Positions 1 through 64,000 of a stretch of 64,000 bases of DNA are shown piece after piece (position 1 is the first letter of the stretch; each line of letters opens with the position of its first letter). Under the pieces are notes generated by a model, which did no database searches, was not told the DNA's origin, and saw nothing but the letters and a program-made list of their open reading frames with translations. Position numbers and translations under genes: made by a program. This stretch comes from Thiomicrorhabdus xiamenensis (GTDB taxonomy: Bacteria > Pseudomonadota > Gammaproteobacteria > Thiomicrospirales > Thiomicrospiraceae): NCBI RefSeq assembly GCF_013282625.1, contig NZ_CP054020.1, positions 434,001 through 498,000 of the forward strand, in the 5' to 3' direction.

Positions 1-1160
1 CGCACGTAAACGTAGGTACTATCGGTCACGTTGACCATGGTAAGACAACTCTTACTGCGGCTCTAACAATCGTACAAGGTAAAAAATTCGGTGGTGAAGC
101 GAAAGACTACAGCGCGATCGATAACGCTCCTGAAGAGCGTGAGCGTGGTATCACCATCTCAACTGCACACGTTGAGTATGAGTCAGAAACTCGTCACTAT
201 GCGCACGTAGACTGCCCAGGTCACGCTGACTATGTTAAAAACATGATCACTGGTGCGGCACAGATGGATGGTGCGATCCTAGTATGTTCTGCAGCGGATG
301 GCCCAATGCCACAGACTCGTGAGCACATCCTTCTGTCACGTCAGGTAGGTGTACCATACATCGTTGTTTACCTAAACAAAGCTGACATGGTTGATGATGA
401 AGAGCTTATGGAACTTGTTGAAATGGAAGTTCGTGAGCTTCTAGACGAGTACGAATTCCCAGGTGATGATACTCCAGTTATCATGGGTTCTGCGCTTAAA
501 GCAATCGAAGGCGATCAGTCTGAAATCGGTGAGCCATCTATCGCACGTCTAATCGAAGCGCTAGATACTTACATTCCAGAGCCTACTCGTGAAACTGACA
601 AGCCGTTCCTGATGCCAGTAGAAGATATCTTCTCAATCCAGGGTCGTGGTACAGTTGCGACTGGTCGTGTTGAGACTGGTATCATCAAAGTTGGTGAAGA
701 GATCGAGATCGTTGGTATTCGTCCAACTCAGGTAACTACAGTTACTGGTGTTGAGATGTTCCGTAAGCTTCTAGATCAAGGTGAAGCAGGTGATAACGTT
801 GGTATCCTACTACGTGGTACTAAGCGTGAAGACATCGAGCGTGGTCAGGTACTAGCACACAAAGGTACTGTAAACCCACACACCAAGTTCGAAGCGGAAG
901 TATATGTACTTTCAAAAGATGAAGGTGGACGTCACACTCCATTCTTCAATGGTTACCGTCCACAGTTCTATTTCCGTACAACTGACGTAACTGGTGCTTG
1001 TGAGCTACCAGCAGGTACAGAAATGGTAATGCCAGGTGATAACGTACAGATGACTGTTGAACTAATCGCTCCAATCGCGATGTCTGATGGTCTACGTTTC
1101 GCTATCCGTGAAGGTGGTCGTACCGTAGGTGCAGGTGTTGTTGCTAAGATTATCGAATAA
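1..1160 (+). CDS. tuf: Elongation factor Tu, 5'-truncated by the window edge
   Basis: GTPase that delivers aminoacyl-tRNA to the ribosomal A site in the cytoplasm. The reading frame is open from base 3, and the first complete residues ([16 protein letters not shown]) carry the G1 P-loop, so only about 11 N-terminal codons are missing compared with E. coli EF-Tu. The G3 box DCPGH and the G4 box NKAD follow, then the two beta-barrel domains, ending in [10 protein letters not shown]. Placement just before rpsJ is the usual position of a tuf copy, and the gene has its own terminator. Codon use is strongly biased (CGT, GGT, CTA), as expected for high expression. The identity is not in doubt; only the start is unseen. 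Confidence 0.98.
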
Positions 1161-1185
1161 TCTTTAGATAGCATTTTCATCTAAG

Positions 1186-1216
1186 AAAAAAAGGGAGCTT
1201 CGGCTCCCTTTTTTTG
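1186..1216 (+). terminator. Intrinsic terminator of tuf
   Basis: GGGAGC (1193-1198), a TTCG tetraloop and GCTCCC (1203-1208), flanked by seven A and seven T that extend the stem. It separates tuf from the S10 operon promoter and could act in both directions. Confidence 0.92.
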
Positions 1217-1242
1217 TTTATTGTATGTGAATTGCTAAATGG

Positions 1243-1271
1243 TTGTTTTTAAAAAAAAATGCTGTTATAAT
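1243..1271 (+). promoter_or_regulatory. Sigma-70 promoter of the S10 operon
   Basis: A -35 TTGTTT (1243-1248) and a perfect -10 TATAAT (1266-1271) are separated by 17 bp. The predicted start near 1278 gives a leader of about 60 nt before rpsJ. That is much shorter than the long L4-responsive S10 leader known in E. coli. Confidence 0.85.
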
Positions 1272-1338
1272 TCGCGACCTTAGTTTGCAAGCAAATATAA
1301 CTGCTTGTTTTTCTTTTGATTAATTTGAGAGAAATTTT

Positions 1339-1650
1339 ATGGCGACTCAAAACATTCGTATTCGCTTAAAGGCTTTCGATCACCGTTTGATCGATCAGTC
1401 TGCACGTGAAATTACGGAAACGGCTAAGCGTACTGGTGCACAGGTTCGTGGTCCGATCCCAATGCCAACACGTAAAGAGCGTTTCACAGTGTTGATCTCT
1501 CCGCACGTAAACAAGGATGCACGTGATCAGTACGAACTTCGTACTCATAAACGTCTTCTAGATATCGTAGACCCAACTGATAAAACAGTTGATGCTCTTA
1601 TGAAACTAGACCTTGCTGCTGGTGTTGACGTTCAACTTGAATTGCGTTAA
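1339..1650 (+). CDS. rpsJ: 30S ribosomal protein S10
   Basis: Component of the 30S head that also acts as NusE in antitermination. The 103 residues are full length for the family and begin [15 protein letters not shown], with the conserved stretch [15 protein letters not shown] in the middle. A GAGAG ribosome site (1327-1331) sits seven bases before the ATG. It is the first gene of the S10 operon, directly behind the promoter at 1243-1271, and is followed by a 63-base gap before rplC. Confidence 0.98.
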
Positions 1651-1713
1651 TTAACGCGTTTGTTGGTCATCAATCGTAATGACTGACTGTTTTATAATAA
1701 TGAGGTTAATGAT

Positions 1714-2349
1714 ATGAGTATTGGTATCATTGGTAAAAAAATCGGCATGACTCGTGTGTTCAACGATGAGGGTGTTTCGACTCCGGTTACTGTTATTGAA
1801 GTAGCTCCGAATCGCATCACTCAAATCAAGACACTTGAGACTGACGGTTATTCTGCTATCCAGGTTACCACTGGTTCTGTACACGCTGGTCGTGTATCTA
1901 AGCCTGCAGCTGGTCACTTCGCTAAAGCGGGTGTTGAAGCAGGTGAAGGTCTTTGGGAATTCCGCGCTGAAGCTGCGGACATCGAAGGTCTTGAAGTTGG
2001 GTCTGAAATCACTGTCGATCGTTTCGCAGAAACTCCGGTAGTTGATGTAACTGGTACAACTAAAGGTAAGGGTTTCCAAGGTGGTATTAAACGCCACAAC
2101 TTCGGTATGCAAGATGCAACCCACGGTAACTCGCTGTCTCACCGTTCTAACGGTTCTATCGGTCAAAACCAGACTCCAGGTCGCGTTTTCAAAGGTAAGA
2201 AAATGTCTGGACACATGGGTGCTGTCCGTCAAACGACTCTGAACCTAGATTTAGTAAAAGTGGACGTCGAAAATGGTCTATTGTTGATCAAAGGCGCGGT
2301 CCCTGGTGCTAAAAACGGTACTGTCATTGTTCGTAAAGCTGTGAAGTAA
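1714..2349 (+). CDS. rplC: 50S ribosomal protein L3
   Basis: Early-assembling 50S protein near the peptidyl transferase centre. The 211 residues match the family length. The start [16 protein letters not shown] and the central loop with [12 protein letters not shown] and [17 protein letters not shown] are diagnostic; that loop contains the glutamine which PrmB methylates in E. coli. It is the second gene of the S10 operon, and rplD follows within ten bases. Confidence 0.98.
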
Positions 2350-2359
2350 GGTGGGCACG

Positions 2360-2980
2360 ATGGATTTAAAACTAATTGAATTGGCAACTGGTAAAGAAAA
2401 CGGAACTGTTTCAGTTTCTGATGCTCTTTTCGGAGTTGACTTTAATGAAGCCTTGGTACACCAAGTTGTTACAGCGTATATGAATGCTGGACGTGCTGGT
2501 ACCAAAGGTCAAAAGAACCGTTCAGCAGTGAGCGGTGGTGGTGCGAAACCTTGGCGTCAAAAAGGGACTGGCCGTGCACGTGCCGGTACGACTCGTAGCC
2601 CGGTATGGGTTGGCGGTGGTCGTGCGTTCCCTGGCCACAATCGTGATTTTTCTCAAAAAGTTAATAAGAAAATGTATCGCGGTGCGATGCGTTCAATTAT
2701 TGCCGAGCTAAATCGTACAGGTCGCCTAATCGTTGTGGATGACTTCAAAGTTGATGCACCTAAGACAAAAGAATTCAAAGCGAAGCTTGCGCAGCTTAAT
2801 GTTTCTGATGCGCTTGTTGTAACTGAAGGCTTTGATGAGTATTTGTATCTTTCTGCACGTAACCTATATGCAGCAGACGTTTGTGATGCAGCTTCAATCG
2901 ATCCTGTAAGCCTTGTTGGTTTCCAGAATATCGTGATGACTCAAGGTGCAGTTAAGCAACTAGAGGAGCAATTAGCATGA
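2360..2980 (+). CDS. rplD: 50S ribosomal protein L4
   Basis: 50S protein lining the exit tunnel; in E. coli it also represses the S10 operon. About 206 residues, with the tunnel-loop region [16 protein letters not shown] and the motif GGGRAFPG. I chose ATG 2360 because AAGGTG lies six to seven bases upstream and the family starts at this level. An in-frame GTG at 2351 would add three residues (MGT) and seems less likely. The stop overlaps the rplW start (ATGA), implying translational coupling. No E. coli-like L4 target leader was seen upstream of rpsJ. Confidence 0.96.
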
Positions 2981-3273
2981 ACCAAGAACGTATTCTAAGT
3001 GTATTGCTAGCACCACACGTTTCTGAAAAAGCTGCAGTTATGGCAGATTCATCAGAGCAGTATGTGTTCAAAGTTGTACCTGGTGCAACTAAACCAGAAG
3101 TTAAAGCAGCTGTCGAAACCCTTTTCGGTGTCAAAGTGCAGTCTGTGAACATGATTAACATTAATGGTAAGCGCAAAGTATTCAAAGGCCGTGCTGGTAA
3201 GCGTAATGGTGTGCGTAAAGCAATCGTTCGTCTTGCTGAAGGTCAAGAAATCGACTTTGCGGCTGCTGAGTAA
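2977..3273 (+). CDS. rplW: 50S ribosomal protein L23
   Basis: 50S protein at the tunnel exit, the docking site for trigger factor and SRP. The 98 residues show the typical N-terminal motif [10 protein letters not shown], the basic tail [20 protein letters not shown], and an acidic end. The start overlaps the rplD stop by four bases, and rplB follows 11 bases after the stop. Family length is normal. Confidence 0.97.
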
Positions 3274-3284
3274 GGAGTTCAAAG

Positions 3285-4115
3285 ATGGCAATTGTTAAAA
3301 AGTCTAAACCGACTTCTCCAGGTCGCCGCTTTGTAGTAAGCGTAGTTGAGCCTACTTTGCATAAAGGTAAACCACACGCAGCCTTACTAGAGAAGAAATC
3401 TAAGTCTGGTGGTCGTAACGGTAACGGTCGTATCACAGTACGTCACCAAGGTGGTGGTCATAAACAGCACTACCGTATGGTTGACTTCAAACGCGATAAA
3501 GTAGGAGTTCCTGCAACTGTAGAGCGTCTTGAATATGATCCAAACCGTTCAGCACACATTGCATTGCTTAAATATGCTGATGGCGCGCGCGCTTACATCC
3601 TTGCAGCTAAAAACATGCAGGCAGGTGACGTAGTTGAGTCTGGTGACCATGTTGCAATCAAAGCTGGTAACAGCCTGCCACTTCGCAATATCCCGGTTGG
3701 AACAATTGTTCACAACGTAGAGATGCGTCCTGGTAAAGGTGGTCAGATTGCTCGTTCAGCAGGTGCTTTCGTATCGATCGCTGGTAAAGACGGAGCTTAT
3801 GTTCTAGTTCGTCTACGTTCTGGTGAAATGCGTAAGATCCACCAGGAATGTCGTGCGACAATCGGTGAAGTTGGTAACTCTGAGCACAGTCTTCGTAAAC
3901 TAGGTAAGGCTGGTGCTAAGCGCTGGCGTGGTGTTCGTCCTACCGTTCGTGGTGTGGCGATGAACCCTGTTGACCACCCGCACGGTGGTGGTGAGGGTCG
4001 TACTTCCGGTGGTCGTAACCCTGTTACTCCATGGGGTGTTCCGACTAAAGGTAAGAAGACTCGTAGCAACAAGCGTACTGACAACATGATCGTACGCCGT
4101 CGTCACAATAAGTAA
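3285..4115 (+). CDS. rplB: 50S ribosomal protein L2
   Basis: Core 50S protein needed for subunit association and peptidyl transfer. The 276 residues end with the hallmark C-terminal region [18 protein letters not shown], which carries the conserved histidine, then [20 protein letters not shown]. The ribosome site AAGGAG (3272-3277) precedes ATG 3285. It is the fifth gene of the S10 cluster in the standard order. Confidence 0.98.
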
Positions 4116-4130
4116 TAAGGAAGGACACTG

Positions 4131-4406
4131 ATGCCACGTTCAGTTAAAAAAGGACCTTTTGTTGATCACCACCTTTATAAGAAGGTGGTAGAGGCACAAG
4201 AATCTGGTAATAAGCGTCCAATCAAAACCTGGTCAAGACGTTCAATGATCTTGCCTGAAATGATTGGTCTGACTATCGCAGTTCACAACGGTAAAGAGCA
4301 TATTCCGGTTTTCGTTTCTGAAAACATGGTTGGCCACAAACTGGGTGAATTCTCAATGACACGTTACTACCGCGGCCACGCTGCGGATAAGAAAGCGAAA
4401 CGCTAA
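4131..4406 (+). CDS. rpsS: 30S ribosomal protein S19
   Basis: 30S head protein near the A-site finger and the S13 interface. The 91 residues include [25 protein letters not shown] and the C-terminal [18 protein letters not shown], all hallmarks of the family. Preceded by AAGGA and followed 12 bases later by rplV. Normal length. Confidence 0.97.
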
Positions 4407-4418
4407 TAGGAGTTGGTC

Positions 4419-4751
4419 ATGCAAGTAAGTGCTACACATAAATTTGCGCGTATCTCTCCACAAAAAGCGCGTTTGGTCGCTGACTTAATCCGTGGGAAGA
4501 ACGTAGAGCAAGCGGTTAATATCCTTGCGTTCAGCGATAAAAAAGCTGCAGACCTGTTCAAAAAAGTTTTGAACTCTGCGATTGCTAACGCTGAGAACAA
4601 TAACGGTATGGATATCGACGAGCTGACAGTTACTGCAGCTTTCGTTAACGAAGGCCCTATCATGAAGCGTATGCGCGCTCGTGCGAAAGGTCGTGGTAAC
4701 CGTATCTTGAAACGCACTAGTCACCTAACCGTGACAGTCGGCGATAAATAA
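4419..4751 (+). CDS. rplV: 50S ribosomal protein L22
   Basis: 50S protein whose beta-hairpin lines the exit tunnel, a known site of macrolide-resistance changes. I use ATG 4419, giving 110 residues starting [19 protein letters not shown], because AGGAG (4408-4412) is well placed. An in-frame TTG at 4413 would add two residues. The C-terminal hairpin region [21 protein letters not shown] is present and looks wild type in form. Confidence 0.96.
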
Positions 4752-4762
4752 GGAGAATCAGA

Positions 4763-5440
4763 ATGGGTCAAAAAGTAAATCCGGTCGGGATTCGTCTTGG
4801 TATTACTAGAGATTGGAATGCTCGCTGGTATGCGAACAGCAAAAACTATTCTGATTTCTTGGTGAGCGATCTTGAGATTCGTAACGAACTTAACAAGAAA
4901 CTAGCTCACGCTTCCGTTTCTCGAATCAATATCGAGCGCGTCGCTAATGGTATCCGTATTACGGTTCACACAGCGCGTCCTGGTGTTGTTATCGGTAAAA
5001 AAGGTGAAGATATTGAGAAGTTGAAGCAGTCTCTTACTGCAATGACTGGTATGCCAGTTAACATCAATATCGAAGAGATCAAGAAGCCTGAGCTTGATGC
5101 GAAGCTAGTTGCTGAGTCAATTGCACAGCAGCTTGAAAAGCGTATTCAGTTCCGTCGTGCCATGAAACGTGCTGTAGGTAATGCAATGCGTCTTGGTGCT
5201 GAAGGGATTAAAGTAACGGTTTCCGGTCGTCTTAACGGTGCGGATATCGCCCGTGCGGAATGGTATCGTGAAGGTCGTGTACCGCTTCACACTTTCCGTG
5301 CTGACATTGATTATGCAACTTTCGAAGCTGATACTACCTACGGTAAGATCGGTGTTAAAGTTTGGATTTTCAAAGGCGAGAAGCTAGGTAAGCTTGCTCT
5401 AGAGAATAACTCATCTAAGGGCAAAAAAGGCCGTAAATAA
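4763..5440 (+). CDS. rpsC: 30S ribosomal protein S3
   Basis: 30S protein at the mRNA entry channel with helicase activity. The 225 residues carry an N-terminal KH domain with the GxxG loop in [14 protein letters not shown], and the C-terminal domain with [14 protein letters not shown]. The start [14 protein letters not shown] is canonical, preceded by AAGGAG. It sits between rplV and rplP in standard order. Confidence 0.98.
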
Positions 5441-5454
5441 AAGGATAACTCACT

Positions 5455-5868
5455 ATGTTAATGCCTAAGCGTACAAAATTTAGAAAAGTACAAAAAGGTC
5501 GTAACCGTGGTCTAGCGCAAGCTGGTAACAAAGTTAGCTTTGGTGATTTCGGTCTTAAGGCTCTAGAGCGCGGTCGTATGACTTCACGTCAAATCGAAGC
5601 AGGTCGTCGTGTGATGACTCGTCACGTAAAACGTGGCGCTAAGATTTGGATTCGTGTTTTCCCTGATAAACCAATTACCAACAAGCCACTTGAAGTTCGT
5701 ATGGGTAAAGGTAAAGGTTCTGTTGAATACTGGGTTGCTCAGATTCAACCAGGACGTATCCTATTTGAAATGCAAGGTGTTGATGAAAAGCTGGCTCGCG
5801 AAGCATTTGAACTTGCTGCCGCTAAGCTGCCTTTCAAAACAACTGTTGTAACTAGAACGGTGATGTAA
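5455..5868 (+). CDS. rplP: 50S ribosomal protein L16
   Basis: 50S protein at the A-site tRNA elbow. The 137 residues starting [19 protein letters not shown] match the family length and start, so the first ATG is preferred to the second (5461). Conserved [13 protein letters not shown] and [13 protein letters not shown] are present, with the arginine that is hydroxylated by RoxA in some bacteria. It ends one base before the rpmC start codon. Confidence 0.97.
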
Positions 5869-5869
5869 G

Positions 5870-6061
5870 ATGACTGCGAAAGAATTAAACGAAAAATCAG
5901 TTGAAGAACTTCGTAACGAGTTGCTTGAACTTCGTAAAGAGCAATTCAACTTGAGAATGCAACATTCAACTGGTCAGTTATCAAACTCTGCAGCGCTTAA
6001 GAACGTTCGTCGTTCTATCGCTCGAGTTAAAACCATCATTCGTCAAAAAGTGAGTAAGTAA
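5870..6061 (+). CDS. rpmC: 50S ribosomal protein L29
   Basis: Small helical 50S protein beside L23 at the tunnel exit. Its 63 residues form two long helices ([20 protein letters not shown] and [19 protein letters not shown]). The start codon lies one base after the rplP stop and the stop one base before rpsQ, so translation is probably coupled. Length and sequence are typical. Confidence 0.96.
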
Positions 6062-6062
6062 G

Positions 6063-6323
6063 ATGGCTGATCAAAAGAAAGCACGTACTATTCAAGGTGT
6101 TGTTGAAAGTAATGGTATGCAGGACTCTATTGTTGTTCGCGTTAACCGTTTCATCAAACACCCTAAGTATAAAAAATTCGTTAAGAAATCTACTAAGATC
6201 ATGGCTCATGATTCTGAGAACGCAGCTAGCGTAGGTGATACAGTTACAATTAAAGAAACTGCACCAATCTCAAAAAACAAGTCATGGACTTTAGTTAGCA
6301 TTGACGAAAAAGCGAAAATTTAA
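6063..6323 (+). CDS. rpsQ: 30S ribosomal protein S17
   Basis: OB-fold primary 16S rRNA binder. The 86 residues contain the motif QDSIVVRVNRFIKHPKYKKF and ISKNKSWTLVSI near the end. It is the last gene of the S10 half of the cluster; a 150-base gap with a promoter and a large hairpin separates it from rplN. Confidence 0.96.
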   Translation: MADQKKARTIQGVVESNGMQDSIVVRVNRFIKHPKYKKFVKKSTKIMAHDSENAASVGDTVTIKETAPISKNKSWTLVSIDEKAKI

Positions 6324-6350
6324 TTTTCACTAGCAATTGTGTGAATTAGT

Positions 6351-6359
6351 TGATATAAT
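6351..6359 (+). promoter_or_regulatory. Extended -10 promoter of the spc (rplN) operon
   Basis: TGATATAAT fits the extended -10 pattern TGnTATAAT. No convincing -35 lies 16-18 bp upstream, which such promoters often do without. Transcription would start near 6366 and pass through the hairpin that follows. E. coli also has a promoter here, in front of rplN. Confidence 0.7.
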
Positions 6360-6376
6360 TCGCGCAATTTTCAAAT

Positions 6377-6434
6377 GCCACCTTAAAGTTGCAAGCCGAA
6401 AATAACTTCGGGACTGCACTTTTCGGTGGTTTTT
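6377..6434 (+). promoter_or_regulatory. Three-tier leader hairpin with U-run, attenuator-like, before rplN
   Basis: The outer stem CCACC (6378-6382) pairs with GGTGG (6425-6429). The middle stem AAAGTTGCA (6385-6393) pairs with TGCACTTT (6415-6422), with one bulged T. The inner stem CCGAA (6396-6400) pairs with TTCGG (6407-6411). Five T follow directly (6430-6434). It is transcribed from the promoter at 6351-6359 and from S10 read-through, and ends about 40 bases before rplN. It may work as an attenuator, a processing site or a protein-binding leader; which one is not visible. Confidence 0.65.
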
Positions 6435-6473
6435 GTGCTACTTGTAATTTTTATTTATGGATGGAGTCCCACC

Positions 6474-6842
6474 ATGATTCAGATGCAAACAGTGCTTGAC
6501 GTAGCTGATAACAGCGGAGCACGCCGCGTCCAATGTATTAAAGTGTTAGGCGGTTCACACCGTCGTTACGCTAATGTTGGTGACGTGATCAAAGTGAGTG
6601 TTAAAGAAGCTGCACCACGTGGAAAAGTGAAGAAAGGTGATGTTTACAACGCGGTTGTAGTTCGTACTGCAAGCGGTGTTCGTCGTCCAGATGGTTCTAA
6701 GATCAAGTTTGATGGTAACGCTGCCGTTATCCTGAACGCTAAACACGAACCAATTGGTACACGTATCTTCGGCCCAGTAACTCGTGAGCTTCGTAACGAC
6801 AAGTTTATGAAAATTGTTTCATTAGCTCCTGAAGTTCTATAA
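6474..6842 (+). CDS. rplN: 50S ribosomal protein L14
   Basis: 50S protein at the 30S interface and the binding site of the silencing factor RsfS. ATG 6474 gives 122 residues ([15 protein letters not shown]), the exact family length, with GGAG (6463-6466) seven bases upstream. An in-frame extension back to 6426 encodes a hydrophobic stretch unlike L14 and overlaps the leader hairpin, so I reject it. The ending [17 protein letters not shown] is canonical. First gene of the spc operon. Confidence 0.97.
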
Positions 6843-6852
6843 GGAAGAAATA

Positions 6853-7167
6853 ATGAATCGTTTAAGAAAAGGTGACGAGGTAATCGTCCTAGCCGGTAAA
6901 GACAAAGGAAAGCGTGGTTCGATTTCTTCTGTTATGGCTAACGGTAAAGTTTTAGTAGATGGTATTAACTTGGTTAAGAAGCACACTAAGGGTAACCCTA
7001 TGACTGGTGCACAAGGTGGTATCGTTTCTAAGGAAATGCCAATTGATGCTTCGAATGTGGCTCTTGTAAATCCTGAAACCAACAAAGCTGACAAAGTTGG
7101 CGTCCGTGTTGAAGGTGATGCGAAGATCCGCTTCTTTAAATCTACTGGTAAAGCGGTTGACGCTTAA
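6853..7167 (+). CDS. rplX: 50S ribosomal protein L24
   Basis: 50S assembly-initiator protein. The 104 residues start with a KOW motif ([18 protein letters not shown]) and continue with the conserved INLVKKHTK and [10 protein letters not shown] segments. AAGGAAG precedes the ATG, and rplE follows 14 bases after the stop. Normal length. Confidence 0.97.
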
Positions 7168-7181
7168 TAAAGGGTAGAGAA

Positions 7182-7721
7182 ATGGCAAGATTACAATCAT
7201 TCTACAAAGAGCAAGTTGTTCCTAAGTTGATGGAGCAGTTTGGTTACAAATCTCCGATGCAGGTTCCTAAGCTGCAAAAAATCACCATCAACATGGGTGT
7301 TGGTGATGCAATCGGTGATAAGAAAGTTTTGGACAATGCGGTTGCCGATATGGAAGCAATTGCAGGTCAGAAAGCAGTACGTACTCTAGCGCGTAAGTCT
7401 GTTGCGAGCTTTAAAGTACGTGACGGTTATCCACTGGGTTGTAAAGTAACTCTTCGCGGTGAGCGTATGTATGAGTTTCTTGACCGTCTAGTCAACATCG
7501 CTCTACCTCGCGTACGTGACTTCCGTGGTGTTAACGCGAAAGCTTTCGATGGTCGCGGAAACTATAACCTAGGCCTTAAAGAGCAAATCATTTTCCCTGA
7601 AATCGAGTTTGAAAAAGTTGACAAGATCCGTGGTATGGATATCAACTTCGCGACTTCTGCGCAAACTAACGATGAAGCGAAAGCTCTTTTAGAAGCCTTC
7701 AATTTCCCATTCAAGAAATAA
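7182..7721 (+). CDS. rplE: 50S ribosomal protein L5
   Basis: 5S rRNA-binding 50S protein contacting the P-site tRNA. The 179 residues include [25 protein letters not shown] and the [18 protein letters not shown] signature. In E. coli the start of this gene is the S8 translational operator; I could not confirm a matching helix by eye here. Standard position between rplX and rpsN. Confidence 0.97.
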
Positions 7722-7733
7722 GAGGATCTTCTA

Positions 7734-8039
7734 ATGGCTAAGTTGTCAATGATTGCTCGTGAAACAAAACGCACAAAGCTAGTTGCAAAATATGCAGCTA
7801 AGCGCGCTGAGCTAAAAGCAATCATCGCAAATCCTGAAACAGATTTCGATGATCGTATGGATGCAGTTGATGCGCTAAATAAGTTGCCACGTGATGCGTC
7901 TCCAGTTCGTCAGCAGCGTCGCTGCCGTATTACTGGCCGTCCACACGGTGTTTATAGAAAATTTGGTCTATCACGTAATATGCTTCGTCAAATGACGATG
8001 CAAGGTGATGTTCCAGGATTAAGAAAAGCTAGTTGGTAA
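7734..8039 (+). CDS. rpsN: 30S ribosomal protein S14, zinc-independent long form
   Basis: 30S head protein. The 101 residues have only one cysteine (in [11 protein letters not shown]), so the CxxC zinc pair of the short form is absent; this is the long C-minus type common in gammaproteobacteria. The C-terminal [21 protein letters not shown] is typical. It overlaps nothing and is spaced 12 bases from both neighbours. Confidence 0.97.
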
Positions 8040-8051
8040 GGATAAATATCT

Positions 8052-8447
8052 ATGAGTATGTCTGATCCAATCGCTGATATGTTAACACGTATCCGTAACG
8101 GCCAAATGGCTGGTCACGCTAACGTGGTTATGCCTTCTTCAAAAGTTAAAGCAGCAGTTGCTAAAGTACTTAACGACGAAGGTTATATTTCATCTTTCAG
8201 CATTAATGAGAACAATGGTAAATCTGAATTGTCAATCGATCTTAAATATTTCGAGGGCAAACCAGTAATTGAAATGGTTAAACGTGTAAGCCGTCCAGGT
8301 CTTCGTGTTTACAAAAACAAAGATGAGTTACCAAAAGTCATCGGCGGTCTAGGTATCGCTGTAATTTCAACCTCAAAAGGTATTATGACTGACCACCAGG
8401 CACGTGCTGCCGGGATCGGTGGTGAAGTTGTTTGCTACGTAGCATAA
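8052..8447 (+). CDS. rpsH: 30S ribosomal protein S8
   Basis: Central-domain 16S rRNA binder; in E. coli it autoregulates the spc operon. The 131 residues begin [18 protein letters not shown], matching the E. coli start, so the first ATG (8052) rather than 8058 is used. The C-terminal signature [20 protein letters not shown] and the final CYVA are present. Confidence 0.97.
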
Positions 8448-8459
8448 GGAATCTGAATT

Positions 8460-8993
8460 ATGTCTAGAATTGCAAAGGCTCCTGTTACTGTACCTGCTGG
8501 CGTTGAAGTTAAAGTAGAAGGTAACACTGTCACTGTTAAAGGATCTAAAGATTCTTTGACTCAAACTTTTAATGAAGCTGTTTTGGTTTCTGTTGAAGAC
8601 GGACAAGTGATCTGTCAGCCTAAAGAAGGTGTTGTTAAGGGTTGGGCGCAGGCTGGTACTGCTCGTTCAATCATCAACAACATGGTTCAAGGTGTTACAG
8701 AAGGTTTTGAGAAGCGTCTTGAGTTGGTTGGTGTTGGTTACCGTGCAAAAGCTGCCGGTAAAGTACTTAACTTGACTCTTGGTTTCTCACACCCTGTTGA
8801 TCATGAGATCCCAGAAGGAATTACGATTGAAACTCCTTCTCAAACTGAAATCGTTGTAAAAGGTGCGAACAAGCAAGTTGTAGGTCAAGTTGCTGCTGAA
8901 ATTCGCGGCTACCGTCCACCTGAGCCATATAAAGGTAAAGGTGTTAAGTATGCTGGTGAGCGCATTTTACGTAAAGAAGCTAAGAAGAAATAA
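8460..8993 (+). CDS. rplF: 50S ribosomal protein L6
   Basis: 50S protein near the GTPase-associated centre. The 177 residues form two repeated domains and end with the signature [21 protein letters not shown]. Start [17 protein letters not shown] is canonical, with AAGGAA upstream. Standard position after rpsH. Confidence 0.97.
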
Positions 8994-9007
8994 GGCTGGA
9001 AGTAAGT

Positions 9008-9361
9008 ATGGATAAGAAATCAGCCCGTCTTCGTAGAGCGAAGAAAACACGTGCAAAAATCTCAGAATTGAAAATGGCGCGTCTGTGTGTACACCGTACT
9101 TCACAGCATATCTATGCACAAGTCATTTCAGCTGATGGTCAACAGGTTGTTGCTTCTAGCTCTACTGTACAAGCGGACGTTAAATCAGAAATTAGCAATG
9201 GTTCTAACAAGTCGGCTGCAGCTGTTGTTGGTAAGGCTATTGCTGAAAAAGCCAAAGCTGCTGGTGTAACCAAGGTTGCATTTGATCGTTCAGGTTTCAA
9301 ATACCACGGTCGTATTCAACAGTTAGCTGAATCAGCCCGTGAAAACGGTCTTGAATTTTAA
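9008..9361 (+). CDS. rplR: 50S ribosomal protein L18
   Basis: 5S rRNA-binding 50S protein. The 117 residues have the basic N-terminus [18 protein letters not shown], the [13 protein letters not shown] strand and the C-terminal [19 protein letters not shown] signature. AAGTAAGT lies close to the ATG, and rpsE follows 12 bases after the stop. Confidence 0.97.
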
Positions 9362-9373
9362 AGGAAGGAAAAT

Positions 9374-9883
9374 ATGTCTTCACATGAATTACAAGACGGC
9401 CAAGATGCTTTGATCGAAAAACTAGTGGGCATTCGTCGTGTTGCTAAAGTTGTTAAGGGTGGTCGTATTTTTTCGTTCTCCGCTCTTGCAGTTGTTGGTG
9501 ACGGCGAAGGTAAAGTAGGCTACGGTAGTGGTAAAGCGAACGAAGTACCTGTTGCAATCAAAAAAGCAATGGAAAAAGCTCGTCGTAACATGAGATCTGT
9601 TTCACTTAAAGACGGAACTATTCAGTATCCTATCAACTACAAGCAAGGTGCTGCGAACATCGTAATGCTACCTGCTTCTGAAGGTACTGGGGTTATCGCC
9701 GGTGGTGCAATGCGTGCGGTTCTTGAAGCAGCAGGTGTTCACAACGTACTTTGTAAGTGTGTTGGTACCACTCGCCCGGTAAACGTAGTACGTTCTACTG
9801 TTAACGCACTGACTTCTATCAGCAGCCCAGAAATGATCGCTGCAAAACGTGGTAAGTCAGTTGAAGAAATCGTAGGTGAGTAA
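9374..9883 (+). CDS. rpsE: 30S ribosomal protein S5
   Basis: 30S protein at the mRNA entry site; its mutations affect accuracy and spectinomycin response. The 169 residues contain the double-stranded RNA-binding motif with [22 protein letters not shown] and the C-terminal fold with [18 protein letters not shown]. Preceded by AAGGAAGG. The stop lies one base before the rpmD ATG. Confidence 0.97.
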
Positions 9884-9884
9884 G

Positions 9885-10070
9885 ATGTCAGATAAAAAAA
9901 TTACAGTGACACTGGTAAAAAGCCCGATCGGCCGTTTACCAGCACACAAAGCGTGTGTATCTGGTCTTGGTCTAAGAAAAATGCACCAAACAGTAAGCGT
10001 TATTGATACTCCAGCTAACCGCGGAATGATCAATAAGGTTTCCTATTTGCTTAAAGTAGAGGAAGCATAA
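9885..10070 (+). CDS. rpmD: 50S ribosomal protein L30
   Basis: Small 50S protein. ATG 9885 gives 61 residues, [17 protein letters not shown], the usual family length. An in-frame GTG at 9876 inside rpsE would add three residues and lacks support. The core [21 protein letters not shown] is diagnostic. AGGTGAG in the end of rpsE serves as the ribosome site. The rplO start follows one base after the stop. Confidence 0.96.
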
Positions 10071-10071
10071 A

Positions 10072-10506
10072 ATGCAACTAAATACTTTAAAACCAGCTGA
10101 CGGCGCCAAATCTTCACGCAAGCGTGTAGGTCGTGGTCAAGGTTCAGGTTGGGGTAAGATGGGTGGTCGCGGTCACAAAGGTCAAAAATCACGTTCTGGT
10201 GGTATGCCTAAGATCGGTTTTGAAGGTGGTCAGATGCCACTTCAAAGACGTCTGCCAAAAATCGGTTTTACTTCACGTAAATCCGAGTTTGTGACTGAAA
10301 TCCGTCTTGATACTCTATCTAAAATCGAAGCTGACGTAGTTGATATTGCAGCGCTTAAAGCTGCTGATATCATCGGTCAGAAAATTAAGGAAGTTAAAAT
10401 CATCAACTCTGGTGAGATCACCAAAGCTGTGAAAACTTCCGGATTGCGAGCAACTGCAGCAGCTAAAGCTGCGATTGAAGCTGCTGGTGGCACTGTAGAA
10501 GCTTAA
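10072..10506 (+). CDS. rplO: 50S ribosomal protein L15
   Basis: Late-assembly 50S protein. The 144 residues have the glycine/arginine-rich N-terminus with [18 protein letters not shown] and [15 protein letters not shown], then an alanine-rich C-terminal domain. It stands directly before secY, two bases apart, the common arrangement. Confidence 0.97.
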
Positions 10507-10508
10507 TT

Positions 10509-11819
10509 ATGAATAGTTCAATTGCATCAACTGGAATGAGCGGACTTAAGAACAAGATTCTTTTTGTCCTGGGTGCCATCATCGTTTACCGATTGGGTAC
10601 ACATATTCCTGTTCCGTCAATTGATCCGATTGCCTTAGCTGCAATGTTCGAACAGCAAAAGGGTACCATTCTAGACATGTTCAACATGTTCTCGGGTGGT
10701 GCCCTTGAGCGTTTATCCATCTTTGCTCTTGGGATTATGCCGTACATCTCTGCTGCGATTATCATGCAGCTGTTGACGGTAGTTTCTCCTACTCTTGAGC
10801 AGTTAAAAAAAGATGGTGAGCAAGGACGTCGTAAAATCACCCAGTACACCCGTCAGGGGACTGTGGTGCTTGCGACTTTCCAGGCTTTAGGTGTCGCGAT
10901 TGCACTCGAATCACAAAATGTTAATGGAATGCCGGTTGTTATCGATCCGGGTCTGCTGTTTAAGCTGACTGCTGTGGTAACTTTGGTTTCCGGTACGATT
11001 TTCTTAATGTGGTTAGGTGAACAAATTACCGAACGTGGTATCGGTAATGGTATTTCTCTAATCATTTTTGCAGGGATTGTTGCAGGTCTGCCTAGCGCTT
11101 TGGGTGGAACTTTTGAGCAGGTTAATACGGGTGCAATGCACGCCATTACCGTATTTGTCCTTCTTGCTTTAATCGCTGCTGTTATTGCATTTGTGGTATT
11201 CGTTGAACGCGGACAACGTCGAATTCCCGTTCACTATGCCCAAAAAATGCGCGGTCGCAAACTGTATGGCGGTCAAGAGTCACATCTGCCTCTTAAGTTA
11301 AATATGGCTGGAGTTATTCCGCCGATTTTCGCCTCCAGTATTATTCTGTTCCCGGCAACCATCGGTGGCTGGTTCGGTTCTGCTGAAGGTATGGGGTGGT
11401 TGAAAGACATTGCTACGACTTTGTCTCCAGGTCAGCCGCTTTATGTTCTTCTGTATGCGATGGCAATTATTTTCTTCTGCTTCTTCTATACTGCGATTGT
11501 TTTCAATCCAAATGAAACGGCAGAAAACCTAAGAAAGTCTGGTGCCTACCTGCCAGGTATTCGTCCGGGTGCGCAAACAGCCCGCCATATTGATGGCATT
11601 ATGGGCCGCTTGACTCTTGCCGGTGCGATCTACATCACGGCGGTGTGCTTGTTGCCAGAGTTCTTGATCTTGTATTGGAATGTTCCTTTCTATTTTGGTG
11701 GAACATCACTTTTGATCATTGTAATTGTGGTCATGGATTTCATGACAGCAGTACAGGCTCAAATGCAGTCAAGCCAATATGAAGGCATGATGAAAAAAGC
11801 GAAATTAAAAGGTAAATAA
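10509..11819 (+). CDS. secY: Protein translocase subunit SecY
   Basis: Central pore subunit of the SecYEG channel in the inner membrane. The 436 residues show about ten hydrophobic segments, the first at residues 16-34. The plug region [20 protein letters not shown] and the cytoplasmic loop GERG-type helix ([16 protein letters not shown]) are conserved, and [22 protein letters not shown] lies in the C-terminal half. It is the last gene of the spc operon. The usual next gene, rpmJ, is not there. Confidence 0.98.
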
Positions 11820-11859
11820 CTTCAAGGTTTTTTATCTAGTATTTAAAGCGAAAGATGTG

Positions 11860-11865
11860 TATAAT
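11860..11865 (+). promoter_or_regulatory. Possible -10 box of the alpha operon promoter
   Basis: TATAAT (11860-11865) lies in the 86-base gap between secY and rpsM, but no good -35 is visible 16-18 bp upstream. If used, the leader to rpsM is only about 35 nt, too short for the E. coli-type S4-binding pseudoknot. Confidence 0.45.
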
Positions 11866-11905
11866 CGCACGTTTTTCAGTAGATGGAATTAAAGGGAGCG
11901 TCAAA

Positions 11906-12262
11906 ATGGCTCGTATTGCCGGCGTAAACATTCCAGTTAACAAGCACATTGTTATTGGATTGACTTCGATCTACGGGATTGGTTCTACTGCTGCAAAGAA
12001 AGTTTGTGCAGCTACTGGTATCGAACCATCTACGAAAGTTCGAGAACTAACTGAAGATCAGTTAGAAGCACTTCGTAACGAAGTGACAAACTACACGATT
12101 GAAGGTGATCTTCGTCGTGAAGTGTCTATGAATATTAAGCGTTTGATGGACATGGGTTGTTACCGTGGAATTCGTCATCGTCGTAGCCTACCACTACGTG
12201 GTCAGCGCACTAAGACGAATGCACGTACTCGTAAAGGTCCAATCAAACCAATCAAGCGTTAA
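11906..12262 (+). CDS. rpsM: 30S ribosomal protein S13
   Basis: 30S head protein contacting P-site tRNA and the 50S subunit. ATG 11906 gives 118 residues, [19 protein letters not shown], with GGGAG (11894-11898) at the right distance. The upstream in-frame extension from 11855 would begin before the likely transcription start. The C-terminal RGLPLRGQ-type motif appears as [19 protein letters not shown]. First gene of the alpha operon. Confidence 0.97.
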
Positions 12263-12284
12263 TGCTTAGATAGCGAGAAAGAAT

Positions 12285-12674
12285 ATGGCAAAAGCAAATT
12301 CACGTGTTAAAAAGAAGGCTAAACAGGTCGTAACGGATGCGGTAGCGCACGTTCACGCCAGCTTCAATAACACGATCGTAACTATTACTGACCGTCAAGG
12401 TAACGCACTATGCTGGGCAACTTCTGGTGGTAGCGGATTCCGTGGTTCTCGTAAGAGTACTCCATTCGCTGCACAGGTTGCTGCAGAACGAGTTGGGCAA
12501 ATGGCTCAAGAATACGGTGTTAAGAACATAGATGTTATGGTTAAAGGTCCTGGACCTGGCCGTGACTCTGCTGTTCGTGGTCTAAACAGTGTTGGTTTCA
12601 AAATTACTTCAATTTCTGATGTAACTCCGATTCCTCACAACGGATGCCGCCCACCTAAGAAACGTCGCGTTTAA
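12285..12674 (+). CDS. rpsK: 30S ribosomal protein S11
   Basis: 30S platform protein near the mRNA exit. The 129 residues include [19 protein letters not shown], the [17 protein letters not shown] segment and the C-terminal [18 protein letters not shown], which carries the Asn-Gly pair known for isoaspartate formation in E. coli S11. Standard position between rpsM and rpsD. Confidence 0.97.
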
Positions 12675-12688
12675 TTTTTGAGGTAATC

Positions 12689-13309
12689 ATGGCTAGATAT
12701 ATTGGTCCTAAGTGTAAACTTGCCCGCCGTGAAGGTACTGATCTATTTTTGAAAAGCGGTGTTCGTAGCATCGAATCAAAATGTAAAATCGATCAACTAC
12801 CAGGTGTACACGGTGCAGCTCGTAAAAAGGTAACTGAATACGGACTTCAGTTGCGTGAAAAACAAAAAGTTCGTCGTATGTACGGTGTTCTAGAGAAAAA
12901 GTTCCGTCTTTACTATAAAGAAGCGGATCGTCGTAAAGGTTCTACTGGTGTAAACCTTCTACAAATCCTAGAAAGCCGTCTTGACAATGTTGTATACCGT
13001 ATGGGCTTTGCTGCAACTCGTGCAGAAGCTCGTCAGCTTGTTTCGCATAAAGCGATCTTGGTTAACGGTCAATCAGTAAATATTCCGTCTTTCGAAGTAT
13101 CTGCTGGTGATGTGGTTTCTATTCGTGAGAAATCTCGCAACCAAACTCGTATCGCAGCAGCGCTTGAATTGAAAGCGCAAACTGGTGCGGTTAGCTGGGT
13201 TGAAGTAGACACTAAAGCATTTGAAGGTACTTTTAAATCAGTTCCTGATCGTGCTGATCTGTCTGCTGATATTCAAGAAAACTTGATTGTTGAGCTTTAC
13301 TCTAAGTAA
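12689..13309 (+). CDS. rpsD: 30S ribosomal protein S4, zinc-free type
   Basis: Primary 16S binder that also affects decoding fidelity; in E. coli it represses the alpha operon. The 206 residues start [20 protein letters not shown] and carry the S4 RNA-binding domain ([20 protein letters not shown]). Only two cysteines are seen in the N-terminal region, so the four-cysteine zinc site is not complete. Ends in LIVELYSK. Confidence 0.97.
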
Positions 13310-13330
13310 TAGAAACGGAGATCACCTCTG

Positions 13331-14308
13331 ATGCAAGAGATGTTAGAACAGTTGTTGACACCTCGCATGGTCGATATTCAACGTCTAACGCCATTTCACA
13401 GTCGTGTAACCCTAGAGCCGCTTGAACGCGGCTTTGGTCACACTCTAGGAAATGCGTTACGTCGTATTTTGTTATCTTCTATGCCGGGTGCGGCTATCGT
13501 AGAAGCCCAAATTGATGGTGTTTTACACGAATACTCATCGATTGAAGGTGTAAGAGAAGACGTTTTAGAAATTCTCTTAAACCTAAAAGAGGTGGCGGTC
13601 AAATTACACGCAACAAACAGCGCAGAATTGACTTTAAATAAACAAGGACCTGCAGTTGTCCGCGCTTCAGATATCGCGCTAAACCATGATGTTGAAATCG
13701 CTAATCCGGATCACATCATTGCGCATTTGTCTGAAGGTGCTGAACTGAACATGAGCCTACGTGTTGAAAGTGGTATGGGTTACCGTGCAGCACAAACCGA
13801 TAACGACAGCGCGATCGGTGTACTGCGTCTGGATGCGAGTTTCTCGCCGGTTCATACCGTCAGCTACGAAGTTCAGAATGCTCGTGTTGAACAACGTACC
13901 GACCTTGATAAGTTGATTTTTGACGTGGTTACTGATGGTACCCTTGATCCGGAAGACGCGATCAAGCAAGCGGCTACTGTTCTTCACCTACAACTGAATG
14001 CATTTGTAGATCTGAAGCACAAAGAAGTTGCGGCTCCTCAGGAAGAAGAGAACGAGTTTGATCCGATCTTCTTGCAACCTGTTGACGACTTAGAGTTAAC
14101 TGTTCGTTCAGCTAACTGTCTGAAAGCAGAACAAATCTACTACATTGGCGATCTTGTACAGCGTGCGGAACCGCAACTGCTTAAGACGCCTAACCTAGGT
14201 AAGAAATCTCTGCAAGAAATCAAAGATGTTCTTGCTCAAAGAGGTTTGAGCCTTGGTACAAAACTGGAAAACTGGCCACCAGCAAGTCTGGTGAGCAAGG
14301 AATCTTAA
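13331..14308 (+). CDS. rpoA: RNA polymerase alpha subunit
   Basis: Alpha subunit, assembly platform of RNA polymerase and contact for activators and UP elements. The 325 residues divide into an N-terminal dimerisation domain (about 1-235, with [19 protein letters not shown]), an acidic linker ([11 protein letters not shown]) and the C-terminal domain (about 250-315, with [19 protein letters not shown] and [11 protein letters not shown]). Length is close to the E. coli protein. Located in the alpha operon between rpsD and rplQ. Confidence 0.98.
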
Positions 14309-14323
14309 TATAAGGAAGCTATC

Positions 14324-14710
14324 ATGCGTCATGGTAAATCAGGTCGTAAGTTAAATCGTAACAGCGCGCACCGTAAAGCAATGTTCAAAAACATGTCTGC
14401 TTCACTTATCGAACATGAAGTAATCCGTACTACGGTTGCTAAGGCTAAAGAACTTCGTACAGTTGCAGAGCCTTTGATTACGCTGGCTAAAAATGACAGC
14501 GTTCACAACCGCCGTACTGCCTTTGCTCGTTTAGGTGATAAAGCAGCAGTAGGTAAGTTATTCCAAGAGCTTGGTCCACGTTACCAAGGTCGTCCAGGTG
14601 GTTACATCCGCATTCTTAAATGCGGTTACCGTCCTGGTGATAACGCACCTATGGCGATTGTTGAATTGGTTGACCGCCCAGTTGCGGAAGCCGACAACGC
14701 CGCTGAGTAA
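14324..14710 (+). CDS. rplQ: 50S ribosomal protein L17
   Basis: 50S protein near the tunnel exit. The 128 residues start [20 protein letters not shown] and contain [16 protein letters not shown] and [20 protein letters not shown]. Last gene of the alpha operon, followed 11 bases later by a strong terminator. Confidence 0.97.
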
Positions 14711-14720
14711 TCAGCAATAA

Positions 14721-14747
14721 AGAAAGCCGGTTAATCCGGCTTTTTTT
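14721..14747 (+). terminator. Terminator of the alpha operon
   Basis: AGCCGG (14725-14730), loop TTAAT, CCGGCT (14736-14741), then a run of six T. It closes the 13-kb ribosomal protein cluster. Confidence 0.92.
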
Positions 14748-14776
14748 ATGCCTATCGAAAACGTAAACTAGCAGTT

Positions 14777-15511
14777 ATGTTATTCGATACCCATGCCCAT
14801 CTTTTAGAAGCCACACCGCAAGAGGTTGCCGCGCTTCATTATCCCGTACTTAACGTTACAACCGATTCATCGCAATGGAGCGATGCTGTTGAACTTTCAA
14901 AACAGTCTCCGATGGTTGCTTGTGCCCTGGGACTGCACCCATGGTTCGTTTGTGAAGACAGTTTCCCCGCTTTGGTAACTCTCGAAAATTACTTACAGCG
15001 AGAAAAGATTTGCGCCCTAGGAGAAATAGGTCTCGATTTTCAAAAACAGTTCTCCGCCAATAAAGATCTCCAATTGGAAGTATTTGAATCTCAGCTACAA
15101 TTGGCGCAAAAATACCTGTTACCGGTTTCGATTCATGTGATCAAAGCGCACAATGAGATGCTGGCGCTGATTAAAGAGTATCCCGTTAGTGGGGTTATAC
15201 ACGGCCTGGGGGCTTCTTTGCCCTTAGTTAAGTCTTATATCGATTTAGGCTTCAAAGTCGGCGTAAATGGCGTTGTATGCCGTGAGAATGCAAACCGCTA
15301 TCATGCTATGCTGCAAAATTTTGATTTGCGTCATTTTGTGTTGGAAACGGATTACCCGAATATCGCTTTGCCCGGGCAAAACAACGTCTCTTTGAATGAC
15401 ATCAACCGGGTTGCGGAAACGGTTGCAAGCTTAAAAAACAGTCCGCTTGAAGAGGTCTTGCTACAAACAGGCTATAATGCGCAGCAGATTTTTAGATTTT
15501 CGCAGGACTAA
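14777..15511 (+). CDS. TatD-family metal-dependent hydrolase (YjjV/YcfH-like)
   Basis: Predicted cytoplasmic metal-dependent hydrolase of the TatD family, whose members act as DNases or D-aminoacyl-tRNA hydrolases. The 244 residues show the family motifs in order: DTHAHL (metal ligands His6 and His8), GLHPWF, GEIGLDF (glutamate ligand), VSIHVIKAHNEML, GVIHGLG and ETDYPN with the aspartate ligand. Slightly shorter than the usual 255-265. The next gene starts three bases after the stop, so the two are probably cotranscribed. The exact substrate cannot be read from the sequence. Confidence 0.88.
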   Translation: MLFDTHAHLLEATPQEVAALHYPVLNVTTDSSQWSDAVELSKQSPMVACALGLHPWFVCEDSFPALVTLENYLQREKICALGEIGLDFQKQFSANKDLQLEVFESQLQLAQKYLLPVSIHVIKAHNEMLALIKEYPVSGVIHGLGASLPLVKSYIDLGFKVGVNGVVCRENANRYHAMLQNFDLRHFVLETDYPNIALPGQNNVSLNDINRVAETVASLKNSPLEEVLLQTGYNAQQIFRFSQD

Positions 15512-15514
15512 AGA

Positions 15515-16234
15515 ATGGACGCACTTTTCGAACGCAGTTTATTGGTATTTGAAGAGAAGGGGATTGCGCAACTGCAAAATGCGCATGTACTGGTTGCGGG
15601 CGTAGGTGGTGTCGGCGGTTTTGTCGCCGAAGCACTGGCTCGCGCTGGCGTTGGCCAAATCACTTTGATTGATCATGATACGGTCAATCCTTCTAATAAA
15701 AACCGCCAGATTATTGCCTTGGATTCTAACCTCGGTCGGAACAAGGCAGAGGTGATGGCCGCGCGGATTGCTGATATCAATCCTGCCTGCAGGGTAACTA
15801 TCAGCAAGGAATTCATTCGTCCTGACGATATGCACAGTCTGCTCAGTCCCGGGTACGATTATGTGGTTGACGCGATAGACAGCTTGAACTGCAAAGTCGC
15901 TTTAGTGGCGACCGCCAAACAACTCGGTTTAAAGGTTGCCTCCAGCATGGGAGCGGGGCGTCGTATCGACCCGTCCAAGATTCAACTGGCCGATATTTCC
16001 AAAACACACGGCTGCGCTCTGGCTAGAAATATGCGCCAGCGTCTCAAAAAGCAGAGAATCGCCAAGGGCGTTATGACGGTTTTTTCGAGCGAAATTCCCA
16101 AGGCTCCGGGGCCGATGGAAGAAATTGAAGGTGCGCGCGGCCGTGTCGTTAACGGTACGGCGAGTTATATGCCCGGTATCTTTGGTTTAATGCTCGCAGG
16201 CTATGTGATTTCGGATCTGGCGGATCATAGCTGA
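15515..16234 (+). CDS. tcdA: tRNA threonylcarbamoyladenosine dehydratase (CsdL/TcdA)
   Basis: E1-like enzyme that cyclises t6A37 of ANN-decoding tRNAs to ct6A using ATP. The 239 residues carry the nucleotide-binding GVGGVGGFVAEALARAGVGQITLIDHD near residues 28-55, the asparagine-rich NPSNKNRQI, DAIDSLNCK, and GAGRRIDPSKIQLADISKT typical of TcdA rather than ThiF or MoeB. Somewhat shorter than the E. coli protein (268) in the C-terminal half. It likely shares a transcript with the TatD gene. Confidence 0.9.
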   Translation: MDALFERSLLVFEEKGIAQLQNAHVLVAGVGGVGGFVAEALARAGVGQITLIDHDTVNPSNKNRQIIALDSNLGRNKAEVMAARIADINPACRVTISKEFIRPDDMHSLLSPGYDYVVDAIDSLNCKVALVATAKQLGLKVASSMGAGRRIDPSKIQLADISKTHGCALARNMRQRLKKQRIAKGVMTVFSSEIPKAPGPMEEIEGARGRVVNGTASYMPGIFGLMLAGYVISDLADHS

Positions 16235-16282
16235 TTTCCGTCATTCCATTCGGGCAGCTTCGCGTCTAGAGATGATAGGTTA

Positions 16283-17632
16283 TCATTCAACGTTGTTCTT
16301 AATGACTTTCCAGATTTTATAACCATCCGCGGTTGAAGCTTGCAGCTGCAGGCACTCGGTCGGCAATTCGACCGCGGAGTTTTCCACATATTTATCGAAG
16401 TCGAATTTTCTCAGCAGTTCGCAACTGATTTTCTTATCCAGTGTGGCCTGCTGTATCGCTTTATCAGCAAAACCAATTTCCATCGCCGGCGCCACTTTGA
16501 CCTGCTGGTTCCCACCCTGGTGAATTACCCAGAAATTAACCCCGAGATTCTGCGCCAAGATATGTTCGCCTTGCGCAAAATAGTCGGTCGTTTGCGGTTT
16601 CTGGCTGAAATAGAAGGCCGAACTGCCCAGAGTGCCTTTAACCATGACCAGCATAAATAAAATCAGAAACGGGTGTGGTCGGATTTTCCAGTGTCGGCCA
16701 AGAATGAAAATCAGTATCGGAAACAGGTTATCCATCACATAGCGAATCTGCATGGGCAAAGAAAACCATCCGGCCGTCAGGAGCCATTGCTTATCGATGC
16801 GCTGCCAGCGGTACACAAATAAGAGTGCGAAAGCGCCCAGCAGAAGAATGCCCGGTAAGGCGAAACGATTTTCCGTGACATTGAGCCCTTCGATACGCAT
16901 TGACCCGAAATTGAAGATATCCAGAATCTCTTGGAAATACTGACCTCCGCTCAACCACTGCCAGCCGACGGCGCCGGCAAGTAAAGGGAGTAGATAGATT
17001 CGTCGCCAGAAGAGCAGGGGGATCAGGTAGATAAAAAACAGATGATAGAAACTTGCCATCAGGCAGCCCAGTGTTAAATGCAGCAGCGCTTCCCATTGCG
17101 GTTTCAGATTCTTGTAGCTGGCAGCAATCGCCAGAAACATCAACAAGGTTTCAAAGATCGTCGGCCTGGCCAGCAGAAAACGATCGCCAACTGCCCAGAT
17201 TATAAAAAGCAGTAAAAATATTCGTGTGTCTTTATGGGCCTCATGCAAGTTCAGGTAAACCACAAGCGCCAGCAGGGCAATCGAGGCGGTCTGGATTAAC
17301 TTAATGCTGAAGGCTCCAAACGTCTGATAAAGGTTTCCTGCCAGCCAGTCAAAGCCGAACCAGGCATTGAAGTGATAAGGATAGCCGTCAAACATCAGAC
17401 GGTAGTCGTAATCATATTGCCAGGCATGGACATGTCTTAACAGATCGTCCGGCGGCATCGGCGAAAAAAACAGCGTCATACCGATAAGAATGATGCTGAT
17501 AAAGGTAAACGACAGGCCTTCGTTGTGCCATTGCGGATCGACGGGCGTATACACGGGTTTCCGCTCCAGCCAGTAGTTCTGTAGAAAAAGTGTCCAGTCG
17601 TCGTGGATTCGCCGTTTTACTTTACTCAACAT
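16283..17632 (-). CDS. Polytopic membrane protein, possible GT-C glycosyltransferase
   Basis: I do not recognise the family with certainty. The 449 residues start with a basic cytoplasmic segment, then about eight to ten hydrophobic helices from residue 42 onward, and a soluble C-terminal part of roughly 110 residues. The first outer loop has the acidic pair in PPDDLLRHVHAWQYDYDYR, a feature of GT-C lipid-linked sugar transferases. It begins three bases after the stop of the GT2 gene upstream, which looks like a polyprenyl-phosphate glycosyltransferase, so the pair may load a sugar on a lipid carrier and transfer it on the outer side of the membrane. Function is inference. Confidence 0.6.
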   Translation of the reverse strand: MLSKVKRRIHDDWTLFLQNYWLERKPVYTPVDPQWHNEGLSFTFISIILIGMTLFFSPMPPDDLLRHVHAWQYDYDYRLMFDGYPYHFNAWFGFDWLAGNLYQTFGAFSIKLIQTASIALLALVVYLNLHEAHKDTRIFLLLFIIWAVGDRFLLARPTIFETLLMFLAIAASYKNLKPQWEALLHLTLGCLMASFYHLFFIYLIPLLFWRRIYLLPLLAGAVGWQWLSGGQYFQEILDIFNFGSMRIEGLNVTENRFALPGILLLGAFALLFVYRWQRIDKQWLLTAGWFSLPMQIRYVMDNLFPILIFILGRHWKIRPHPFLILFMLVMVKGTLGSSAFYFSQKPQTTDYFAQGEHILAQNLGVNFWVIHQGGNQQVKVAPAMEIGFADKAIQQATLDKKISCELLRKFDFDKYVENSAVELPTECLQLQASTADGYKIWKVIKNNVE

Positions 17633-17635
17633 AGA

Positions 17636-18616
17636 TCAGTTCCGTTGGCTGCTGCGAAAAATAAAACGCTTAATCTCGCGGCTATGACTGTTGATGTTTT
17701 CGGAAATCAGGCCGATAGCGAAAGTGAGCAAGGTGAGAACGAAGCCGCCCATACTGACAATCAGCGTCGGAAAATGCGATACCTTCTCCGTTGTGATGAA
17801 CTCGATCAACGGAATGGCAAAGGTAATACAAGAGAGAATAAGCAACAGCAGGCTGGCGTAGCCATAAAACTGCAAGGGCTTCTTGAGCTGGTACAGCCAA
17901 AACAGCTTAAAGAAAATTTTCGTACCGTCTCTAAGGGTACGCAGTTTAGAGTGTGAATCTTCCGGGCGTAGCCGGTAATCGACCGGTATCTCAGCAATGG
18001 CGGCACCGAGATCGAAGGCGTGGATAGTCAACTCGACTTCGACTTCGAAGCCGGAAGCGATTGACGGAAAGCTTTTGATAAAGCGCCGGCTCATTACCCG
18101 CATACCGGAAAACGGATCCATTACCGGCATGTCGAACAGCGTGGAGATCATTTTCGAAAACAGTCGGTTGCCCAGATAGTGGCCGGTTCGGTCATGGCTT
18201 GAGCGATTCTGTAAACGGTCGCCGACCAGCATATCCAGATGATCCTGTTGCAGACGTTCAATCATTTCCGGCAAGCGTGATGCATCGTAGGTGTCGTCTC
18301 CGTCCAGAGTGACGAAAATATCGGCTTCAACTTCGCCAAACGCTTTTTTCAGCGTTCTTCCTTTGCCGCGACGGACCTCTTTACGAACAACCGCACCTGC
18401 TGCGGAAGCGATGTCTGCCGTCTGGTCTGTGGAGTTATTGTCGTATACGTAGATGCGGCTCTCCGGAAGCGCGCTTCTGACATCGGCGATGACCTTGGCG
18501 ATGGTTTGCGCTTCATTGAGACAAGGGATAATAACGGCAACAGAAGGCATGCAGGGCGGGCGCATATCATGGGCTTTGTCAGTGTGCGGTTGCAGTGTCG
18601 GGTTAAGTGTAAACAT
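17636..18616 (-). CDS. Family 2 glycosyltransferase, dolichyl-phosphate-mannose synthase type
   Basis: Cytoplasmic-face enzyme that transfers a sugar from a nucleotide donor, probably to a polyprenyl phosphate. The 326 residues have a GT-A domain (about 25-245) with VAVIIPCLNEAQTI, VYDNNSTDQT, the metal-binding DGDDTYD and DPFSGMRVMSRR, then two C-terminal hydrophobic helices (about 250-310), as in GtrB/DPM-like proteins. The start is uncertain: ATG at 18616, 18565 or 18550 all lack a clear ribosome site, and the fold begins after the last of these. Directly upstream of the membrane protein at 16283-17632. Confidence 0.82.
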   Translation of the reverse strand: MFTLNPTLQPHTDKAHDMRPPCMPSVAVIIPCLNEAQTIAKVIADVRSALPESRIYVYDNNSTDQTADIASAAGAVVRKEVRRGKGRTLKKAFGEVEADIFVTLDGDDTYDASRLPEMIERLQQDHLDMLVGDRLQNRSSHDRTGHYLGNRLFSKMISTLFDMPVMDPFSGMRVMSRRFIKSFPSIASGFEVEVELTIHAFDLGAAIAEIPVDYRLRPEDSHSKLRTLRDGTKIFFKLFWLYQLKKPLQFYGYASLLLLILSCITFAIPLIEFITTEKVSHFPTLIVSMGGFVLTLLTFAIGLISENINSHSREIKRFIFRSSQRN

Positions 18617-18759
18617 TTAATCGCTGTGCCAATTAAAGAAGAAACAATCGGTGTATGAAAACAGAGTGCTTGGATTATGCACTGTTTTCGAGTTTAGAGA
18701 ACATCACACTATATTAACGTGAATAATGGCAAAAAGCGTTTGATTTGCGGTCGTTGAAC

Positions 18760-18791
18760 CTTGCCGGCTAAAGAACGATTAGCCGGGCAAG
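18760..18791 (-). other. Hairpin downstream of uvrA without U-run
   Basis: On the minus strand CTTGCCCGGCTAA and TTAGCCGGCAAG pair over 12 bp with one bulged C. No T-run follows, so this is at best a weak or Rho-assisted terminator of uvrA, or an RNA-stabilising end. Confidence 0.4.
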
Positions 18792-18807
18792 TAAGTGGGG
18801 CGAGTTT

Positions 18808-21618
18808 TTAGCGCTCAAGCAGCGGTTTAAGGTATCGGCCGGTATGGGATTGCGGATTGGCGGCAATCTCTTCAGGTGTTCCCGTGGCGATGATCTGTCC
18901 GCCGCCTGAGCCACCTTCCGGGCCAAGATCGACGACCCAGTCGGCGGTTTTAATTACATCCAGATTGTGTTCGATAATGACAATGGTGTTGCCGTGATCA
19001 CGTAACTGATTGATCACCTGCAGCAGCAGTTCAATATCGTGGAAATGTAAACCGGTGGTCGGTTCATCGAGTATGTACAGCGTATTGCCGGTATCGCGTT
19101 TTGACAACTCTTTGGCCAGTTTGACGCGTTGCGCTTCACCGCCCGAAAGGGTTGTCGCACTCTGGCCAAGTTTGATGTATCCGAGTCCGACTTCCATCAG
19201 CGTTTGCAGTTTGCGGGCCAAGACCGGGATCGAGTCGAAGAAGGCGCGTGCGTCTTCGACGGTCATTTCCAGAATTTCGTGGATATTCTTGCCTTTGTAC
19301 TGCACCTGCAGGGTTTCGCGGTTGTAACGCTGGCCCTGACAGACATCGCAGGGAACATACACATCCGGCAGGAAGTGCATTTCTACCTTTAAAACTCCGT
19401 CGCCCTGACAGGCTTCGCAACGTCCGCCTTTGACATTGAAACTGAAACGCCCCGGGGTATAGCCGCGGGTACGAGATTCCGGCGTTGCCGCCATCAGTTC
19501 GCGGATCGGAGTGAAAAGTCCGGTATAGGTCGCCGGATTGGAGCGCGGCGTCCGTCCGATGGCGCTCTGATCGATATTGACGGCCTTGTCGAAATGCGCA
19601 AAGCCGTCGTGGCTCTTGTAAGGTGACGGAGTGTGCCCGGCTTTGTTCAAGATATTGGCCGACAGTTTGGAAAGGGTGCCGTTGATCAGCGTCGATTTTC
19701 CGGAACCGGATACACCGCTGACGCAGGTCAGCAGCCCGACCGGGATTTCCAGATTGACATTTTTCAGGTTGTTGCCGTGGGCACCGTTAATCTTCAACCA
19801 GCGTTCATCGGTTTTCAGGCGCTGCTGCGGAAGACTGATTTCACGCTTTCCGCTCAGGAACAGACCTGTCAGAGATTGCGGGTTGTCCATGATTTCCTGC
19901 GGTGTTCCCTGCGCCATGACTCGACCGCCGTGAATACCGGCTCCGGGCCCGATATCCAGTACATGGTCGGCCGCACGGATGGCGTCTTCATCATGTTCGA
20001 CGACAATAACCGTATTGCCTAGGTCACGTAAATGGTTCAGAGTGCGGAGCAGTCGGTCGTTATCGCGCTGGTGCAAACCGATTGAAGGCTCGTCGAGGAC
20101 ATACATCACGCCGACCAGACCGGCACCGATCTGTGAAGCGAGGCGGATACGCTGTGCCTCGCCGCCGGAAAGGGTGTCAGCGCTGCGGTTCAGAGTCAAA
20201 TAGTTCAGGCCGACGTTGACCAGAAAGCTCAAGCGTTCGTGAACTTCTTTAATGATTTTGGCGGCAATCTCACCTTTTGCGCCTTCAAGCGCCATACCGC
20301 TGAAAATCTGATGCAGTTCGCCGACCGGAAAATCAGTCAGTTGCGGCAAGGTGTAATCGTTAACATAAACATGCCGTGCTACTTCGTTCAGGCGCGTGCC
20401 GCCACAGGCCGAGCAGGGCTTGCTGGTGCGGTATTTTTCCAGTTCGTCGCGAACCGCTTTGCTTTCGGTTTCGGCAAAACGACGTTCCATATTCGGAATC
20501 ACGCCTTCAAAGCGACGTACATCGCTGTATTTTCCGTGCGGCAACGGCAGTTGCTGACGTCCGGAGCCGTACAGAATCACTTTCTGATTGTCCGCAGAGA
20601 GTTCCTGCCACGGGGTTTCAATATCGAATTCATAGAAGTCGGCAACCGCTTTGAGCAGGTCGTAGTAGTATTTGTGACGACGATCCCAGCCACGAATCGC
20701 GCCTCCGGCAAGACTTAATTCCGGATGGCTGATGATCTTGTCGGCTTCGAAACTTTCTTTGACGCCCAGGCCGTCACAGGTCGGGCAGGCGCCGTGCGGA
20801 TTGTTGAAAGAGAAGATTCGCGGTTCCAATTCCGGAACTGAATAGCCGCAATGCGGACAGGCAAACTTCTCCGAGAAAAGCAGCTCGAAGTCGTCATCTT
20901 CGCTCATGGGAACCACTTGCGCCAGGCCGTCGGACAGCCGCAGGGCGGTTTCGAAGGATTCCGCCAGGCGCTGCTTGATATCGTCGCGGACCTTGAAGCG
21001 ATCGATAATGACCTCAATCGTATGTTTCTTGTTTTTTTCCAGTTCGATAGTGCCGTCGAGTTCTCGGGTTTCGCCATCAATACGGGCGCGGATGAAGCCC
21101 TGCGCCTGCAATTCGCTCAACAGCGTCTGATGTTCGCCCTTTTTGGCACGGACCACCGGGGATAAAAGCAGGCATTTACTGCCTTCCGGAAGTTCAAGCG
21201 TGTGGTCGACCATTTGGCTGACGGTTTGCGCCTGCAGATCGCAGCCGTGCGTCGGACAGCGTGGCGTCCCGACGCGGGCAAACAGTAAACGCAGGTAGTC
21301 GTAAATTTCGGTTACGGTTCCTACGGTGGAACGCGGGTTATGCGAAGTCGATTTTTGCTCGATCGAGATCGCCGGAGAAAGCCCTTCGATATGATCCAGA
21401 TCCGGCTTTTCCATCACCGACAGAAACTGACGGGCGTAGGCGGAAAGCGATTCCACATAACGACGTTGACCTTCGGCATAGATGGTGTCAAATGCTAATG
21501 AAGATTTTCCCGAGCCGGATAAACCGGTAATTACGATCAGTTTGTCGCGCGGAATCGTTACATCGATATTTTTTAAGTTATGGGTGCGCGCGCCGCGGAT
21601 GACAATTTCTTCAAGCAT
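18808..21618 (-). CDS. uvrA: Excinuclease ABC subunit A
   Basis: Damage-recognition ATPase of nucleotide excision repair. About 936 residues, as in E. coli. It has two ABC modules: Walker [13 protein letters not shown] (near residue 31) and [15 protein letters not shown] (second half), each with an LSGGEAQR signature. Two zinc modules are complete: [11 protein letters not shown] with ACPTC, and CEACQGDG with PCDVCQGQ. I use ATG 21618 ([17 protein letters not shown]); an upstream in-frame ATG at 21645 adds nine residues that overlap the promoter region. No LexA box (CTGTN8ACAG) was seen in front. Confidence 0.96.
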
Positions 21619-21651
21619 AGAACCCTGTCCAAGAATTTGAGGCAAACCGCT

Positions 21652-21678
21652 ATTATAGCAAGGTTGCTTTTAAAACAA
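21652..21678 (-). promoter_or_regulatory. Promoter of uvrA
   Basis: On the minus strand TTGTTT (21678-21673) and TATAAT (21657-21652), with TGC directly before the -10 giving an extended -10. The spacer is 15 bp, which the extended -10 may compensate. Confidence 0.6.
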
Positions 21679-21925
21679 TATGTTGCAGTCCGTGTCAGGG
21701 AGTCGAGCGGTTTGACGGGATTTAAATTGTTATGGGCAAGCGTTGCTTGATATGATTTCGTGTAATCCGCAATGATTAGCCGGTTAATTGTGTTTGAACG
21801 CGATTTTACTTGGGCGATTCGAATGATCGCTTGCCTCATGAGTGCGATTTCAGGGATTGAAACCGTATCGAACGGGAACGGACGCTGAGCGTTTTAGAAA
21901 AAGACCGCGAATAGGAATTTGAACC

Positions 21926-24900
21926 ATGGATAGATGTGCCCTGCAGTCGGCATTTTTTGAGATCGCCGTCGCGATTGGGAACTCCTTTGAGTTGGACAAG
22001 ATGCTGAATGAGACGGCAGGCCTGATGCAAAGTCGTCTTAACTGCGAATCGGTCACGATTTATCGACAGGAAGAAACTTTTGTCGAAATCTGTTGCGCCC
22101 ATATCGACTCTCTGACCGGATGCTCAATAGATTCCAAAAATATGGAATCCTTGCTGCAGCAATATCAGCAGCATCGACAAGATTGGTTACAGATACAGAG
22201 TGGCAGAGATTTTTATTATCTGTTTGAGTTGAAAGATTTCGGCGTTCTGGTTGTGAACAGAAAGCGGTTGGAATTTGACGATTTTGCACGTAATTGCCTG
22301 CTGGAGCTTATGCAGAAGCTGGCGCATACCATTCAGGCATGCATCGATCATCAGAAACTGAGCAGCGTCAGGAAAAAGTTAATCGCAACGCAACGCGTCG
22401 CAAAAATCGGTGATTGGGAATTCGATCTGCAGGCAAACAAACTCGAGTGGTCTGCGGAAACCTACCGGATTTTTGAATGTGACGAAGCATCTTATAAGCC
22501 CTCCTATGACGGGTTTTGGGAACTGATTCACCCTGAAGACCGAGATAGGGTGTTTGCAGTTTTTGAGAAAGCCTTAAGAGACAAACAGGTTTGTAGCGCC
22601 GAGCATCGAGTGCTTTTCCCAGACGGTAGAATCAAATATGTTTTTGAGCAGGCATTTTCTGTTTTTGATGACCAGGGAAACCCGACCAGTATCGCTGGAA
22701 CGATTCAGGATATTACCGAAAAGAGCCATATTGAAAAGGAATTGAATCAGAGAGAAACCGAGCTGGAAGCGATTGTTGAATCCATTCCTCTGATGCTGTT
22801 TGTTAAAGAAGCCAAGGAGTTGCGTTTTGTTCGCTTTAATAAAGCCGGCGAAAAAATTCTTGGTTACAGCCGAGCTCAGATGCTGGGTAAAAACGATTAT
22901 GATTTTTTCCCGGAGGAGCAGGCGAGTTTCTTTATCGAGCAGGATCGTCAAGCGCTGAATTCCGGTAAGGTAACCTCTGTCGCCGAGGAAGTGGTCAGTA
23001 CGCCTTCGGGCGATAGAATATTGCATACAATCAAAGTCGGTATTCCGGACGAGAAAGGCGAACCAAAATATCTGTTGGGGATTTCCGAAGATATAACCGA
23101 ATTCAAACAAGCCAATGATCGTTTACAGGCCAGCGAGAAATATCTTCGATTGGCGCAATCGGTTGCCAAGGTTGGTCACTATGTCTTGAACGTCCAAAGC
23201 GGTCTTTGGACCAGCTCCGAAGAGTTGGACCGGGTTCTGGGCATTGATAATCACTTTGTCCGTGATGTGGCGGGATGGGTGTCGTTGATTCATCCGGAAG
23301 ACCGAGCCATGATGACCGAGTATTTTACGAACGAGGTGCTGGGAAAGCACTGGCAGTTTGATAAAGAGTATCGGATTATTTCTCCAGTGGATGGCTGTGA
23401 AAAATGGGTTTACGGAATCGGCGTTCTGCAGTTTGACGATGCGGGCCAAGTCGTGGAAATGTTCGGAACCATTCAGGATATTTCCGAGCGTAAAAAGAAT
23501 GAACGGAAGTTGAGTCAGGCGTCTTCGATTATCACCAATCTGGCCGAAGGCATTATGGTGACTGATGACGAAAACCGCTTTATCAGCATTAATCCGGCTT
23601 TTACCCGTATCACCGGCTACTCTTTGCAGGAGGTGAAAGGGAAGAGCCCGAATATTCTCTATTCGGGCAGGCATGATGAGAATTTTTATCGCGAGATGTG
23701 GGATAGCCTGCTTGATAAGGGGCATTGGCAGGGTGAGGTTTGGAACCGTCGCAAAAACGGGGAGGTTTACCCGCAATGGCTTTCGATCAGTACGATACGC
23801 GATGAAAAGGATATGCTGCTCAATTATATCGGAGTCTTTTCCGATATTTCGGCGGTCAAAGAGAGCGAAGAGGAGTTGCGTTTTCTGGCGCATCACGATG
23901 CTCTGACTTCACTGCCGAACCGGGTGTTATTGAATGATCGCCTGGAACACGCTCTGACACATATCAGCCGCAGTAAGCTCAATTTGGCTGTGCTCTATCT
24001 CGATCTGGATCATTTTAAGTCGATCAATGACAGCTTCGGCCATCCGCATGGCGATCTGTTATTGCAGGTTATTGCCAGCCGTTTACAGCAAGTGTTGCGC
24101 AAGCACGATACGGTGTCTCGTGTTAGCGGGGACGAATTTGTCATCCTTTTGGAGGATCTGCATTCCGCGGAAGAGGCAGGCGTGATCGCCGAAAAGATTC
24201 TCGATGCCATCAGTAAGCCGATCATGCTTGATGTAAACGAGGTTACGGTAACGGCGAGTATCGGGATCGCGATGGCTCCGGCAGATTCAAACAGTCCGGT
24301 TTTACTGCTGAAAAATGCCGATACGGCCCTGTACCGGGCCAAAGATCAGGGACGGAATAATTTCGAATTCTTTTCAAGTGAGATGTCCGCTTCAAGCTTT
24401 GAGACGCTGTTTATGCTCAACGGCCTTTATAAGGCGTTAGATAATGAGGAGTTTGTGGTTTATTACCAGCCTCAGGTGGACATGGTTGAAAATCGGCTGA
24501 CCGGTGTTGAAGCGCTGGTGCGCTGGAATCACCCGGAAATGGGGCTGGTACCGCCTGATCGGTTTATTCCGCTGGCTGAAGATTCCGGCGTGATTCTCAA
24601 GCTGGGTGAATGGGTTTTGCGTACGGCGTGCCGCCAGATGAAAAGTTGGCTCGAGCAAGGCGTTGCGGTTGACTACATTGCCGTGAATATTTCCGGGCGA
24701 CAGCTGATCGACAAGAATTTACTCAATGTTGTACGTAGCGCTTTGCAAGAAGCGAATATCGACGGGCGTTACATTGAACTCGAAGTCACCGAAACACTGG
24801 TGATGAAAGAGACCAGTTATTCAAACGTGATCGATGAATTGAAGGCGCTTGGCGTCCGTATTTCGATCGATGACTTCGGGACCGGCTATTCGTCGTTGGT

Positions 24901-25174
24901 ACGACTCAAATATCTGCCGATCGACAAGCTGAAAATCGATATGTCGTTTATTCAGGGCGTTCCGGAAGACGAAGACGACACCAATATTACCCGTACCATT
25001 ATCAATCTGGCGCAAGGGATGAATTTGAATGTCATTGCCGAAGGCGTTGAGAGTGAAAAACAGGCCGAGTTTCTATTACAGCAACAATGCCGTTATGTTC
25101 AGGGTTATCTGTATAGCCGACCTCTGCCGGCAAAAGAGCTGGAAGTTTGGATGACGCGTTTTCATCAGTCTTGA
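21926..25174 (+). CDS. GAF-like/PAS diguanylate cyclase-phosphodiesterase (GGDEF-EAL)
   Basis: Cytoplasmic c-di-GMP enzyme of 1082 residues with no membrane segment. Order: a GAF-like N-terminus (about 5-145), four PAS-type domains (about 155-275, 280-395, 405-515, 525-645; HPEDR motifs in the first and third), GGDEF and EAL. The cyclase motif is SGDEF (734-738), with the inhibitory-site RKHD exactly five residues before it, so product inhibition is likely. The EAL domain has EALVRW (862-867), ELEVTE, DDFGTGYS and AEGVE, all residues for catalysis. Both activities could be real, with PAS input choosing between them. ATG 21926 follows AGGAAT. The gene sits alone, divergent from uvrA. Confidence 0.9.
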   Translation: MDRCALQSAFFEIAVAIGNSFELDKMLNETAGLMQSRLNCESVTIYRQEETFVEICCAHIDSLTGCSIDSKNMESLLQQYQQHRQDWLQIQSGRDFYYLFELKDFGVLVVNRKRLEFDDFARNCLLELMQKLAHTIQACIDHQKLSSVRKKLIATQRVAKIGDWEFDLQANKLEWSAETYRIFECDEASYKPSYDGFWELIHPEDRDRVFAVFEKALRDKQVCSAEHRVLFPDGRIKYVFEQAFSVFDDQGNPTSIAGTIQDITEKSHIEKELNQRETELEAIVESIPLMLFVKEAKELRFVRFNKAGEKILGYSRAQMLGKNDYDFFPEEQASFFIEQDRQALNSGKVTSVAEEVVSTPSGDRILHTIKVGIPDEKGEPKYLLGISEDITEFKQANDRLQASEKYLRLAQSVAKVGHYVLNVQSGLWTSSEELDRVLGIDNHFVRDVAGWVSLIHPEDRAMMTEYFTNEVLGKHWQFDKEYRIISPVDGCEKWVYGIGVLQFDDAGQVVEMFGTIQDISERKKNERKLSQASSIITNLAEGIMVTDDENRFISINPAFTRITGYSLQEVKGKSPNILYSGRHDENFYREMWDSLLDKGHWQGEVWNRRKNGEVYPQWLSISTIRDEKDMLLNYIGVFSDISAVKESEEELRFLAHHDALTSLPNRVLLNDRLEHALTHISRSKLNLAVLYLDLDHFKSINDSFGHPHGDLLLQVIASRLQQVLRKHDTVSRVSGDEFVILLEDLHSAEEAGVIAEKILDAISKPIMLDVNEVTVTASIGIAMAPADSNSPVLLLKNADTALYRAKDQGRNNFEFFSSEMSASSFETLFMLNGLYKALDNEEFVVYYQPQVDMVENRLTGVEALVRWNHPEMGLVPPDRFIPLAEDSGVILKLGEWVLRTACRQMKSWLEQGVAVDYIAVNISGRQLIDKNLLNVVRSALQEANIDGRYIELEVTETLVMKETSYSNVIDELKALGVRISIDDFGTGYSSLVRLKYLPIDKLKIDMSFIQGVPEDEDDTNITRTIINLAQGMNLNVIAEGVESEKQAEFLLQQQCRYVQGYLYSRPLPAKELEVWMTRFHQS

Positions 25175-25215
25175 AAACGCGCAGTTTTCATGTGGCAGGG
25201 CGGTTTTTTTACTCT

Positions 25216-25938
25216 TTATTGCTTGAGTAGCAGATTGCCGGAAACCTGTATCTGGATCTTGCTTTCCCCGGCCGCAACACTGGGCGCACTCATGTCGGAT
25301 GCCATAGCGGTTTCGGCGCGTGCATAAAGGGCTCTTGCAATCGGAATGTTTGGCGTGTTGATGTGGGTTTCCAGTAACTGATATTCGTTGCTGGCGAATT
25401 CGGATGCAATCAGCTGCGCGCGTTTACGGTATGTCTGAATCGCTTTTCGGGTTAATTGTTCGAGAACCGCTTTACGGCGGGTGTCGGATACACTGAATTG
25501 CATGGATTTATATTCCAGATGCGGCTGAATTTCATCAAGAACGGCCATTTCCTGCGGACGGTTTTCGAAATGAATGCTTAACGACTGCTGACCGCGCCAG
25601 TGGCTGATTAACTGTTTCTGATAGACCGGGTAGATATTGTACTGCGATGTCTGAGCGACAATATCCGGATAGCGTTTTAAAACAGCGAAAGCAGATTTCA
25701 TTCGTTTGTTGATCTGCTCCGTAACCGCTTGCGGCGTGGCGCCCTGTGCCACATGGCTGAAGGTGATCGACACTCGGTCATTGTCGACGTTTTCACTTTC
25801 GGTAATGGAAAAGTGAATTTTGTGTCCGGAAGGTTCCTTGTCACCGGCCAGCGCCGGCTGCATGCTCAGCGTGCACAGGAATAGCGCAAAACTCGATAGC
25901 GTGAAAAATAGACTGCGGCGGCTCTGTTTCGTTGGCAT
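25216..25938 (-). CDS. Exported SIMPL-domain (DUF541) protein
   Basis: Periplasmic protein of unknown role. The 240 residues start with a signal peptide (basic MPTKQSRR, hydrophobic core at 10-25, probable cleavage after PALA near residue 31). The rest fits the SIMPL/DUF541 fold with alternating strands, including VSITFSHVAQGATPQAVTEQINKRM and the C-terminal KIQIQVSGNLLL. Family members in other bacteria have been linked to stress tolerance and oxidative-damage phenotypes, but no reaction is known. Converges on the GGDEF-EAL gene with only about 40 bases between. Confidence 0.75.
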   Translation of the reverse strand: MPTKQSRRSLFFTLSSFALFLCTLSMQPALAGDKEPSGHKIHFSITESENVDNDRVSITFSHVAQGATPQAVTEQINKRMKSAFAVLKRYPDIVAQTSQYNIYPVYQKQLISHWRGQQSLSIHFENRPQEMAVLDEIQPHLEYKSMQFSVSDTRRKAVLEQLTRKAIQTYRKRAQLIASEFASNEYQLLETHINTPNIPIARALYARAETAMASDMSAPSVAAGESKIQIQVSGNLLLKQ

Positions 25939-26061
25939 GAAACGCTCCTTATGGTTTTAACGGCGGAGATTCACACAGTCTTGCCGGCCGTTTAGCAGGG
26001 CAAAAAACGTGCAAAATCCTTATTGAAACGCTTCGATTATAGCGTGGCGGCAAGAGGGAAA

Positions 26062-26070
26062 TGTTATAAT
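26062..26070 (+). promoter_or_regulatory. Extended -10 promoter of the MFS-ssb operon
   Basis: TGTTATAAT matches TGnTATAAT; no strong -35 is seen. The start near 26077 leaves a leader of about 150 nt before the MFS gene, in which I recognise no riboswitch. Confidence 0.6.
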
Positions 26071-26224
26071 TTTGCGCTCTTTGAACGGCCTGGGGCAAAA
26101 CATATTTTTCGCCAAGGAGGATCGCAATCCGACTGAGCGCTTTGTGGCATACCGCGAAAATTTGCGGATGAAAAGCGTTCCGGCGAGGCCCCGGTCTGTG
26201 CTTACAAAAACAAAAGGTTACATT

Positions 26225-27652
26225 ATGTCTATTCCTGAACCGAATTCTATGAGTCCTGTCGAGCGCAGAGCGGCTTTTTCGATTGCTGGAATCTTTTCTA
26301 CCCGCATGCTCGGCCTGTTTATGATTTTCCCGGTCTTTGCGCTTTTTGCCGAGCAGGAATTCCAGAATATTACCGGTACCCAGATCGGAATCGCCATCGG
26401 GATTTACGGCCTGACCCAGGCGCTGTTGCAGATTCCTTTTGGTACGCTTTCCGATAAGTTCGGGCGCAAACCGTTAATTATCGTCGGGATGCTGATTTTT
26501 ATGCTCGGTTCGGTTATCTGTGCACTCGCCGACTCGATCGAAATGATGATTCTCGGCCGGGCTTTGCAGGGGATGGGGGCGGTGGCCGCGGTGCTGATGG
26601 CGTCGGTGGCCGATCTGGTGCGTGAGCAGTATCGTTTGCGCGCCATGTCGATTGTCGGTATGACGATCGGTCTCTCTTTCACCTTGTCTCTGGTCGCCGG
26701 TCCGCTGTTGAGCGCCTGGATCGGCGTTCGCGGTATTTTCTGGGTGATTGCACTGCTTTCCTTAATCGGAATTCTACTGGTGATTTTTGCCCTGCCGAAG
26801 ATCGAAAATCAGGCGTTTCAACGTGAAGCACAGACCGATATGAGTCAGTTTTCGGACATATTGCGCCACGGCCAGTTGTTGCGTCTGGATCTTGGGGTTT
26901 TCGTCCTGCACGCAATCCTGACGGCGATGTTTGTGGTGATGCCGCTGACCTTGCGTGATTCCGCCGGATTGCAGGCGGTTGACCACTGGCATATCTATTT
27001 GCCGGTCATGCTTCTCTCATTTGTTCTGATGGTTCCGTTTATTATTCAGGCGGAAAGCAAGGGGCGCATGAAACAGGTATTTGTCGGTGCGATTGCAGCC
27101 ATTACCCTGATGCAGTTGAGTTTTATCGGCTTTGAACAGAGCTTCTGGATGCTGTTTGTACTCTTGCTGATTTTCTTCACCGCGTTTAATCTGCTGGAGG
27201 CTTCACTGCCGTCGCTGGTGGTTAAATTATCGCCGGCGGACAAGAAAGGAACCGCCAGTGGCGTCTACTCGACCAGTCAGTTTATCGGTGCGGCAATCGG
27301 TGGTGCATTAGGGGGCTATTTTTATCAGCATTATGGTTATAATGGGGTCTTTGTTTTGACCAGCGTATTGGGTATGATTTGGCTTTTGGCGGCGATGACT
27401 ATGGAGAAGCCGATGCCTTTAAGTATCGCTTCGGTTCCGTTGGGTCGCGTTGATGAGAGCGACGTTGCCGGACTGGAGAAAGCGCTGGCTGCTTACGACG
27501 GCATTTACGAAGTCGTCATCCGTCCCGACGAGCAGCGTGCTTATTTTAAAATCGACCGTAAGCAATTAAACGAAGTCACCCTGATCGAATATATTGAACA
27601 GAGTTCCGAATCCTTGAGAAACAGAGAGAGTAAAGAGTTATGCGAGGCGTAA
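26225..27652 (+). CDS. MFS transporter with C-terminal ferredoxin-like domain (YajR type)
   Basis: Inner-membrane secondary transporter, 475 residues: twelve hydrophobic segments and the MFS loop motif [13 protein letters not shown] between helices 2 and 3. After the last helix there is a soluble tail of about 80 residues ([18 protein letters not shown] and a following helix), matching the layout of E. coli YajR with its YAM domain. Substrate unknown; drug efflux is the usual guess. ATG 26225 is chosen since upstream in-frame codons begin before the likely transcription start. Its 3' end overlaps ssb by 13 bases. From memory, an MFS gene also precedes ssb next to uvrA in Pseudomonas. Confidence 0.85.
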
Positions 27653-28293
27653 ACAAAGTCATCCTAGTTGGCACCCTTGGCCAAGATCCTGATGTTAAAT
27701 ATGCCGCCAATGGTAACGCCATTGCAAACTTAAGTGTTGCCACCAGTGAAGAGTGGAATGATAAACAGACTGGCCAGAAGCAGCAGAAAACGGAATGGCA
27801 CCGCGTAGCGATTTTCGGAAAGCTGGCCGAGATTGCCGGACAGTATTTGAAAAAAGGCTCTCAAGTCTATCTTGAGGGGAAACTGCAGACGCGCAAGTGG
27901 CAGGATCAGAACGGTCAGGACCGTTACAGCACCGAAGTGGTTATCAGCGGGTTTGACGGTCAGATGCAGATGCTGGGCGGACGTCAGTCCGATTCGAGCT
28001 TCGATAACGGCGGTTATGGGCAGCAGAATCAAGGTGGCGGCTTTGGCGGCGGTGCGCCTATGGGCGGCGGTATGAACGCCAATCAAGGCATGGGCGGGCA
28101 ACAGGCTCCGCAACAGTCGGCTCCTATGGGACAACAGCCTCAGCAAAACCCGATGGGCGGAATGAATCCGGGAATGGGACAGAACGCCGGTCAACAAACA
28201 CCGCCTCCAATGGGCGGAAATCGTCCGATGCAGCCGCAGCAGGCTCCTGCTTATGCTCCAAACGATTTTGACGATGACGACGTTCCGTTTTAA
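27640..28293 (+). CDS. ssb: Single-stranded DNA-binding protein
   Basis: Coats ssDNA during replication, repair and recombination. The 217 residues have an OB fold (about 1-110, with [13 protein letters not shown] and [18 protein letters not shown]), a long linker rich in Gly, Gln, Met, Asn and Pro, and the acidic tip DFDDDDVPF that recruits partner proteins. The linker is longer than in E. coli SSB (178 residues). Translation starts inside the MFS gene, so expression may be coupled to it. Confidence 0.96.
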
Positions 28294-28322
28294 TCGTCGA
28301 CTGTTGCTTTCGACGGGAAACT

Positions 28323-28350
28323 AAAAAAGCCCCTTTTTAGGGGCTTTTTT
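28323..28350 (+). terminator. Terminator of ssb
   Basis: AAAAAAGCCCC, loop TTTTTA, GGGGCTTTTTT; the GC stem is 28329-28333 with 28340-28344. Near-symmetrical, possibly bidirectional. Confidence 0.92.
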
Positions 28351-28454
28351 GTTTGCAGACTGTTTTTAGCGTCGAAAAACATACCTTTTTACAAGGTCAT
28401 AAGAAAATCATTATGTGTTGATAAAAATTTTATTTATGGCTTTCGATAAAATTG

Positions 28455-28547
28455 TGTTATCTTTTACGTGTGCGATCCAAAGCATGTTTTTTGTATAAAC
28501 CTTTATTGTGTAGGGGAGTTGATCTGCGGGTCCACTCCCTTTTTTTT
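28455..28547 (+). ncRNA. Candidate small RNA or attenuated leader between ssb and the next gene
   Basis: The 313 bases between ssb and the gene at 28607 hold no ORF of note. After the ssb terminator there is a weak extended -10 (TG-T-TATCTT, 28455-28463), then about 75 bases ending in a second terminator-like hairpin (28514-28547). This fits either a free small RNA or an attenuator controlling the next gene. No known RNA family was recognised. Confidence 0.35.
28514..28547 (+). terminator. Second terminator-like hairpin upstream of the gene at 28607
   Basis: GGGAGT (28514-28519) pairs with ACTCCC (28534-28539) across a 14-base loop, followed by eight T. It lies about 60 bases before the next start codon and is clearly separate from the ssb terminator. 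Confidence 0.7.
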
Positions 28548-28606
28548 ATCCGCAATTCAAGTTATCGGATCTTTCGCCGTTATCTTTCCTACAAGGGAGG
28601 CATAAA

Positions 28607-29158
28607 ATGGCAGAAGCAGTAGTCAAATTATCACCTGGTACGGAATTTCTGTTCCGCCAGATGGAAAAGAAAGAGCGCCAGAACGAAGAAGCGCGGCGGC
28701 TGCATCATGAATCGACCCAGGATGTCGAGTTGGATTTGGTCGAAGGTTTCTTTCGTCAGATCAAAACGCAAAATATCTTTATTCAAACCGTCGGTATTAA
28801 TGGTAAAGCGGAATCCACGATTCTTTCCAAAGCGATCTTCAGCATGAATAAGGTGGTTAAAGTCTATTACAGCACCAGCTTTGATGAAGATAATACCGGG
28901 TTTATTCGAGTGCGTTCGGACAATCAGCTGCAACAGATTGTGATTGAACGGATGCATGGTTACCGACCTCAGCCGGAAGTTTTGTATCAAAGTGCCGACC
29001 AGTGCCATATTGTCCGCTGGATGATTAAATGGTTGATGCCGAGAATCGATTGGCGTAAAACCAAGTTGGCGAATTTGGATTTGTATCGGCTTTTTTCCGA
29101 GAAGCGCGAAAAAGATGCGCTGCAGAAAAAACTGGAAGAGGCGGAGGTCGAAGGCTAA
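28607..29158 (+). CDS. Conserved-looking cytoplasmic protein, family not recognised
   Basis: I do not recognise this 183-residue protein. It has no signal peptide or membrane helix. The N-terminal 45 residues are charged and helical (EKKERQNEEARRLHHES), the middle (50-130) alternates strands with few cysteines, and the C-terminus is a short charged coiled coil (EKREKDALQKKLEEAE). The ribosome site AAGGGAGG is strong and the codon use is like that of its neighbours, so it is a real gene. It stands alone between two terminators. Its upstream hairpin suggests conditional expression. Confidence 0.75.
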   Translation: MAEAVVKLSPGTEFLFRQMEKKERQNEEARRLHHESTQDVELDLVEGFFRQIKTQNIFIQTVGINGKAESTILSKAIFSMNKVVKVYYSTSFDEDNTGFIRVRSDNQLQQIVIERMHGYRPQPEVLYQSADQCHIVRWMIKWLMPRIDWRKTKLANLDLYRLFSEKREKDALQKKLEEAEVEG

Positions 29159-29191
29159 GAGCCGTCGCTAAATCTCTGAAGTGGATTAAGG

Positions 29192-29220
29192 AAGGCATAG
29201 CTTTGAGCTATGCCTTTTTT
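29192..29220 (+). terminator. Terminator of the gene at 28607
   Basis: AAGGCATAGCT (29192-29202), loop TTG, AGCTATGCCTT (29206-29216), then T. Perfect 11-bp stem, between convergent genes. Confidence 0.92.
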
Positions 29221-29224
29221 GTTT

Positions 29225-30190
29225 TTAATGACTGCGGTTTACCGCCAGATCGGCTAGCGATAACAGCGCTTGTTTGAGTTCGCTATCGTCCAGTGATGCC
29301 AGTGCCTCTTGAGCGGTCTGGGCTTCTTGGCGCGCAATTTCGTAAGTGTATTCGATTGCGCCGGAGTTCTGGATAATGTCGCTCACCTGGTGCAGCAGGG
29401 TGATGCCGTCCGACTCGATTGCGCGACGCACAAGTTCGCGTTCTTCTTCCGTGCCCTTTTGCATAATATAGATCAGCGGCAAAGTCGGCTTGCCTTCGGC
29501 CAGATCGTCACCGATGTTTTTGCCCAGTTCTTCGGCATCAGCCGTGTAGTCCAAGGCGTCGTCAACCAGCTGGAAAGCAGCGCCTAAATGACGGCCATAG
29601 GCGATGAATGCTTCCTCCAGTTCCGGTTTTTCGGCCAGGATCGGTCCCATCTGGGTGGCCGCTTCGAAGAGCTTGGCGGTTTTGCGGTGAATGACTTCCA
29701 TATAGCGTTCTTCGGTTGTGCTGGCATCATGCACATTCAGCAGTTGCAGCACTTCGCCTTCCGCGATGACGTTCGTGGCCGCCGACATGACCTGCATAAT
29801 GCGCATAATTCCCGGCTCGACCATCATTTCAAATGAACGCGAATAGAGGAAATCGCCGACCAGAACGCTGGCGGCGTTGCCCCAGACTTCATTGGCGGTT
29901 TTATTGCCGCGTCGAGTGTCGGACTCATCCACCACATCGTCGTGAAGCAGTGTCGAGGTATGGATGAATTCGATTACGGCTGCCATCAGGTGGTGATCGG
30001 TTCCTTGATAACCACAGGCTCGGGCGGACAGAAGGGTCAATAACGGGCGCAGGCGCTTGCCGCCGCTATTGATAATGTAGTGACCGATCTGGTTGATGAG
30101 GACTACGTCCGAGGAAAGGCGATCCAGAATTAATTGATCAACCGCTTTAATATCATCGGCAATGAGTTTACGAATTTGTTGCAGAGTCAT
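29225..30190 (-). CDS. ispB: Octaprenyl diphosphate synthase (long-chain polyprenyl synthase)
   Basis: Chain-elongating prenyltransferase that makes the ubiquinone side chain from farnesyl-PP and isopentenyl-PP. The 321 residues carry the first aspartate-rich motif in LLHDDVVDESDTRRG and the second in FQLVDDALDY, plus GGKRLRPLL. No bulky aromatic directly before the first DDxxD region, as expected for a long-chain product. Divergent from rplU-rpmA-obgE-proB, the conserved gammaproteobacterial arrangement, which supports ispB over ispA. Confidence 0.93.
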   Translation of the reverse strand: MTLQQIRKLIADDIKAVDQLILDRLSSDVVLINQIGHYIINSGGKRLRPLLTLLSARACGYQGTDHHLMAAVIEFIHTSTLLHDDVVDESDTRRGNKTANEVWGNAASVLVGDFLYSRSFEMMVEPGIMRIMQVMSAATNVIAEGEVLQLLNVHDASTTEERYMEVIHRKTAKLFEAATQMGPILAEKPELEEAFIAYGRHLGAAFQLVDDALDYTADAEELGKNIGDDLAEGKPTLPLIYIMQKGTEEERELVRRAIESDGITLLHQVSDIIQNSGAIEYTYEIARQEAQTAQEALASLDDSELKQALLSLADLAVNRSH

Positions 30191-30463
30191 CGGGCCTACT
30201 CTCGGTCACCTTTCACTAAAAGCCGCTATTTTAGTATGAAAGTCCGGCTTTAGCCAGTTTTAGGGCATGTCATTGACATCGTTTTCAATGCGGCTTTGAT
30301 CGATTTGCTATTAAGTCGTAAATTAATACAATAGCTTGGAAAATTTACACGAAATTTCAGATACTTAATGAGTGATTGAGGTTTTTGGGTTGCCTCCTTG
30401 ACGCCGCTCCGTTCGTTAAAACGTGGTTTTTACCTAATTATCTGAAAAACCTTGAATTTATCT

Positions 30464-30492
30464 TTGACCTGTAAATCAAAAACTTATATAAT
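30464..30492 (+). promoter_or_regulatory. Promoter of rplU-rpmA
   Basis: TTGACC (30464-30469), 17 bp, TATAAT (30487-30492). It lies in the 361-base gap between ispB and rplU; the rest of that gap shows no gene. Leader about 50 nt. Confidence 0.88.
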
Positions 30493-30551
30493 CCTGCCTT
30501 CGCTGAATAGCGGCTTATTAAAAAGAATTTTAGATATCCGGGAGAGATATA

Positions 30552-30866
30552 ATGTACGCAGTTATTAAAACCGGTGGTAAGCAGTATCGAGTTCGTGAAG
30601 GTCAAATCCTACGCATTGAATCTTTGAATGCAGAAGCAGGTGATGCGATTGAGTTTGACGAAGTATTGATGGTTGGTGAAGGTGCAGACGTTAAAGTTGG
30701 TGCGCCTCTAGTTGAAGGTGCTAAAGTTGCAGCGACTGTTGAATCAAACGGTCGTGGTAAAAAAGTAACCATCATCAAATTCCGTCGTCGTAAGAACCGC
30801 TCGAAAACTAAGCAAGGCCACCGTCAGAACTACACTGAAGTTAAAATCGGTAAAATCTCAGCTTAA
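30552..30866 (+). CDS. rplU: 50S ribosomal protein L21
   Basis: 50S protein whose placement depends on L20. The 104 residues start [18 protein letters not shown] and end with the signature [30 protein letters not shown] precedes the ATG. Paired with rpmA, as usual, with a 99-base gap that contains a hairpin. Confidence 0.97.
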
Positions 30867-30918
30867 TGGCTTAGCCCTTAAGCTTGCTTAAAGTAGACTA
30901 GTTTTAATTTAAAACGGC

Positions 30919-30943
30919 AGCTGAATCTGAAGAGGGTTCAGCT
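30919..30943 (+). promoter_or_regulatory. Hairpin between rplU and rpmA
   Basis: AGCTGAATC (30919-30927) pairs with GGTTCAGCT (30935-30943) over nine bp including one G-U, loop seven bases. No T-run, so not a terminator. It ends 22 bases before the rpmA ATG, close to the ribosome site. Confidence 0.45.
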
Positions 30944-30965
30944 CTGTTAACAAAAGGATAGCACC

Positions 30966-31223
30966 ATGGCTCATAAAAAGGCAGCAGGTAGTACTAAAAA
31001 CGGTCGCGATTCCAACGCCAAACGATTGGGTGTGAAAGCATACGGCGGTGAAGCTGTATCAGCTGGTAGCATCATCGTTCGTCAGCGTGGTACTAAATTC
31101 CACGCGGGTGACAATGTTGGTCGCGGTAAGGATGACACTTTATTTGCAAAAGCGGACGGTAAAGTTGCTTTCGTAAACAAAGGTAAGCCAGTACGTACTT
31201 ACGTAACAGTCGTTGCTGAATAA
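30966..31223 (+). CDS. rpmA: 50S ribosomal protein L27
   Basis: 50S protein whose N-terminal tail reaches the peptidyl transferase centre. The 85 residues start [20 protein letters not shown], so there is no cleaved N-terminal extension as found in Firmicutes. [17 protein letters not shown] is canonical. AAAGGA lies before the ATG, and a terminator follows. Confidence 0.97.
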
Positions 31224-31248
31224 GTTTTATTTAGCTTTCAACTGCTTG

Positions 31249-31276
31249 AACGCCCCGCATTGTCGGGGCGTTTTTG
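31249..31276 (+). terminator. Terminator of rplU-rpmA
   Basis: AACGCCCCG (31249-31257), loop CATTGT, CGGGGCGTT (31264-31272), followed by further T. Confidence 0.93.
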
Positions 31277-31326
31277 TTTTTTAGCAGGAAGTTAGGATTT
31301 TGCCTACGCTTAATATGCGGGGGCTC

Positions 31327-31335
31327 TGCTAAAAT
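31327..31335 (+). promoter_or_regulatory. Possible extended -10 promoter of obgE-proB
   Basis: TGCTAAAAT matches TGnTAnAAT, 40 bases before the obgE start. No strong -35. Confidence 0.4.
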
Positions 31336-31348
31336 AAACCCCATTTGA

Positions 31349-32461
<1,113 letters not shown>

Positions 32462-32494
32462 TCATTAATCATGTTTCAGGGATAAAAACAGTCG

Positions 32495-33619
32495 ATGCGT
32501 CGCGAAGATTTGCAGAATACCCAGCGCTGGGTCGTTAAGATCGGCAGTGCGCTTTTAACCAATGACGGTAAGGGGCTTAATAAGGAGGCTCTGGCGCATT
32601 GGATTGAACAGATAGTCGCCTTGAAGCGAAACGGCAAGGAAGTGGTGATTGTCTCTTCCGGCTCGGTTGCCGAGGGGATGCAGCGTTTAGGCTGGACAAC
32701 CCGGCCTGAAGCTTTGCATGATCTTCAGGCGGCGGCGGCCGTCGGTCAGATGGGATTGATTCAGGCGTATGAATCCAAATTTGCGCGCTACGGAATTCAA
32801 ACGGCGCAGATTCTGATGACGCACGACGATCTCTCGAATCGTAAGCGTTATCTGAATGTGCGCAGTACCATCCGTGCTTTATTGGAATATGGCGTGGTGC
32901 CGATTATCAATGAAAACGATACGGTCGTGACGGACGAGATTCGCTTCGGCGATAACGATACGCTTGGTGCTTTGACTGCGAACCTTATCTCTGCCGATGT
33001 TCTGGTGATTCTGACTGATCAGAAAGGGCTTTATAACGATAATCCTCGTACCAATCCGGATGCCGAACTGATTTCAGAGGCGAAAGTCAGTCGTAAAGAT
33101 ATTGAAGCGATGGCTTCTCCTGAAGGGGGCGCACTCGGTAAGGGCGGTATGTATACCAAGGTAATGGCCGCCAAGCGCGCGGCGCGCTCGGGGACCTTGA
33201 CCTTGATTGCTTCCGGTCGGGAGGAAAATATCTTGGTTAAGCTGGCTTCCGGTGTGGAGTGCGGCACTTTGCTGATTCCGGATGTCGAGCCGATGACGGC
33301 GCGCCAGCAATGGCTGGCCGGGCATTTGCAGGCAAAAGGGCGTCTGATTCTGGATGCCGGAGCGGTGCAGGTTCTGAAAAACTCCGGTAAAAGTCTGTTG
33401 CCGATCGGTGTTAAGGCGCAGAGCGGCAGTTTCCAGCGCGGTGAAATGGTGATCTGTGTCGATGAATCCGGTAAAGAGATTGCCCGCGGTCTAGTGAACT
33501 ATCCGGCCAATGAGTCGATTAAAATTCTCGGCCAGCCGAGCCATCAGATCGCCTCGATTCTAGGGTATATGGAAGACGAGTCGCTGGTACACCGGGATAA
33601 CCTGGTGTTGAGTGAATAA
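32495..33619 (+). CDS. proB: Glutamate 5-kinase
   Basis: First enzyme of proline synthesis; phosphorylates glutamate with ATP. The 374 residues contain the amino-acid-kinase domain (about 10-260, with [51 protein letters not shown]) and a C-terminal PUA domain (about 285-365). Length as in E. coli (367). Follows obgE, probably in one transcript. Confidence 0.95.
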
Positions 33620-33636
33620 GTTTTGAACATGAAAAT

Positions 33637-33658
33637 GCCGCTATAAAGCGGCTTTTTT
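33637..33658 (+). terminator. Terminator of obgE-proB
   Basis: GCCGCT (33637-33642), loop ATAA, AGCGGC (33647-33652), then six T. Confidence 0.9.
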
Positions 33659-33703
33659 ATGGGCGCTTGAAACAGGGTTTTGAATTTGTCCGGCTGTGAC
33701 AAT

Positions 33704-36385
33704 TTAGTCTTGCGGACTCCAGATCGCAACCTGATTGCGTCCCGCTTTTTTAGCTTGATACAGGGCTTTATCGGCGCGTTTATAGATGGTGTGTTCCGAT
33801 AGGCCGTCGAGATCATGGGGCAACGGGTAAGCGCCGATCGAAGCGGTTACGATCTGCTGCTCACTTTCAGTGGACTGGTTCTCGATATTCAAGCCCTCAA
33901 TGCTCAGACGCAGTGCTTCCAGAGAGTCGCGAAGTTCTTGCGCGGATAAACCGGTGATGATCAGCGCAAACTCTTCGCCGCCGATGCGGAATGCGAAGGC
34001 GCTTTCCAATTGATGACAATATTCTTTAATGCGCTCTGCTAGCTGCTGTAGGACTTTATCGCCGTAATAGTGGCCGTAGCGGTCATTAAGGTTTTTGAAT
34101 TTATCGATGTCCATCATGACAAGAGACACGCCTCGGGCAATATCCGCTTGTGAATGACGTTTTTCATACAGCACTTTATTAAAGTGGCGGCGGTTATACA
34201 GGCCGGTTAACTCGTCTCTGATGGTCATCTCTTCCAATCGTTTTTGCGCCGTGATGTCGCGTCGCGTTGTGCGAACCTGACGTAGCCTTCCAAGCGTACT
34301 CATTTCCGGAACGGCGGTAGCGTGAACCCAGAGATCTTCACCGTTCTTTTTCTGCGCAATCAATTCGCCGCTCCAGGTTCTCCCTGTCTTGAGGTATTCC
34401 CAGATTTTGTCCGGATCAATCCCCAGTTCATGCGAGTTTTGGTGCATCAGAATTTTATGCGGTTTATTGATGAGCTCTTTTCGCGAATAGCCGGTCAGCG
34501 TGCATAAGCTGTCGCTGACCCAGATCATTCTCTGGTTGGCATCGGTAATGGATGCATAATTGAGTTCGTTGATGGTGCCCAGATAAGATTGAAGCTTATT
34601 CTGATAACGCTTCTGTACCCCGAGCAGTATCAGGGTAAACAGGAATATTCCGCCGATGACCGAGAACGGAAGAACCAGTTTGCTGTAGTCATATTCCTGA
34701 ACGATTCTCAGCTGTAACCAATCGTTGTAGATACGGTTTTTTTCCGATTCCGGAATGGCGTCCAGCGCTTTTTGCAGAATATCTCGCAGAATGGCGTTTT
34801 CCAGGTTAGCCCCCATGGCCAGTTCGAAACGCGGGCCAATCTGTCCGGCGATCTTAAGGTTCAGGTCTCCGAGTTGTTTGAGTTTGTGGCTGATTGCGGC
34901 CAGGTTGCCGAAATAGGCCAAGGCTTGACCTTCCTGCACGGCTCGGATTCCGGCTTCAATATCCTGGACTTCAAGTATCTTGATTTGTGGGTTGTGTTGC
35001 TGCAGATAATCGAAACTGGCGTATCCCTTAACGACGGCGATAGTCTGGCCGTTTAGCTGGTCAATCCCTTGAATGTAGTCGAGTGATTCTTTACCCAGAG
35101 CGACCATCGGAAACGAGAGGTAAGGGCTGGTGAATTTAGCGTAGCGTTTGCGCGCGTCGGTGGCGACAGCGCAGGAGAACATGTCCAGTTCGCCGTTCTG
35201 CATTTTTTCGATGACTTGGTTCCAGCTCAGGTTTTGCACCGGCTCAAAACGGATATTGAGCAGTTTTTCGAGTTGTCGCAGATAGTCTGCGGCCAGCCCC
35301 TGATAATTTCCCTGCGAATCGATAAATTCAAAGGGCGCCCAGTCGATATCGTTGGCAATCCGGATCACCGGATTCTCTTTGAGGTAGGTGCGTTCCTCTT
35401 CAGTCAGGTGGATGTGATACGGCTTGAAAATCAATTTGTCCGGGTCGAACTGTTTAAGCTGCGTTTCATTCACCATGCCTAAAGAGTGCATGTCATACAC
35501 TAATGCTTTTAGTCGCTCGGAGGAAAGGTGGCCGATAGGAGCCTTGCCGTTGAGCACGAATTCTCCGGTGCGGTTGGCTTCATATAACAAAGCCTTGCGG
35601 CTTTTTTTAACCGGGTAGCTCTGTAGAACGTAGTCGACAATCTCCATCGGGTTTTCGAGGGCGTAGTGCCAGCCGCGAATGGTCGCGCGTTTAAAGGCTT
35701 CGAGCTGGTCGGGATGCTTACTTGCGAAATCTTGCGAGGTAAAGGTGAAATCGCCATAAGAGTTAATGCCGAAGGATTTTGGGTCGATCAGCGAGTAAGT
35801 GAGGTTTTTTTCGTTTAACTGAGCCGGTTCATTGGTGCTGAAAGCGGAATAAAAGTCGACTTTCTTATCGATAAAATCTTGAACATTAGCGCTATGCGGC
35901 AGTTGCTGAATATCGTCTGCAGTCAAGCCGGCTTTATTGAGTAAGGCGTAAATCTCATAATTGTGTGCAAACATTAATTTTTTCCCTGCAAGATCGTGCA
36001 GGGAGTCGATCGGTTTATGCGCCAGAAACACAATCGGGGAGTACTGCAAAGAAGGGAAAAGGATTTTGATCGGCTTGCCGTTGATGTAATCTTTGAGAAT
36101 CAGACTTCCGTCCACGCCGATTTGGTAATCGCCGCTAACCACCTGATCGATGATGCTGTCTCCGTTCCAGGCATTCAGTTGAACGTCGAGGCCGGCATCG
36201 TTGTAGAAGCCTTTTTTTTGAGCGGCGTAGAATCCGGCATATTCGAATTGGTGATGCCAGTTGAAAAGCACTTTGATCGGAACCGGAGAATCCTCAGTGG
36301 CAATCGCTCTGAACGGAAATGTAAGACTGAGTAACCAAAAGAGAGTGACAACAAAAAACGCTAGACGGTTGCCGGTTGGTATCAT
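33704..36385 (-). CDS. Membrane diguanylate cyclase with NMT1/THI5-like and SBP_bac_3 sensor domains
   Basis: Inner-membrane c-di-GMP synthase of 893 residues. A signal sequence (about 8-30) leads to an NMT1/THI5-like binding domain (about 36-270; KVLFNWHHQFEYAGFYAAQ, KKGFYNDAGLDVQL) and then a family-3 solute-binding domain (about 340-560; VIRIANDIDWAPFEFID, ELDMFSCAVATDARKRY). One transmembrane helix (about 572-592), a PAS domain and a GGDEF domain follow. The active motif is GGEEF (802-806); no RxxD inhibitory site precedes it. It probably senses a small periplasmic ligand, perhaps pyrimidine- or amino-acid-like; the ligand is inference. Monocistronic, converging with proB. Confidence 0.88.
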   Translation of the reverse strand: MIPTGNRLAFFVVTLFWLLSLTFPFRAIATEDSPVPIKVLFNWHHQFEYAGFYAAQKKGFYNDAGLDVQLNAWNGDSIIDQVVSGDYQIGVDGSLILKDYINGKPIKILFPSLQYSPIVFLAHKPIDSLHDLAGKKLMFAHNYEIYALLNKAGLTADDIQQLPHSANVQDFIDKKVDFYSAFSTNEPAQLNEKNLTYSLIDPKSFGINSYGDFTFTSQDFASKHPDQLEAFKRATIRGWHYALENPMEIVDYVLQSYPVKKSRKALLYEANRTGEFVLNGKAPIGHLSSERLKALVYDMHSLGMVNETQLKQFDPDKLIFKPYHIHLTEEERTYLKENPVIRIANDIDWAPFEFIDSQGNYQGLAADYLRQLEKLLNIRFEPVQNLSWNQVIEKMQNGELDMFSCAVATDARKRYAKFTSPYLSFPMVALGKESLDYIQGIDQLNGQTIAVVKGYASFDYLQQHNPQIKILEVQDIEAGIRAVQEGQALAYFGNLAAISHKLKQLGDLNLKIAGQIGPRFELAMGANLENAILRDILQKALDAIPESEKNRIYNDWLQLRIVQEYDYSKLVLPFSVIGGIFLFTLILLGVQKRYQNKLQSYLGTINELNYASITDANQRMIWVSDSLCTLTGYSRKELINKPHKILMHQNSHELGIDPDKIWEYLKTGRTWSGELIAQKKNGEDLWVHATAVPEMSTLGRLRQVRTTRRDITAQKRLEEMTIRDELTGLYNRRHFNKVLYEKRHSQADIARGVSLVMMDIDKFKNLNDRYGHYYGDKVLQQLAERIKEYCHQLESAFAFRIGGEEFALIITGLSAQELRDSLEALRLSIEGLNIENQSTESEQQIVTASIGAYPLPHDLDGLSEHTIYKRADKALYQAKKAGRNQVAIWSPQD

Positions 36386-36647
36386 CGCTTAAGGTTCCTT
36401 AAAAACTGCTTCTATCTCTTCAAGTATAAAGGGTGTAGAAACGATGTTTTAGTTTGTTTTACCCTGGAAAGAGTCTTTTCTGAGTGCTTACCATAGCAAA
36501 GTCTTGCGGTGCTTTTTTGTATTTATTATTTACTTGAACTCGTGGTCAGGAATGAGATGGCGATCCAGATCGATAAAAAACGCTATTGGAAACTCCCAGA
36601 AGAATCAATCGGATACTGTATCGATCCGACTTTTTTTGAATCGCTGG

Positions 36648-36675
36648 GTTGAAAATATTTCAAATGCCCCCATAT
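36648..36675 (+). promoter_or_regulatory. Sigma-32-type heat-shock promoter of groESL
   Basis: GTTGAAA (36648-36654), 13 bp, CCCCATAT (36668-36675). This matches the sigma-32 consensus (CTTGAAA, 13-17 bp, CCCCATnT) except for the first base of the -35. Confidence 0.8.
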
Positions 36676-36678
36676 CTG

Positions 36679-36706
36679 TTGACAGCTTTATGCTGATGAA
36701 TAAAAT
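36679..36706 (+). promoter_or_regulatory. Sigma-70 promoter of groESL
   Basis: A perfect -35 TTGACA (36679-36684), 16 bp, TAAAAT (36701-36706), directly followed by the CIRCE operator. It overlaps the start region of the sigma-32 promoter. Confidence 0.75.
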
Positions 36707-36708
36707 GA

Positions 36709-36735
36709 TTAGCACTCTAAAGTTTGGAGTGCTAA
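36709..36735 (+). promoter_or_regulatory. CIRCE operator (HrcA-binding site)
   Basis: TTAGCACTC (36709-36717), nine bases, GAGTGCTAA (36727-36735). This is the exact consensus inverted repeat bound by the repressor HrcA. It sits just after the sigma-70 -10, where binding would block both promoters. The remaining part of the 486-base gap upstream (36386-36647) shows nothing else clear. Confidence 0.95.
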
Positions 36736-36871
36736 TTTTTGCTTTATGCTTACGCGATTTGCCGCGGGCTTAAAGCACACGGATTGCTGTTTTAGTGGAA
36801 TAGTTTAAACGGCGTCCGGAAAACCTCTTTTTTATATGTATTTTGATATCTAACTTTTTAGGGAGAAACCT

Positions 36872-37162
36872 ATGAACATTAAACCTTTACAAGACCGCGT
36901 TGTGATTCGCCGTGTTGAAGAGAAAAAGCAAACTGAAAGCGGGATCCTTCTTCCGGGATCTGCTCAGGAAAAAGAGAACATGGGTGAAGTGGTCGCTGTA
37001 GGTCCTGGTAAGGCTTCTGATTCTGGCGCGATTATCGCCATGACAGTTAAGGTCGGCGATAAAGTTATGTTCGGTCAGTACTCTGGTCAGGAAGTTAAGG
37101 ATGATAACGGCGAAGCGTTAATGATTATGCGCGAAGACGATATTATCGCGATCGTAGAGTAA
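36872..37162 (+). CDS. groES: Co-chaperonin GroES
   Basis: Heptameric lid of the GroEL chamber. The 96 residues start [20 protein letters not shown], contain the mobile-loop region [16 protein letters not shown] and end [15 protein letters not shown] precedes the ATG. Behind a heat-shock promoter and CIRCE element and 74 bases before groEL. Confidence 0.98.
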
Positions 37163-37188
37163 TAAGGTTGATTCAAATTTAGATTTAG

Positions 37189-38871
<1,683 letters not shown>

Positions 38872-38922
38872 TTTCTGTTTGAGGCTTTCGTCTATACGGC
38901 CACTTCTTTGTTGGCTAAATGC

Positions 38923-38972
38923 TTCCGGTGCTCATGTACTAAAATGTATGCTCTGCAACGGCTCATTTAGCC
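38923..38972 (+). other. Inverted repeat downstream of groEL
   Basis: GGCTAAATG (38923-38931) and CATTTAGCC (38964-38972) are perfect complements 32 bases apart. No T-run follows; the real terminator comes about 60 bases later. It could fold in the groESL 3' untranslated region. Confidence 0.4.
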
Positions 38973-39033
38973 GCTTCGAATTGACAGCATAGTCATAACC
39001 CTCAATTCAGAAATTAGAATGCTTTCATTCTTC

Positions 39034-39061
39034 AAAAAGCCAGCGTAATGCTGGCTTTTTT
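39034..39061 (+). terminator. Terminator of groESL, probably bidirectional
   Basis: AAAAAGCCAGC, loop GTAAT, GCTGGCTTTTTT; stem AGCCAGC (39038-39044) with GCTGGCT (39050-39056). A and T runs on the two sides would also serve the converging TPR gene. Confidence 0.9.
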
Positions 39062-39082
39062 GTTTTTAAAATTGACGCTTTA

Positions 39083-39976
39083 TTAATCCGACTCGGGTTG
39101 ATAGCTACTGTCGTAGAATTTCAGCAGTTCGATAAAGCGTTGATTATTTCTTAGGCTTTCGAAGTGAGAGTCGTTATAGATCGAATCCGCATTCCCTTCG
39201 GCACCATTGAGCGATTTTTCCAGATATTGCAAGGCCGTTTCCGTTGAGCCGAGAAGCGCGTAGGCGCTCGCCAGTTGATACATCGCATGGCTGTTTTCAG
39301 GGTCAATTCTCAGTGCCTGCAGGCATAATGAGATCGCCCAGTGCGGTTCGTCCATGTCCAATACGACATCCGCCTTGTAGGTCAGAGCTTCGGCGTTTTC
39401 CGGGTCGCGCTCCAGAATTTGATCATAAATTTCAACCTTGTTACTGGCAATCTGTTCCTGACCTGCCTTGAGCCACAGACTGTAGATATCCTGATGTTGC
39501 GAGAGCCTTTTCTGGGCGCTGGTGATACCGCGGGATTTTCGGTTAAGTTCCTCTTCGAGTTTTTCCAGGCGGTCTTCGTACTCGGAAACGACTTCTTCGA
39601 TTTTGGTGTTTGCCAGAGTGTGCACCTTTTCTTTTACCTCGCGCAGGGAGTTCCAGCCGACCAATACCAGTACGGAACTGACTCCGGCGATAAGATAGAA
39701 AAAGTAAGTAATGGTATCGGTTGCATAGCTTACAGCGCGAGTTGTGGCGGCCATTTCCCGGTTAACAACCTCTTTGGTGATATCGACGTGAAGGTCGTTC
39801 ATATCGGTGCGCAGTTGCTTGAGTTCATCAAGTACGTAACGTTCGATAAACGGGTTGTAGACGGGCTCCTCAAGATTCTCGATATCCTGAGTCTCTTTGG
39901 TATGTAACTGAGCCTGAACATTTGCGGAAAAAATAAATAAACTGAGTAAAAAAAGCGTGTTTCTAAGAAACGGCAT
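39083..39976 (-). CDS. Membrane-anchored TPR protein with coiled coil
   Basis: 297 residues from ATG 39976, chosen because GGAGA lies seven bases upstream and the protein then begins with a signal sequence (MPFLRNTLFLLSLFIFSANVQA). An in-frame ATG at 40033 would bury it. Then an acidic periplasmic part, a transmembrane helix (about 92-112, YFFYLIAGVSSVLVLVGW), a coiled coil (about 115-155) and two or three TPR repeats (about 180-265; NAEALTYKADVVLDMDEP, NSHAMYQLASAYALLGS). Probably a scaffold with its TPR part in the cytoplasm if the signal is cleaved. No specific function known. Confidence 0.7.
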   Translation of the reverse strand: MPFLRNTLFLLSLFIFSANVQAQLHTKETQDIENLEEPVYNPFIERYVLDELKQLRTDMNDLHVDITKEVVNREMAATTRAVSYATDTITYFFYLIAGVSSVLVLVGWNSLREVKEKVHTLANTKIEEVVSEYEDRLEKLEEELNRKSRGITSAQKRLSQHQDIYSLWLKAGQEQIASNKVEIYDQILERDPENAEALTYKADVVLDMDEPHWAISLCLQALRIDPENSHAMYQLASAYALLGSTETALQYLEKSLNGAEGNADSIYNDSHFESLRNNQRFIELLKFYDSSYQPESD

Positions 39977-40108
39977 GGTATCTCCGGTTGTGTCTGGAGC
40001 CCTTAATCCTAAAGCCTCAATTTGAAATGTCAAAAATCGGGGGAAATCGATTTGCTTCTTGCAGACGAATTTTCTAAATTAAGTTTTTTTTCTTGGAAGG
40101 AGTGCCGA

Positions 40109-40864
40109 ATGTACGTCGAGTCAGACCAAAATACGTTTCCGGTTCTTTATTCTTATCGTCGTTGCCCTTATGCGATGCGCGCACGTCTGGCGCTCTACTT
40201 TTCCGGTATTCAGGTTGAGCAGAGAGAGATTGTTTTTTGGGATAAGCCCGATGAGATGCTGGCCGCTTCCGCCAAAGGGACGGTTCCGGTTCTGCTGTTG
40301 CCCGACGGTGAAGTGCTGGAAGAGAGTTGGGATATTATGTGTTGGGCACTGAAGGATAAGCAGGGAAAAAGTCCGCTTTATCCACAGGATGCCCAACAGC
40401 GGCAACTATTGGATCAATTAATTGCCGAGAATGATGCTGATTTCAAGCAGCACCTCGATGATTACAAATACCCTGAACTGTGCCAGAAGCATTATCCGGA
40501 GCTTTCGGCCGAGGAAGGTCATTTTAAAGCCCGTGCGCAGGGCGAAGTTACTTTGCAGAAGTTGGAACGGCGTCTATCTCAGAGTGCATACCTGCTGGGA
40601 GCAGCATTATCGGTAGCCGATTTGGCGATATTTCCGTTTGTCCGTCAGTTTGCGCATGTCGATAAAATCTGGTGGCAGCGAGCGGATTATCCCAATCTGA
40701 AAGCCTGGTTGGATAAGCAGTTAAGTAGCGGGTATTTCGCGGCGGTCATGAAAAACCGGCCGGTTTGGGAAGCGGGGCATCTACCGCTTTGGGTTGATGA
40801 GCCTGAACTGAAGCGAAAAGATCAGTTGCGCGCCAAGGCGGAAGGCAAGCGCATTCCGCGTTAG
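40109..40864 (+). CDS. Glutathione S-transferase family protein
   Basis: 251 residues from ATG 40109, preceded by GGAAGGAG. The in-frame ATG at 40022 lacks such a site. The thioredoxin-like N-terminal domain (about 10-85) has SYRRCPYAMRARLAL, in which the cysteine is at the usual active-site position of omega/beta-type GSTs, and GTVPVLLLPDG with the cis-proline. The helical C-terminal domain contains SVADLAIFPFVRQFA, the GST capping motif. The C-terminus has an added basic tail (about 25 residues). Substrate not predictable. Converges with msrQ, one base apart. Confidence 0.85.
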   Translation: MYVESDQNTFPVLYSYRRCPYAMRARLALYFSGIQVEQREIVFWDKPDEMLAASAKGTVPVLLLPDGEVLEESWDIMCWALKDKQGKSPLYPQDAQQRQLLDQLIAENDADFKQHLDDYKYPELCQKHYPELSAEEGHFKARAQGEVTLQKLERRLSQSAYLLGAALSVADLAIFPFVRQFAHVDKIWWQRADYPNLKAWLDKQLSSGYFAAVMKNRPVWEAGHLPLWVDEPELKRKDQLRAKAEGKRIPR

Positions 40865-40865
40865 T

Positions 40866-41453
40866 TTATCGCAGGCGTGGCAGTTTAAACTGCCGCAACA
40901 GCATTAGAATCCCGAACAGCAGCAGATACAGTAATGGCATGAAAAGGTCGGCTTTGACCAGCAGCGCGTAGTGCAATATACCGAGAAAGGTGATTGGGTA
41001 GATCAGCTTGTGCAGTTGCTGCCAGCGGCGTTTGAGACGTTTTTGCCAGCCCTGGGTTGAGGTGATGGCCAAAGGAATGAGCAGAGTGAGTGCCGTCATG
41101 CCGATCATAATAAACGGTCGGGTGGCGATGTCTTCGACGGCTGCATCGATATCCAGCCCCATATCGAAAATAAAATACACCGCAAGGTGAAGTAACGCAT
41201 AAACGAAAGCGCTGAGTCCGAGAATGCGTCGAATAAGGTGCATTGGAATCGGCCATTTGGGGACAAAAAGTTGCTGCACAGGCGATATGCTCAGCGTCAG
41301 CAGCAGGAAATAGATTGTCCAGTCGCCAGTGGTATGTTCCAGTGTTTCCACCGGGTTGGCTCCCAGATTGTCTTGTAATAGTTTCCAGCCTAAATCGATC
41401 CCTGGCAGGGCGCACACGAGACTGAAAATGAAGAGTTTGGCGGCCAGAGGCAT
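40866..41453 (-). CDS. msrQ: Heme-binding membrane subunit MsrQ
   Basis: Inner-membrane b-heme protein that passes electrons from the quinone pool (or a flavin reductase) to MsrP. The 195 residues show about six hydrophobic helices and the histidines expected for heme (ALLHLAVY, LHKLIYPITFLGILHY). Its start lies 11 bases after the msrP stop, the standard msrPQ operon order. Family length is normal. Confidence 0.92.
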   Translation of the reverse strand: MPLAAKLFIFSLVCALPGIDLGWKLLQDNLGANPVETLEHTTGDWTIYFLLLTLSISPVQQLFVPKWPIPMHLIRRILGLSAFVYALLHLAVYFIFDMGLDIDAAVEDIATRPFIMIGMTALTLLIPLAITSTQGWQKRLKRRWQQLHKLIYPITFLGILHYALLVKADLFMPLLYLLLFGILMLLRQFKLPRLR

Positions 41454-41464
41454 GCTTTGTTTCC

Positions 41465-42376
41465 TTAGAAGTAGCGGCGTAAATCCATGCCGCTGTACAG
41501 TGAGGCGACTTCGTCTGCATAGCCGTTAAACATTAACGTTTTCTTCTTGAAGAATGAACCAAGAGGCCTTTCTTTGGCTTGGGACCAGCGTCGATGCGGA
41601 ACTTGCGGATTGACGTTGGAGTAGAAGCCGTATTCGCTCGGAGTTGCTTGCATCCAGGAGGATATCGGCTGCTTTTCGACCAGACGAATGGTAACGATCG
41701 ATTTGCTGCTTTTAAATCCGTATTTCCAGGGGACGATCAATCGGAGCGGTGCACCGCTTTGGTTCTGTAAGGCTTCACCGTACAGACCGGTCGCCATTAA
41801 AGTCAGTGGATGCATCGCTTCGTCGATACGCAGGCCTTCTCGGTAGGGCCAGTCGAGAATATTGAAACGTTGTCCTGGCAGGTTTTTTCGGTCGAGAATG
41901 CTGATGAACTCGACATATTTTGCCTTGCTGGTCGGTTCGACTTTATTGAGCAGTTTGCTCAGTGGAAAGCCGATCCAGGGAACGACCATTGACCAGCCTT
42001 CAACACAGCGGAAGCGGTAGATACGTTCTTCTTGTTCGATTGCCAGTAGATCGTCCATGTCGAATGTTTGCGGTTTGGCACATTCGCCTTCAATTCGCAC
42101 TTGCCAGTTGTCGGTAATCAGCCGGTCCGCATTGCGGTAAGGGTCGGATTTATCCGTACCGAGTTCATAGAAGTTATTGTAGTGCAACGCATGTTCCGCA
42201 TCGGTCAGCTTCAGGTCGGGGCGGTACTGCGGGTTTGGCTGGAATCTTAAACTGCTGTCGGCAAAAGCGTTCAAAGGCGTGCTCAGAAGGCCTGCCGCAC
42301 CTATGGTGCGAAGAAGCTGCCGACGATTTAGGAACCACTCCTGTGGCGTAATATCGGATTCTTTTAGATGTGACAT
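41465..42376 (-). CDS. msrP: Periplasmic methionine sulfoxide reductase, molybdenum subunit MsrP
   Basis: Reduces protein-bound methionine sulfoxide in the periplasm using a molybdopterin cofactor. 303 residues from ATG 42376, with GGAGG about ten bases upstream. A Tat signal (NRRQLLRTIGAAGLL) supports folded export. The molybdenum-ligand cysteine is in YRFRCVEGWSMVVPW; PWKYGFKSSKSIV and FNGYADEVASLY are typical. Together with msrQ it forms the MsrPQ repair system. Confidence 0.93.
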   Translation of the reverse strand: MSHLKESDITPQEWFLNRRQLLRTIGAAGLLSTPLNAFADSSLRFQPNPQYRPDLKLTDAEHALHYNNFYELGTDKSDPYRNADRLITDNWQVRIEGECAKPQTFDMDDLLAIEQEERIYRFRCVEGWSMVVPWIGFPLSKLLNKVEPTSKAKYVEFISILDRKNLPGQRFNILDWPYREGLRIDEAMHPLTLMATGLYGEALQNQSGAPLRLIVPWKYGFKSSKSIVTIRLVEKQPISSWMQATPSEYGFYSNVNPQVPHRRWSQAKERPLGSFFKKKTLMFNGYADEVASLYSGMDLRRYF

Positions 42377-42582
42377 GGCGATCGGGCCTCCATCCGGAAT
42401 GCGTATCAAAACAATTTCGTTTACTGATACCTTAGCGTGATTTGCTTAAGATGCCTAGCGGCAGATATTGAGAAAAAATGGATAAGAGCTGTCTGAATTG
42501 TTTTAAAACCAACCCGGCATCGCGTATTTATTTCTCTCTATAGTTGTCGTATGGAACATTATTAGACCGAATCGACGGCAAA

Positions 42583-42616
42583 CGGTAAAATAAAACGTTT
42601 CATTCGGTTTTTACCG
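42583..42616 (+). other. Inverted repeat in the argC leader
   Basis: CGGTAAAA (42583-42590) and TTTTACCG (42609-42616) are perfect complements 18 bases apart, ending 27 bases before the argC ATG. Could be an operator or RNA hairpin; no ArgR box was recognised. Confidence 0.35.
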
Positions 42617-42643
42617 GCGAGCAGCGCAGAAAAGGATCATAAA

Positions 42644-43687
42644 ATGCAAAAAGTAAAAGTGGGTATTGTCGGTGGTACAGGTTATACCGGCGTTGAATTA
42701 TTGAGACTTCTGGCCAATCATCCTCAGGCTGAGGTAAGTATGATTACTTCGCGTAGCGAAGAGGGTGTGGCGGTTGCAGATATGTACCCGAATTTGCGTG
42801 GAATTTATGATCTCCAATTCACTCAGCCGGACAGCGAAAAACTGAAGTCCTGCGATATCGTCTTCTTCGCCACCCCGCATGGGGTTGCCATGAGTATGGC
42901 GGACGACTTGACCTCTGCCGGTGTCAAGGTGATCGATCTGGCTGCCGATTTCCGTATCGAAGATTTGGATGTGTGGTCCAAGTGGTACGGTATGCCGCAT
43001 ACCGAAGCAAAGCTTTTCGACAAGGTCTGTTACGGTCTTCCGGAGTATTTTCGCGACAATATTGCCAAGGCGATGATTATCGCCAATCCGGGCTGTTATC
43101 CGACCAGTGTCCTGCTGGGATTATTGCCTTTGCTTAAGGCGGGGGTGATTGATCCAAGCAATATCATTGCCGACGGCAAATCCGGTGTCAGCGGGGCCGG
43201 GCGCGGAGCGAATGTGGCTATGCTGGGCGCGGAAATGAGTGAGAGTTTCAAGGCTTATGGCGTTTCCGGACACCGTCACCTTCCGGAGATGAAGGAGAAG
43301 TTGACGCAATTGAGCGGTGGAGAAGTCGGTTTGACGTTTGTGCCGCATCTGGTGCCGATGGTTCGCGGCATGGAAAATTCGATCTATGCGACGATGAAAA
43401 CCGATATGTCTCAGGCGGAGCTGCAGCAATTATTCGAAGAGACCTATAAAAACGAGCCGTTTGTCGATGTGATGCCGGCGGGTAGCCTTCCGGAAACGCG
43501 AATGGTTAAAGGTTCGAATATGTGCCGTCTGGCTGTGTACCGTCCTCAAGGCAGTTCTCAGGTCGTCGTGACTTCCGTGATCGACAACCTTGTAAAAGGT
43601 GCGGCGGGTCAGGCCGTGCAGAATATGAACATTCTGTTCGGCCTCGAGGAAACCTTGGGGCTGACTCAGGTTGCGTTGTTGCCGTAA
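42644..43687 (+). CDS. argC: N-acetyl-gamma-glutamyl-phosphate reductase
   Basis: NADPH-dependent third step of arginine synthesis. The 347 residues contain the nucleotide-binding [17 protein letters not shown], the catalytic cysteine in [10 protein letters not shown] (near residue 150), and [10 protein letters not shown] and HRHLPEM in the substrate site. AAAGGA precedes the ATG. No other arg gene is adjacent. Family length is standard. Confidence 0.95.
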
Positions 43688-43765
43688 GGTTTTGTTAACA
43701 GGTAGAAAATGCGATAGGGGCGGTGTTGAGCTCTATAGAGTGCCTTAATCAGCCCCTCTCTTTTT

Positions 43766-43774
43766 TGCTATAAT
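43766..43774 (+). promoter_or_regulatory. Extended -10 promoter of erpA
   Basis: TGCTATAAT matches TGnTATAAT, about 44 bases before erpA. No clear -35, and no IscR box recognised. Confidence 0.6.
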
Positions 43775-43817
43775 GCTTTTTATTTGCGCTTGGCAATGAC
43801 ATGAAAAGGAATCCGAT

Positions 43818-44159
43818 ATGTCTGATACACCAGCACCTCTAGTTTTTACCGAAGCGGCGGCCTCTAAAGTCAGCGGCTTGATCGAAGATGAACAGAACCC
43901 GAATCTGAAACTGCGTGTTTATATCACCGGTGGCGGTTGTTCCGGCTTTTCGTATGGGTTTACCTTTGACGAAAATCAGGCCGATGACGATACGGTTGTC
44001 GAGAAAGACGGCGTGACTCTTCTGGTTGACCCGATGAGTTTCCAGTATCTTGTCGGTGCAAAAATCGATTATTTGGAAGATTTACAAGGCGCGCGCTTTG
44101 TTATCGAAAACCCTAATGCAACTACGACCTGTGGTTGCGGTTCTTCATTTAGCGTATAA
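43818..44159 (+). CDS. erpA: Iron-sulfur cluster insertion protein ErpA
   Basis: A-type carrier that delivers Fe-S clusters to apoproteins, including IspG/IspH. The 113 residues have the three ligand cysteines in [11 protein letters not shown] and [29 protein letters not shown] is typical of ErpA. E. coli ErpA has 114 residues. AAAGGA precedes the ATG. Followed 39 bases later by citrate synthase. Confidence 0.94.
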
Positions 44160-44198
44160 GATACGCACTCAAAAAACTGACTAATTTCAGGGCAGCTT

Positions 44199-45350
44199 AT
44201 GCAATACATTCCAGGTTTAGCGGGGGTTCCGGCAACGGAGTCTCAGATCTCTTTTATTGATGGTCAAAAAGGAATTTTGACCTATCGCGGCTATGACATT
44301 CAGGAACTGGCGGAATATTCTTCTTTTGAAGAGACGACGCTTTTACTTCTGTTTGGCGAGTTGCCGGCTGCAGAAGAGTTGAACCATTTTGATCGCCAGC
44401 TGCGAGAAAACCGTCGGGTTAAATTCAATATCCGCGAGATCATGAAAAACCTGCCAAGCACGACTCATCCGATGCATATGCTGCAGGTCGTGGTAGCCAG
44501 TCTGGCGAGTTTTTATCCGAGTACCGAATATATGAAAGGCGGTACTGAAAACCAGGAATACATCAATGATGTAACCGTTAAGATTATCGCTCACATGGGA
44601 ACGCTGGTTGCCATGTGGGAGCATATGCGTAACGGTTTTGATCCGATCGAGCCGCGTAAAGATCTGACCTATGCGGAAAACTTTCTGTATATGCTCAATG
44701 GCGAAGAGCCGGATAAAGACTGGGCTCGACTGTTGGATGCAATTCTTATTTTGCACGCAGAACATACGATCAACGCTTCGACCTTTACGACGATGGTCAC
44801 CGGATCGACTCTGGCTAATCCGTGTTCGGTTATTTCGTCGGCGATTGCGTCGCTTTCCGGGCCTTTGCACGGCGGAGCGAATCAGAAGGTTATCGAGATG
44901 CTGGACGAAATCGGTTCTCCGGAAAATGCACGTCCGTATATCGAGCAGCGTTTGGCTGACAAGAAAGTGATCTGGGGAATGGGGCACCGTGAATATAAGA
45001 CTAAAGATCCTCGGGCGAGTATTTTGCAGAAGCTGTCTAATGATCTTCTGAAAGGCAAGTCGGCCAAGTTAAGTAAGTCGTTTGCAACTGCTCTGGAAGT
45101 GGAAAAGGTTTGTGAAGAACTGCTTGGACACAAAGGGGTTTACCCGAATGTCGATTTCTATTCCGGAATTCTGTATAAGGAAATGGGCTTTGACCCGGGG
45201 CTGTTTACACCGATTTTTGCGGTAGCGCGTTCCGCTGGGTGGATGGCGCACTGGCGCGAGCAATTGCAGAATAATCGTATTTTCCGTCCGACACAGCTTT
45301 ATACAGGCAAAGGCAAAGCGTGTTATCTACCATTGGATGAAAGAAAATAA
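44199..45350 (+). CDS. Citrate synthase, short (dimeric/archaeal-like) form
   Basis: Condenses oxaloacetate with acetyl-CoA; a 2-methylcitrate synthase activity cannot be excluded. The 383 residues have LHAEHTINASTF, the active-site histidine in SGPLHGGANQ, MGHREYKTKDPR and VDFYSGILY with the catalytic aspartate. It is about 45 residues shorter than the NADH-regulated hexameric GltA of E. coli and lacks that N-terminal domain, so allosteric NADH control is unlikely. No prp genes are nearby, which favours citrate synthase. Confidence 0.88.
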   Translation: MQYIPGLAGVPATESQISFIDGQKGILTYRGYDIQELAEYSSFEETTLLLLFGELPAAEELNHFDRQLRENRRVKFNIREIMKNLPSTTHPMHMLQVVVASLASFYPSTEYMKGGTENQEYINDVTVKIIAHMGTLVAMWEHMRNGFDPIEPRKDLTYAENFLYMLNGEEPDKDWARLLDAILILHAEHTINASTFTTMVTGSTLANPCSVISSAIASLSGPLHGGANQKVIEMLDEIGSPENARPYIEQRLADKKVIWGMGHREYKTKDPRASILQKLSNDLLKGKSAKLSKSFATALEVEKVCEELLGHKGVYPNVDFYSGILYKEMGFDPGLFTPIFAVARSAGWMAHWREQLQNNRIFRPTQLYTGKGKACYLPLDERK

Positions 45351-45371
45351 TCCTGCTTTTCAGGTAGAGAT

Positions 45372-45401
45372 AAAAAAAGCCGCTTAATTGCGGCTTTTTT
45401 T
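45372..45401 (+). terminator. Bidirectional terminator between citrate synthase and hemH
   Basis: AAAAAAAGCCGC, loop TTAATT, GCGGCTTTTTTT; GC stem 45379-45383 with 45390-45394. Symmetrical A and T runs serve both convergent genes. Confidence 0.93.
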
Positions 45402-45423
45402 ATGGCTGCAAGTTGGGCTCCTG

Positions 45424-46542
45424 CTAAAAAGGACAACCCATTGCTGTGGCGTTCTCTTTTACGCGATCTCTTTCGGCAGAGTCCTGTTGCGGATCAAACT
45501 GATCACGCTCATACCAGCCTTGAGTGTGCTGTAAAATCAGCTCGGCCAGCATTTCGGTATGATCTGCGCGATCATTAAGGCATTTAATGTAGCTGAACTT
45601 TTCGCCGCCGGCCTCTTCGAAATATTCGCGGTTTTCTTCGTCGATCTCTTCAATGGTTTCCAGGCAGTCGGCCGAGAATCCCGGGCAGATCACCTGAATA
45701 TCTTTGATTCCTTGAGACGGCAGAGACTTCAAAGTTGCGTCGGTGTAAGGTTTAATCCACTCTTCTTTACCGAAAAGCGACTGGAAAGTGACTTTGTATT
45801 CGTCCTTGCTTAAACCAAGCTCTTCCGCAACCAGGCGCGAGGTTACATGGCACTCGCAATGATATGGATCGCCATTATCCAGATAGCGCTGAGGGACGCC
45901 GTGATAGGACATCACCAGTAATTGTGGCTTGCCATGCTCCGCTTGGTGTTCGCGGATGCTGTTGGCTAGCGCTTTGATGTAACCGGGATGACGGTGGTAG
46001 TGGTTGATAAAACGCAGTTCCGGAATCCAGCGCCAAGTCTGCAATTCTGCAGACACGGCATCAAAGGTAGAGGCGGTAGTGGCTGCGGCATATTGCGGAT
46101 ATAGAGGCAATACAACGATGCGCTGACAGCCTTTTTCATGCAGTTCCCGCAAAGCGCTGGCGATCGAAGGGTTTCCGTAACGCATTGCCAGAGCGAATTC
46201 CACGCGGCCCTGAAAATGCGGTTCGACGGATTTCTTGATGCCTTCCAGTTGACGCTGCGTAATGTTTAGCAGAGGTGCGCCGGGACCTTCTGAATCCCAG
46301 ATGCTGGCATAGGCTTCCGCTGATTTTGCCGGACGGGTATTAAGAATAATGCCGTTTAAAATCAGCTTCCATAGCCAACGGGCCGGAGGCGGCTCAACAA
46401 CGCGAGGATCTTCTAGAAATTCTTTTAGGTAAGGCCTTAACGCTTCTTTGGTTGGTGCGTCAGGGGTGCCTAGGTTCGTAATTAGTATTCCGGTGGCGCT
46501 GGTTTCGCCATGCTGGAATTGAGCTCGTCCGTGATAATGCAT
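45424..46542 (-). CDS. hemH: Ferrochelatase
   Basis: Inserts Fe2+ into protoporphyrin IX, last step of heme synthesis. 372 residues from ATG 46542, which has GGAG six bases upstream. An in-frame ATG at 46554 contains that site, and a longer frame to 46629 would include the promoter. Motifs: GILITNLGTPDAP, the metal-site histidine in MSYHGVPQRY, and the glutamate in CLETIEEIDEE. The C-terminal tail of about 25 residues (ending in MGCPF) is longer than in E. coli HemH (320). Confidence 0.95.
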   Translation of the reverse strand: MHYHGRAQFQHGETSATGILITNLGTPDAPTKEALRPYLKEFLEDPRVVEPPPARWLWKLILNGIILNTRPAKSAEAYASIWDSEGPGAPLLNITQRQLEGIKKSVEPHFQGRVEFALAMRYGNPSIASALRELHEKGCQRIVVLPLYPQYAAATTASTFDAVSAELQTWRWIPELRFINHYHRHPGYIKALANSIREHQAEHGKPQLLVMSYHGVPQRYLDNGDPYHCECHVTSRLVAEELGLSKDEYKVTFQSLFGKEEWIKPYTDATLKSLPSQGIKDIQVICPGFSADCLETIEEIDEENREYFEEAGGEKFSYIKCLNDRADHTEMLAELILQHTQGWYERDQFDPQQDSAERDRVKENATAMGCPF

Positions 46543-46568
46543 TACTTTCTCCATAATTGGGACAGTAA

Positions 46569-46596
46569 TGATTGTATAGCTTTTGTATAAAACAAC
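46569..46596 (-). promoter_or_regulatory. Probable promoter of hemH
   Basis: On the minus strand TTGTTG, 16 bp, TACAAT, about 30 bases upstream of the hemH start codon. Confidence 0.55.
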
Positions 46597-46655
46597 AACC
46601 GCCAGTGATGAGTATTTTTCGGCAATCACCTTTGCATAGGTGCTGAATTCAGGGC

Positions 46656-46690
46656 GAAAAAAAACCCAGAGTATTTTGGCTCCGGGTTTC
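46656..46690 (-). terminator. Terminator of the small HTH gene
   Basis: On the minus strand ACCCGGAG and CTCTGGGT (46687-46680 and 46671-46664) pair with one G-U, followed by eight T. It separates this gene from hemH. Confidence 0.8.
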
Positions 46691-46709
46691 TTTTAAAGGA
46701 GGGTGACTT

Positions 46710-46958
46710 TTACTCGTCATCGTCCGATAGTTTCAGTTTTTTGGCGCGTTTTGCAATATCCGGATCCACCGAGAAGGCAAAAGCGATCATTTCCGGCCAT
46801 ACTTCATTGATTTTTTCAATGTTGGATGACTTCATGGTGCTGGTTCCGTTTAGGAAACGGAAAAATGCGCTAGGCGTGATCCCGGCAACTTCAGCAACGC
46901 GGTGCTTAATGATGCCCTTATATTCAATATAGTATTTTAAGCGTTCATTGAACTTCAT
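46710..46958 (-). CDS. Small helix-turn-helix protein, family not recognised
   Basis: 82-residue protein, probably a DNA binder. The segment HRVAEVAGITPSAFFRFLNG reads as a helix-turn-helix of XRE/Cro type (about residues 19-40), followed by a helical region and an acidic tail (LSDDDE). GGGAG lies eight bases before the ATG. The codon use and flanks are more AT-rich than those of hemH, which suggests later acquisition. It could regulate itself or neighbouring genes at 47.4-49.6 kb; that is inference. Confidence 0.6.
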   Translation of the reverse strand: MKFNERLKYYIEYKGIIKHRVAEVAGITPSAFFRFLNGTSTMKSSNIEKINEVWPEMIAFAFSVDPDIAKRAKKLKLSDDDE

Positions 46959-47443
46959 TGCTTTTCTCCCAAATAATCATTTTTCACTTCATGTTTGATG
47001 AAGATTGGCCTTTAAAACAGTGGCGTCTGATTTAAAAAGCTTTTATTGTTATTAAAATGTACTTTTTGCATTTTTTTTACAGTTGCTAATTATAGCCTTT
47101 GTTGCGCTTAATGCAATAAAAAGAGGTTATGTTAAAAATTTTTTTTATAAATAATAAATATGCTTTTAGCAAACAGTTACAAAAGTATTTGTTATGTTGC
47201 TGTCTATGGTTTTCTTATAAATTTAAGGAATGGGTTGTTATAGCAATAGTTTATGAGAAGGGGGTATTCGTGCGTTTTTTGCAATAATAAAATCTGTTGC
47301 GTTAACTAATCACTTTTGTGCGGAATTATATTTTGATATGGCGTTTAGTATATAGCGAAAGGATTTGCAACAGGATAAGTGTTTGCTCTGTCGGTATTGT
47401 ATTGCCGAACAGAGCCTTTATTAGAGAGTCTGGAACCGGTGAA
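46959..47443 (-). promoter_or_regulatory. AT-rich 485-base gap with promoter for the HTH gene
   Basis: A minus-strand promoter TTGCAT (47116-47111), 16 bp, TATAAT (47094-47089) would give a leader of about 125 nt. Near the other end GCTCTGT (47385-47391) pairs with ACAGAGC (47409-47415), a hairpin downstream of the gene at 47444, without T-run. No gene is visible in the rest. Confidence 0.5.
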
Positions 47444-47680
47444 TTATGAAAATCTCCGCGTAATAAAACGGATTAGCAAAAACAGTCCGAGTGCAAGCCA
47501 GGGATAGACAACAAATTGCAGAGTGGAAAATAAAGCGCTATAGGTGCCGCTGAGATGTTCCAGGTTTTCGACGGTTAATTGTCCGTTTTCCGCATTCATC
47601 AGTGCGCTGATCGCGACAAAAAGAACAACAATACTCAGTCCCAAGCCTGCCTGCCAAAAGATTTTGCTCCAAATGTCCAT
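47444..47680 (-). CDS. Small two-helix membrane protein, not recognised
   Basis: 78 residues with two hydrophobic segments (about 9-28, AGLGLSIVVLFVAISAL, and 52-72, LQFVVYPWLALGLFLLIRF), joined by an acidic polar loop, and a basic C-terminus (RRFS). By the positive-inside rule the C-terminus faces the cytoplasm. It starts 14 bases after the stop of the exported protein upstream, so the two are probably cotranscribed and may act together. No family known to me. Confidence 0.65.
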   Translation of the reverse strand: MDIWSKIFWQAGLGLSIVVLFVAISALMNAENGQLTVENLEHLSGTYSALFSTLQFVVYPWLALGLFLLIRFITRRFS

Positions 47681-47694
47681 ATTTTCTCCTGTAA

Positions 47695-48348
47695 TTATTG
47701 AGTGTTCTGCATCTTCTTGACTTGATTGCAGCTCGTTGTAAATTTGTTTTTAAGCTGTGTTTTGTCGAGGGTTTTCAGCTCATTGGTAACTTCCTGATGA
47801 ATGCCGGCGAGTTGTTGCAGGGCTTGGTTTTTGCCGTTCATACCGCCGGCGATAATGATTAACGTATTCGCAGCAGTTAGCTTTTGAGCTTGCTGTTTCA
47901 GACCGTAAGAATTCGAAATAAGCGCGCATGTCGCGATAATGTGAATTTTATTTTGCAGGCTTTCCGGCAGTTCTGAAACTTGCAAGCCTTTGAAGTTCTC
48001 ATTCGTCTGCAGGTTTTCATTGAGACAGATTTTATCAAAAAGCTTTTGTTTACTTTGCGAGCTGTATTCGCGGTAGCTGCGTTCGAAAGGCTCTATTTTT
48101 TGAGCCACCAGCTTCTCCTGCTCGTCGGCCGCTATAGAGGGATTATTTTGTTGATGAAGTTTGCGCAATTTCTGAGTGAATTGTTGGCGTTGCTGCGGTT
48201 CTGCAAGCGCGGCGCAAATGGCATAACGCTGTTCCTGTTGTTTTAACTGTCGAGCGTCTGTGCTATCCGCCAAAGACGCTTGTGTGAATAGAACTGAAAA
48301 GATGAAGAGATAGGACGTTAGATTTTTTGAAAGTCGTGATGTCTCCAT
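47695..48348 (-). CDS. Exported protein of unknown function
   Basis: 217 residues with a signal peptide (about 1-28, core LTSYLFIFSVLFTQASLA, cleavage probable before DSTDAR). The mature part is helical, rich in Gln, Lys and Glu, with four cysteines (in YAICAALA, DKICLNEN, IATCALIS and TTSCNQV) that could form two disulfide bonds in the periplasm. No motif recognised. Cotranscription with the two-helix membrane protein suggests a small envelope module. Confidence 0.65.
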   Translation of the reverse strand: METSRLSKNLTSYLFIFSVLFTQASLADSTDARQLKQQEQRYAICAALAEPQQRQQFTQKLRKLHQQNNPSIAADEQEKLVAQKIEPFERSYREYSSQSKQKLFDKICLNENLQTNENFKGLQVSELPESLQNKIHIIATCALISNSYGLKQQAQKLTAANTLIIIAGGMNGKNQALQQLAGIHQEVTNELKTLDKTQLKNKFTTSCNQVKKMQNTQ

Positions 48349-48470
48349 ATGGGGCTCCGTAGGGAAATGGGTTATGGATAATTGGCTTCATTGTACTGAA
48401 TAAGCAAGTTTGTGAAATAAGAATCCCTTGCAGGCAAGAAAGTCTCAATGTTTTTAATAAATTAACGGAA

Positions 48471-48506
48471 ATAAAAAAGGCGATAACTCGAAGGTTACCG
48501 CCTTTT
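48471..48506 (-). terminator. Terminator of the Gly/Leu-repeat gene
   Basis: On the minus strand GGCGGTAAC (48502-48494) pairs with GTTATCGCC (48487-48479), with one G-U, followed by six T. Confidence 0.85.
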
Positions 48507-48554
48507 AATCAGGCCGAAAATCGACCTATCAGTCTTGTTGTTAAATTAAGACTG

Positions 48555-49574
48555 TTACAGAAGACCACCTAGAAGACCGTTGTCACCGCCCAGGATTCCG
48601 CCAAGAAGACCGTTGTCACCAAGCAGCCCACCAAGAAGTCCGCCGGTTTCAACGGTTGCGCCTGCAGAAACAGAGGCATCCGCAGAGCTGCCGCCAAGAA
48701 GACCGTCAAGCAGACCGTCGTTGCCAGATAGTAGATCGCCTAGTCCTAGCAGTCCACCTTCATCACCGCCGCCTAGTAGACCGCCAAGCAATCCGCCTCC
48801 AGATAGCAGGTCACCGACGATTGGCAAGTTACCCAGGGTGCCTTCAAGAAGATCGGTTACCGTATCAACTACACCCGTTACAACGCCGTGCTCACCGATC
48901 AAGGTGTTTAGTAGTCCGCCGACCAGTCCGTCTTCACCTAGAAGACCACCGACAAGGCCGTTGCTTCCAAGAAGGTCGCCGACAATTGGAAGGCCGTTCA
49001 ATAGGCCGCCTTCACCACCTAGAAGACCGCCTAGAAGTCCGCCTTCGGCACCACCTAGAAGATCGCCAACGATTGGAAGGCCACCTAGAAGTCCGCCGAC
49101 CAGACCGTCTTCACCTAGAAGTCCACCAAGAAGACCGCCATCTGCGTTGCCGCCAAGAAGACCGCCAACAACTGGTAGACCTTCAACAAGGCCGCCTACA
49201 GTGCCAAGTAGACCGCCTACTAAACCTTCTGGACCTAGTAGGTTAGGAAGAAGTCCTTCTGGGCCAGTGATGCCGGCTAGAACGTTGTTATCGATTGATT
49301 CAACAAGTCCTAGAACGTCGCTGACGACTGGAAGGCTGGTAACAGTGCCGACAACGTCATTGATAAGTGTTTCGCCTGGAAGAATGGAATGCAGTGTTGA
49401 GGTTACGAAACGTACGTCTTCGCCAAGAAGCGGAAGGCTGTGAAGGGTATCTAGTAGTGGTGATACGGAATCACCGACAACAGGCAAGCTTTGCAATGTG
49501 CCTACAGCAGCGGCAAGGCCGTCATCGGAATGTTTGGTAGTTGGGGTTTCAAGACCTAGAAGTGAAACGAGCAT
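48555..49574 (-). CDS. Low-complexity acidic GLLGG-repeat protein
   Basis: 339 residues of unusual composition: Gly, Leu, Val and Asp dominate, with one Lys, one Arg, one Phe and no Cys, Trp or Tyr. From residue 100 it is built of GLLGG/GGLLGGLLG blocks with EDG, GDE, DNG or GGD turns. A second motif, LP(V/I/L)(V/L)(G/S)D/E/G, recurs seven times along the whole chain (SLPVVGD, SLPLLGE, SLPVVSD, GLPVVGG, GLPIVGD twice, NLPIVGD). No signal peptide and no clear transmembrane helix. A strong ribosome site AGGAGAAAGAC, a good promoter and a terminator show it is a real gene. It may be secreted, surface-layered or self-assembling, with acidic turns perhaps binding calcium. I know no family for it. 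Confidence 0.8.
   Translation of the reverse strand: MLVSLLGLETPTTKHSDDGLAAAVGTLQSLPVVGDSVSPLLDTLHSLPLLGEDVRFVTSTLHSILPGETLINDVVGTVTSLPVVSDVLGLVESIDNNVLAGITGPEGLLPNLLGPEGLVGGLLGTVGGLVEGLPVVGGLLGGNADGGLLGGLLGEDGLVGGLLGGLPIVGDLLGGAEGGLLGGLLGGEGGLLNGLPIVGDLLGSNGLVGGLLGEDGLVGGLLNTLIGEHGVVTGVVDTVTDLLEGTLGNLPIVGDLLSGGGLLGGLLGGGDEGGLLGLGDLLSGNDGLLDGLLGGSSADASVSAGATVETGGLLGGLLGDNGLLGGILGGDNGLLGGLL
48570..49260. repeat. Degenerate DNA repeats encoding GLLGG blocks
   Basis: Short units such as CCGCCAAGAAGACCG and CACCTAGAAGTCCGCC recur in many variants at uneven spacing within the coding sequence. Codons differ between copies, so the amino-acid pattern is kept better than the DNA. Such a tract can change length by recombination or slippage. 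Confidence 0.8.
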
Positions 49575-49670
49575 GTCTTTCTCCTGAATTATGTAAAAAA
49601 GTAACTTAATTATTTTTTTGACTGCTGTAAAACAAAATACTGATGTTTAAAAAGCGGCAATACGAAGAGA

Positions 49671-49699
49671 AAATTAACTTATTTACTAAAGATTGACAA
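49671..49699 (-). promoter_or_regulatory. Promoter of the Gly/Leu-repeat gene
   Basis: On the minus strand TTGTCA (49699-49694), 17 bp, TAATTT (49676-49671). The leader is about 90 nt and AT-rich. Confidence 0.6.
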
Positions 49700-49833
49700 G
49701 ACTTTTACAGTAAAAATTTTTTAATGGCTGGTTGTTAAAAGTAAATATGGAACATTTTAATCCTAATTTCCTACCTAAATACTGAGAAAAATACATTAAA
49801 AACAGTTATATGTTGTTTTTGTGATTAATATGG

Positions 49834-50000
49834 AATTGTTAATTGCTAAATTTGCATTAATAAAAGTGTTGCAATGAAGGAGTGGGTCATTACAATAAGG
49901 ACGGTAAACAATTTATTTAACTTGTTTTAAGTAGCTAGAAAAGTTCATTGTTTATTATGCTTCGTATATTTTGATTACCCGCCTATGGCGGGTTTTTTTA
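49834..50000 (+). ncRNA. Candidate small RNA on the plus strand
   Basis: The 483-base gap 49575-50057 holds a plus-strand promoter-like TTGTTA, 16 bp, TAATAA, and about 130 bases later a plus-oriented terminator (49975-50000), but no plus-strand gene to end. An 18-codon frame (49874-49930, MKEWVITIRTVNNLFNLF) lies within but has no ribosome site. A small RNA is the simplest reading. Confidence 0.35.
49975..50000 (+). terminator. Plus-strand terminator with no upstream plus-strand gene
   Basis: CCCGCC (49978-49983), loop TAT, GGCGGG (49987-49992), seven T. On the minus strand the hairpin is followed by TAATC, not a T-run, so it is not a good terminator for the kinase gene. Confidence 0.8.
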
Positions 50001-50057
50001 TTTTTAGCCCCCGAGTATATGGGAAAAGATAACTTTTAGTTCTGTTGTTAAACACAT

Positions 50058-53000
50058 TTATGGCGACTTGCTGGGTAGGGCGGATGTGATTGCTTGCAGA
50101 GTTTCCTGCAGGACGCTTTCCAACTCTGGACGCAGGTTTTGCTTGTCTGTGATTGTTTTGGCTTGGTAGAAGGCTTTAGTGCTCTCGAACAGACGATCCA
50201 GACAAACAACCGAGCTAACACCTTTCAAGGTGTGTATTTCCCTGTCGAATGTTGCCGAGCCGCTGTCATAGTTCCGGTTGTTCTCTATAAAGTCCTGATA
50301 GGATTGTAAAAACTCGCCGAGCAGGTAATCAATTTTTTCCGTTTTCTGATAGCGTTCCTGCAGCTCAGTGAAGTTAATGAGGGGGGCTTTTTCCTCTGAA
50401 TTCAAAGGATTATTGTGTCGCTCCTGTTGTTCATTTTCTACCCCGCGTCGTGGCAGGTATTCATCAAGAGTGGATTCCAGTTTACTGAGCGTGATCGGTT
50501 TGCTCAGGTGCTGGTTGATACCGGATTCGCGGCACAGGTCAATGTCTTCTTCCATTACCGCCGCGCTTAAAGCGACAATCGGCGTCTGCGAATCACGCTC
50601 GCGGATTTTGACGGCAGCCTGAAAGCCATCCATTACCGGCATCTGCAAATCCATCAGGATCAGATCAAAGGTTTTCTGTGAAGCGATCTCGACCGCCTCT
50701 TGTCCGTTTCTCGCCTGTTCGACTTCGAGTCCGAGATCTTTCAGGAAGTCGGTGGCAACAAAGAGATTGATTTCGTTGTCTTCGACCAGCAAAACGTTGC
50801 CGCTGAAATGCAGCGGGTGTTCGGAATCTTCGTAGTCGTTTTTAATCTCTTCAGGGTGGAGCAGTATTTCAAGCATTTTGTGTGCGATGACAGGTTTAAG
50901 AACCAGACGGGTCATCGGCGGTTTGCGTACTTTCAACTCTTTACGCAGGCCTTCCTGACGGCCCTGTTTGCCCAAAAGATAGATTGGGCAATGCAGAGAA
51001 TCCAGCGGGAATACTTCTTCGATACGTTGCAGGCTTTTGCCTTGAAGTTCAAGGATGACAGCATTATAGGTACGCTGCTGCACTTTTTTCTGGCATTCCG
51101 GAAGGTTCGTACAGAGGTCGGTCTGCATCTGTGCAAGATTCAGCGTCTGTCTGAGGTTTTCCGCTTCATCGTGTCGGCCGATTAAGGCCAGTACTCTGAA
51201 AGGTGCTCCGGAATCGGTTGCCGGTGCAATGTGCTCGTTGCTCTTTTTGAAGCCCAGTTTCAGAGTGAAGCCGAAGCGGCTGCCGTTCTGGTAGTCTTCA
51301 TCCAGCCAGATGCGACCTCTCATCTGCTCGACCAGCTGTTTACTGATAATCAGCCCCAGCCCGGTTCCGCCGTATTTACGGGTGTTGGAACTTTCCGCCT
51401 GAGAGAAAGGCTTGAACAGGCGGTGTCGATGTTCGGGCGAAATTCCGATACCGGTATCGGTTACCAAAGTTTCAAATTCCACCTGGTTGTTATGGCTGTG
51501 CAGCTTGCGCATGGAGATAATAATTTCACCTGAAGAGGTGAATTTCAGAGCGTTTCCGACCAGATTGTTCAATACCTGGGAGATTCTTAAGGGGTCACCG
51601 ATCAGCTGGTTTGGAATTTCCGGGTCAATCAGGAAGATCAGCTCGATGCCTTTGTGTTCGGCTTCGATCGAGAAGAGGTCGGCAAGATTGGAAAGCAGTT
51701 CGCCGAGATTGAATTGAGTGCTTTCAAAACTGATTTTTCCGGCTTCGATTTTAGAATAGTCGAGAATGTCATTGATGATGTTCATCAACGCTTTGGAGGT
51801 CCGAGTCGATTTTTCCAGATATTCCTGCTGTGTTTCATTCAGAGGGGTTTTGCCCAGAAGCTCGTTGATTCCGATAATTCCGTTCAAGGGGGTGCGGATT
51901 TCATGCGACATATTGGCCAGAAAGAAGCTTTTCGCACGGTTGGCGTTTTCCGCGCTGACTTTAGCTTGAATCAACTCTTCCTGGAGTTGCTTGGTTTCAC
52001 TGATGTCGTGCACGGTACCTTGCGCAAGGATCGTTTCGCCGTTTTCATCGCTGGAGAAAGTTGCTCTCTCCAGAACGTATTTAATGCGTCCGTCACTCAT
52101 TTGAACCCGGTACTCAACCTGAAACAGGCTGTTTTCCTCTTTAGCATGCAGAAAAGCGTTGTGCACTCGCTGGCGGTCATCCGGATGGATGTCCTGAATA
52201 AGATCTTCGAAGACCGGTTCGAAGGTAAGTGGGTTCTTTTCGAAAATAGTGAACATTTCCAGAGACCAGTTCAGCTTCTTGGAAATGAAGTTATAGGTCC
52301 AGCTTCCCAGTTTACCGAGGCTTTGTGCCTGAATCAGGCGTGAACTCTGTTCTTCCAGACGATTTTGGATCTGTTTGAAGTCGCTGATGTCGTGGAGGAT
52401 TGCATACAGAAGGTCGCGATTCTGGCCGTGGATTTTACGGATTTTTATCAGCACGTCTTTAGCTTGTCCGCTGCGATTGACGAGCACACTCTCGAAAGAA
52501 ACGACGTCGCGGTGTTCGAGTTTTTTAATCTGTTTGAGAATGCTACCGGTGGCATCTTCCGTATCGATATCCTTAAGAGAGAGTTCGGCCAGTTCACCGG
52601 GGCTGAATCCGAGCAATTTACAACTGGTCTGGTTGAATTCCATTAATTTGAGCGTTTTGGCATCAATCAACAAGATGCCGTCAAGCGACTGCTCAAACAG
52701 GTTGTAGTATTTGTTCTCGAATTCGTCGTGTCTTTCCTGCAGTTGTTTTTGCGGGCGCAGGTCGGTTGCGTTGAGCACCAGTCCGTTGGGCTCGCGATTT
52801 TCGTCGAGCTTGGTGAATAGCGACAGCATGACCGGTATGGTACTGTTATTGCGGGTTCTCAATTGCGTGGTAAAGGCTCGGACAGGCTGGTGTTCGATAA
52901 TTTTATAGAGGCTCTGAAAGCTTAAGGGCAGTGTTTTTTCCGGGATATCGATGTGCATTTTCTGCGCGTGACGGATAAAGTCGATCGGGTTGAGCAGCAT

Positions 53001-54929
53001 TAACAGACTGAGTTTGCCGACCACCTTGTCACTGAAATAGAACAGTTGTAATTCGGCGGTACGGTTGAAATGCGTGATGATTCCATCACGGTCGCAGGTG
53101 ATCAAGATACTGTCAATGGTATTGAACAGCGTCTGCTTCTCGTGGGTCAGGCGCTGCGCTGTCAGCTCATGTGTTTTGCGCTCAGTAATATCGCTGTGGG
53201 TACCGATCATTTTTTCGGGTTTGCCGCTCTGATCGTAATTTAGTACAACCCCGCGATCCAGCAACCAGCGGTATTGATTGTTTTTGTCTAAGACCCGGAT
53301 TTCGTTCTGATAGGCATTGCGCTGGCCCTGGAAAAGTTCTCCGAGCAGCTTCCGGCTTTTGGCAAGGTCTTCTTGATGGATTAACTTCAGCCATTGCTGC
53401 ATATCGGGCAGGTGGCAATTCTCTTTATAGCCGAGTATCGCGCACAGTCGGTCCGAAAAATACAGCCGGTCTGTTTTGATATCCCATTCCCAATAACTGT
53501 CTCCGCTTCCAAGCAGGGCGGTTTTCCAGCGACGTTCCTGAGAGAGAAGCTGGGATTCATAGTCTTTGAACTCGGTGATTTCATAACAGCTACCGGTACA
53601 GATGACCTGCCGGGTTTTATCCAGCATACATTTGTATTGTAATCGCCAGTTCTTATGGCGTTTTTTCCAGGGGATCTCAATTTCAAAGTGGCCTTTGAAA
53701 GGCAGGGGGCGATTGTTGATTTCCTGATGGATCTGTTGCAGGTTCTCAGCCAGAGGTGCGGGTAAAAGTTTAATCTCATCAAGCGAATAGAGTGATTTGT
53801 TTTTCAGAAAAGGCCAGAGCTTTAACAATGTTTTGTCAAAGCGGAAGGTCTGCTCGGCAGGTGAAAATTCCCAGAAGCCGATACGGGCACTTTCACTTGC
53901 CAGCAACACTTGCTGATTGAGGTGCTGAAGTTGTCGGTTCTGTCTTTTAATCAGTCTGAAAATAATGATGGCGCCAAGGATGAAAAGCGCCAGGGCCACC
54001 AGGCTACTGACCAGATAGCTGCGGTTGTGATCTTTGTTCAGCTGTTGCAGGTATTCCGGTTTGATGCGCACAATCAGAGAGAGATTTTCCTCCAGCGGTA
54101 AATTAAGGCGAACCGCCAGCTGGTTGTTTTGTTCGATAACCGGCACCTTGGCCAGTTGGTTTATTGTCAGCTGATATTCCGAGGCCAGATTAATCGGCGG
54201 ATTCTGGTAGGCTCCCCAGTTGTTTTCTTTCTCATAATGACAGATCGGGTAGCTTTGTGCGTCAAGCAGAATGGCGTTATACAGAAAGGGTGATGTCACG
54301 AGGTTTTTGAGCAGATCCTGAACGAACAGTTCGACGGTCACGATGCCGTGGAAACCGTCTTCGTCATAACTGCTGAGAGTGGCGCGGACGGTTGCCGTAA
54401 TTTCGCCATTCTGTTGTACGTTTGGGTTTTGTCTGCTGGAGCCCAGTTTGGAGAAATGCAGCATGGAGTAGGGATCTTGGCGAGCGCGGATAAAGTAATC
54501 GCGCTCGGCTAGGTTGGACAGTTTGTAACTCTCAACCAGATAGGGGGCTGAGTCCCGTGTATTCCGGGTAATGCGAATCTGTTCATGGCCGTTTTGGTCG
54601 ATGACCTGTAGCTGCTTGATGCGCTCATGGGCGCGAGCAAAACCGTGCAGTAAATCCGTTAAGGCGGTTTTACTGCCTTTGTTTTTGAGATAGTTGACGA
54701 AAATGCTGTTTTCTTCAATGGCGATGAGGGTGTCAGCCGTATCGCGAAGCACTTCATTAAAGTGACTTTCGTTGTACTGGATTTCGTGCAGCGCTTGCTG
54801 ATAGGACGTATCGACGGCATTTTTATGGAAAAAAGAACGATCAATGCTGTATACGGCTACCACCGTCAGCAAACTCAGAGTCAGCAGTGCCAAGCCTATT
54901 TTCAGCGTTGCCATTGAGATTAGTTTCAT
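50058..54929 (-). CDS. Hybrid sensor histidine kinase with five PAS domains, pseudo-receiver, receiver and HPt
   Basis: Inner-membrane phosphorelay sensor of 1623 residues. Transmembrane helix (about 9-28), a Cache-like periplasmic sensor (about 30-305), a second helix (about 306-326), five PAS-type domains (about 340-985), and HisKA with NMSHEIRTPLNG, phosphorylated His1009. The ATPase domain has GTGLGLIISKQLV. Next is a degenerate receiver in which Glu1294 replaces the phosphoacceptor, then a true receiver with Asp1427 (LILMDLQMPVMDGF), and a C-terminal HPt with His1566 (IHTLKGVSSVV). The layout resembles BarA/EvgS-type unorthodox kinases. No response regulator gene is adjacent, so the target is encoded elsewhere. 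Confidence 0.92.
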   Translation of the reverse strand: MKLISMATLKIGLALLTLSLLTVVAVYSIDRSFFHKNAVDTSYQQALHEIQYNESHFNEVLRDTADTLIAIEENSIFVNYLKNKGSKTALTDLLHGFARAHERIKQLQVIDQNGHEQIRITRNTRDSAPYLVESYKLSNLAERDYFIRARQDPYSMLHFSKLGSSRQNPNVQQNGEITATVRATLSSYDEDGFHGIVTVELFVQDLLKNLVTSPFLYNAILLDAQSYPICHYEKENNWGAYQNPPINLASEYQLTINQLAKVPVIEQNNQLAVRLNLPLEENLSLIVRIKPEYLQQLNKDHNRSYLVSSLVALALFILGAIIIFRLIKRQNRQLQHLNQQVLLASESARIGFWEFSPAEQTFRFDKTLLKLWPFLKNKSLYSLDEIKLLPAPLAENLQQIHQEINNRPLPFKGHFEIEIPWKKRHKNWRLQYKCMLDKTRQVICTGSCYEITEFKDYESQLLSQERRWKTALLGSGDSYWEWDIKTDRLYFSDRLCAILGYKENCHLPDMQQWLKLIHQEDLAKSRKLLGELFQGQRNAYQNEIRVLDKNNQYRWLLDRGVVLNYDQSGKPEKMIGTHSDITERKTHELTAQRLTHEKQTLFNTIDSILITCDRDGIITHFNRTAELQLFYFSDKVVGKLSLLMLLNPIDFIRHAQKMHIDIPEKTLPLSFQSLYKIIEHQPVRAFTTQLRTRNNSTIPVMLSLFTKLDENREPNGLVLNATDLRPQKQLQERHDEFENKYYNLFEQSLDGILLIDAKTLKLMEFNQTSCKLLGFSPGELAELSLKDIDTEDATGSILKQIKKLEHRDVVSFESVLVNRSGQAKDVLIKIRKIHGQNRDLLYAILHDISDFKQIQNRLEEQSSRLIQAQSLGKLGSWTYNFISKKLNWSLEMFTIFEKNPLTFEPVFEDLIQDIHPDDRQRVHNAFLHAKEENSLFQVEYRVQMSDGRIKYVLERATFSSDENGETILAQGTVHDISETKQLQEELIQAKVSAENANRAKSFFLANMSHEIRTPLNGIIGINELLGKTPLNETQQEYLEKSTRTSKALMNIINDILDYSKIEAGKISFESTQFNLGELLSNLADLFSIEAEHKGIELIFLIDPEIPNQLIGDPLRISQVLNNLVGNALKFTSSGEIIISMRKLHSHNNQVEFETLVTDTGIGISPEHRHRLFKPFSQAESSNTRKYGGTGLGLIISKQLVEQMRGRIWLDEDYQNGSRFGFTLKLGFKKSNEHIAPATDSGAPFRVLALIGRHDEAENLRQTLNLAQMQTDLCTNLPECQKKVQQRTYNAVILELQGKSLQRIEEVFPLDSLHCPIYLLGKQGRQEGLRKELKVRKPPMTRLVLKPVIAHKMLEILLHPEEIKNDYEDSEHPLHFSGNVLLVEDNEINLFVATDFLKDLGLEVEQARNGQEAVEIASQKTFDLILMDLQMPVMDGFQAAVKIRERDSQTPIVALSAAVMEEDIDLCRESGINQHLSKPITLSKLESTLDEYLPRRGVENEQQERHNNPLNSEEKAPLINFTELQERYQKTEKIDYLLGEFLQSYQDFIENNRNYDSGSATFDREIHTLKGVSSVVCLDRLFESTKAFYQAKTITDKQNLRPELESVLQETLQAITSALPSKSP

Positions 54930-55139
54930 TGCTTCAGTTCCTGCCGTTCGGGCTTAGCGTCACTTTCTTGAATTCTAACAGGATTTATAAGTCTTCCTCA
55001 CATTAAGTAATTTTCCGGTCATGGACAAGTGGCGTGATTTTGAGGCTTGTCAATTTCGTCAGACGGTTCTCGGTTCAATAAGTTTTCAGGTAAAAGAAAA
55101 GCCTAAAAGTTGCTTTATATTGCAATAAAAAATGTCAGG

Positions 55140-55168
55140 TTGAAGTTAACGGCCGGGATTCTTAAACT
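55140..55168 (+). promoter_or_regulatory. Promoter-like site for the 31-codon ORF
   Basis: TTGAAG (55140-55145), 17 bp, TAAACT (55163-55168). It lies in the 453-base gap 54930-55382, whose remaining sequence shows no longer gene. Confidence 0.45.
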
Positions 55169-55236
55169 GAGTTTTCAGTAGAGCCGGAGCTAGCGGCGTA
55201 ATCGTTAATTTAATCTGTAACAAGGTAAAGATCTCT

Positions 55237-55332
55237 ATGAAAGGGTTTCATGGGTTAGAGACCTGCCTGCACTGCGCATTTTTAATTGCGGTAGGTGCGG
55301 TACTGGAAGTGATCGCAATCGCTCTTCTGTAA
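55237..55332 (+). CDS. Possible small membrane protein (31 residues)
   Basis: An open frame of 31 codons encodes a peptide starting MKGFHGLETCLHCAF and ending with a hydrophobic helix (about residues 13-31, FLIAVGAVLEVIAIALL). It has a CxxC pair in ETCLHCAF. AAGG lies 11 bases before the ATG, a rather long distance. A promoter-like site upstream and a GC hairpin (CGCCC 55336-55340, GGGCG 55353-55357) just after the stop frame a complete small unit. It may instead be chance; the hairpin could belong to msrA on the other strand. Confidence 0.4.
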   Translation: MKGFHGLETCLHCAFLIAVGAVLEVIAIALL

Positions 55333-55382
55333 AGTCGCCCCGCGAAAGGAACGGGCGCTTTAAGCTGGGATCAAACTGCGAT

Positions 55383-55934
55383 TTAGTCCGGGTAAAGTAC
55401 GCCTGTTCCGCCCAGTCCGCAATAACCGTGCGGGTTTTTCTGCAGATAATCCTGATGATATTCTTCGGCACGATTGTAGTTTTTCAAAGGCGCGATTTCG
55501 GTCGTGATTGCACCATAACCGTTTTGGCTTAGCGCCTGTTGATAACGTTCTCTGGTTATTTCCGCTAAGGCCTTTTCGTTTTCCTGTTGATAGTAGATGA
55601 CACTGCGGTAATTGCTGCCGACATCATTTCCCTGACGGTCGCCCTGAGTCGGATCGTGATTCTGCCAGAAGTGGATCATTAATGTCTCCAAATCGACCAG
55701 TCGTGGATCGTAGATAACCTTGATGACCTCGGCATGGTTGCGTTCGTCGCTCATTCCCATATGTAAGGCTTTTTCCAGCGATAGAACCTCCTGATAAGAG
55801 GTCGAAGCGCTATCTCCACCGGCGTATCCGGATTCGACATCAAGGACACCGGATATTTCGCTCATGCGCTTTTCCGCGCCCCAGAAACACCCCATACCGA
55901 ATACAATTGAAGCTCTGTTCTGAGTTTCGTTCAT
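55383..55934 (-). CDS. msrA: Peptide methionine sulfoxide reductase MsrA
   Basis: Reduces S-methionine sulfoxide in proteins, cytoplasmic. The 183 residues have the catalytic cysteine in FGMGCFWGAEKRM (residue 16), GYAGGDSASTSYQEV, HAEVIKVIYDP and FWQNHDPTQGDRQGNDVGSNYRS. The single C-terminal cysteine (HGYCGLGG) may serve in resolution. Its ATG follows the peroxiredoxin stop directly, with the ribosome site AGGGG inside that gene, so the pair is one operon for oxidative damage repair. Confidence 0.95.
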   Translation of the reverse strand: MNETQNRASIVFGMGCFWGAEKRMSEISGVLDVESGYAGGDSASTSYQEVLSLEKALHMGMSDERNHAEVIKVIYDPRLVDLETLMIHFWQNHDPTQGDRQGNDVGSNYRSVIYYQQENEKALAEITRERYQQALSQNGYGAITTEIAPLKNYNRAEEYHQDYLQKNPHGYCGLGGTGVLYPD

Positions 55935-56474
55935 CTATTTCCCCTCTTCTTTTTGCAGCTGTTTGAGGTCTTTAAGAATCTGAGCTACATGTTTCTGCGG
56001 ATCCACATTCCGGTAAATTCGAGCAATTCGCCCCTGTGGGTCAATAATAAAGCTGTGACGTTTGGCGAATTTCACAATGCCCAGATTCAAAACCGCGTCA
56101 TATTTTTGTGCAACGACGGCATCCTTATCGGCAAGCAGACTGAATGGCAGGCGATATTTTTCGGCAAATTTCTGGTGACTGCTGATCGAGTCGACGCTGA
56201 CTCCGAGGATAACCGCCTGTTGGGCAATCAGCCGATTGATATTGTCTCGAAAGCTGCAGGCTTCGGTGGTGCAGCCGGGGGTGTCGTTTTTCGGATAGAA
56301 ATACAGTACGACCCAATTTCCTCGCTGCTGTTGCAGAGAAACCGATTTCTGGTGCTGATCAAACAGTGAAAACTGCGGCGCCATTTCCCCGGTTTTAAGT
56401 TCCGCTGCCGCAAAGGGCGAGAACAGGAGTGCCATAAGAGGAAGGAAGACAAATAGCAGTGTTAAACGAGACAT
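55935..56474 (-). CDS. Periplasmic PrxQ/BCP-type peroxiredoxin
   Basis: Thiol peroxidase that removes H2O2 and organic peroxides. The 179 residues start with a signal peptide (MSRLTLLFVFLPLMALLFSPFAAA, cleavage near residue 24), unusual because BCP in E. coli is cytoplasmic. The AhpC/TSA fold has NDTPGCTTEACSFRD, giving peroxidatic and resolving cysteines five residues apart, the atypical two-cysteine PrxQ pattern. It needs a periplasmic reductant. Immediately upstream of msrA. Confidence 0.9.
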   Translation of the reverse strand: MSRLTLLFVFLPLMALLFSPFAAAELKTGEMAPQFSLFDQHQKSVSLQQQRGNWVVLYFYPKNDTPGCTTEACSFRDNINRLIAQQAVILGVSVDSISSHQKFAEKYRLPFSLLADKDAVVAQKYDAVLNLGIVKFAKRHSFIIDPQGRIARIYRNVDPQKHVAQILKDLKQLQKEEGK

Positions 56475-56581
56475 TCGGGGTTCCTTATCGGTATGTATCT
56501 TCGGTCATTATGCGCTTTTAGGCTTTGTAATGCCAATGACTGCGGCCGGGCTGCTTGGGGATTTTCATCCCCTTAATTCAT

Positions 56582-57040
56582 TCACGCGCGGGTTTTGCAT
56601 TTTTGTGGCAGGGCGAGGCGTTGTTCGGCAAAGCGCAGAAGTGACCTTAATATCGGGATCTGGCTGTATACGTGTTTGGCTGGATCCCAGTAATCGATAT
56701 GCGAGCGGACACGCCCGTCCGTGTCAAAGGCGACTTTACTCATGCCGTCAAACTGTTGCGTCCTGTGTCGGTATCGGAAGTCGAAGCGCCAATACAGATA
56801 GCCAGTGCCGTTCTGTCCGACGGCCATGTCGAGAACGGTGAATTTCGGTGCCTGAAGGGTCGCGAACATATGTTCGAAAAGGCTTAGGGTATCGGTTTTG
56901 CCATGAATGCGGTTAAACGGATCCTCAAAATAGATCTGTTCGCAGAGAAGAGGGCTCAAATCGCTTTGGAGCGTGTTTTGATTGAGATTTTCATAGGCTT
57001 GAGCGTAAGCAGCTAACCACTCGGGTATCGGATCAACCAT
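56582..57040 (-). CDS. SnoaL-like (NTF2-fold) protein
   Basis: 152 residues with the cone-shaped NTF2/SnoaL pattern: an N-terminal helix (IPEWLAAYAQAYENLN), ICEQIYFEDPFNRIHGK-type strand with acidic pocket residues, and strands LYWRFDFRYR, FDGMSKVAFDTDGRVRSHIDYWDPA. Such proteins often accompany SDR and FAD oxidoreductase genes in light- or singlet-oxygen-induced clusters. The start overlaps the end of the SDR gene by eight bases, so they form one operon. Enzymatic role unknown. Confidence 0.8.
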   Translation of the reverse strand: MVDPIPEWLAAYAQAYENLNQNTLQSDLSPLLCEQIYFEDPFNRIHGKTDTLSLFEHMFATLQAPKFTVLDMAVGQNGTGYLYWRFDFRYRHRTQQFDGMSKVAFDTDGRVRSHIDYWDPAKHVYSQIPILRSLLRFAEQRLALPQKCKTRA

Positions 57041-57806
57041 CTTTTAGCATCCTCTTATTTATAGACAGGCTCCAGCTTTTTGGCAGACGTTTTAGCATCC
57101 CCAGCAGTATCGATAAGGTCCACGGAAAACGCAGTTCAAAGCGATTCTGCTCGAATAGCGGCACGATTTTGCACGCCGCTTCCTCTGCTTCCATCAGGCC
57201 GGGCATAGCAAAACGGTTTTTTGCGGTCAAGCGGGTTTTGACGAAGCCGTGATTAATTACTTGAAGTTTGATGTGCTGCCGGGCTAATTCCGGCGCGATC
57301 GATTCGGCAAGATTCAACAGAGCCGCTTTGGGCGCCGAGTAACCTCCTCCATAGGGCAGGCCGAAATCGGCGGCCAGGCTGATATTCCATAGCCAGCGCA
57401 TCGGTTTACTGTGTCGCGCCTGAAGCTGCTGCAGCGGGATCATCAGTTTGACGGCACCAAGATAGTTGCTTTGATTCATCGAATCAAAGGCGTTCCAGTC
57501 CCATTCGGAAACCGTCATCGGTTGGTAGAGACCGACATTGTAAAACCAGTAATCGAGACCTCCGGCCAGTTCCCAGGCCTGTTGGCAGTAGCTTTGTAAG
57601 TTTTCTTCGGTGATATCGCAGTCCAGAAGATGCAGTATTCCAGAGTTAAACCGTTTCTGAAGCTGAATAAGCTCTAATGACTGGGTCGCTTTTCTGGAAG
57701 AGGCAACCACCGTGAATCCGCTGTCCAGTAATTGACGGGTTACGGCCAGGCCGATGCCTTGCGAAGCGCCGACGATCCATACCGTTCTGTTTTGCTTCTG
57801 TTCCAT
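57033..57806 (-). CDS. Short-chain dehydrogenase/reductase
   Basis: NAD(P)-dependent oxidoreductase, 257 residues. The Rossmann motif GASQGIG (residues 13-19), the NISLAADFG region with serine, and YSAPKAALLNLAES with the YxxxK catalytic pair are present. The NNAG motif is changed to YNVG, seen in some divergent SDRs. First gene of the minus-strand arm of the light cluster, with a promoter carrying TnTACA motifs. Substrate unknown; a fatty-acid or isoprenoid alcohol is possible from context. Confidence 0.85.
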   Translation of the reverse strand: MEQKQNRTVWIVGASQGIGLAVTRQLLDSGFTVVASSRKATQSLELIQLQKRFNSGILHLLDCDITEENLQSYCQQAWELAGGLDYWFYNVGLYQPMTVSEWDWNAFDSMNQSNYLGAVKLMIPLQQLQARHSKPMRWLWNISLAADFGLPYGGGYSAPKAALLNLAESIAPELARQHIKLQVINHGFVKTRLTAKNRFAMPGLMEAEEAACKIVPLFEQNRFELRFPWTLSILLGMLKRLPKSWSLSINKRMLKDG

Positions 57807-57851
57807 GTGATTGCCTCAAGCGTATGCGTTCGGGAAGAGGGATTATGCTCC

Positions 57852-57889
57852 TGTACAGCTTTGTATAGATTTGGCGGCATTTTTTACAA
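57852..57889 (-). promoter_or_regulatory. Promoter of the SDR operon with TnTACA operator motifs
   Basis: On the minus strand -35 TTGTAA (57889-57884), 16 bp, -10 TATACA (57867-57862). The -10 is itself a TnTACA motif, and TGTACA (57857-57852) lies ten bases further. TnTACA is the core of CarH/LitR-type operators as I recall. Confidence 0.55.
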
Positions 57890-57996
57890 TGCCTTTGCCA
57901 AAGGAATTCTGCCGCTCTATTCCCCATAAAATAGAGTGTTTCATTAACGGGGGCGAAGATCTTTGTTTACCTCTTGTCCTGCTTTTTTATTTAATT

Positions 57997-58057
57997 TGTA
58001 TAATAAATTTGAAATTATGTAAAGGTTTTTGTATAACTTTAAAAAAGGGTGTGTATA
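57997..58057 (+). promoter_or_regulatory. Promoter of the FAD oxidoreductase operon with an array of TnTACA motifs
   Basis: TTGAAA (58009-58014), 17 bp, TATAAC (58032-58037). TnTACA motifs, read on the minus strand, occur at 57997-58002 (TGTATA), 58018-58023 (TGTAAA), 58030-58035 (TGTATA, on the -10) and 58052-58057 (TGTATA). The three TGTATA copies are 33 and 22 bases apart, multiples of 11, matching the 11-bp period of CarH-type direct repeats. Confidence 0.55.
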
Positions 58058-58072
58058 GGTTGAAGGTGCGAA

Positions 58073-59383
58073 ATGAAATCAATAGTTATGCGAAGCGGTA
58101 TTGCCCCGGGACAAAGCGTTGCGGTAATTGGTAGCGGGATCAGCGGTTTGGCCAGTGCATGGTTTCTGGGTCAGAGGCATCGGGTCACGCTGTTTGAGAA
58201 AGATGCTCGGCTGGGCGGACATACCAACACCTGTTCGGTACAGCTTGAAGGTGTCGACCAGCCGGTGGATACCGGTTTTATCGTTTATAACCGACCGAAT
58301 TACCCGCATTTGAACGCAATGTTTAAACACCTCAAGGTCCCGATTGAAAATACCGAAATGAGTTTTTCGGTTTCGGTTGATCAGGGGCGAATCGAGTATT
58401 CGGGCAATAATCTCAACACGCTTTTTGCTCAACGCAGAAACCTTCTCTCGGTCGCACACTGGAAAATGTTGGCCGAGATTCTGCGTTTCAACCGTCAGGC
58501 CAAAAAAGATCTGTTCAACGGCCAGCTTCGCACGCTCAGCCTTGAGAGCTATTTGCTCAAGCATCATTTCAGCCTGCGGATGCGCGACTATTATCTGCTT
58601 CCAATGGCTGCGGCAATCTGGTCGTGTCCGGTAAAAACAATGATGGCCTTTCCGGCAGAGAGTTTTTTGCGCTTTTTTGAAAATCATGGCCTGCTCAACA
58701 TTCAGGATCGCCCACAGTGGGAGACGGTAAAAGGGGGCGCGCAAAACTATATCGATGCCCTGATGCACAAAGCCAATTTTTCCGTAGCTTACGATTCGGT
58801 GCGCGGGGTTGCTAAAAGCGCAGATGGCTTGAAGGTCATAACCAAAAACGGTGAGGCGTTTTTCGATCATGTGGTTTTTGCCGCGCATGGGGATCAGAAC
58901 TGGCGGCTGTTTGACAGCACTCTGCAACAGTCCTTCAGCTGTATGCAGGCCTTTAAGTATCAGCAGAACATCGCATATCTGCACAGTGATCCGCGTCTGA
59001 TGCCCAGACGTAAAAATGCCTGGGCAAGTTGGAATTATCTGCGTGAAAGCTGCAGTGAGGAGCGTAATGTCGCAGTTACCTACTGGATGAATCAGCTGCA
59101 GAATATCCCGCTGAAAACGCCGCTGCTGGTGACGCTGAATCCATTACAGGAACCTGAGGAGCACAAGACTTTTCAGCGCATTCAATATGAACATCCGGTC
59201 TTTGACCAAGGGGCGATGGATGCCCAGAAATCTCTGAGTGGACTTCAGGGAGTGGACAATTGCTGGTTTGTCGGCGCCTATACCGGTTACGGATTCCACG
59301 AAGACGGTTTGCGCAGTGCGGTGGATTTGGCACGGAGATGGAATGTTTCTCTGCCGTGGGAAAACCGGAGAACGGAAGTATGA
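58073..59383 (+). CDS. FAD-dependent amine-oxidase-type oxidoreductase
   Basis: Flavoprotein of 436 residues. The N-terminal dinucleotide motif VAVIGSGISGLASAWFLG is followed by FEKDARLGGHTNT, the usual acidic end of the second strand and GG motif. The C-terminal FAD contact is VGAYTGYGFHEDGLRSAVD. Genes of this kind with DUF1365 and a Cfa-like gene are widespread in proteobacteria and have been tied to fatty-acid modification under singlet oxygen, in my recollection as a desaturase-like step in furan fatty-acid synthesis. AAGGTG lies six bases before ATG 58073. First gene of the plus arm. Confidence 0.85.
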   Translation: MKSIVMRSGIAPGQSVAVIGSGISGLASAWFLGQRHRVTLFEKDARLGGHTNTCSVQLEGVDQPVDTGFIVYNRPNYPHLNAMFKHLKVPIENTEMSFSVSVDQGRIEYSGNNLNTLFAQRRNLLSVAHWKMLAEILRFNRQAKKDLFNGQLRTLSLESYLLKHHFSLRMRDYYLLPMAAAIWSCPVKTMMAFPAESFLRFFENHGLLNIQDRPQWETVKGGAQNYIDALMHKANFSVAYDSVRGVAKSADGLKVITKNGEAFFDHVVFAAHGDQNWRLFDSTLQQSFSCMQAFKYQQNIAYLHSDPRLMPRRKNAWASWNYLRESCSEERNVAVTYWMNQLQNIPLKTPLLVTLNPLQEPEEHKTFQRIQYEHPVFDQGAMDAQKSLSGLQGVDNCWFVGAYTGYGFHEDGLRSAVDLARRWNVSLPWENRRTEV

Positions 59384-60204
59384 ATATGTCTGGATATGAG
59401 AAGAGATCGGCCGTGTATTTCGGTTCGGTGATGCATCAGCGGATGTTTCCGGTGCACTATGCCTTTCAGTACAAAGTTATGAGTCTGCGGGTCGAGGTTG
59501 ACCGGATTGAAGAAGAGATTGGAGCGCTGAAAGGATTCTGCAAATTTCTTTCGCTGAATCGCTTCAATCTATATAGCCTGAATTACAAGGATTTTGGCGC
59601 ACGTGACGGAAAACCGTGGCGACCATGGTTGGAGAGCCTTTTGGCTGAATACGGGGTCGAGAAGGCGCCGAAGCGTATTGAACTGGTCTGCTCGCCGCGT
59701 TTTCTGGGAATTGTCTTCAATCCGCTGGCGGTGTGGTATGCCTATGACGAGCAGGACCGAATGATCGCGGTTGTCGGTGAAGTGAGCAATACCTTCGGTC
59801 AATGGCATCACTATGTATTAAGTAACCGTGGCAAGCCTTTATCTGCACAGGCTTGTAAGGTGCAAGCCAAAGCGGATAAGGCTTTTCACGTTTCCCCGTT
59901 TATTGATATGGACTGTGAATACCGGTTTCGCCTGAAAGCGCCCGGAGATACCTTTCACTTGGGTATTTACCAGAGCTGTCGGAAGCAGCCGATGTTGGTG
60001 GCGACTCAAGCAGCTACCGCTTTGCCTTTGACGCGTAAATCTCTATTACGGGCCGCTTTAGCGATGCCGTTTAACAGCCTCAAGGTGTTGACCATGATCC
60101 ACTGGTGGGCCTTAAAGATCTGGTTTTTGGGCGGTAAATTTCACCATACCCCTAAGAAGCAGGCGAACGTTAAATATTCACACTCGGAGATGCTGTTATG
60201 TTGA
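59380..60204 (+). CDS. DUF1365 family protein
   Basis: 274 residues from ATG 59380, which overlaps the previous stop (ATGA) and follows CGGAAG; a frame open further upstream lies inside the FAD gene. Family features: YFGSVMHQRMFPVHYAFQYKVMSL at the start, SPRFLGIVFNPLAVWYAYDE, EVSNTFGQWHHYVL, and KAFHVSPFIDMDCEYRF. DUF1365 has no proven reaction but nearly always sits between the FAD oxidoreductase and Cfa genes, so it is expected to act on the same lipid substrate. Translationally coupled on both sides. Confidence 0.88.
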   Translation: MNMSGYEKRSAVYFGSVMHQRMFPVHYAFQYKVMSLRVEVDRIEEEIGALKGFCKFLSLNRFNLYSLNYKDFGARDGKPWRPWLESLLAEYGVEKAPKRIELVCSPRFLGIVFNPLAVWYAYDEQDRMIAVVGEVSNTFGQWHHYVLSNRGKPLSAQACKVQAKADKAFHVSPFIDMDCEYRFRLKAPGDTFHLGIYQSCRKQPMLVATQAATALPLTRKSLLRAALAMPFNSLKVLTMIHWWALKIWFLGGKFHHTPKKQANVKYSHSEMLLC

Positions 60205-61430
60205 AAAATTTCACCACCGGTCGATCTTTATTGGGTAGCGTCTGCGAGCGTTTCATTGCCCCTTCATGGGTTCAGAATATGCTTTTGAAGCTGCCTTTCG
60301 ATCAATTGCAATACGGCAGTTTGACATTAACTTTCGATGATCAACGAAGCCGTCGTTATGAAGGTAACCAGCCCGGCCCGCATGCCGAACTGATTGTCGT
60401 TCGTCCTTTGCGAGCCTATTGGCTGCTCAAAACGCAGGGGGATTTGGGGTTAGCTCAGGCATACTTCGAGAGTGCCGTCGAGACGACGTCGCTATACCGT
60501 CTCTTGAAACTGGCGCATCTTAATGCCGAGCAATTCGATGCTCTGTTGAACAACCGATGGGGTCATTGGCGGCACCTGTGGCGACACCGAAAACGGCATA
60601 ATTCTCTGGCGAACAGTCGTCGAAATGTGTCCTATCACTACGATCTGGGAAATGACTTTTATGCGCTTTGGCTGGATTCGACTATGACCTACTCAAGCGG
60701 TATTTTCCAAGGCGATACTTTCTCTTTGCAGCAGGCTCAGGTGGTTAAAAACCAGCGTATTCTGAATGAACTCGGAATTGTCGGCGGTGAGCACGTTCTG
60801 GAGGTTGGTTGCGGTTGGGGTAGCTTTATGCAGTGTGCCTTGCAAAGAGGGGCTAGCATCAAGGGATTGACGTTGTCGGCAGAGCAGCAAAAATATGCTT
60901 TGCAGCGCCTTAAAGAATTTCCGCGTGAGCGTTACGAGGTGGCTCTGCAAGACTATCGTCACGAAAACCGACAGTATGATCATGTCGTTTCGATTGAGAT
61001 GTTTGAGGCTGTCGGGAAAGATTACTGGGACAGTTATTTTACAATGCTGAAACAACGGTTGAAAAAAGACGGCAAAGCGCTGCTGCAGATTATTACGATT
61101 GCCGAGGAAAAAGCCGAAACTTATCAGTCGGGAGTGGATTTTATTCAGGCGTACATCTTCCCAGGAGGTTTGCTGCCGAGTGTTACTCAGATTGAAACGC
61201 TGAGCGATGCGTACGGTTTTAAGATCATAAATCGTCTCGACTTCGGTACAGATTACGCGACCACCTGCCAGCTGTGGAAACAGCGCTTTAATCACCATGG
61301 GGATCAGTTGCAACAAATGGGGTATGACAAGACGTTTCAGCGGATATGGAATTACTATCTGGATTACTGCACGATCGGGTTTGAGAGCGGACAGGTTTCG
61401 GTGTGCCAGTTTACGCTGGCGCATTCCTGA
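60198..61430 (+). CDS. Cyclopropane-fatty-acid synthase-type SAM methyltransferase
   Basis: 410 residues. It transfers a methyl or methylene group from SAM to an unsaturated fatty acyl chain of membrane phospholipid. The SAM motif is VLEVGCGWGSF; SYHYDLGNDFYALWLD, MTYSSGIF, GLTLSAEQ, VSIEMFEAVG and FIFPGG-like YIFPGGLLPS follow the CfaA pattern. An N-terminal substrate-binding region (1-130) is present. In this gene context it may be a UfaM-type methylase rather than a true cyclopropane synthase. It overlaps DUF1365 by seven bases. Confidence 0.88.
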   Translation: MLKNFTTGRSLLGSVCERFIAPSWVQNMLLKLPFDQLQYGSLTLTFDDQRSRRYEGNQPGPHAELIVVRPLRAYWLLKTQGDLGLAQAYFESAVETTSLYRLLKLAHLNAEQFDALLNNRWGHWRHLWRHRKRHNSLANSRRNVSYHYDLGNDFYALWLDSTMTYSSGIFQGDTFSLQQAQVVKNQRILNELGIVGGEHVLEVGCGWGSFMQCALQRGASIKGLTLSAEQQKYALQRLKEFPRERYEVALQDYRHENRQYDHVVSIEMFEAVGKDYWDSYFTMLKQRLKKDGKALLQIITIAEEKAETYQSGVDFIQAYIFPGGLLPSVTQIETLSDAYGFKIINRLDFGTDYATTCQLWKQRFNHHGDQLQQMGYDKTFQRIWNYYLDYCTIGFESGQVSVCQFTLAHS

Positions 61431-61504
61431 GGTTGTCCGACGATCGGTTTGGTATTTGCTCAGGGAAAACGCACACGGTGTCTAATGTGGCTAGGAGAGG
61501 CTTT

Positions 61505-62962
61505 ATGGAGAAAACTACATTGGTGTGGCTCCAGCGAGAATTACGCTTGAGTCATCTTCCGGCTTTGCAAGATGCGATTGCGCAGTCTGATAAGGTGGCA
61601 TTGGTCTATTTTCATGACCCGCAAAGAACACTGGGTCAGGCGAATAGCGTCTGGCTTGCACACAGCTTGCTTCGACTACAAGCCTCACTGCGGCATAAGG
61701 GCGCGGAGCTTTTGCTGTACAGCGGCGATTTTGCGCAGCAGTTTGCATTGGCTCTGCAGGAGATTGAACCTCAGCAGGTTTTCTATAGTGTTCAGGTCGG
61801 CCAGCCGTTTACGGAAATGCAGAATCTTGCTTTGCAAATGTGTAAGAAACGACAGGTGGCTCTGCAGCCGTTCTACTCCGAATTTTGGTTTACGCCCGGC
61901 GAAGTCGTCAACAAACAGGGGAATCCCTATGTGGTTTTTACCCCGTTTTACAAAGCGGTTGTGGACAAGCTGCCGGCCTTGCAGCCGCTTGATGAAAGAG
62001 TGGTGACCCGGGATGAGGACTGGCTCAAATTACACTGGCCGCAGTTGCCGGCTGAACGTTTTGAATTGCCGCTGAGTCTGCGGGAGATTCAGAACCGGCC
62101 TTGGGCGCAAAAGCTGCTGCAATATTGGCAGCCGGGAGAGGATGCCGCGTGGCAGCAGCTGCAGCGTTTTATTACGCAAAACCTGAGCGATTACGATCAT
62201 GACCGAGATTTTCCGCTATTGGATGCAACCAGCCGACTCTCTGCTTACCTGCATTTCGGGGAAATCTCCGCCCAAGCGATCTATTTCGAATTAATAGCCT
62301 ATGCTGAAGAAAACCCGCAACTGAATGCGCAGCCGTGGCTTAGACAACTCCTGTGGCGGGAGTTCGCCCGTCTGATGTTATGGTTTTTCCCGAATACGGA
62401 AACCGAGCCTTTTCAGCAGAAGTTTGCAGATATGCGCTGGCAGGATAATGCCGAGTCGCTCTCCGCCTGGCAAAGCGGGCAGACCGGAATTCCGATTATT
62501 GATGCCGGTATGCGCGAGCTCTGGGAAACGGGCTATATGCATAACCGTGTGCGGATGTTGGTTGCTTCGTTGCTGACAAAAGATCTTAATGTGAATTGGC
62601 GTCACGGACAGGCCTGGTTTGCGAACACACTGCTGGACGCCGACCCGGCGAATAATGCCATGGGCTGGCAGTGGGTTGCGGGATGCGGTGTTGATGCAGC
62701 GCCTTACTACCGTCTTTTTAATCCCTTGCGCCAAAGCGAGAAGTTTGATGCCCAGGGCGATTACATCCGCAAATGGGTGCCTGAGTTGCGAACGCTTTCA
62801 AGCAAAGCGATTCACGCGCCCTGGCTCTATCCTCAGGAGTGTGTACTCAAGGGGATTAATCTGGGGAAACATTATCCGTATCCGGTTGTCGATTTAAAGC
62901 GCAGCAGGGCTCAGCACCTGCTTCGGGTCGACAAACTCAAACGGGGCGGGAAGCGTGCCTAA
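61505..62962 (+). CDS. phr: Deoxyribodipyrimidine photolyase (class I CPD type)
   Basis: Light-driven flavoenzyme that splits cyclobutane pyrimidine dimers. 485 residues from ATG 61505, with AGGAGAGG upstream; the frame extends back into cfa but begins with unrelated residues. The antenna-domain start is TTLVWLQRELRLSHLPAL. FAD-domain motifs: DATSRLSAYLHFGEIS, LLWREFARLMLW, GIPIIDAGMRELWETGYMHNRVRM and NAMGWQWVAGCGVDAAPYYR. The first arginine-rich motif is slightly divergent (LQREL instead of FRRDL). Cotranscribed with cfa and the regulator. Confidence 0.93.
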   Translation: MEKTTLVWLQRELRLSHLPALQDAIAQSDKVALVYFHDPQRTLGQANSVWLAHSLLRLQASLRHKGAELLLYSGDFAQQFALALQEIEPQQVFYSVQVGQPFTEMQNLALQMCKKRQVALQPFYSEFWFTPGEVVNKQGNPYVVFTPFYKAVVDKLPALQPLDERVVTRDEDWLKLHWPQLPAERFELPLSLREIQNRPWAQKLLQYWQPGEDAAWQQLQRFITQNLSDYDHDRDFPLLDATSRLSAYLHFGEISAQAIYFELIAYAEENPQLNAQPWLRQLLWREFARLMLWFFPNTETEPFQQKFADMRWQDNAESLSAWQSGQTGIPIIDAGMRELWETGYMHNRVRMLVASLLTKDLNVNWRHGQAWFANTLLDADPANNAMGWQWVAGCGVDAAPYYRLFNPLRQSEKFDAQGDYIRKWVPELRTLSSKAIHAPWLYPQECVLKGINLGKHYPYPVVDLKRSRAQHLLRVDKLKRGGKRA

Positions 62963-63028
62963 TTGCGCCTTAGAGCGTTCTTGTCTAAGATAGGCGGATT
63001 TGAATTTAATTGACTGTGATCGAGTGCC

Positions 63029-63874
63029 ATGGACCAACCTCTTTATCCAATTCGTGAGGTCTCGCGACTGACCGGCGTAAATGCAATTACCTTGCGCGCC
63101 TGGGAGCGTCGTTATGGCTTGGTGGAACCGGTACGAACCGAAAGCGGGCATCGACTCTATACCGATGAGCATATTGAGGTGCTCAAGCGTGCGGTGGATC
63201 TGACCCGGCAAGGGGTTGCGATCAGTCAGGTCAAAGCGATCTTGCAGGAAAGTCCGCAGGCTTGCGAGGCGCCGAATGAATTACGCTCTATCGCCAATAC
63301 GCTTGCAGCCAGCGCACAAAATAGTGATTACCCAGCTTTACAGACGGCGATCGATTCGCTGTTTGTCGAATTTGACGAGCTGTCCGCTCTGCAGACGTTA
63401 TGCGAGTTGGATGCGGATCTGCATGACGCGTCTGCCAGAACATGCTGGGAGAGTGCACTCTTACCCCGTTTGTATTCTCGCCTGTATTTTGCGCAACAGC
63501 GGCTGAAGAATCTTAAAGGCCATCGGCATTGTCAAAACGTTTATGTTGCTTCCAGTCCGAAAGTGGACTCCCAGTTGGCGCAGGTTCTGTGCGGACTCTG
63601 GTTAAGTCATCAGGGAATTGTTCCGTTTTTGGGTGGGGTCAAACCTTTGCCGTCTACACAGGCGTTAAAGCAATTACAATGCTGCGGCCTTGTTATGCTG
63701 GCGGAAAGGAGCCTGGCAGAATTTGCCGAAGAAATCCATTACCCGGGATTGACGAGTGTTTTCATGACCCTTGAAGAGGCTCGGATGGACAAGGTGTCAG
63801 CGGTACAGATGGAGCTGAAATCCTACCGCGAGCTGTTTGCAGATCTTCCGCAGATTCAGGCGACTGTTTTCTAA
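63029..63874 (+). CDS. MerR-family regulator, LitR/CarH-like without cobalamin-binding residues
   Basis: 281 residues. The N-terminal MerR domain (about 5-75) has YPIREVSRLTGVNAITLRAWERRYGL and TESGHRLYTDEHI. The C-terminal part (about 85-275) resembles the helical bundle plus Rossmann-like B12 domain of LitR/CarH. The Wx9EH motif of cobalamin-dependent members appears as W followed nine residues later by SR, and no DxHxxG is seen near KVDSQLAQVL. This fits the class called class II LitR. It lies last in the phr operon and likely controls both arms of the cluster. Confidence 0.82.
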   Translation: MDQPLYPIREVSRLTGVNAITLRAWERRYGLVEPVRTESGHRLYTDEHIEVLKRAVDLTRQGVAISQVKAILQESPQACEAPNELRSIANTLAASAQNSDYPALQTAIDSLFVEFDELSALQTLCELDADLHDASARTCWESALLPRLYSRLYFAQQRLKNLKGHRHCQNVYVASSPKVDSQLAQVLCGLWLSHQGIVPFLGGVKPLPSTQALKQLQCCGLVMLAERSLAEFAEEIHYPGLTSVFMTLEEARMDKVSAVQMELKSYRELFADLPQIQATVF

Positions 63875-63889
63875 GCCAGCAACGCTGGC
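63875..63889 (+). other. Hairpin after the regulator gene
   Basis: GCCAGC, loop AAC, GCTGGC directly after the stop codon, then GGGCGG and four T. A weak terminator at best. Confidence 0.4.
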
Positions 63890-63897
63890 GGGCGGTT

Positions 63898-64000
63898 TTA
63901 ATTGGCGCCTGAATTTTCTGCTTTCAGCCTAGCTTCGAGTTCGGTAATCTTCTTTTCGGCCGCTTCCAGTGCCATTTGCAGCTCGACCTGTTCAGTCACA
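63898..64000 (-). CDS. C-terminal fragment of a coiled-coil protein, cut by the window edge
   Basis: Reading from the right edge on the minus strand gives 33 residues with the heptad pattern of a coiled coil (VELQMALEAAEKKITELEAR) and a polar end before TAA at 63900-63898. Too short to identify. It converges on the MerR gene. Confidence 0.5.
   Translation of the reverse strand, partial: VTEQVELQMALEAAEKKITELEARLKAENSGAN

Follow-up and report, generated by a model that had tools for sequence, protein, structure and literature searches.

Here, we describe a glycine- and leucine-rich repeat protein, GL-A, encoded in the 64,000-nucleotide stretch of DNA analysed (the window) from Thiomicrorhabdus xiamenensis, a marine sulfur-oxidising bacterium. 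GL-A is one of about twenty homologues forming a family that none of the libraries searched describes and that, within the genomes searched, is restricted to Thiomicrorhabdus. We consider it about an even bet (probability near 0.5) that GL-A is exported without a signal peptide by a type I system of the LapB/LssB type and forms a glycine-zipper coat or matrix on the cell surface, held there by LapA-type anchors under LapG control. This reading starts from what we observed directly: the family itself, its conservation, the pairing of its B and C genes with genes for retention-module proteins, a GL motif embedded in some of these partners, and the presence of exporters and LapG in the genome.

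The gene and its parts lie on the minus strand as follows.

48555..49574, minus strand: GL-A, Gly-Leu repeat protein of 339 aa (open reading frame; orthologues in G026, G011, G013 and G024)
49302..49574, minus strand: residues 1-91, the less repetitive N-terminal part, from the alignment
48690..49301, minus strand: residues 92-295, the GLLGG/LPIVGD repeat core, whose length differs between species
48558..48689, minus strand: residues 296-339, a linker rich in Ala, Ser and Asp, then a hydrophobic Gly-Leu end that contains no K or R
49581..49585, minus strand: Shine-Dalgarno sequence AGGAG, 6 nt before the GL-A ATG
48475..48506, minus strand: intrinsic-terminator-like hairpin of 13 pairs, downstream of GL-A

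The first-pass annotation had read here an acidic Gly-Leu protein of 339 residues, poor in basic and aromatic residues and free of cysteine, and our residue counts agree with it (G 91, L 87, V 33, D+E 38, H 4; 27% Gly, 26% Leu; pI 4.05). GL-A contains one Lys and one Arg, a single Phe, and neither Tyr, Trp nor Cys. Its seven LP(V/I)VGD-like motifs were located as LP[VIL][VIL][GS], starting at residues 30, 47, 81, 133, 166, 195 and 250. The proposed strong ribosome site corresponds to the AGGAG, the terminator to the hairpin at 48506-48475 on the same strand, and the AT-rich gaps to flanks of 37% and, upstream of the gene, 28% GC versus 48% in the whole window. Only the gene's own promoter found no counterpart, as a sigma-70 scan of the minus strand returned no promoter-like site for GL-A. 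Plus-strand reading frames overlapping GL-A were rejected as genes; they encode a Pro/Ser/Arg-rich mirror image of the repeats.

GL-A is a real gene under strong purifying selection. Compared with the nearest species (G026, Thiomicrorhabdus sp. 6S3-12; 98% identity), it carries 78 synonymous and 7 nonsynonymous changes (dN/dS 0.03). The other family-member pairs compared gave dN/dS of 0.02-0.07, with dS near saturation in the more distant ones. Codon usage suggests that the product is abundant or highly expressed. The Leu codons (CTT, CTA) follow the usage of ribosomal proteins, unlike those of other window genes (log-likelihood ratio, LLR, +63.6 nats), and the Pro codons are also of ribosomal type (+13.1 nats), while the Gly (-25.3) and Thr (-10.7) codons count against such usage. 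By a CAI-like index, GL-A ranks fourth among the 36 window genes outside the ribosomal cluster, behind those at 30552 and 37237, which we take to be groES and groEL, and the erpA-like gene at 43818.

How widespread is this type of protein? The first-pass annotation could not place it, and this stands after sensitive profile searches: Pfam, NCBIfam and PHROGs profiles and PDB sequences gave no match to GL-A (in NCBIfam no hit even at E<=1), and the literature on GLLGG repeat proteins yielded only papers on frog peptides. With a 14-row profile, 7 of the 32 Thiomicrorhabdus genomes proved to carry GL proteins; the profile detected none in the 31 other genomes of the family and order (63 in total including the genus), nor outside the genus in a 369-genome sample of the class. 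A single genome_contigs scan gave two records. The genome of T. xiamenensis (G000) encodes three GL paralogues, the other two at C1:135001 (type C) and C1:587227 (type B). Five locus types occur, A (that of the window) to E, with proteins of 306-448 aa. The B-type locus adjoins lspA, and the C-type locus adjoins an operon whose reading frames we take to be MoxR/von Willebrand-type genes. Type D is an expanded form; in G031 this paralogue (L036 9792-11069) contains about four 114-bp tandem repeats of 96% identity, which indicates a recent expansion.

The GL-A orthologues (five species including T. xiamenensis) are 327-363 aa long with a core of variable length. Repeat number, which had been put forward for comparison among strains, indeed varies between species, with 5-7 LPxxG motifs in the orthologues and 11-12 in paralogue D. 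Conservation is best in residues 1-91, marked in order by LPVVGD, LPLLGED, TSTLH, LPGE and SLPVVSD, and the C-terminal ends of the paralogues resemble GL-A residues 296-339. The carriers are split between two distant parts of the genus in an ArgC tree, which requires three changes; either an ancestral family with losses or transfer would account for this distribution.

The neighbourhood of the GL-A orthologues is the same where mapped, with a sensor kinase upstream; the G013 locus shares this kinase. Downstream, G011 and G024 have a gene for a small exported protein and hemH. The small protein is encoded in the window at 47695-48348 (minus strand), has an apparent signal peptide but no family match above threshold, and adjoins GL-A in G000, G011 and G024. 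In the gap upstream of GL-A, and divergent from it, we found a second conserved element.

49869-49896, plus strand: promoter-like site for the putative small RNA, from the sigma-70 scan
49903..49998, plus strand: structured, putative small RNA that ends in a terminator of its own, conserved in four species at this locus

The sequence on either side has diverged, but this block of about 95 bp is near-identical in G000, G026 and G011, and G013 has a similar copy. As plus-strand RNA, the block would form three stems and an intrinsic terminator, with a fold 3.2 s.d. more stable than that of shuffled sequences and slight covariation. Rfam gave no match at threshold; the best weak one, to rseX, reached 27 bits where 50 are required. 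No such block was found in G024, where a transposase-like cluster (L039 6917-9194), presumably IS66-like, lies at the expected position between the sensor kinase and GL-A.

What structure could such a sequence adopt? The first-pass annotation had suggested a repetitive fold or glycine-zipper packing. The zipper part gains from the spacing of the glycines: GL-A contains 44 GxxxG motifs versus 24 expected from same-composition shuffles, of which 0 of 2000 reached 44, and 22 GxxxGxxxG motifs versus 6.3 expected. Structure prediction was less telling. AlphaFold2 models from 14-row and 8-row alignments were of low confidence (pLDDT 49 and 32), too uncertain for comparison with solved folds, and the better one consists of short helices with no strands and no sign of a beta-repeat. 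This model fits helix packing without establishing it. Calcium binding by acidic turns had also been proposed; turns of the RTX kind find no support, as GL-A has no GGxGxD motif. GL-A resembles RTX proteins in its acidic, Gly/Asp/Leu-rich sequence and its C-terminal region without basic residues, but differs in lacking the GGxGxDxU nonapeptides. PE_PGRS and other Gly-rich repeat proteins have a low-complexity Gly-rich core of variable length. GL-A shares such a core, but it has no Pfam match and carries Leu pairs at GxxxG spacing rather than GGX triplets.

The genes beside paralogues B and C provide a pointer to a function. In the seven carrier genomes, a retention-module protein is encoded directly after the GL gene on the same strand in 5 of 5 B copies and 6 of 6 C copies, including both loci of T. 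xiamenensis. Since these 11 pairings descend from two inherited loci, we count them as roughly two independent associations. The seven genomes contain 27 retention genes and, by our estimate, some 2,400 genes each, so that even two such pairings are unlikely to arise by chance. The C-type partners, which span about 760-1090 aa when complete, reach 44-64 bits for the LapA retention module (NF033682, retention_LapA; curated cut-off 50 bits) and carry xAAG sites of LapG type behind it (VAAG, TAAG, e.g. ELEATAAG). Acidic repeats make up their bodies, and the partners tested contain no RTX motifs. The B-type partners have about 260 aa. They match the module over its first part only, at 26-36 bits and thus below the cut-off, and no xAAG site was found in them.

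Two species carry the GL motif LLGGIPVVGDLLGG within a retention-module protein: the C partners of G031, starting at residue 485, and of G014, starting at residue 528, contain LLGGIPVVGDLLGGIPVLGDLL and SLLGGIPIVGGLLGEIPVVGDLL. Outside the family and these two partners, the GL pattern occurs in one unrelated reading frame among 421 in the genome stretches analysed, and blastp aligns the neighbouring GL-C protein with the G014 partner at 56% over 32 aa (E=0.001). A shared export signal was considered and dropped, because a profile of the GL C-terminus finds only GL proteins and fails on the C-termini of the partners; a loose resemblance is all that we retain.

Two further observations concern retention proteins as such. 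Those at L034 10019-12829, L040 10134-13412, L063 5618-7987 and L095 1152-3581 have bodies of acidic repeats of ~60 aa (e.g. GSVDQVVDGATDLVDQLIGTDTENLDDGLNALTTDVQELLTGDQTLTEVVDSLLGG) with neither RTX motifs nor adhesin-domain matches, and these possibly represent an undescribed repeat type. At L060 6259-19847 (G000:C1:1696258-1709846), two large retention-module genes lie in a row, one of them interrupted so that it reads as two frames of 1560 and 1103 codons; a frameshift or an assembly error may explain the break.

In agreement with the first-pass annotation, we see no evident signal peptide in GL-A, and its export would require another route. The context of the paralogues points to a type I system of the LapA/LssB kind, and its components are encoded in the genome. 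We found two LssB/LapB-type exporters, both accompanied by genes for a membrane-fusion and a TolC-like protein, and in one of these clusters a large gene, by our reading, ends like an EAL domain. LapG-family proteases are also encoded, as are four retention proteins that exceed the curated cut-off. At least one such exporter is present in 30 of the 32 genomes of the genus, and the LapG family in 31 of 32. LapA-type proteins are held in the outer-membrane channel of their exporter until LapG cuts them, and the cut falls at a di-alanine site that follows the module (PMC6890996). Residues 296-339 of GL-A may serve as a C-terminal export signal. Over its last 60 residues, GL-A has no K or R and abounds in L, D, V and G, a composition resembling the one reported for the C-termini of RTX type I substrates (PMC8861453); the scarcity of K and R spans the whole of GL-A and is not specific to its end.

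Taken together, these findings are best explained if GL proteins leave the cell through LapB/LssB-type type I secretion without a signal peptide. Once outside, they would assemble as bulk subunits by zipper packing of short amphipathic Leu helices, binding one another as well as the GL segments found in LapA-type anchors. The retention proteins would then hold this material at the surface under the control of LapG. The window copy, which stands alone, would serve the same purpose as copies B and C. Purifying selection, the GxxxG excess and the ribosomal-type Leu and Pro codons speak for this reading; the position of copies A, D and E away from retention and exporter genes, the low scores of the B-type partners, the missing RTX motif, the Gly and Thr codons and the low-confidence models speak against it.

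Compared with LapA-type adhesins (NF033682, controlled by LapG and LapD), the likeness lies in the genes beside B and C, in the module and cleavage sites of the C-type partners, in the motif embedded in two of these, in the acidic, RTX-free repeats on both sides, and in the matching exporter and LapG. The GL proteins themselves differ. GL-A has no retention module and hence no di-alanine site for LapG, and the family is small, has no adhesin-domain matches and does not lie beside lapBCE-type genes. Taken as a system, this looks like LapA-type surface display that includes a new Gly-Leu component encoded by genes of its own.

Could GL-A instead remain inside the cell, as a phasin-like scaffold or coat on a hydrophobic inclusion such as sulfur or polyester? 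The lack of an evident signal peptide, the acidic, Leu-rich sequence and the short helices of the low-confidence model would suit this role, yet GL-A has no Pfam phasin match, and the pairing of B and C with LapA-type proteins, and the motif inside two of these, speak against an intracellular coat. In addition, elemental sulfur has been reported as extracellular for the genus (PMC10608990). We regard an intracellular role as unlikely. If we may guess, extracellular sulfur is a conceivable surface for a GL coat.

Somewhat less probable again is an exported adhesive or particle-binding protein that acts free in the medium, independently of LapA-type proteins. Indeed, neither retention nor exporter genes are adjacent to copies A, D and E, and a repetitive, acidic sequence would fit such a protein; the ties of paralogues B and C to retention proteins speak against it, and nothing points to a particular ligand. 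A surface-held glycine-zipper toxin for contact-dependent killing, like CdzC/CdzD of Caulobacter, is highly improbable: the GxxxG excess above composition and the proposed type I export and surface retention recall these surface-held, type I-exported zipper proteins, but Cdz proteins have 84-86 aa and adjoin an exporter and an immunity gene (PMC5380434), whereas GL proteins are far larger, lie in loci that where inspected have no adjacent exporter, give no indication of toxicity, and show a very low dN/dS and a conserved synteny unlike a diversifying toxin, which sets the two apart by description.

In summary, we favour export of GL-A by a LapB/LssB-type system into a zipper coat anchored by LapA-type proteins. 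More tentatively, and with the odds against it, type I export of RTX-free Gly-Leu zipper proteins and their co-assembly with acidic-repeat LapA-type anchors would give rise to a new kind of bacterial surface matrix. Through such co-assembly, control by LapG and c-di-GMP would act on a coat of separate subunits and not on one giant adhesin. If true, some sulfur-oxidising Thiomicrorhabdus would build a surface layer from small, separate Gly-Leu subunits tied to LapA-type anchors, and type I-secreted, LapG-controlled adhesion would extend past the giant RTX adhesins. The GL family, absent from every profile library searched, would then offer a Gly-Leu code for self-assembly that is both very simple in sequence and strongly conserved.
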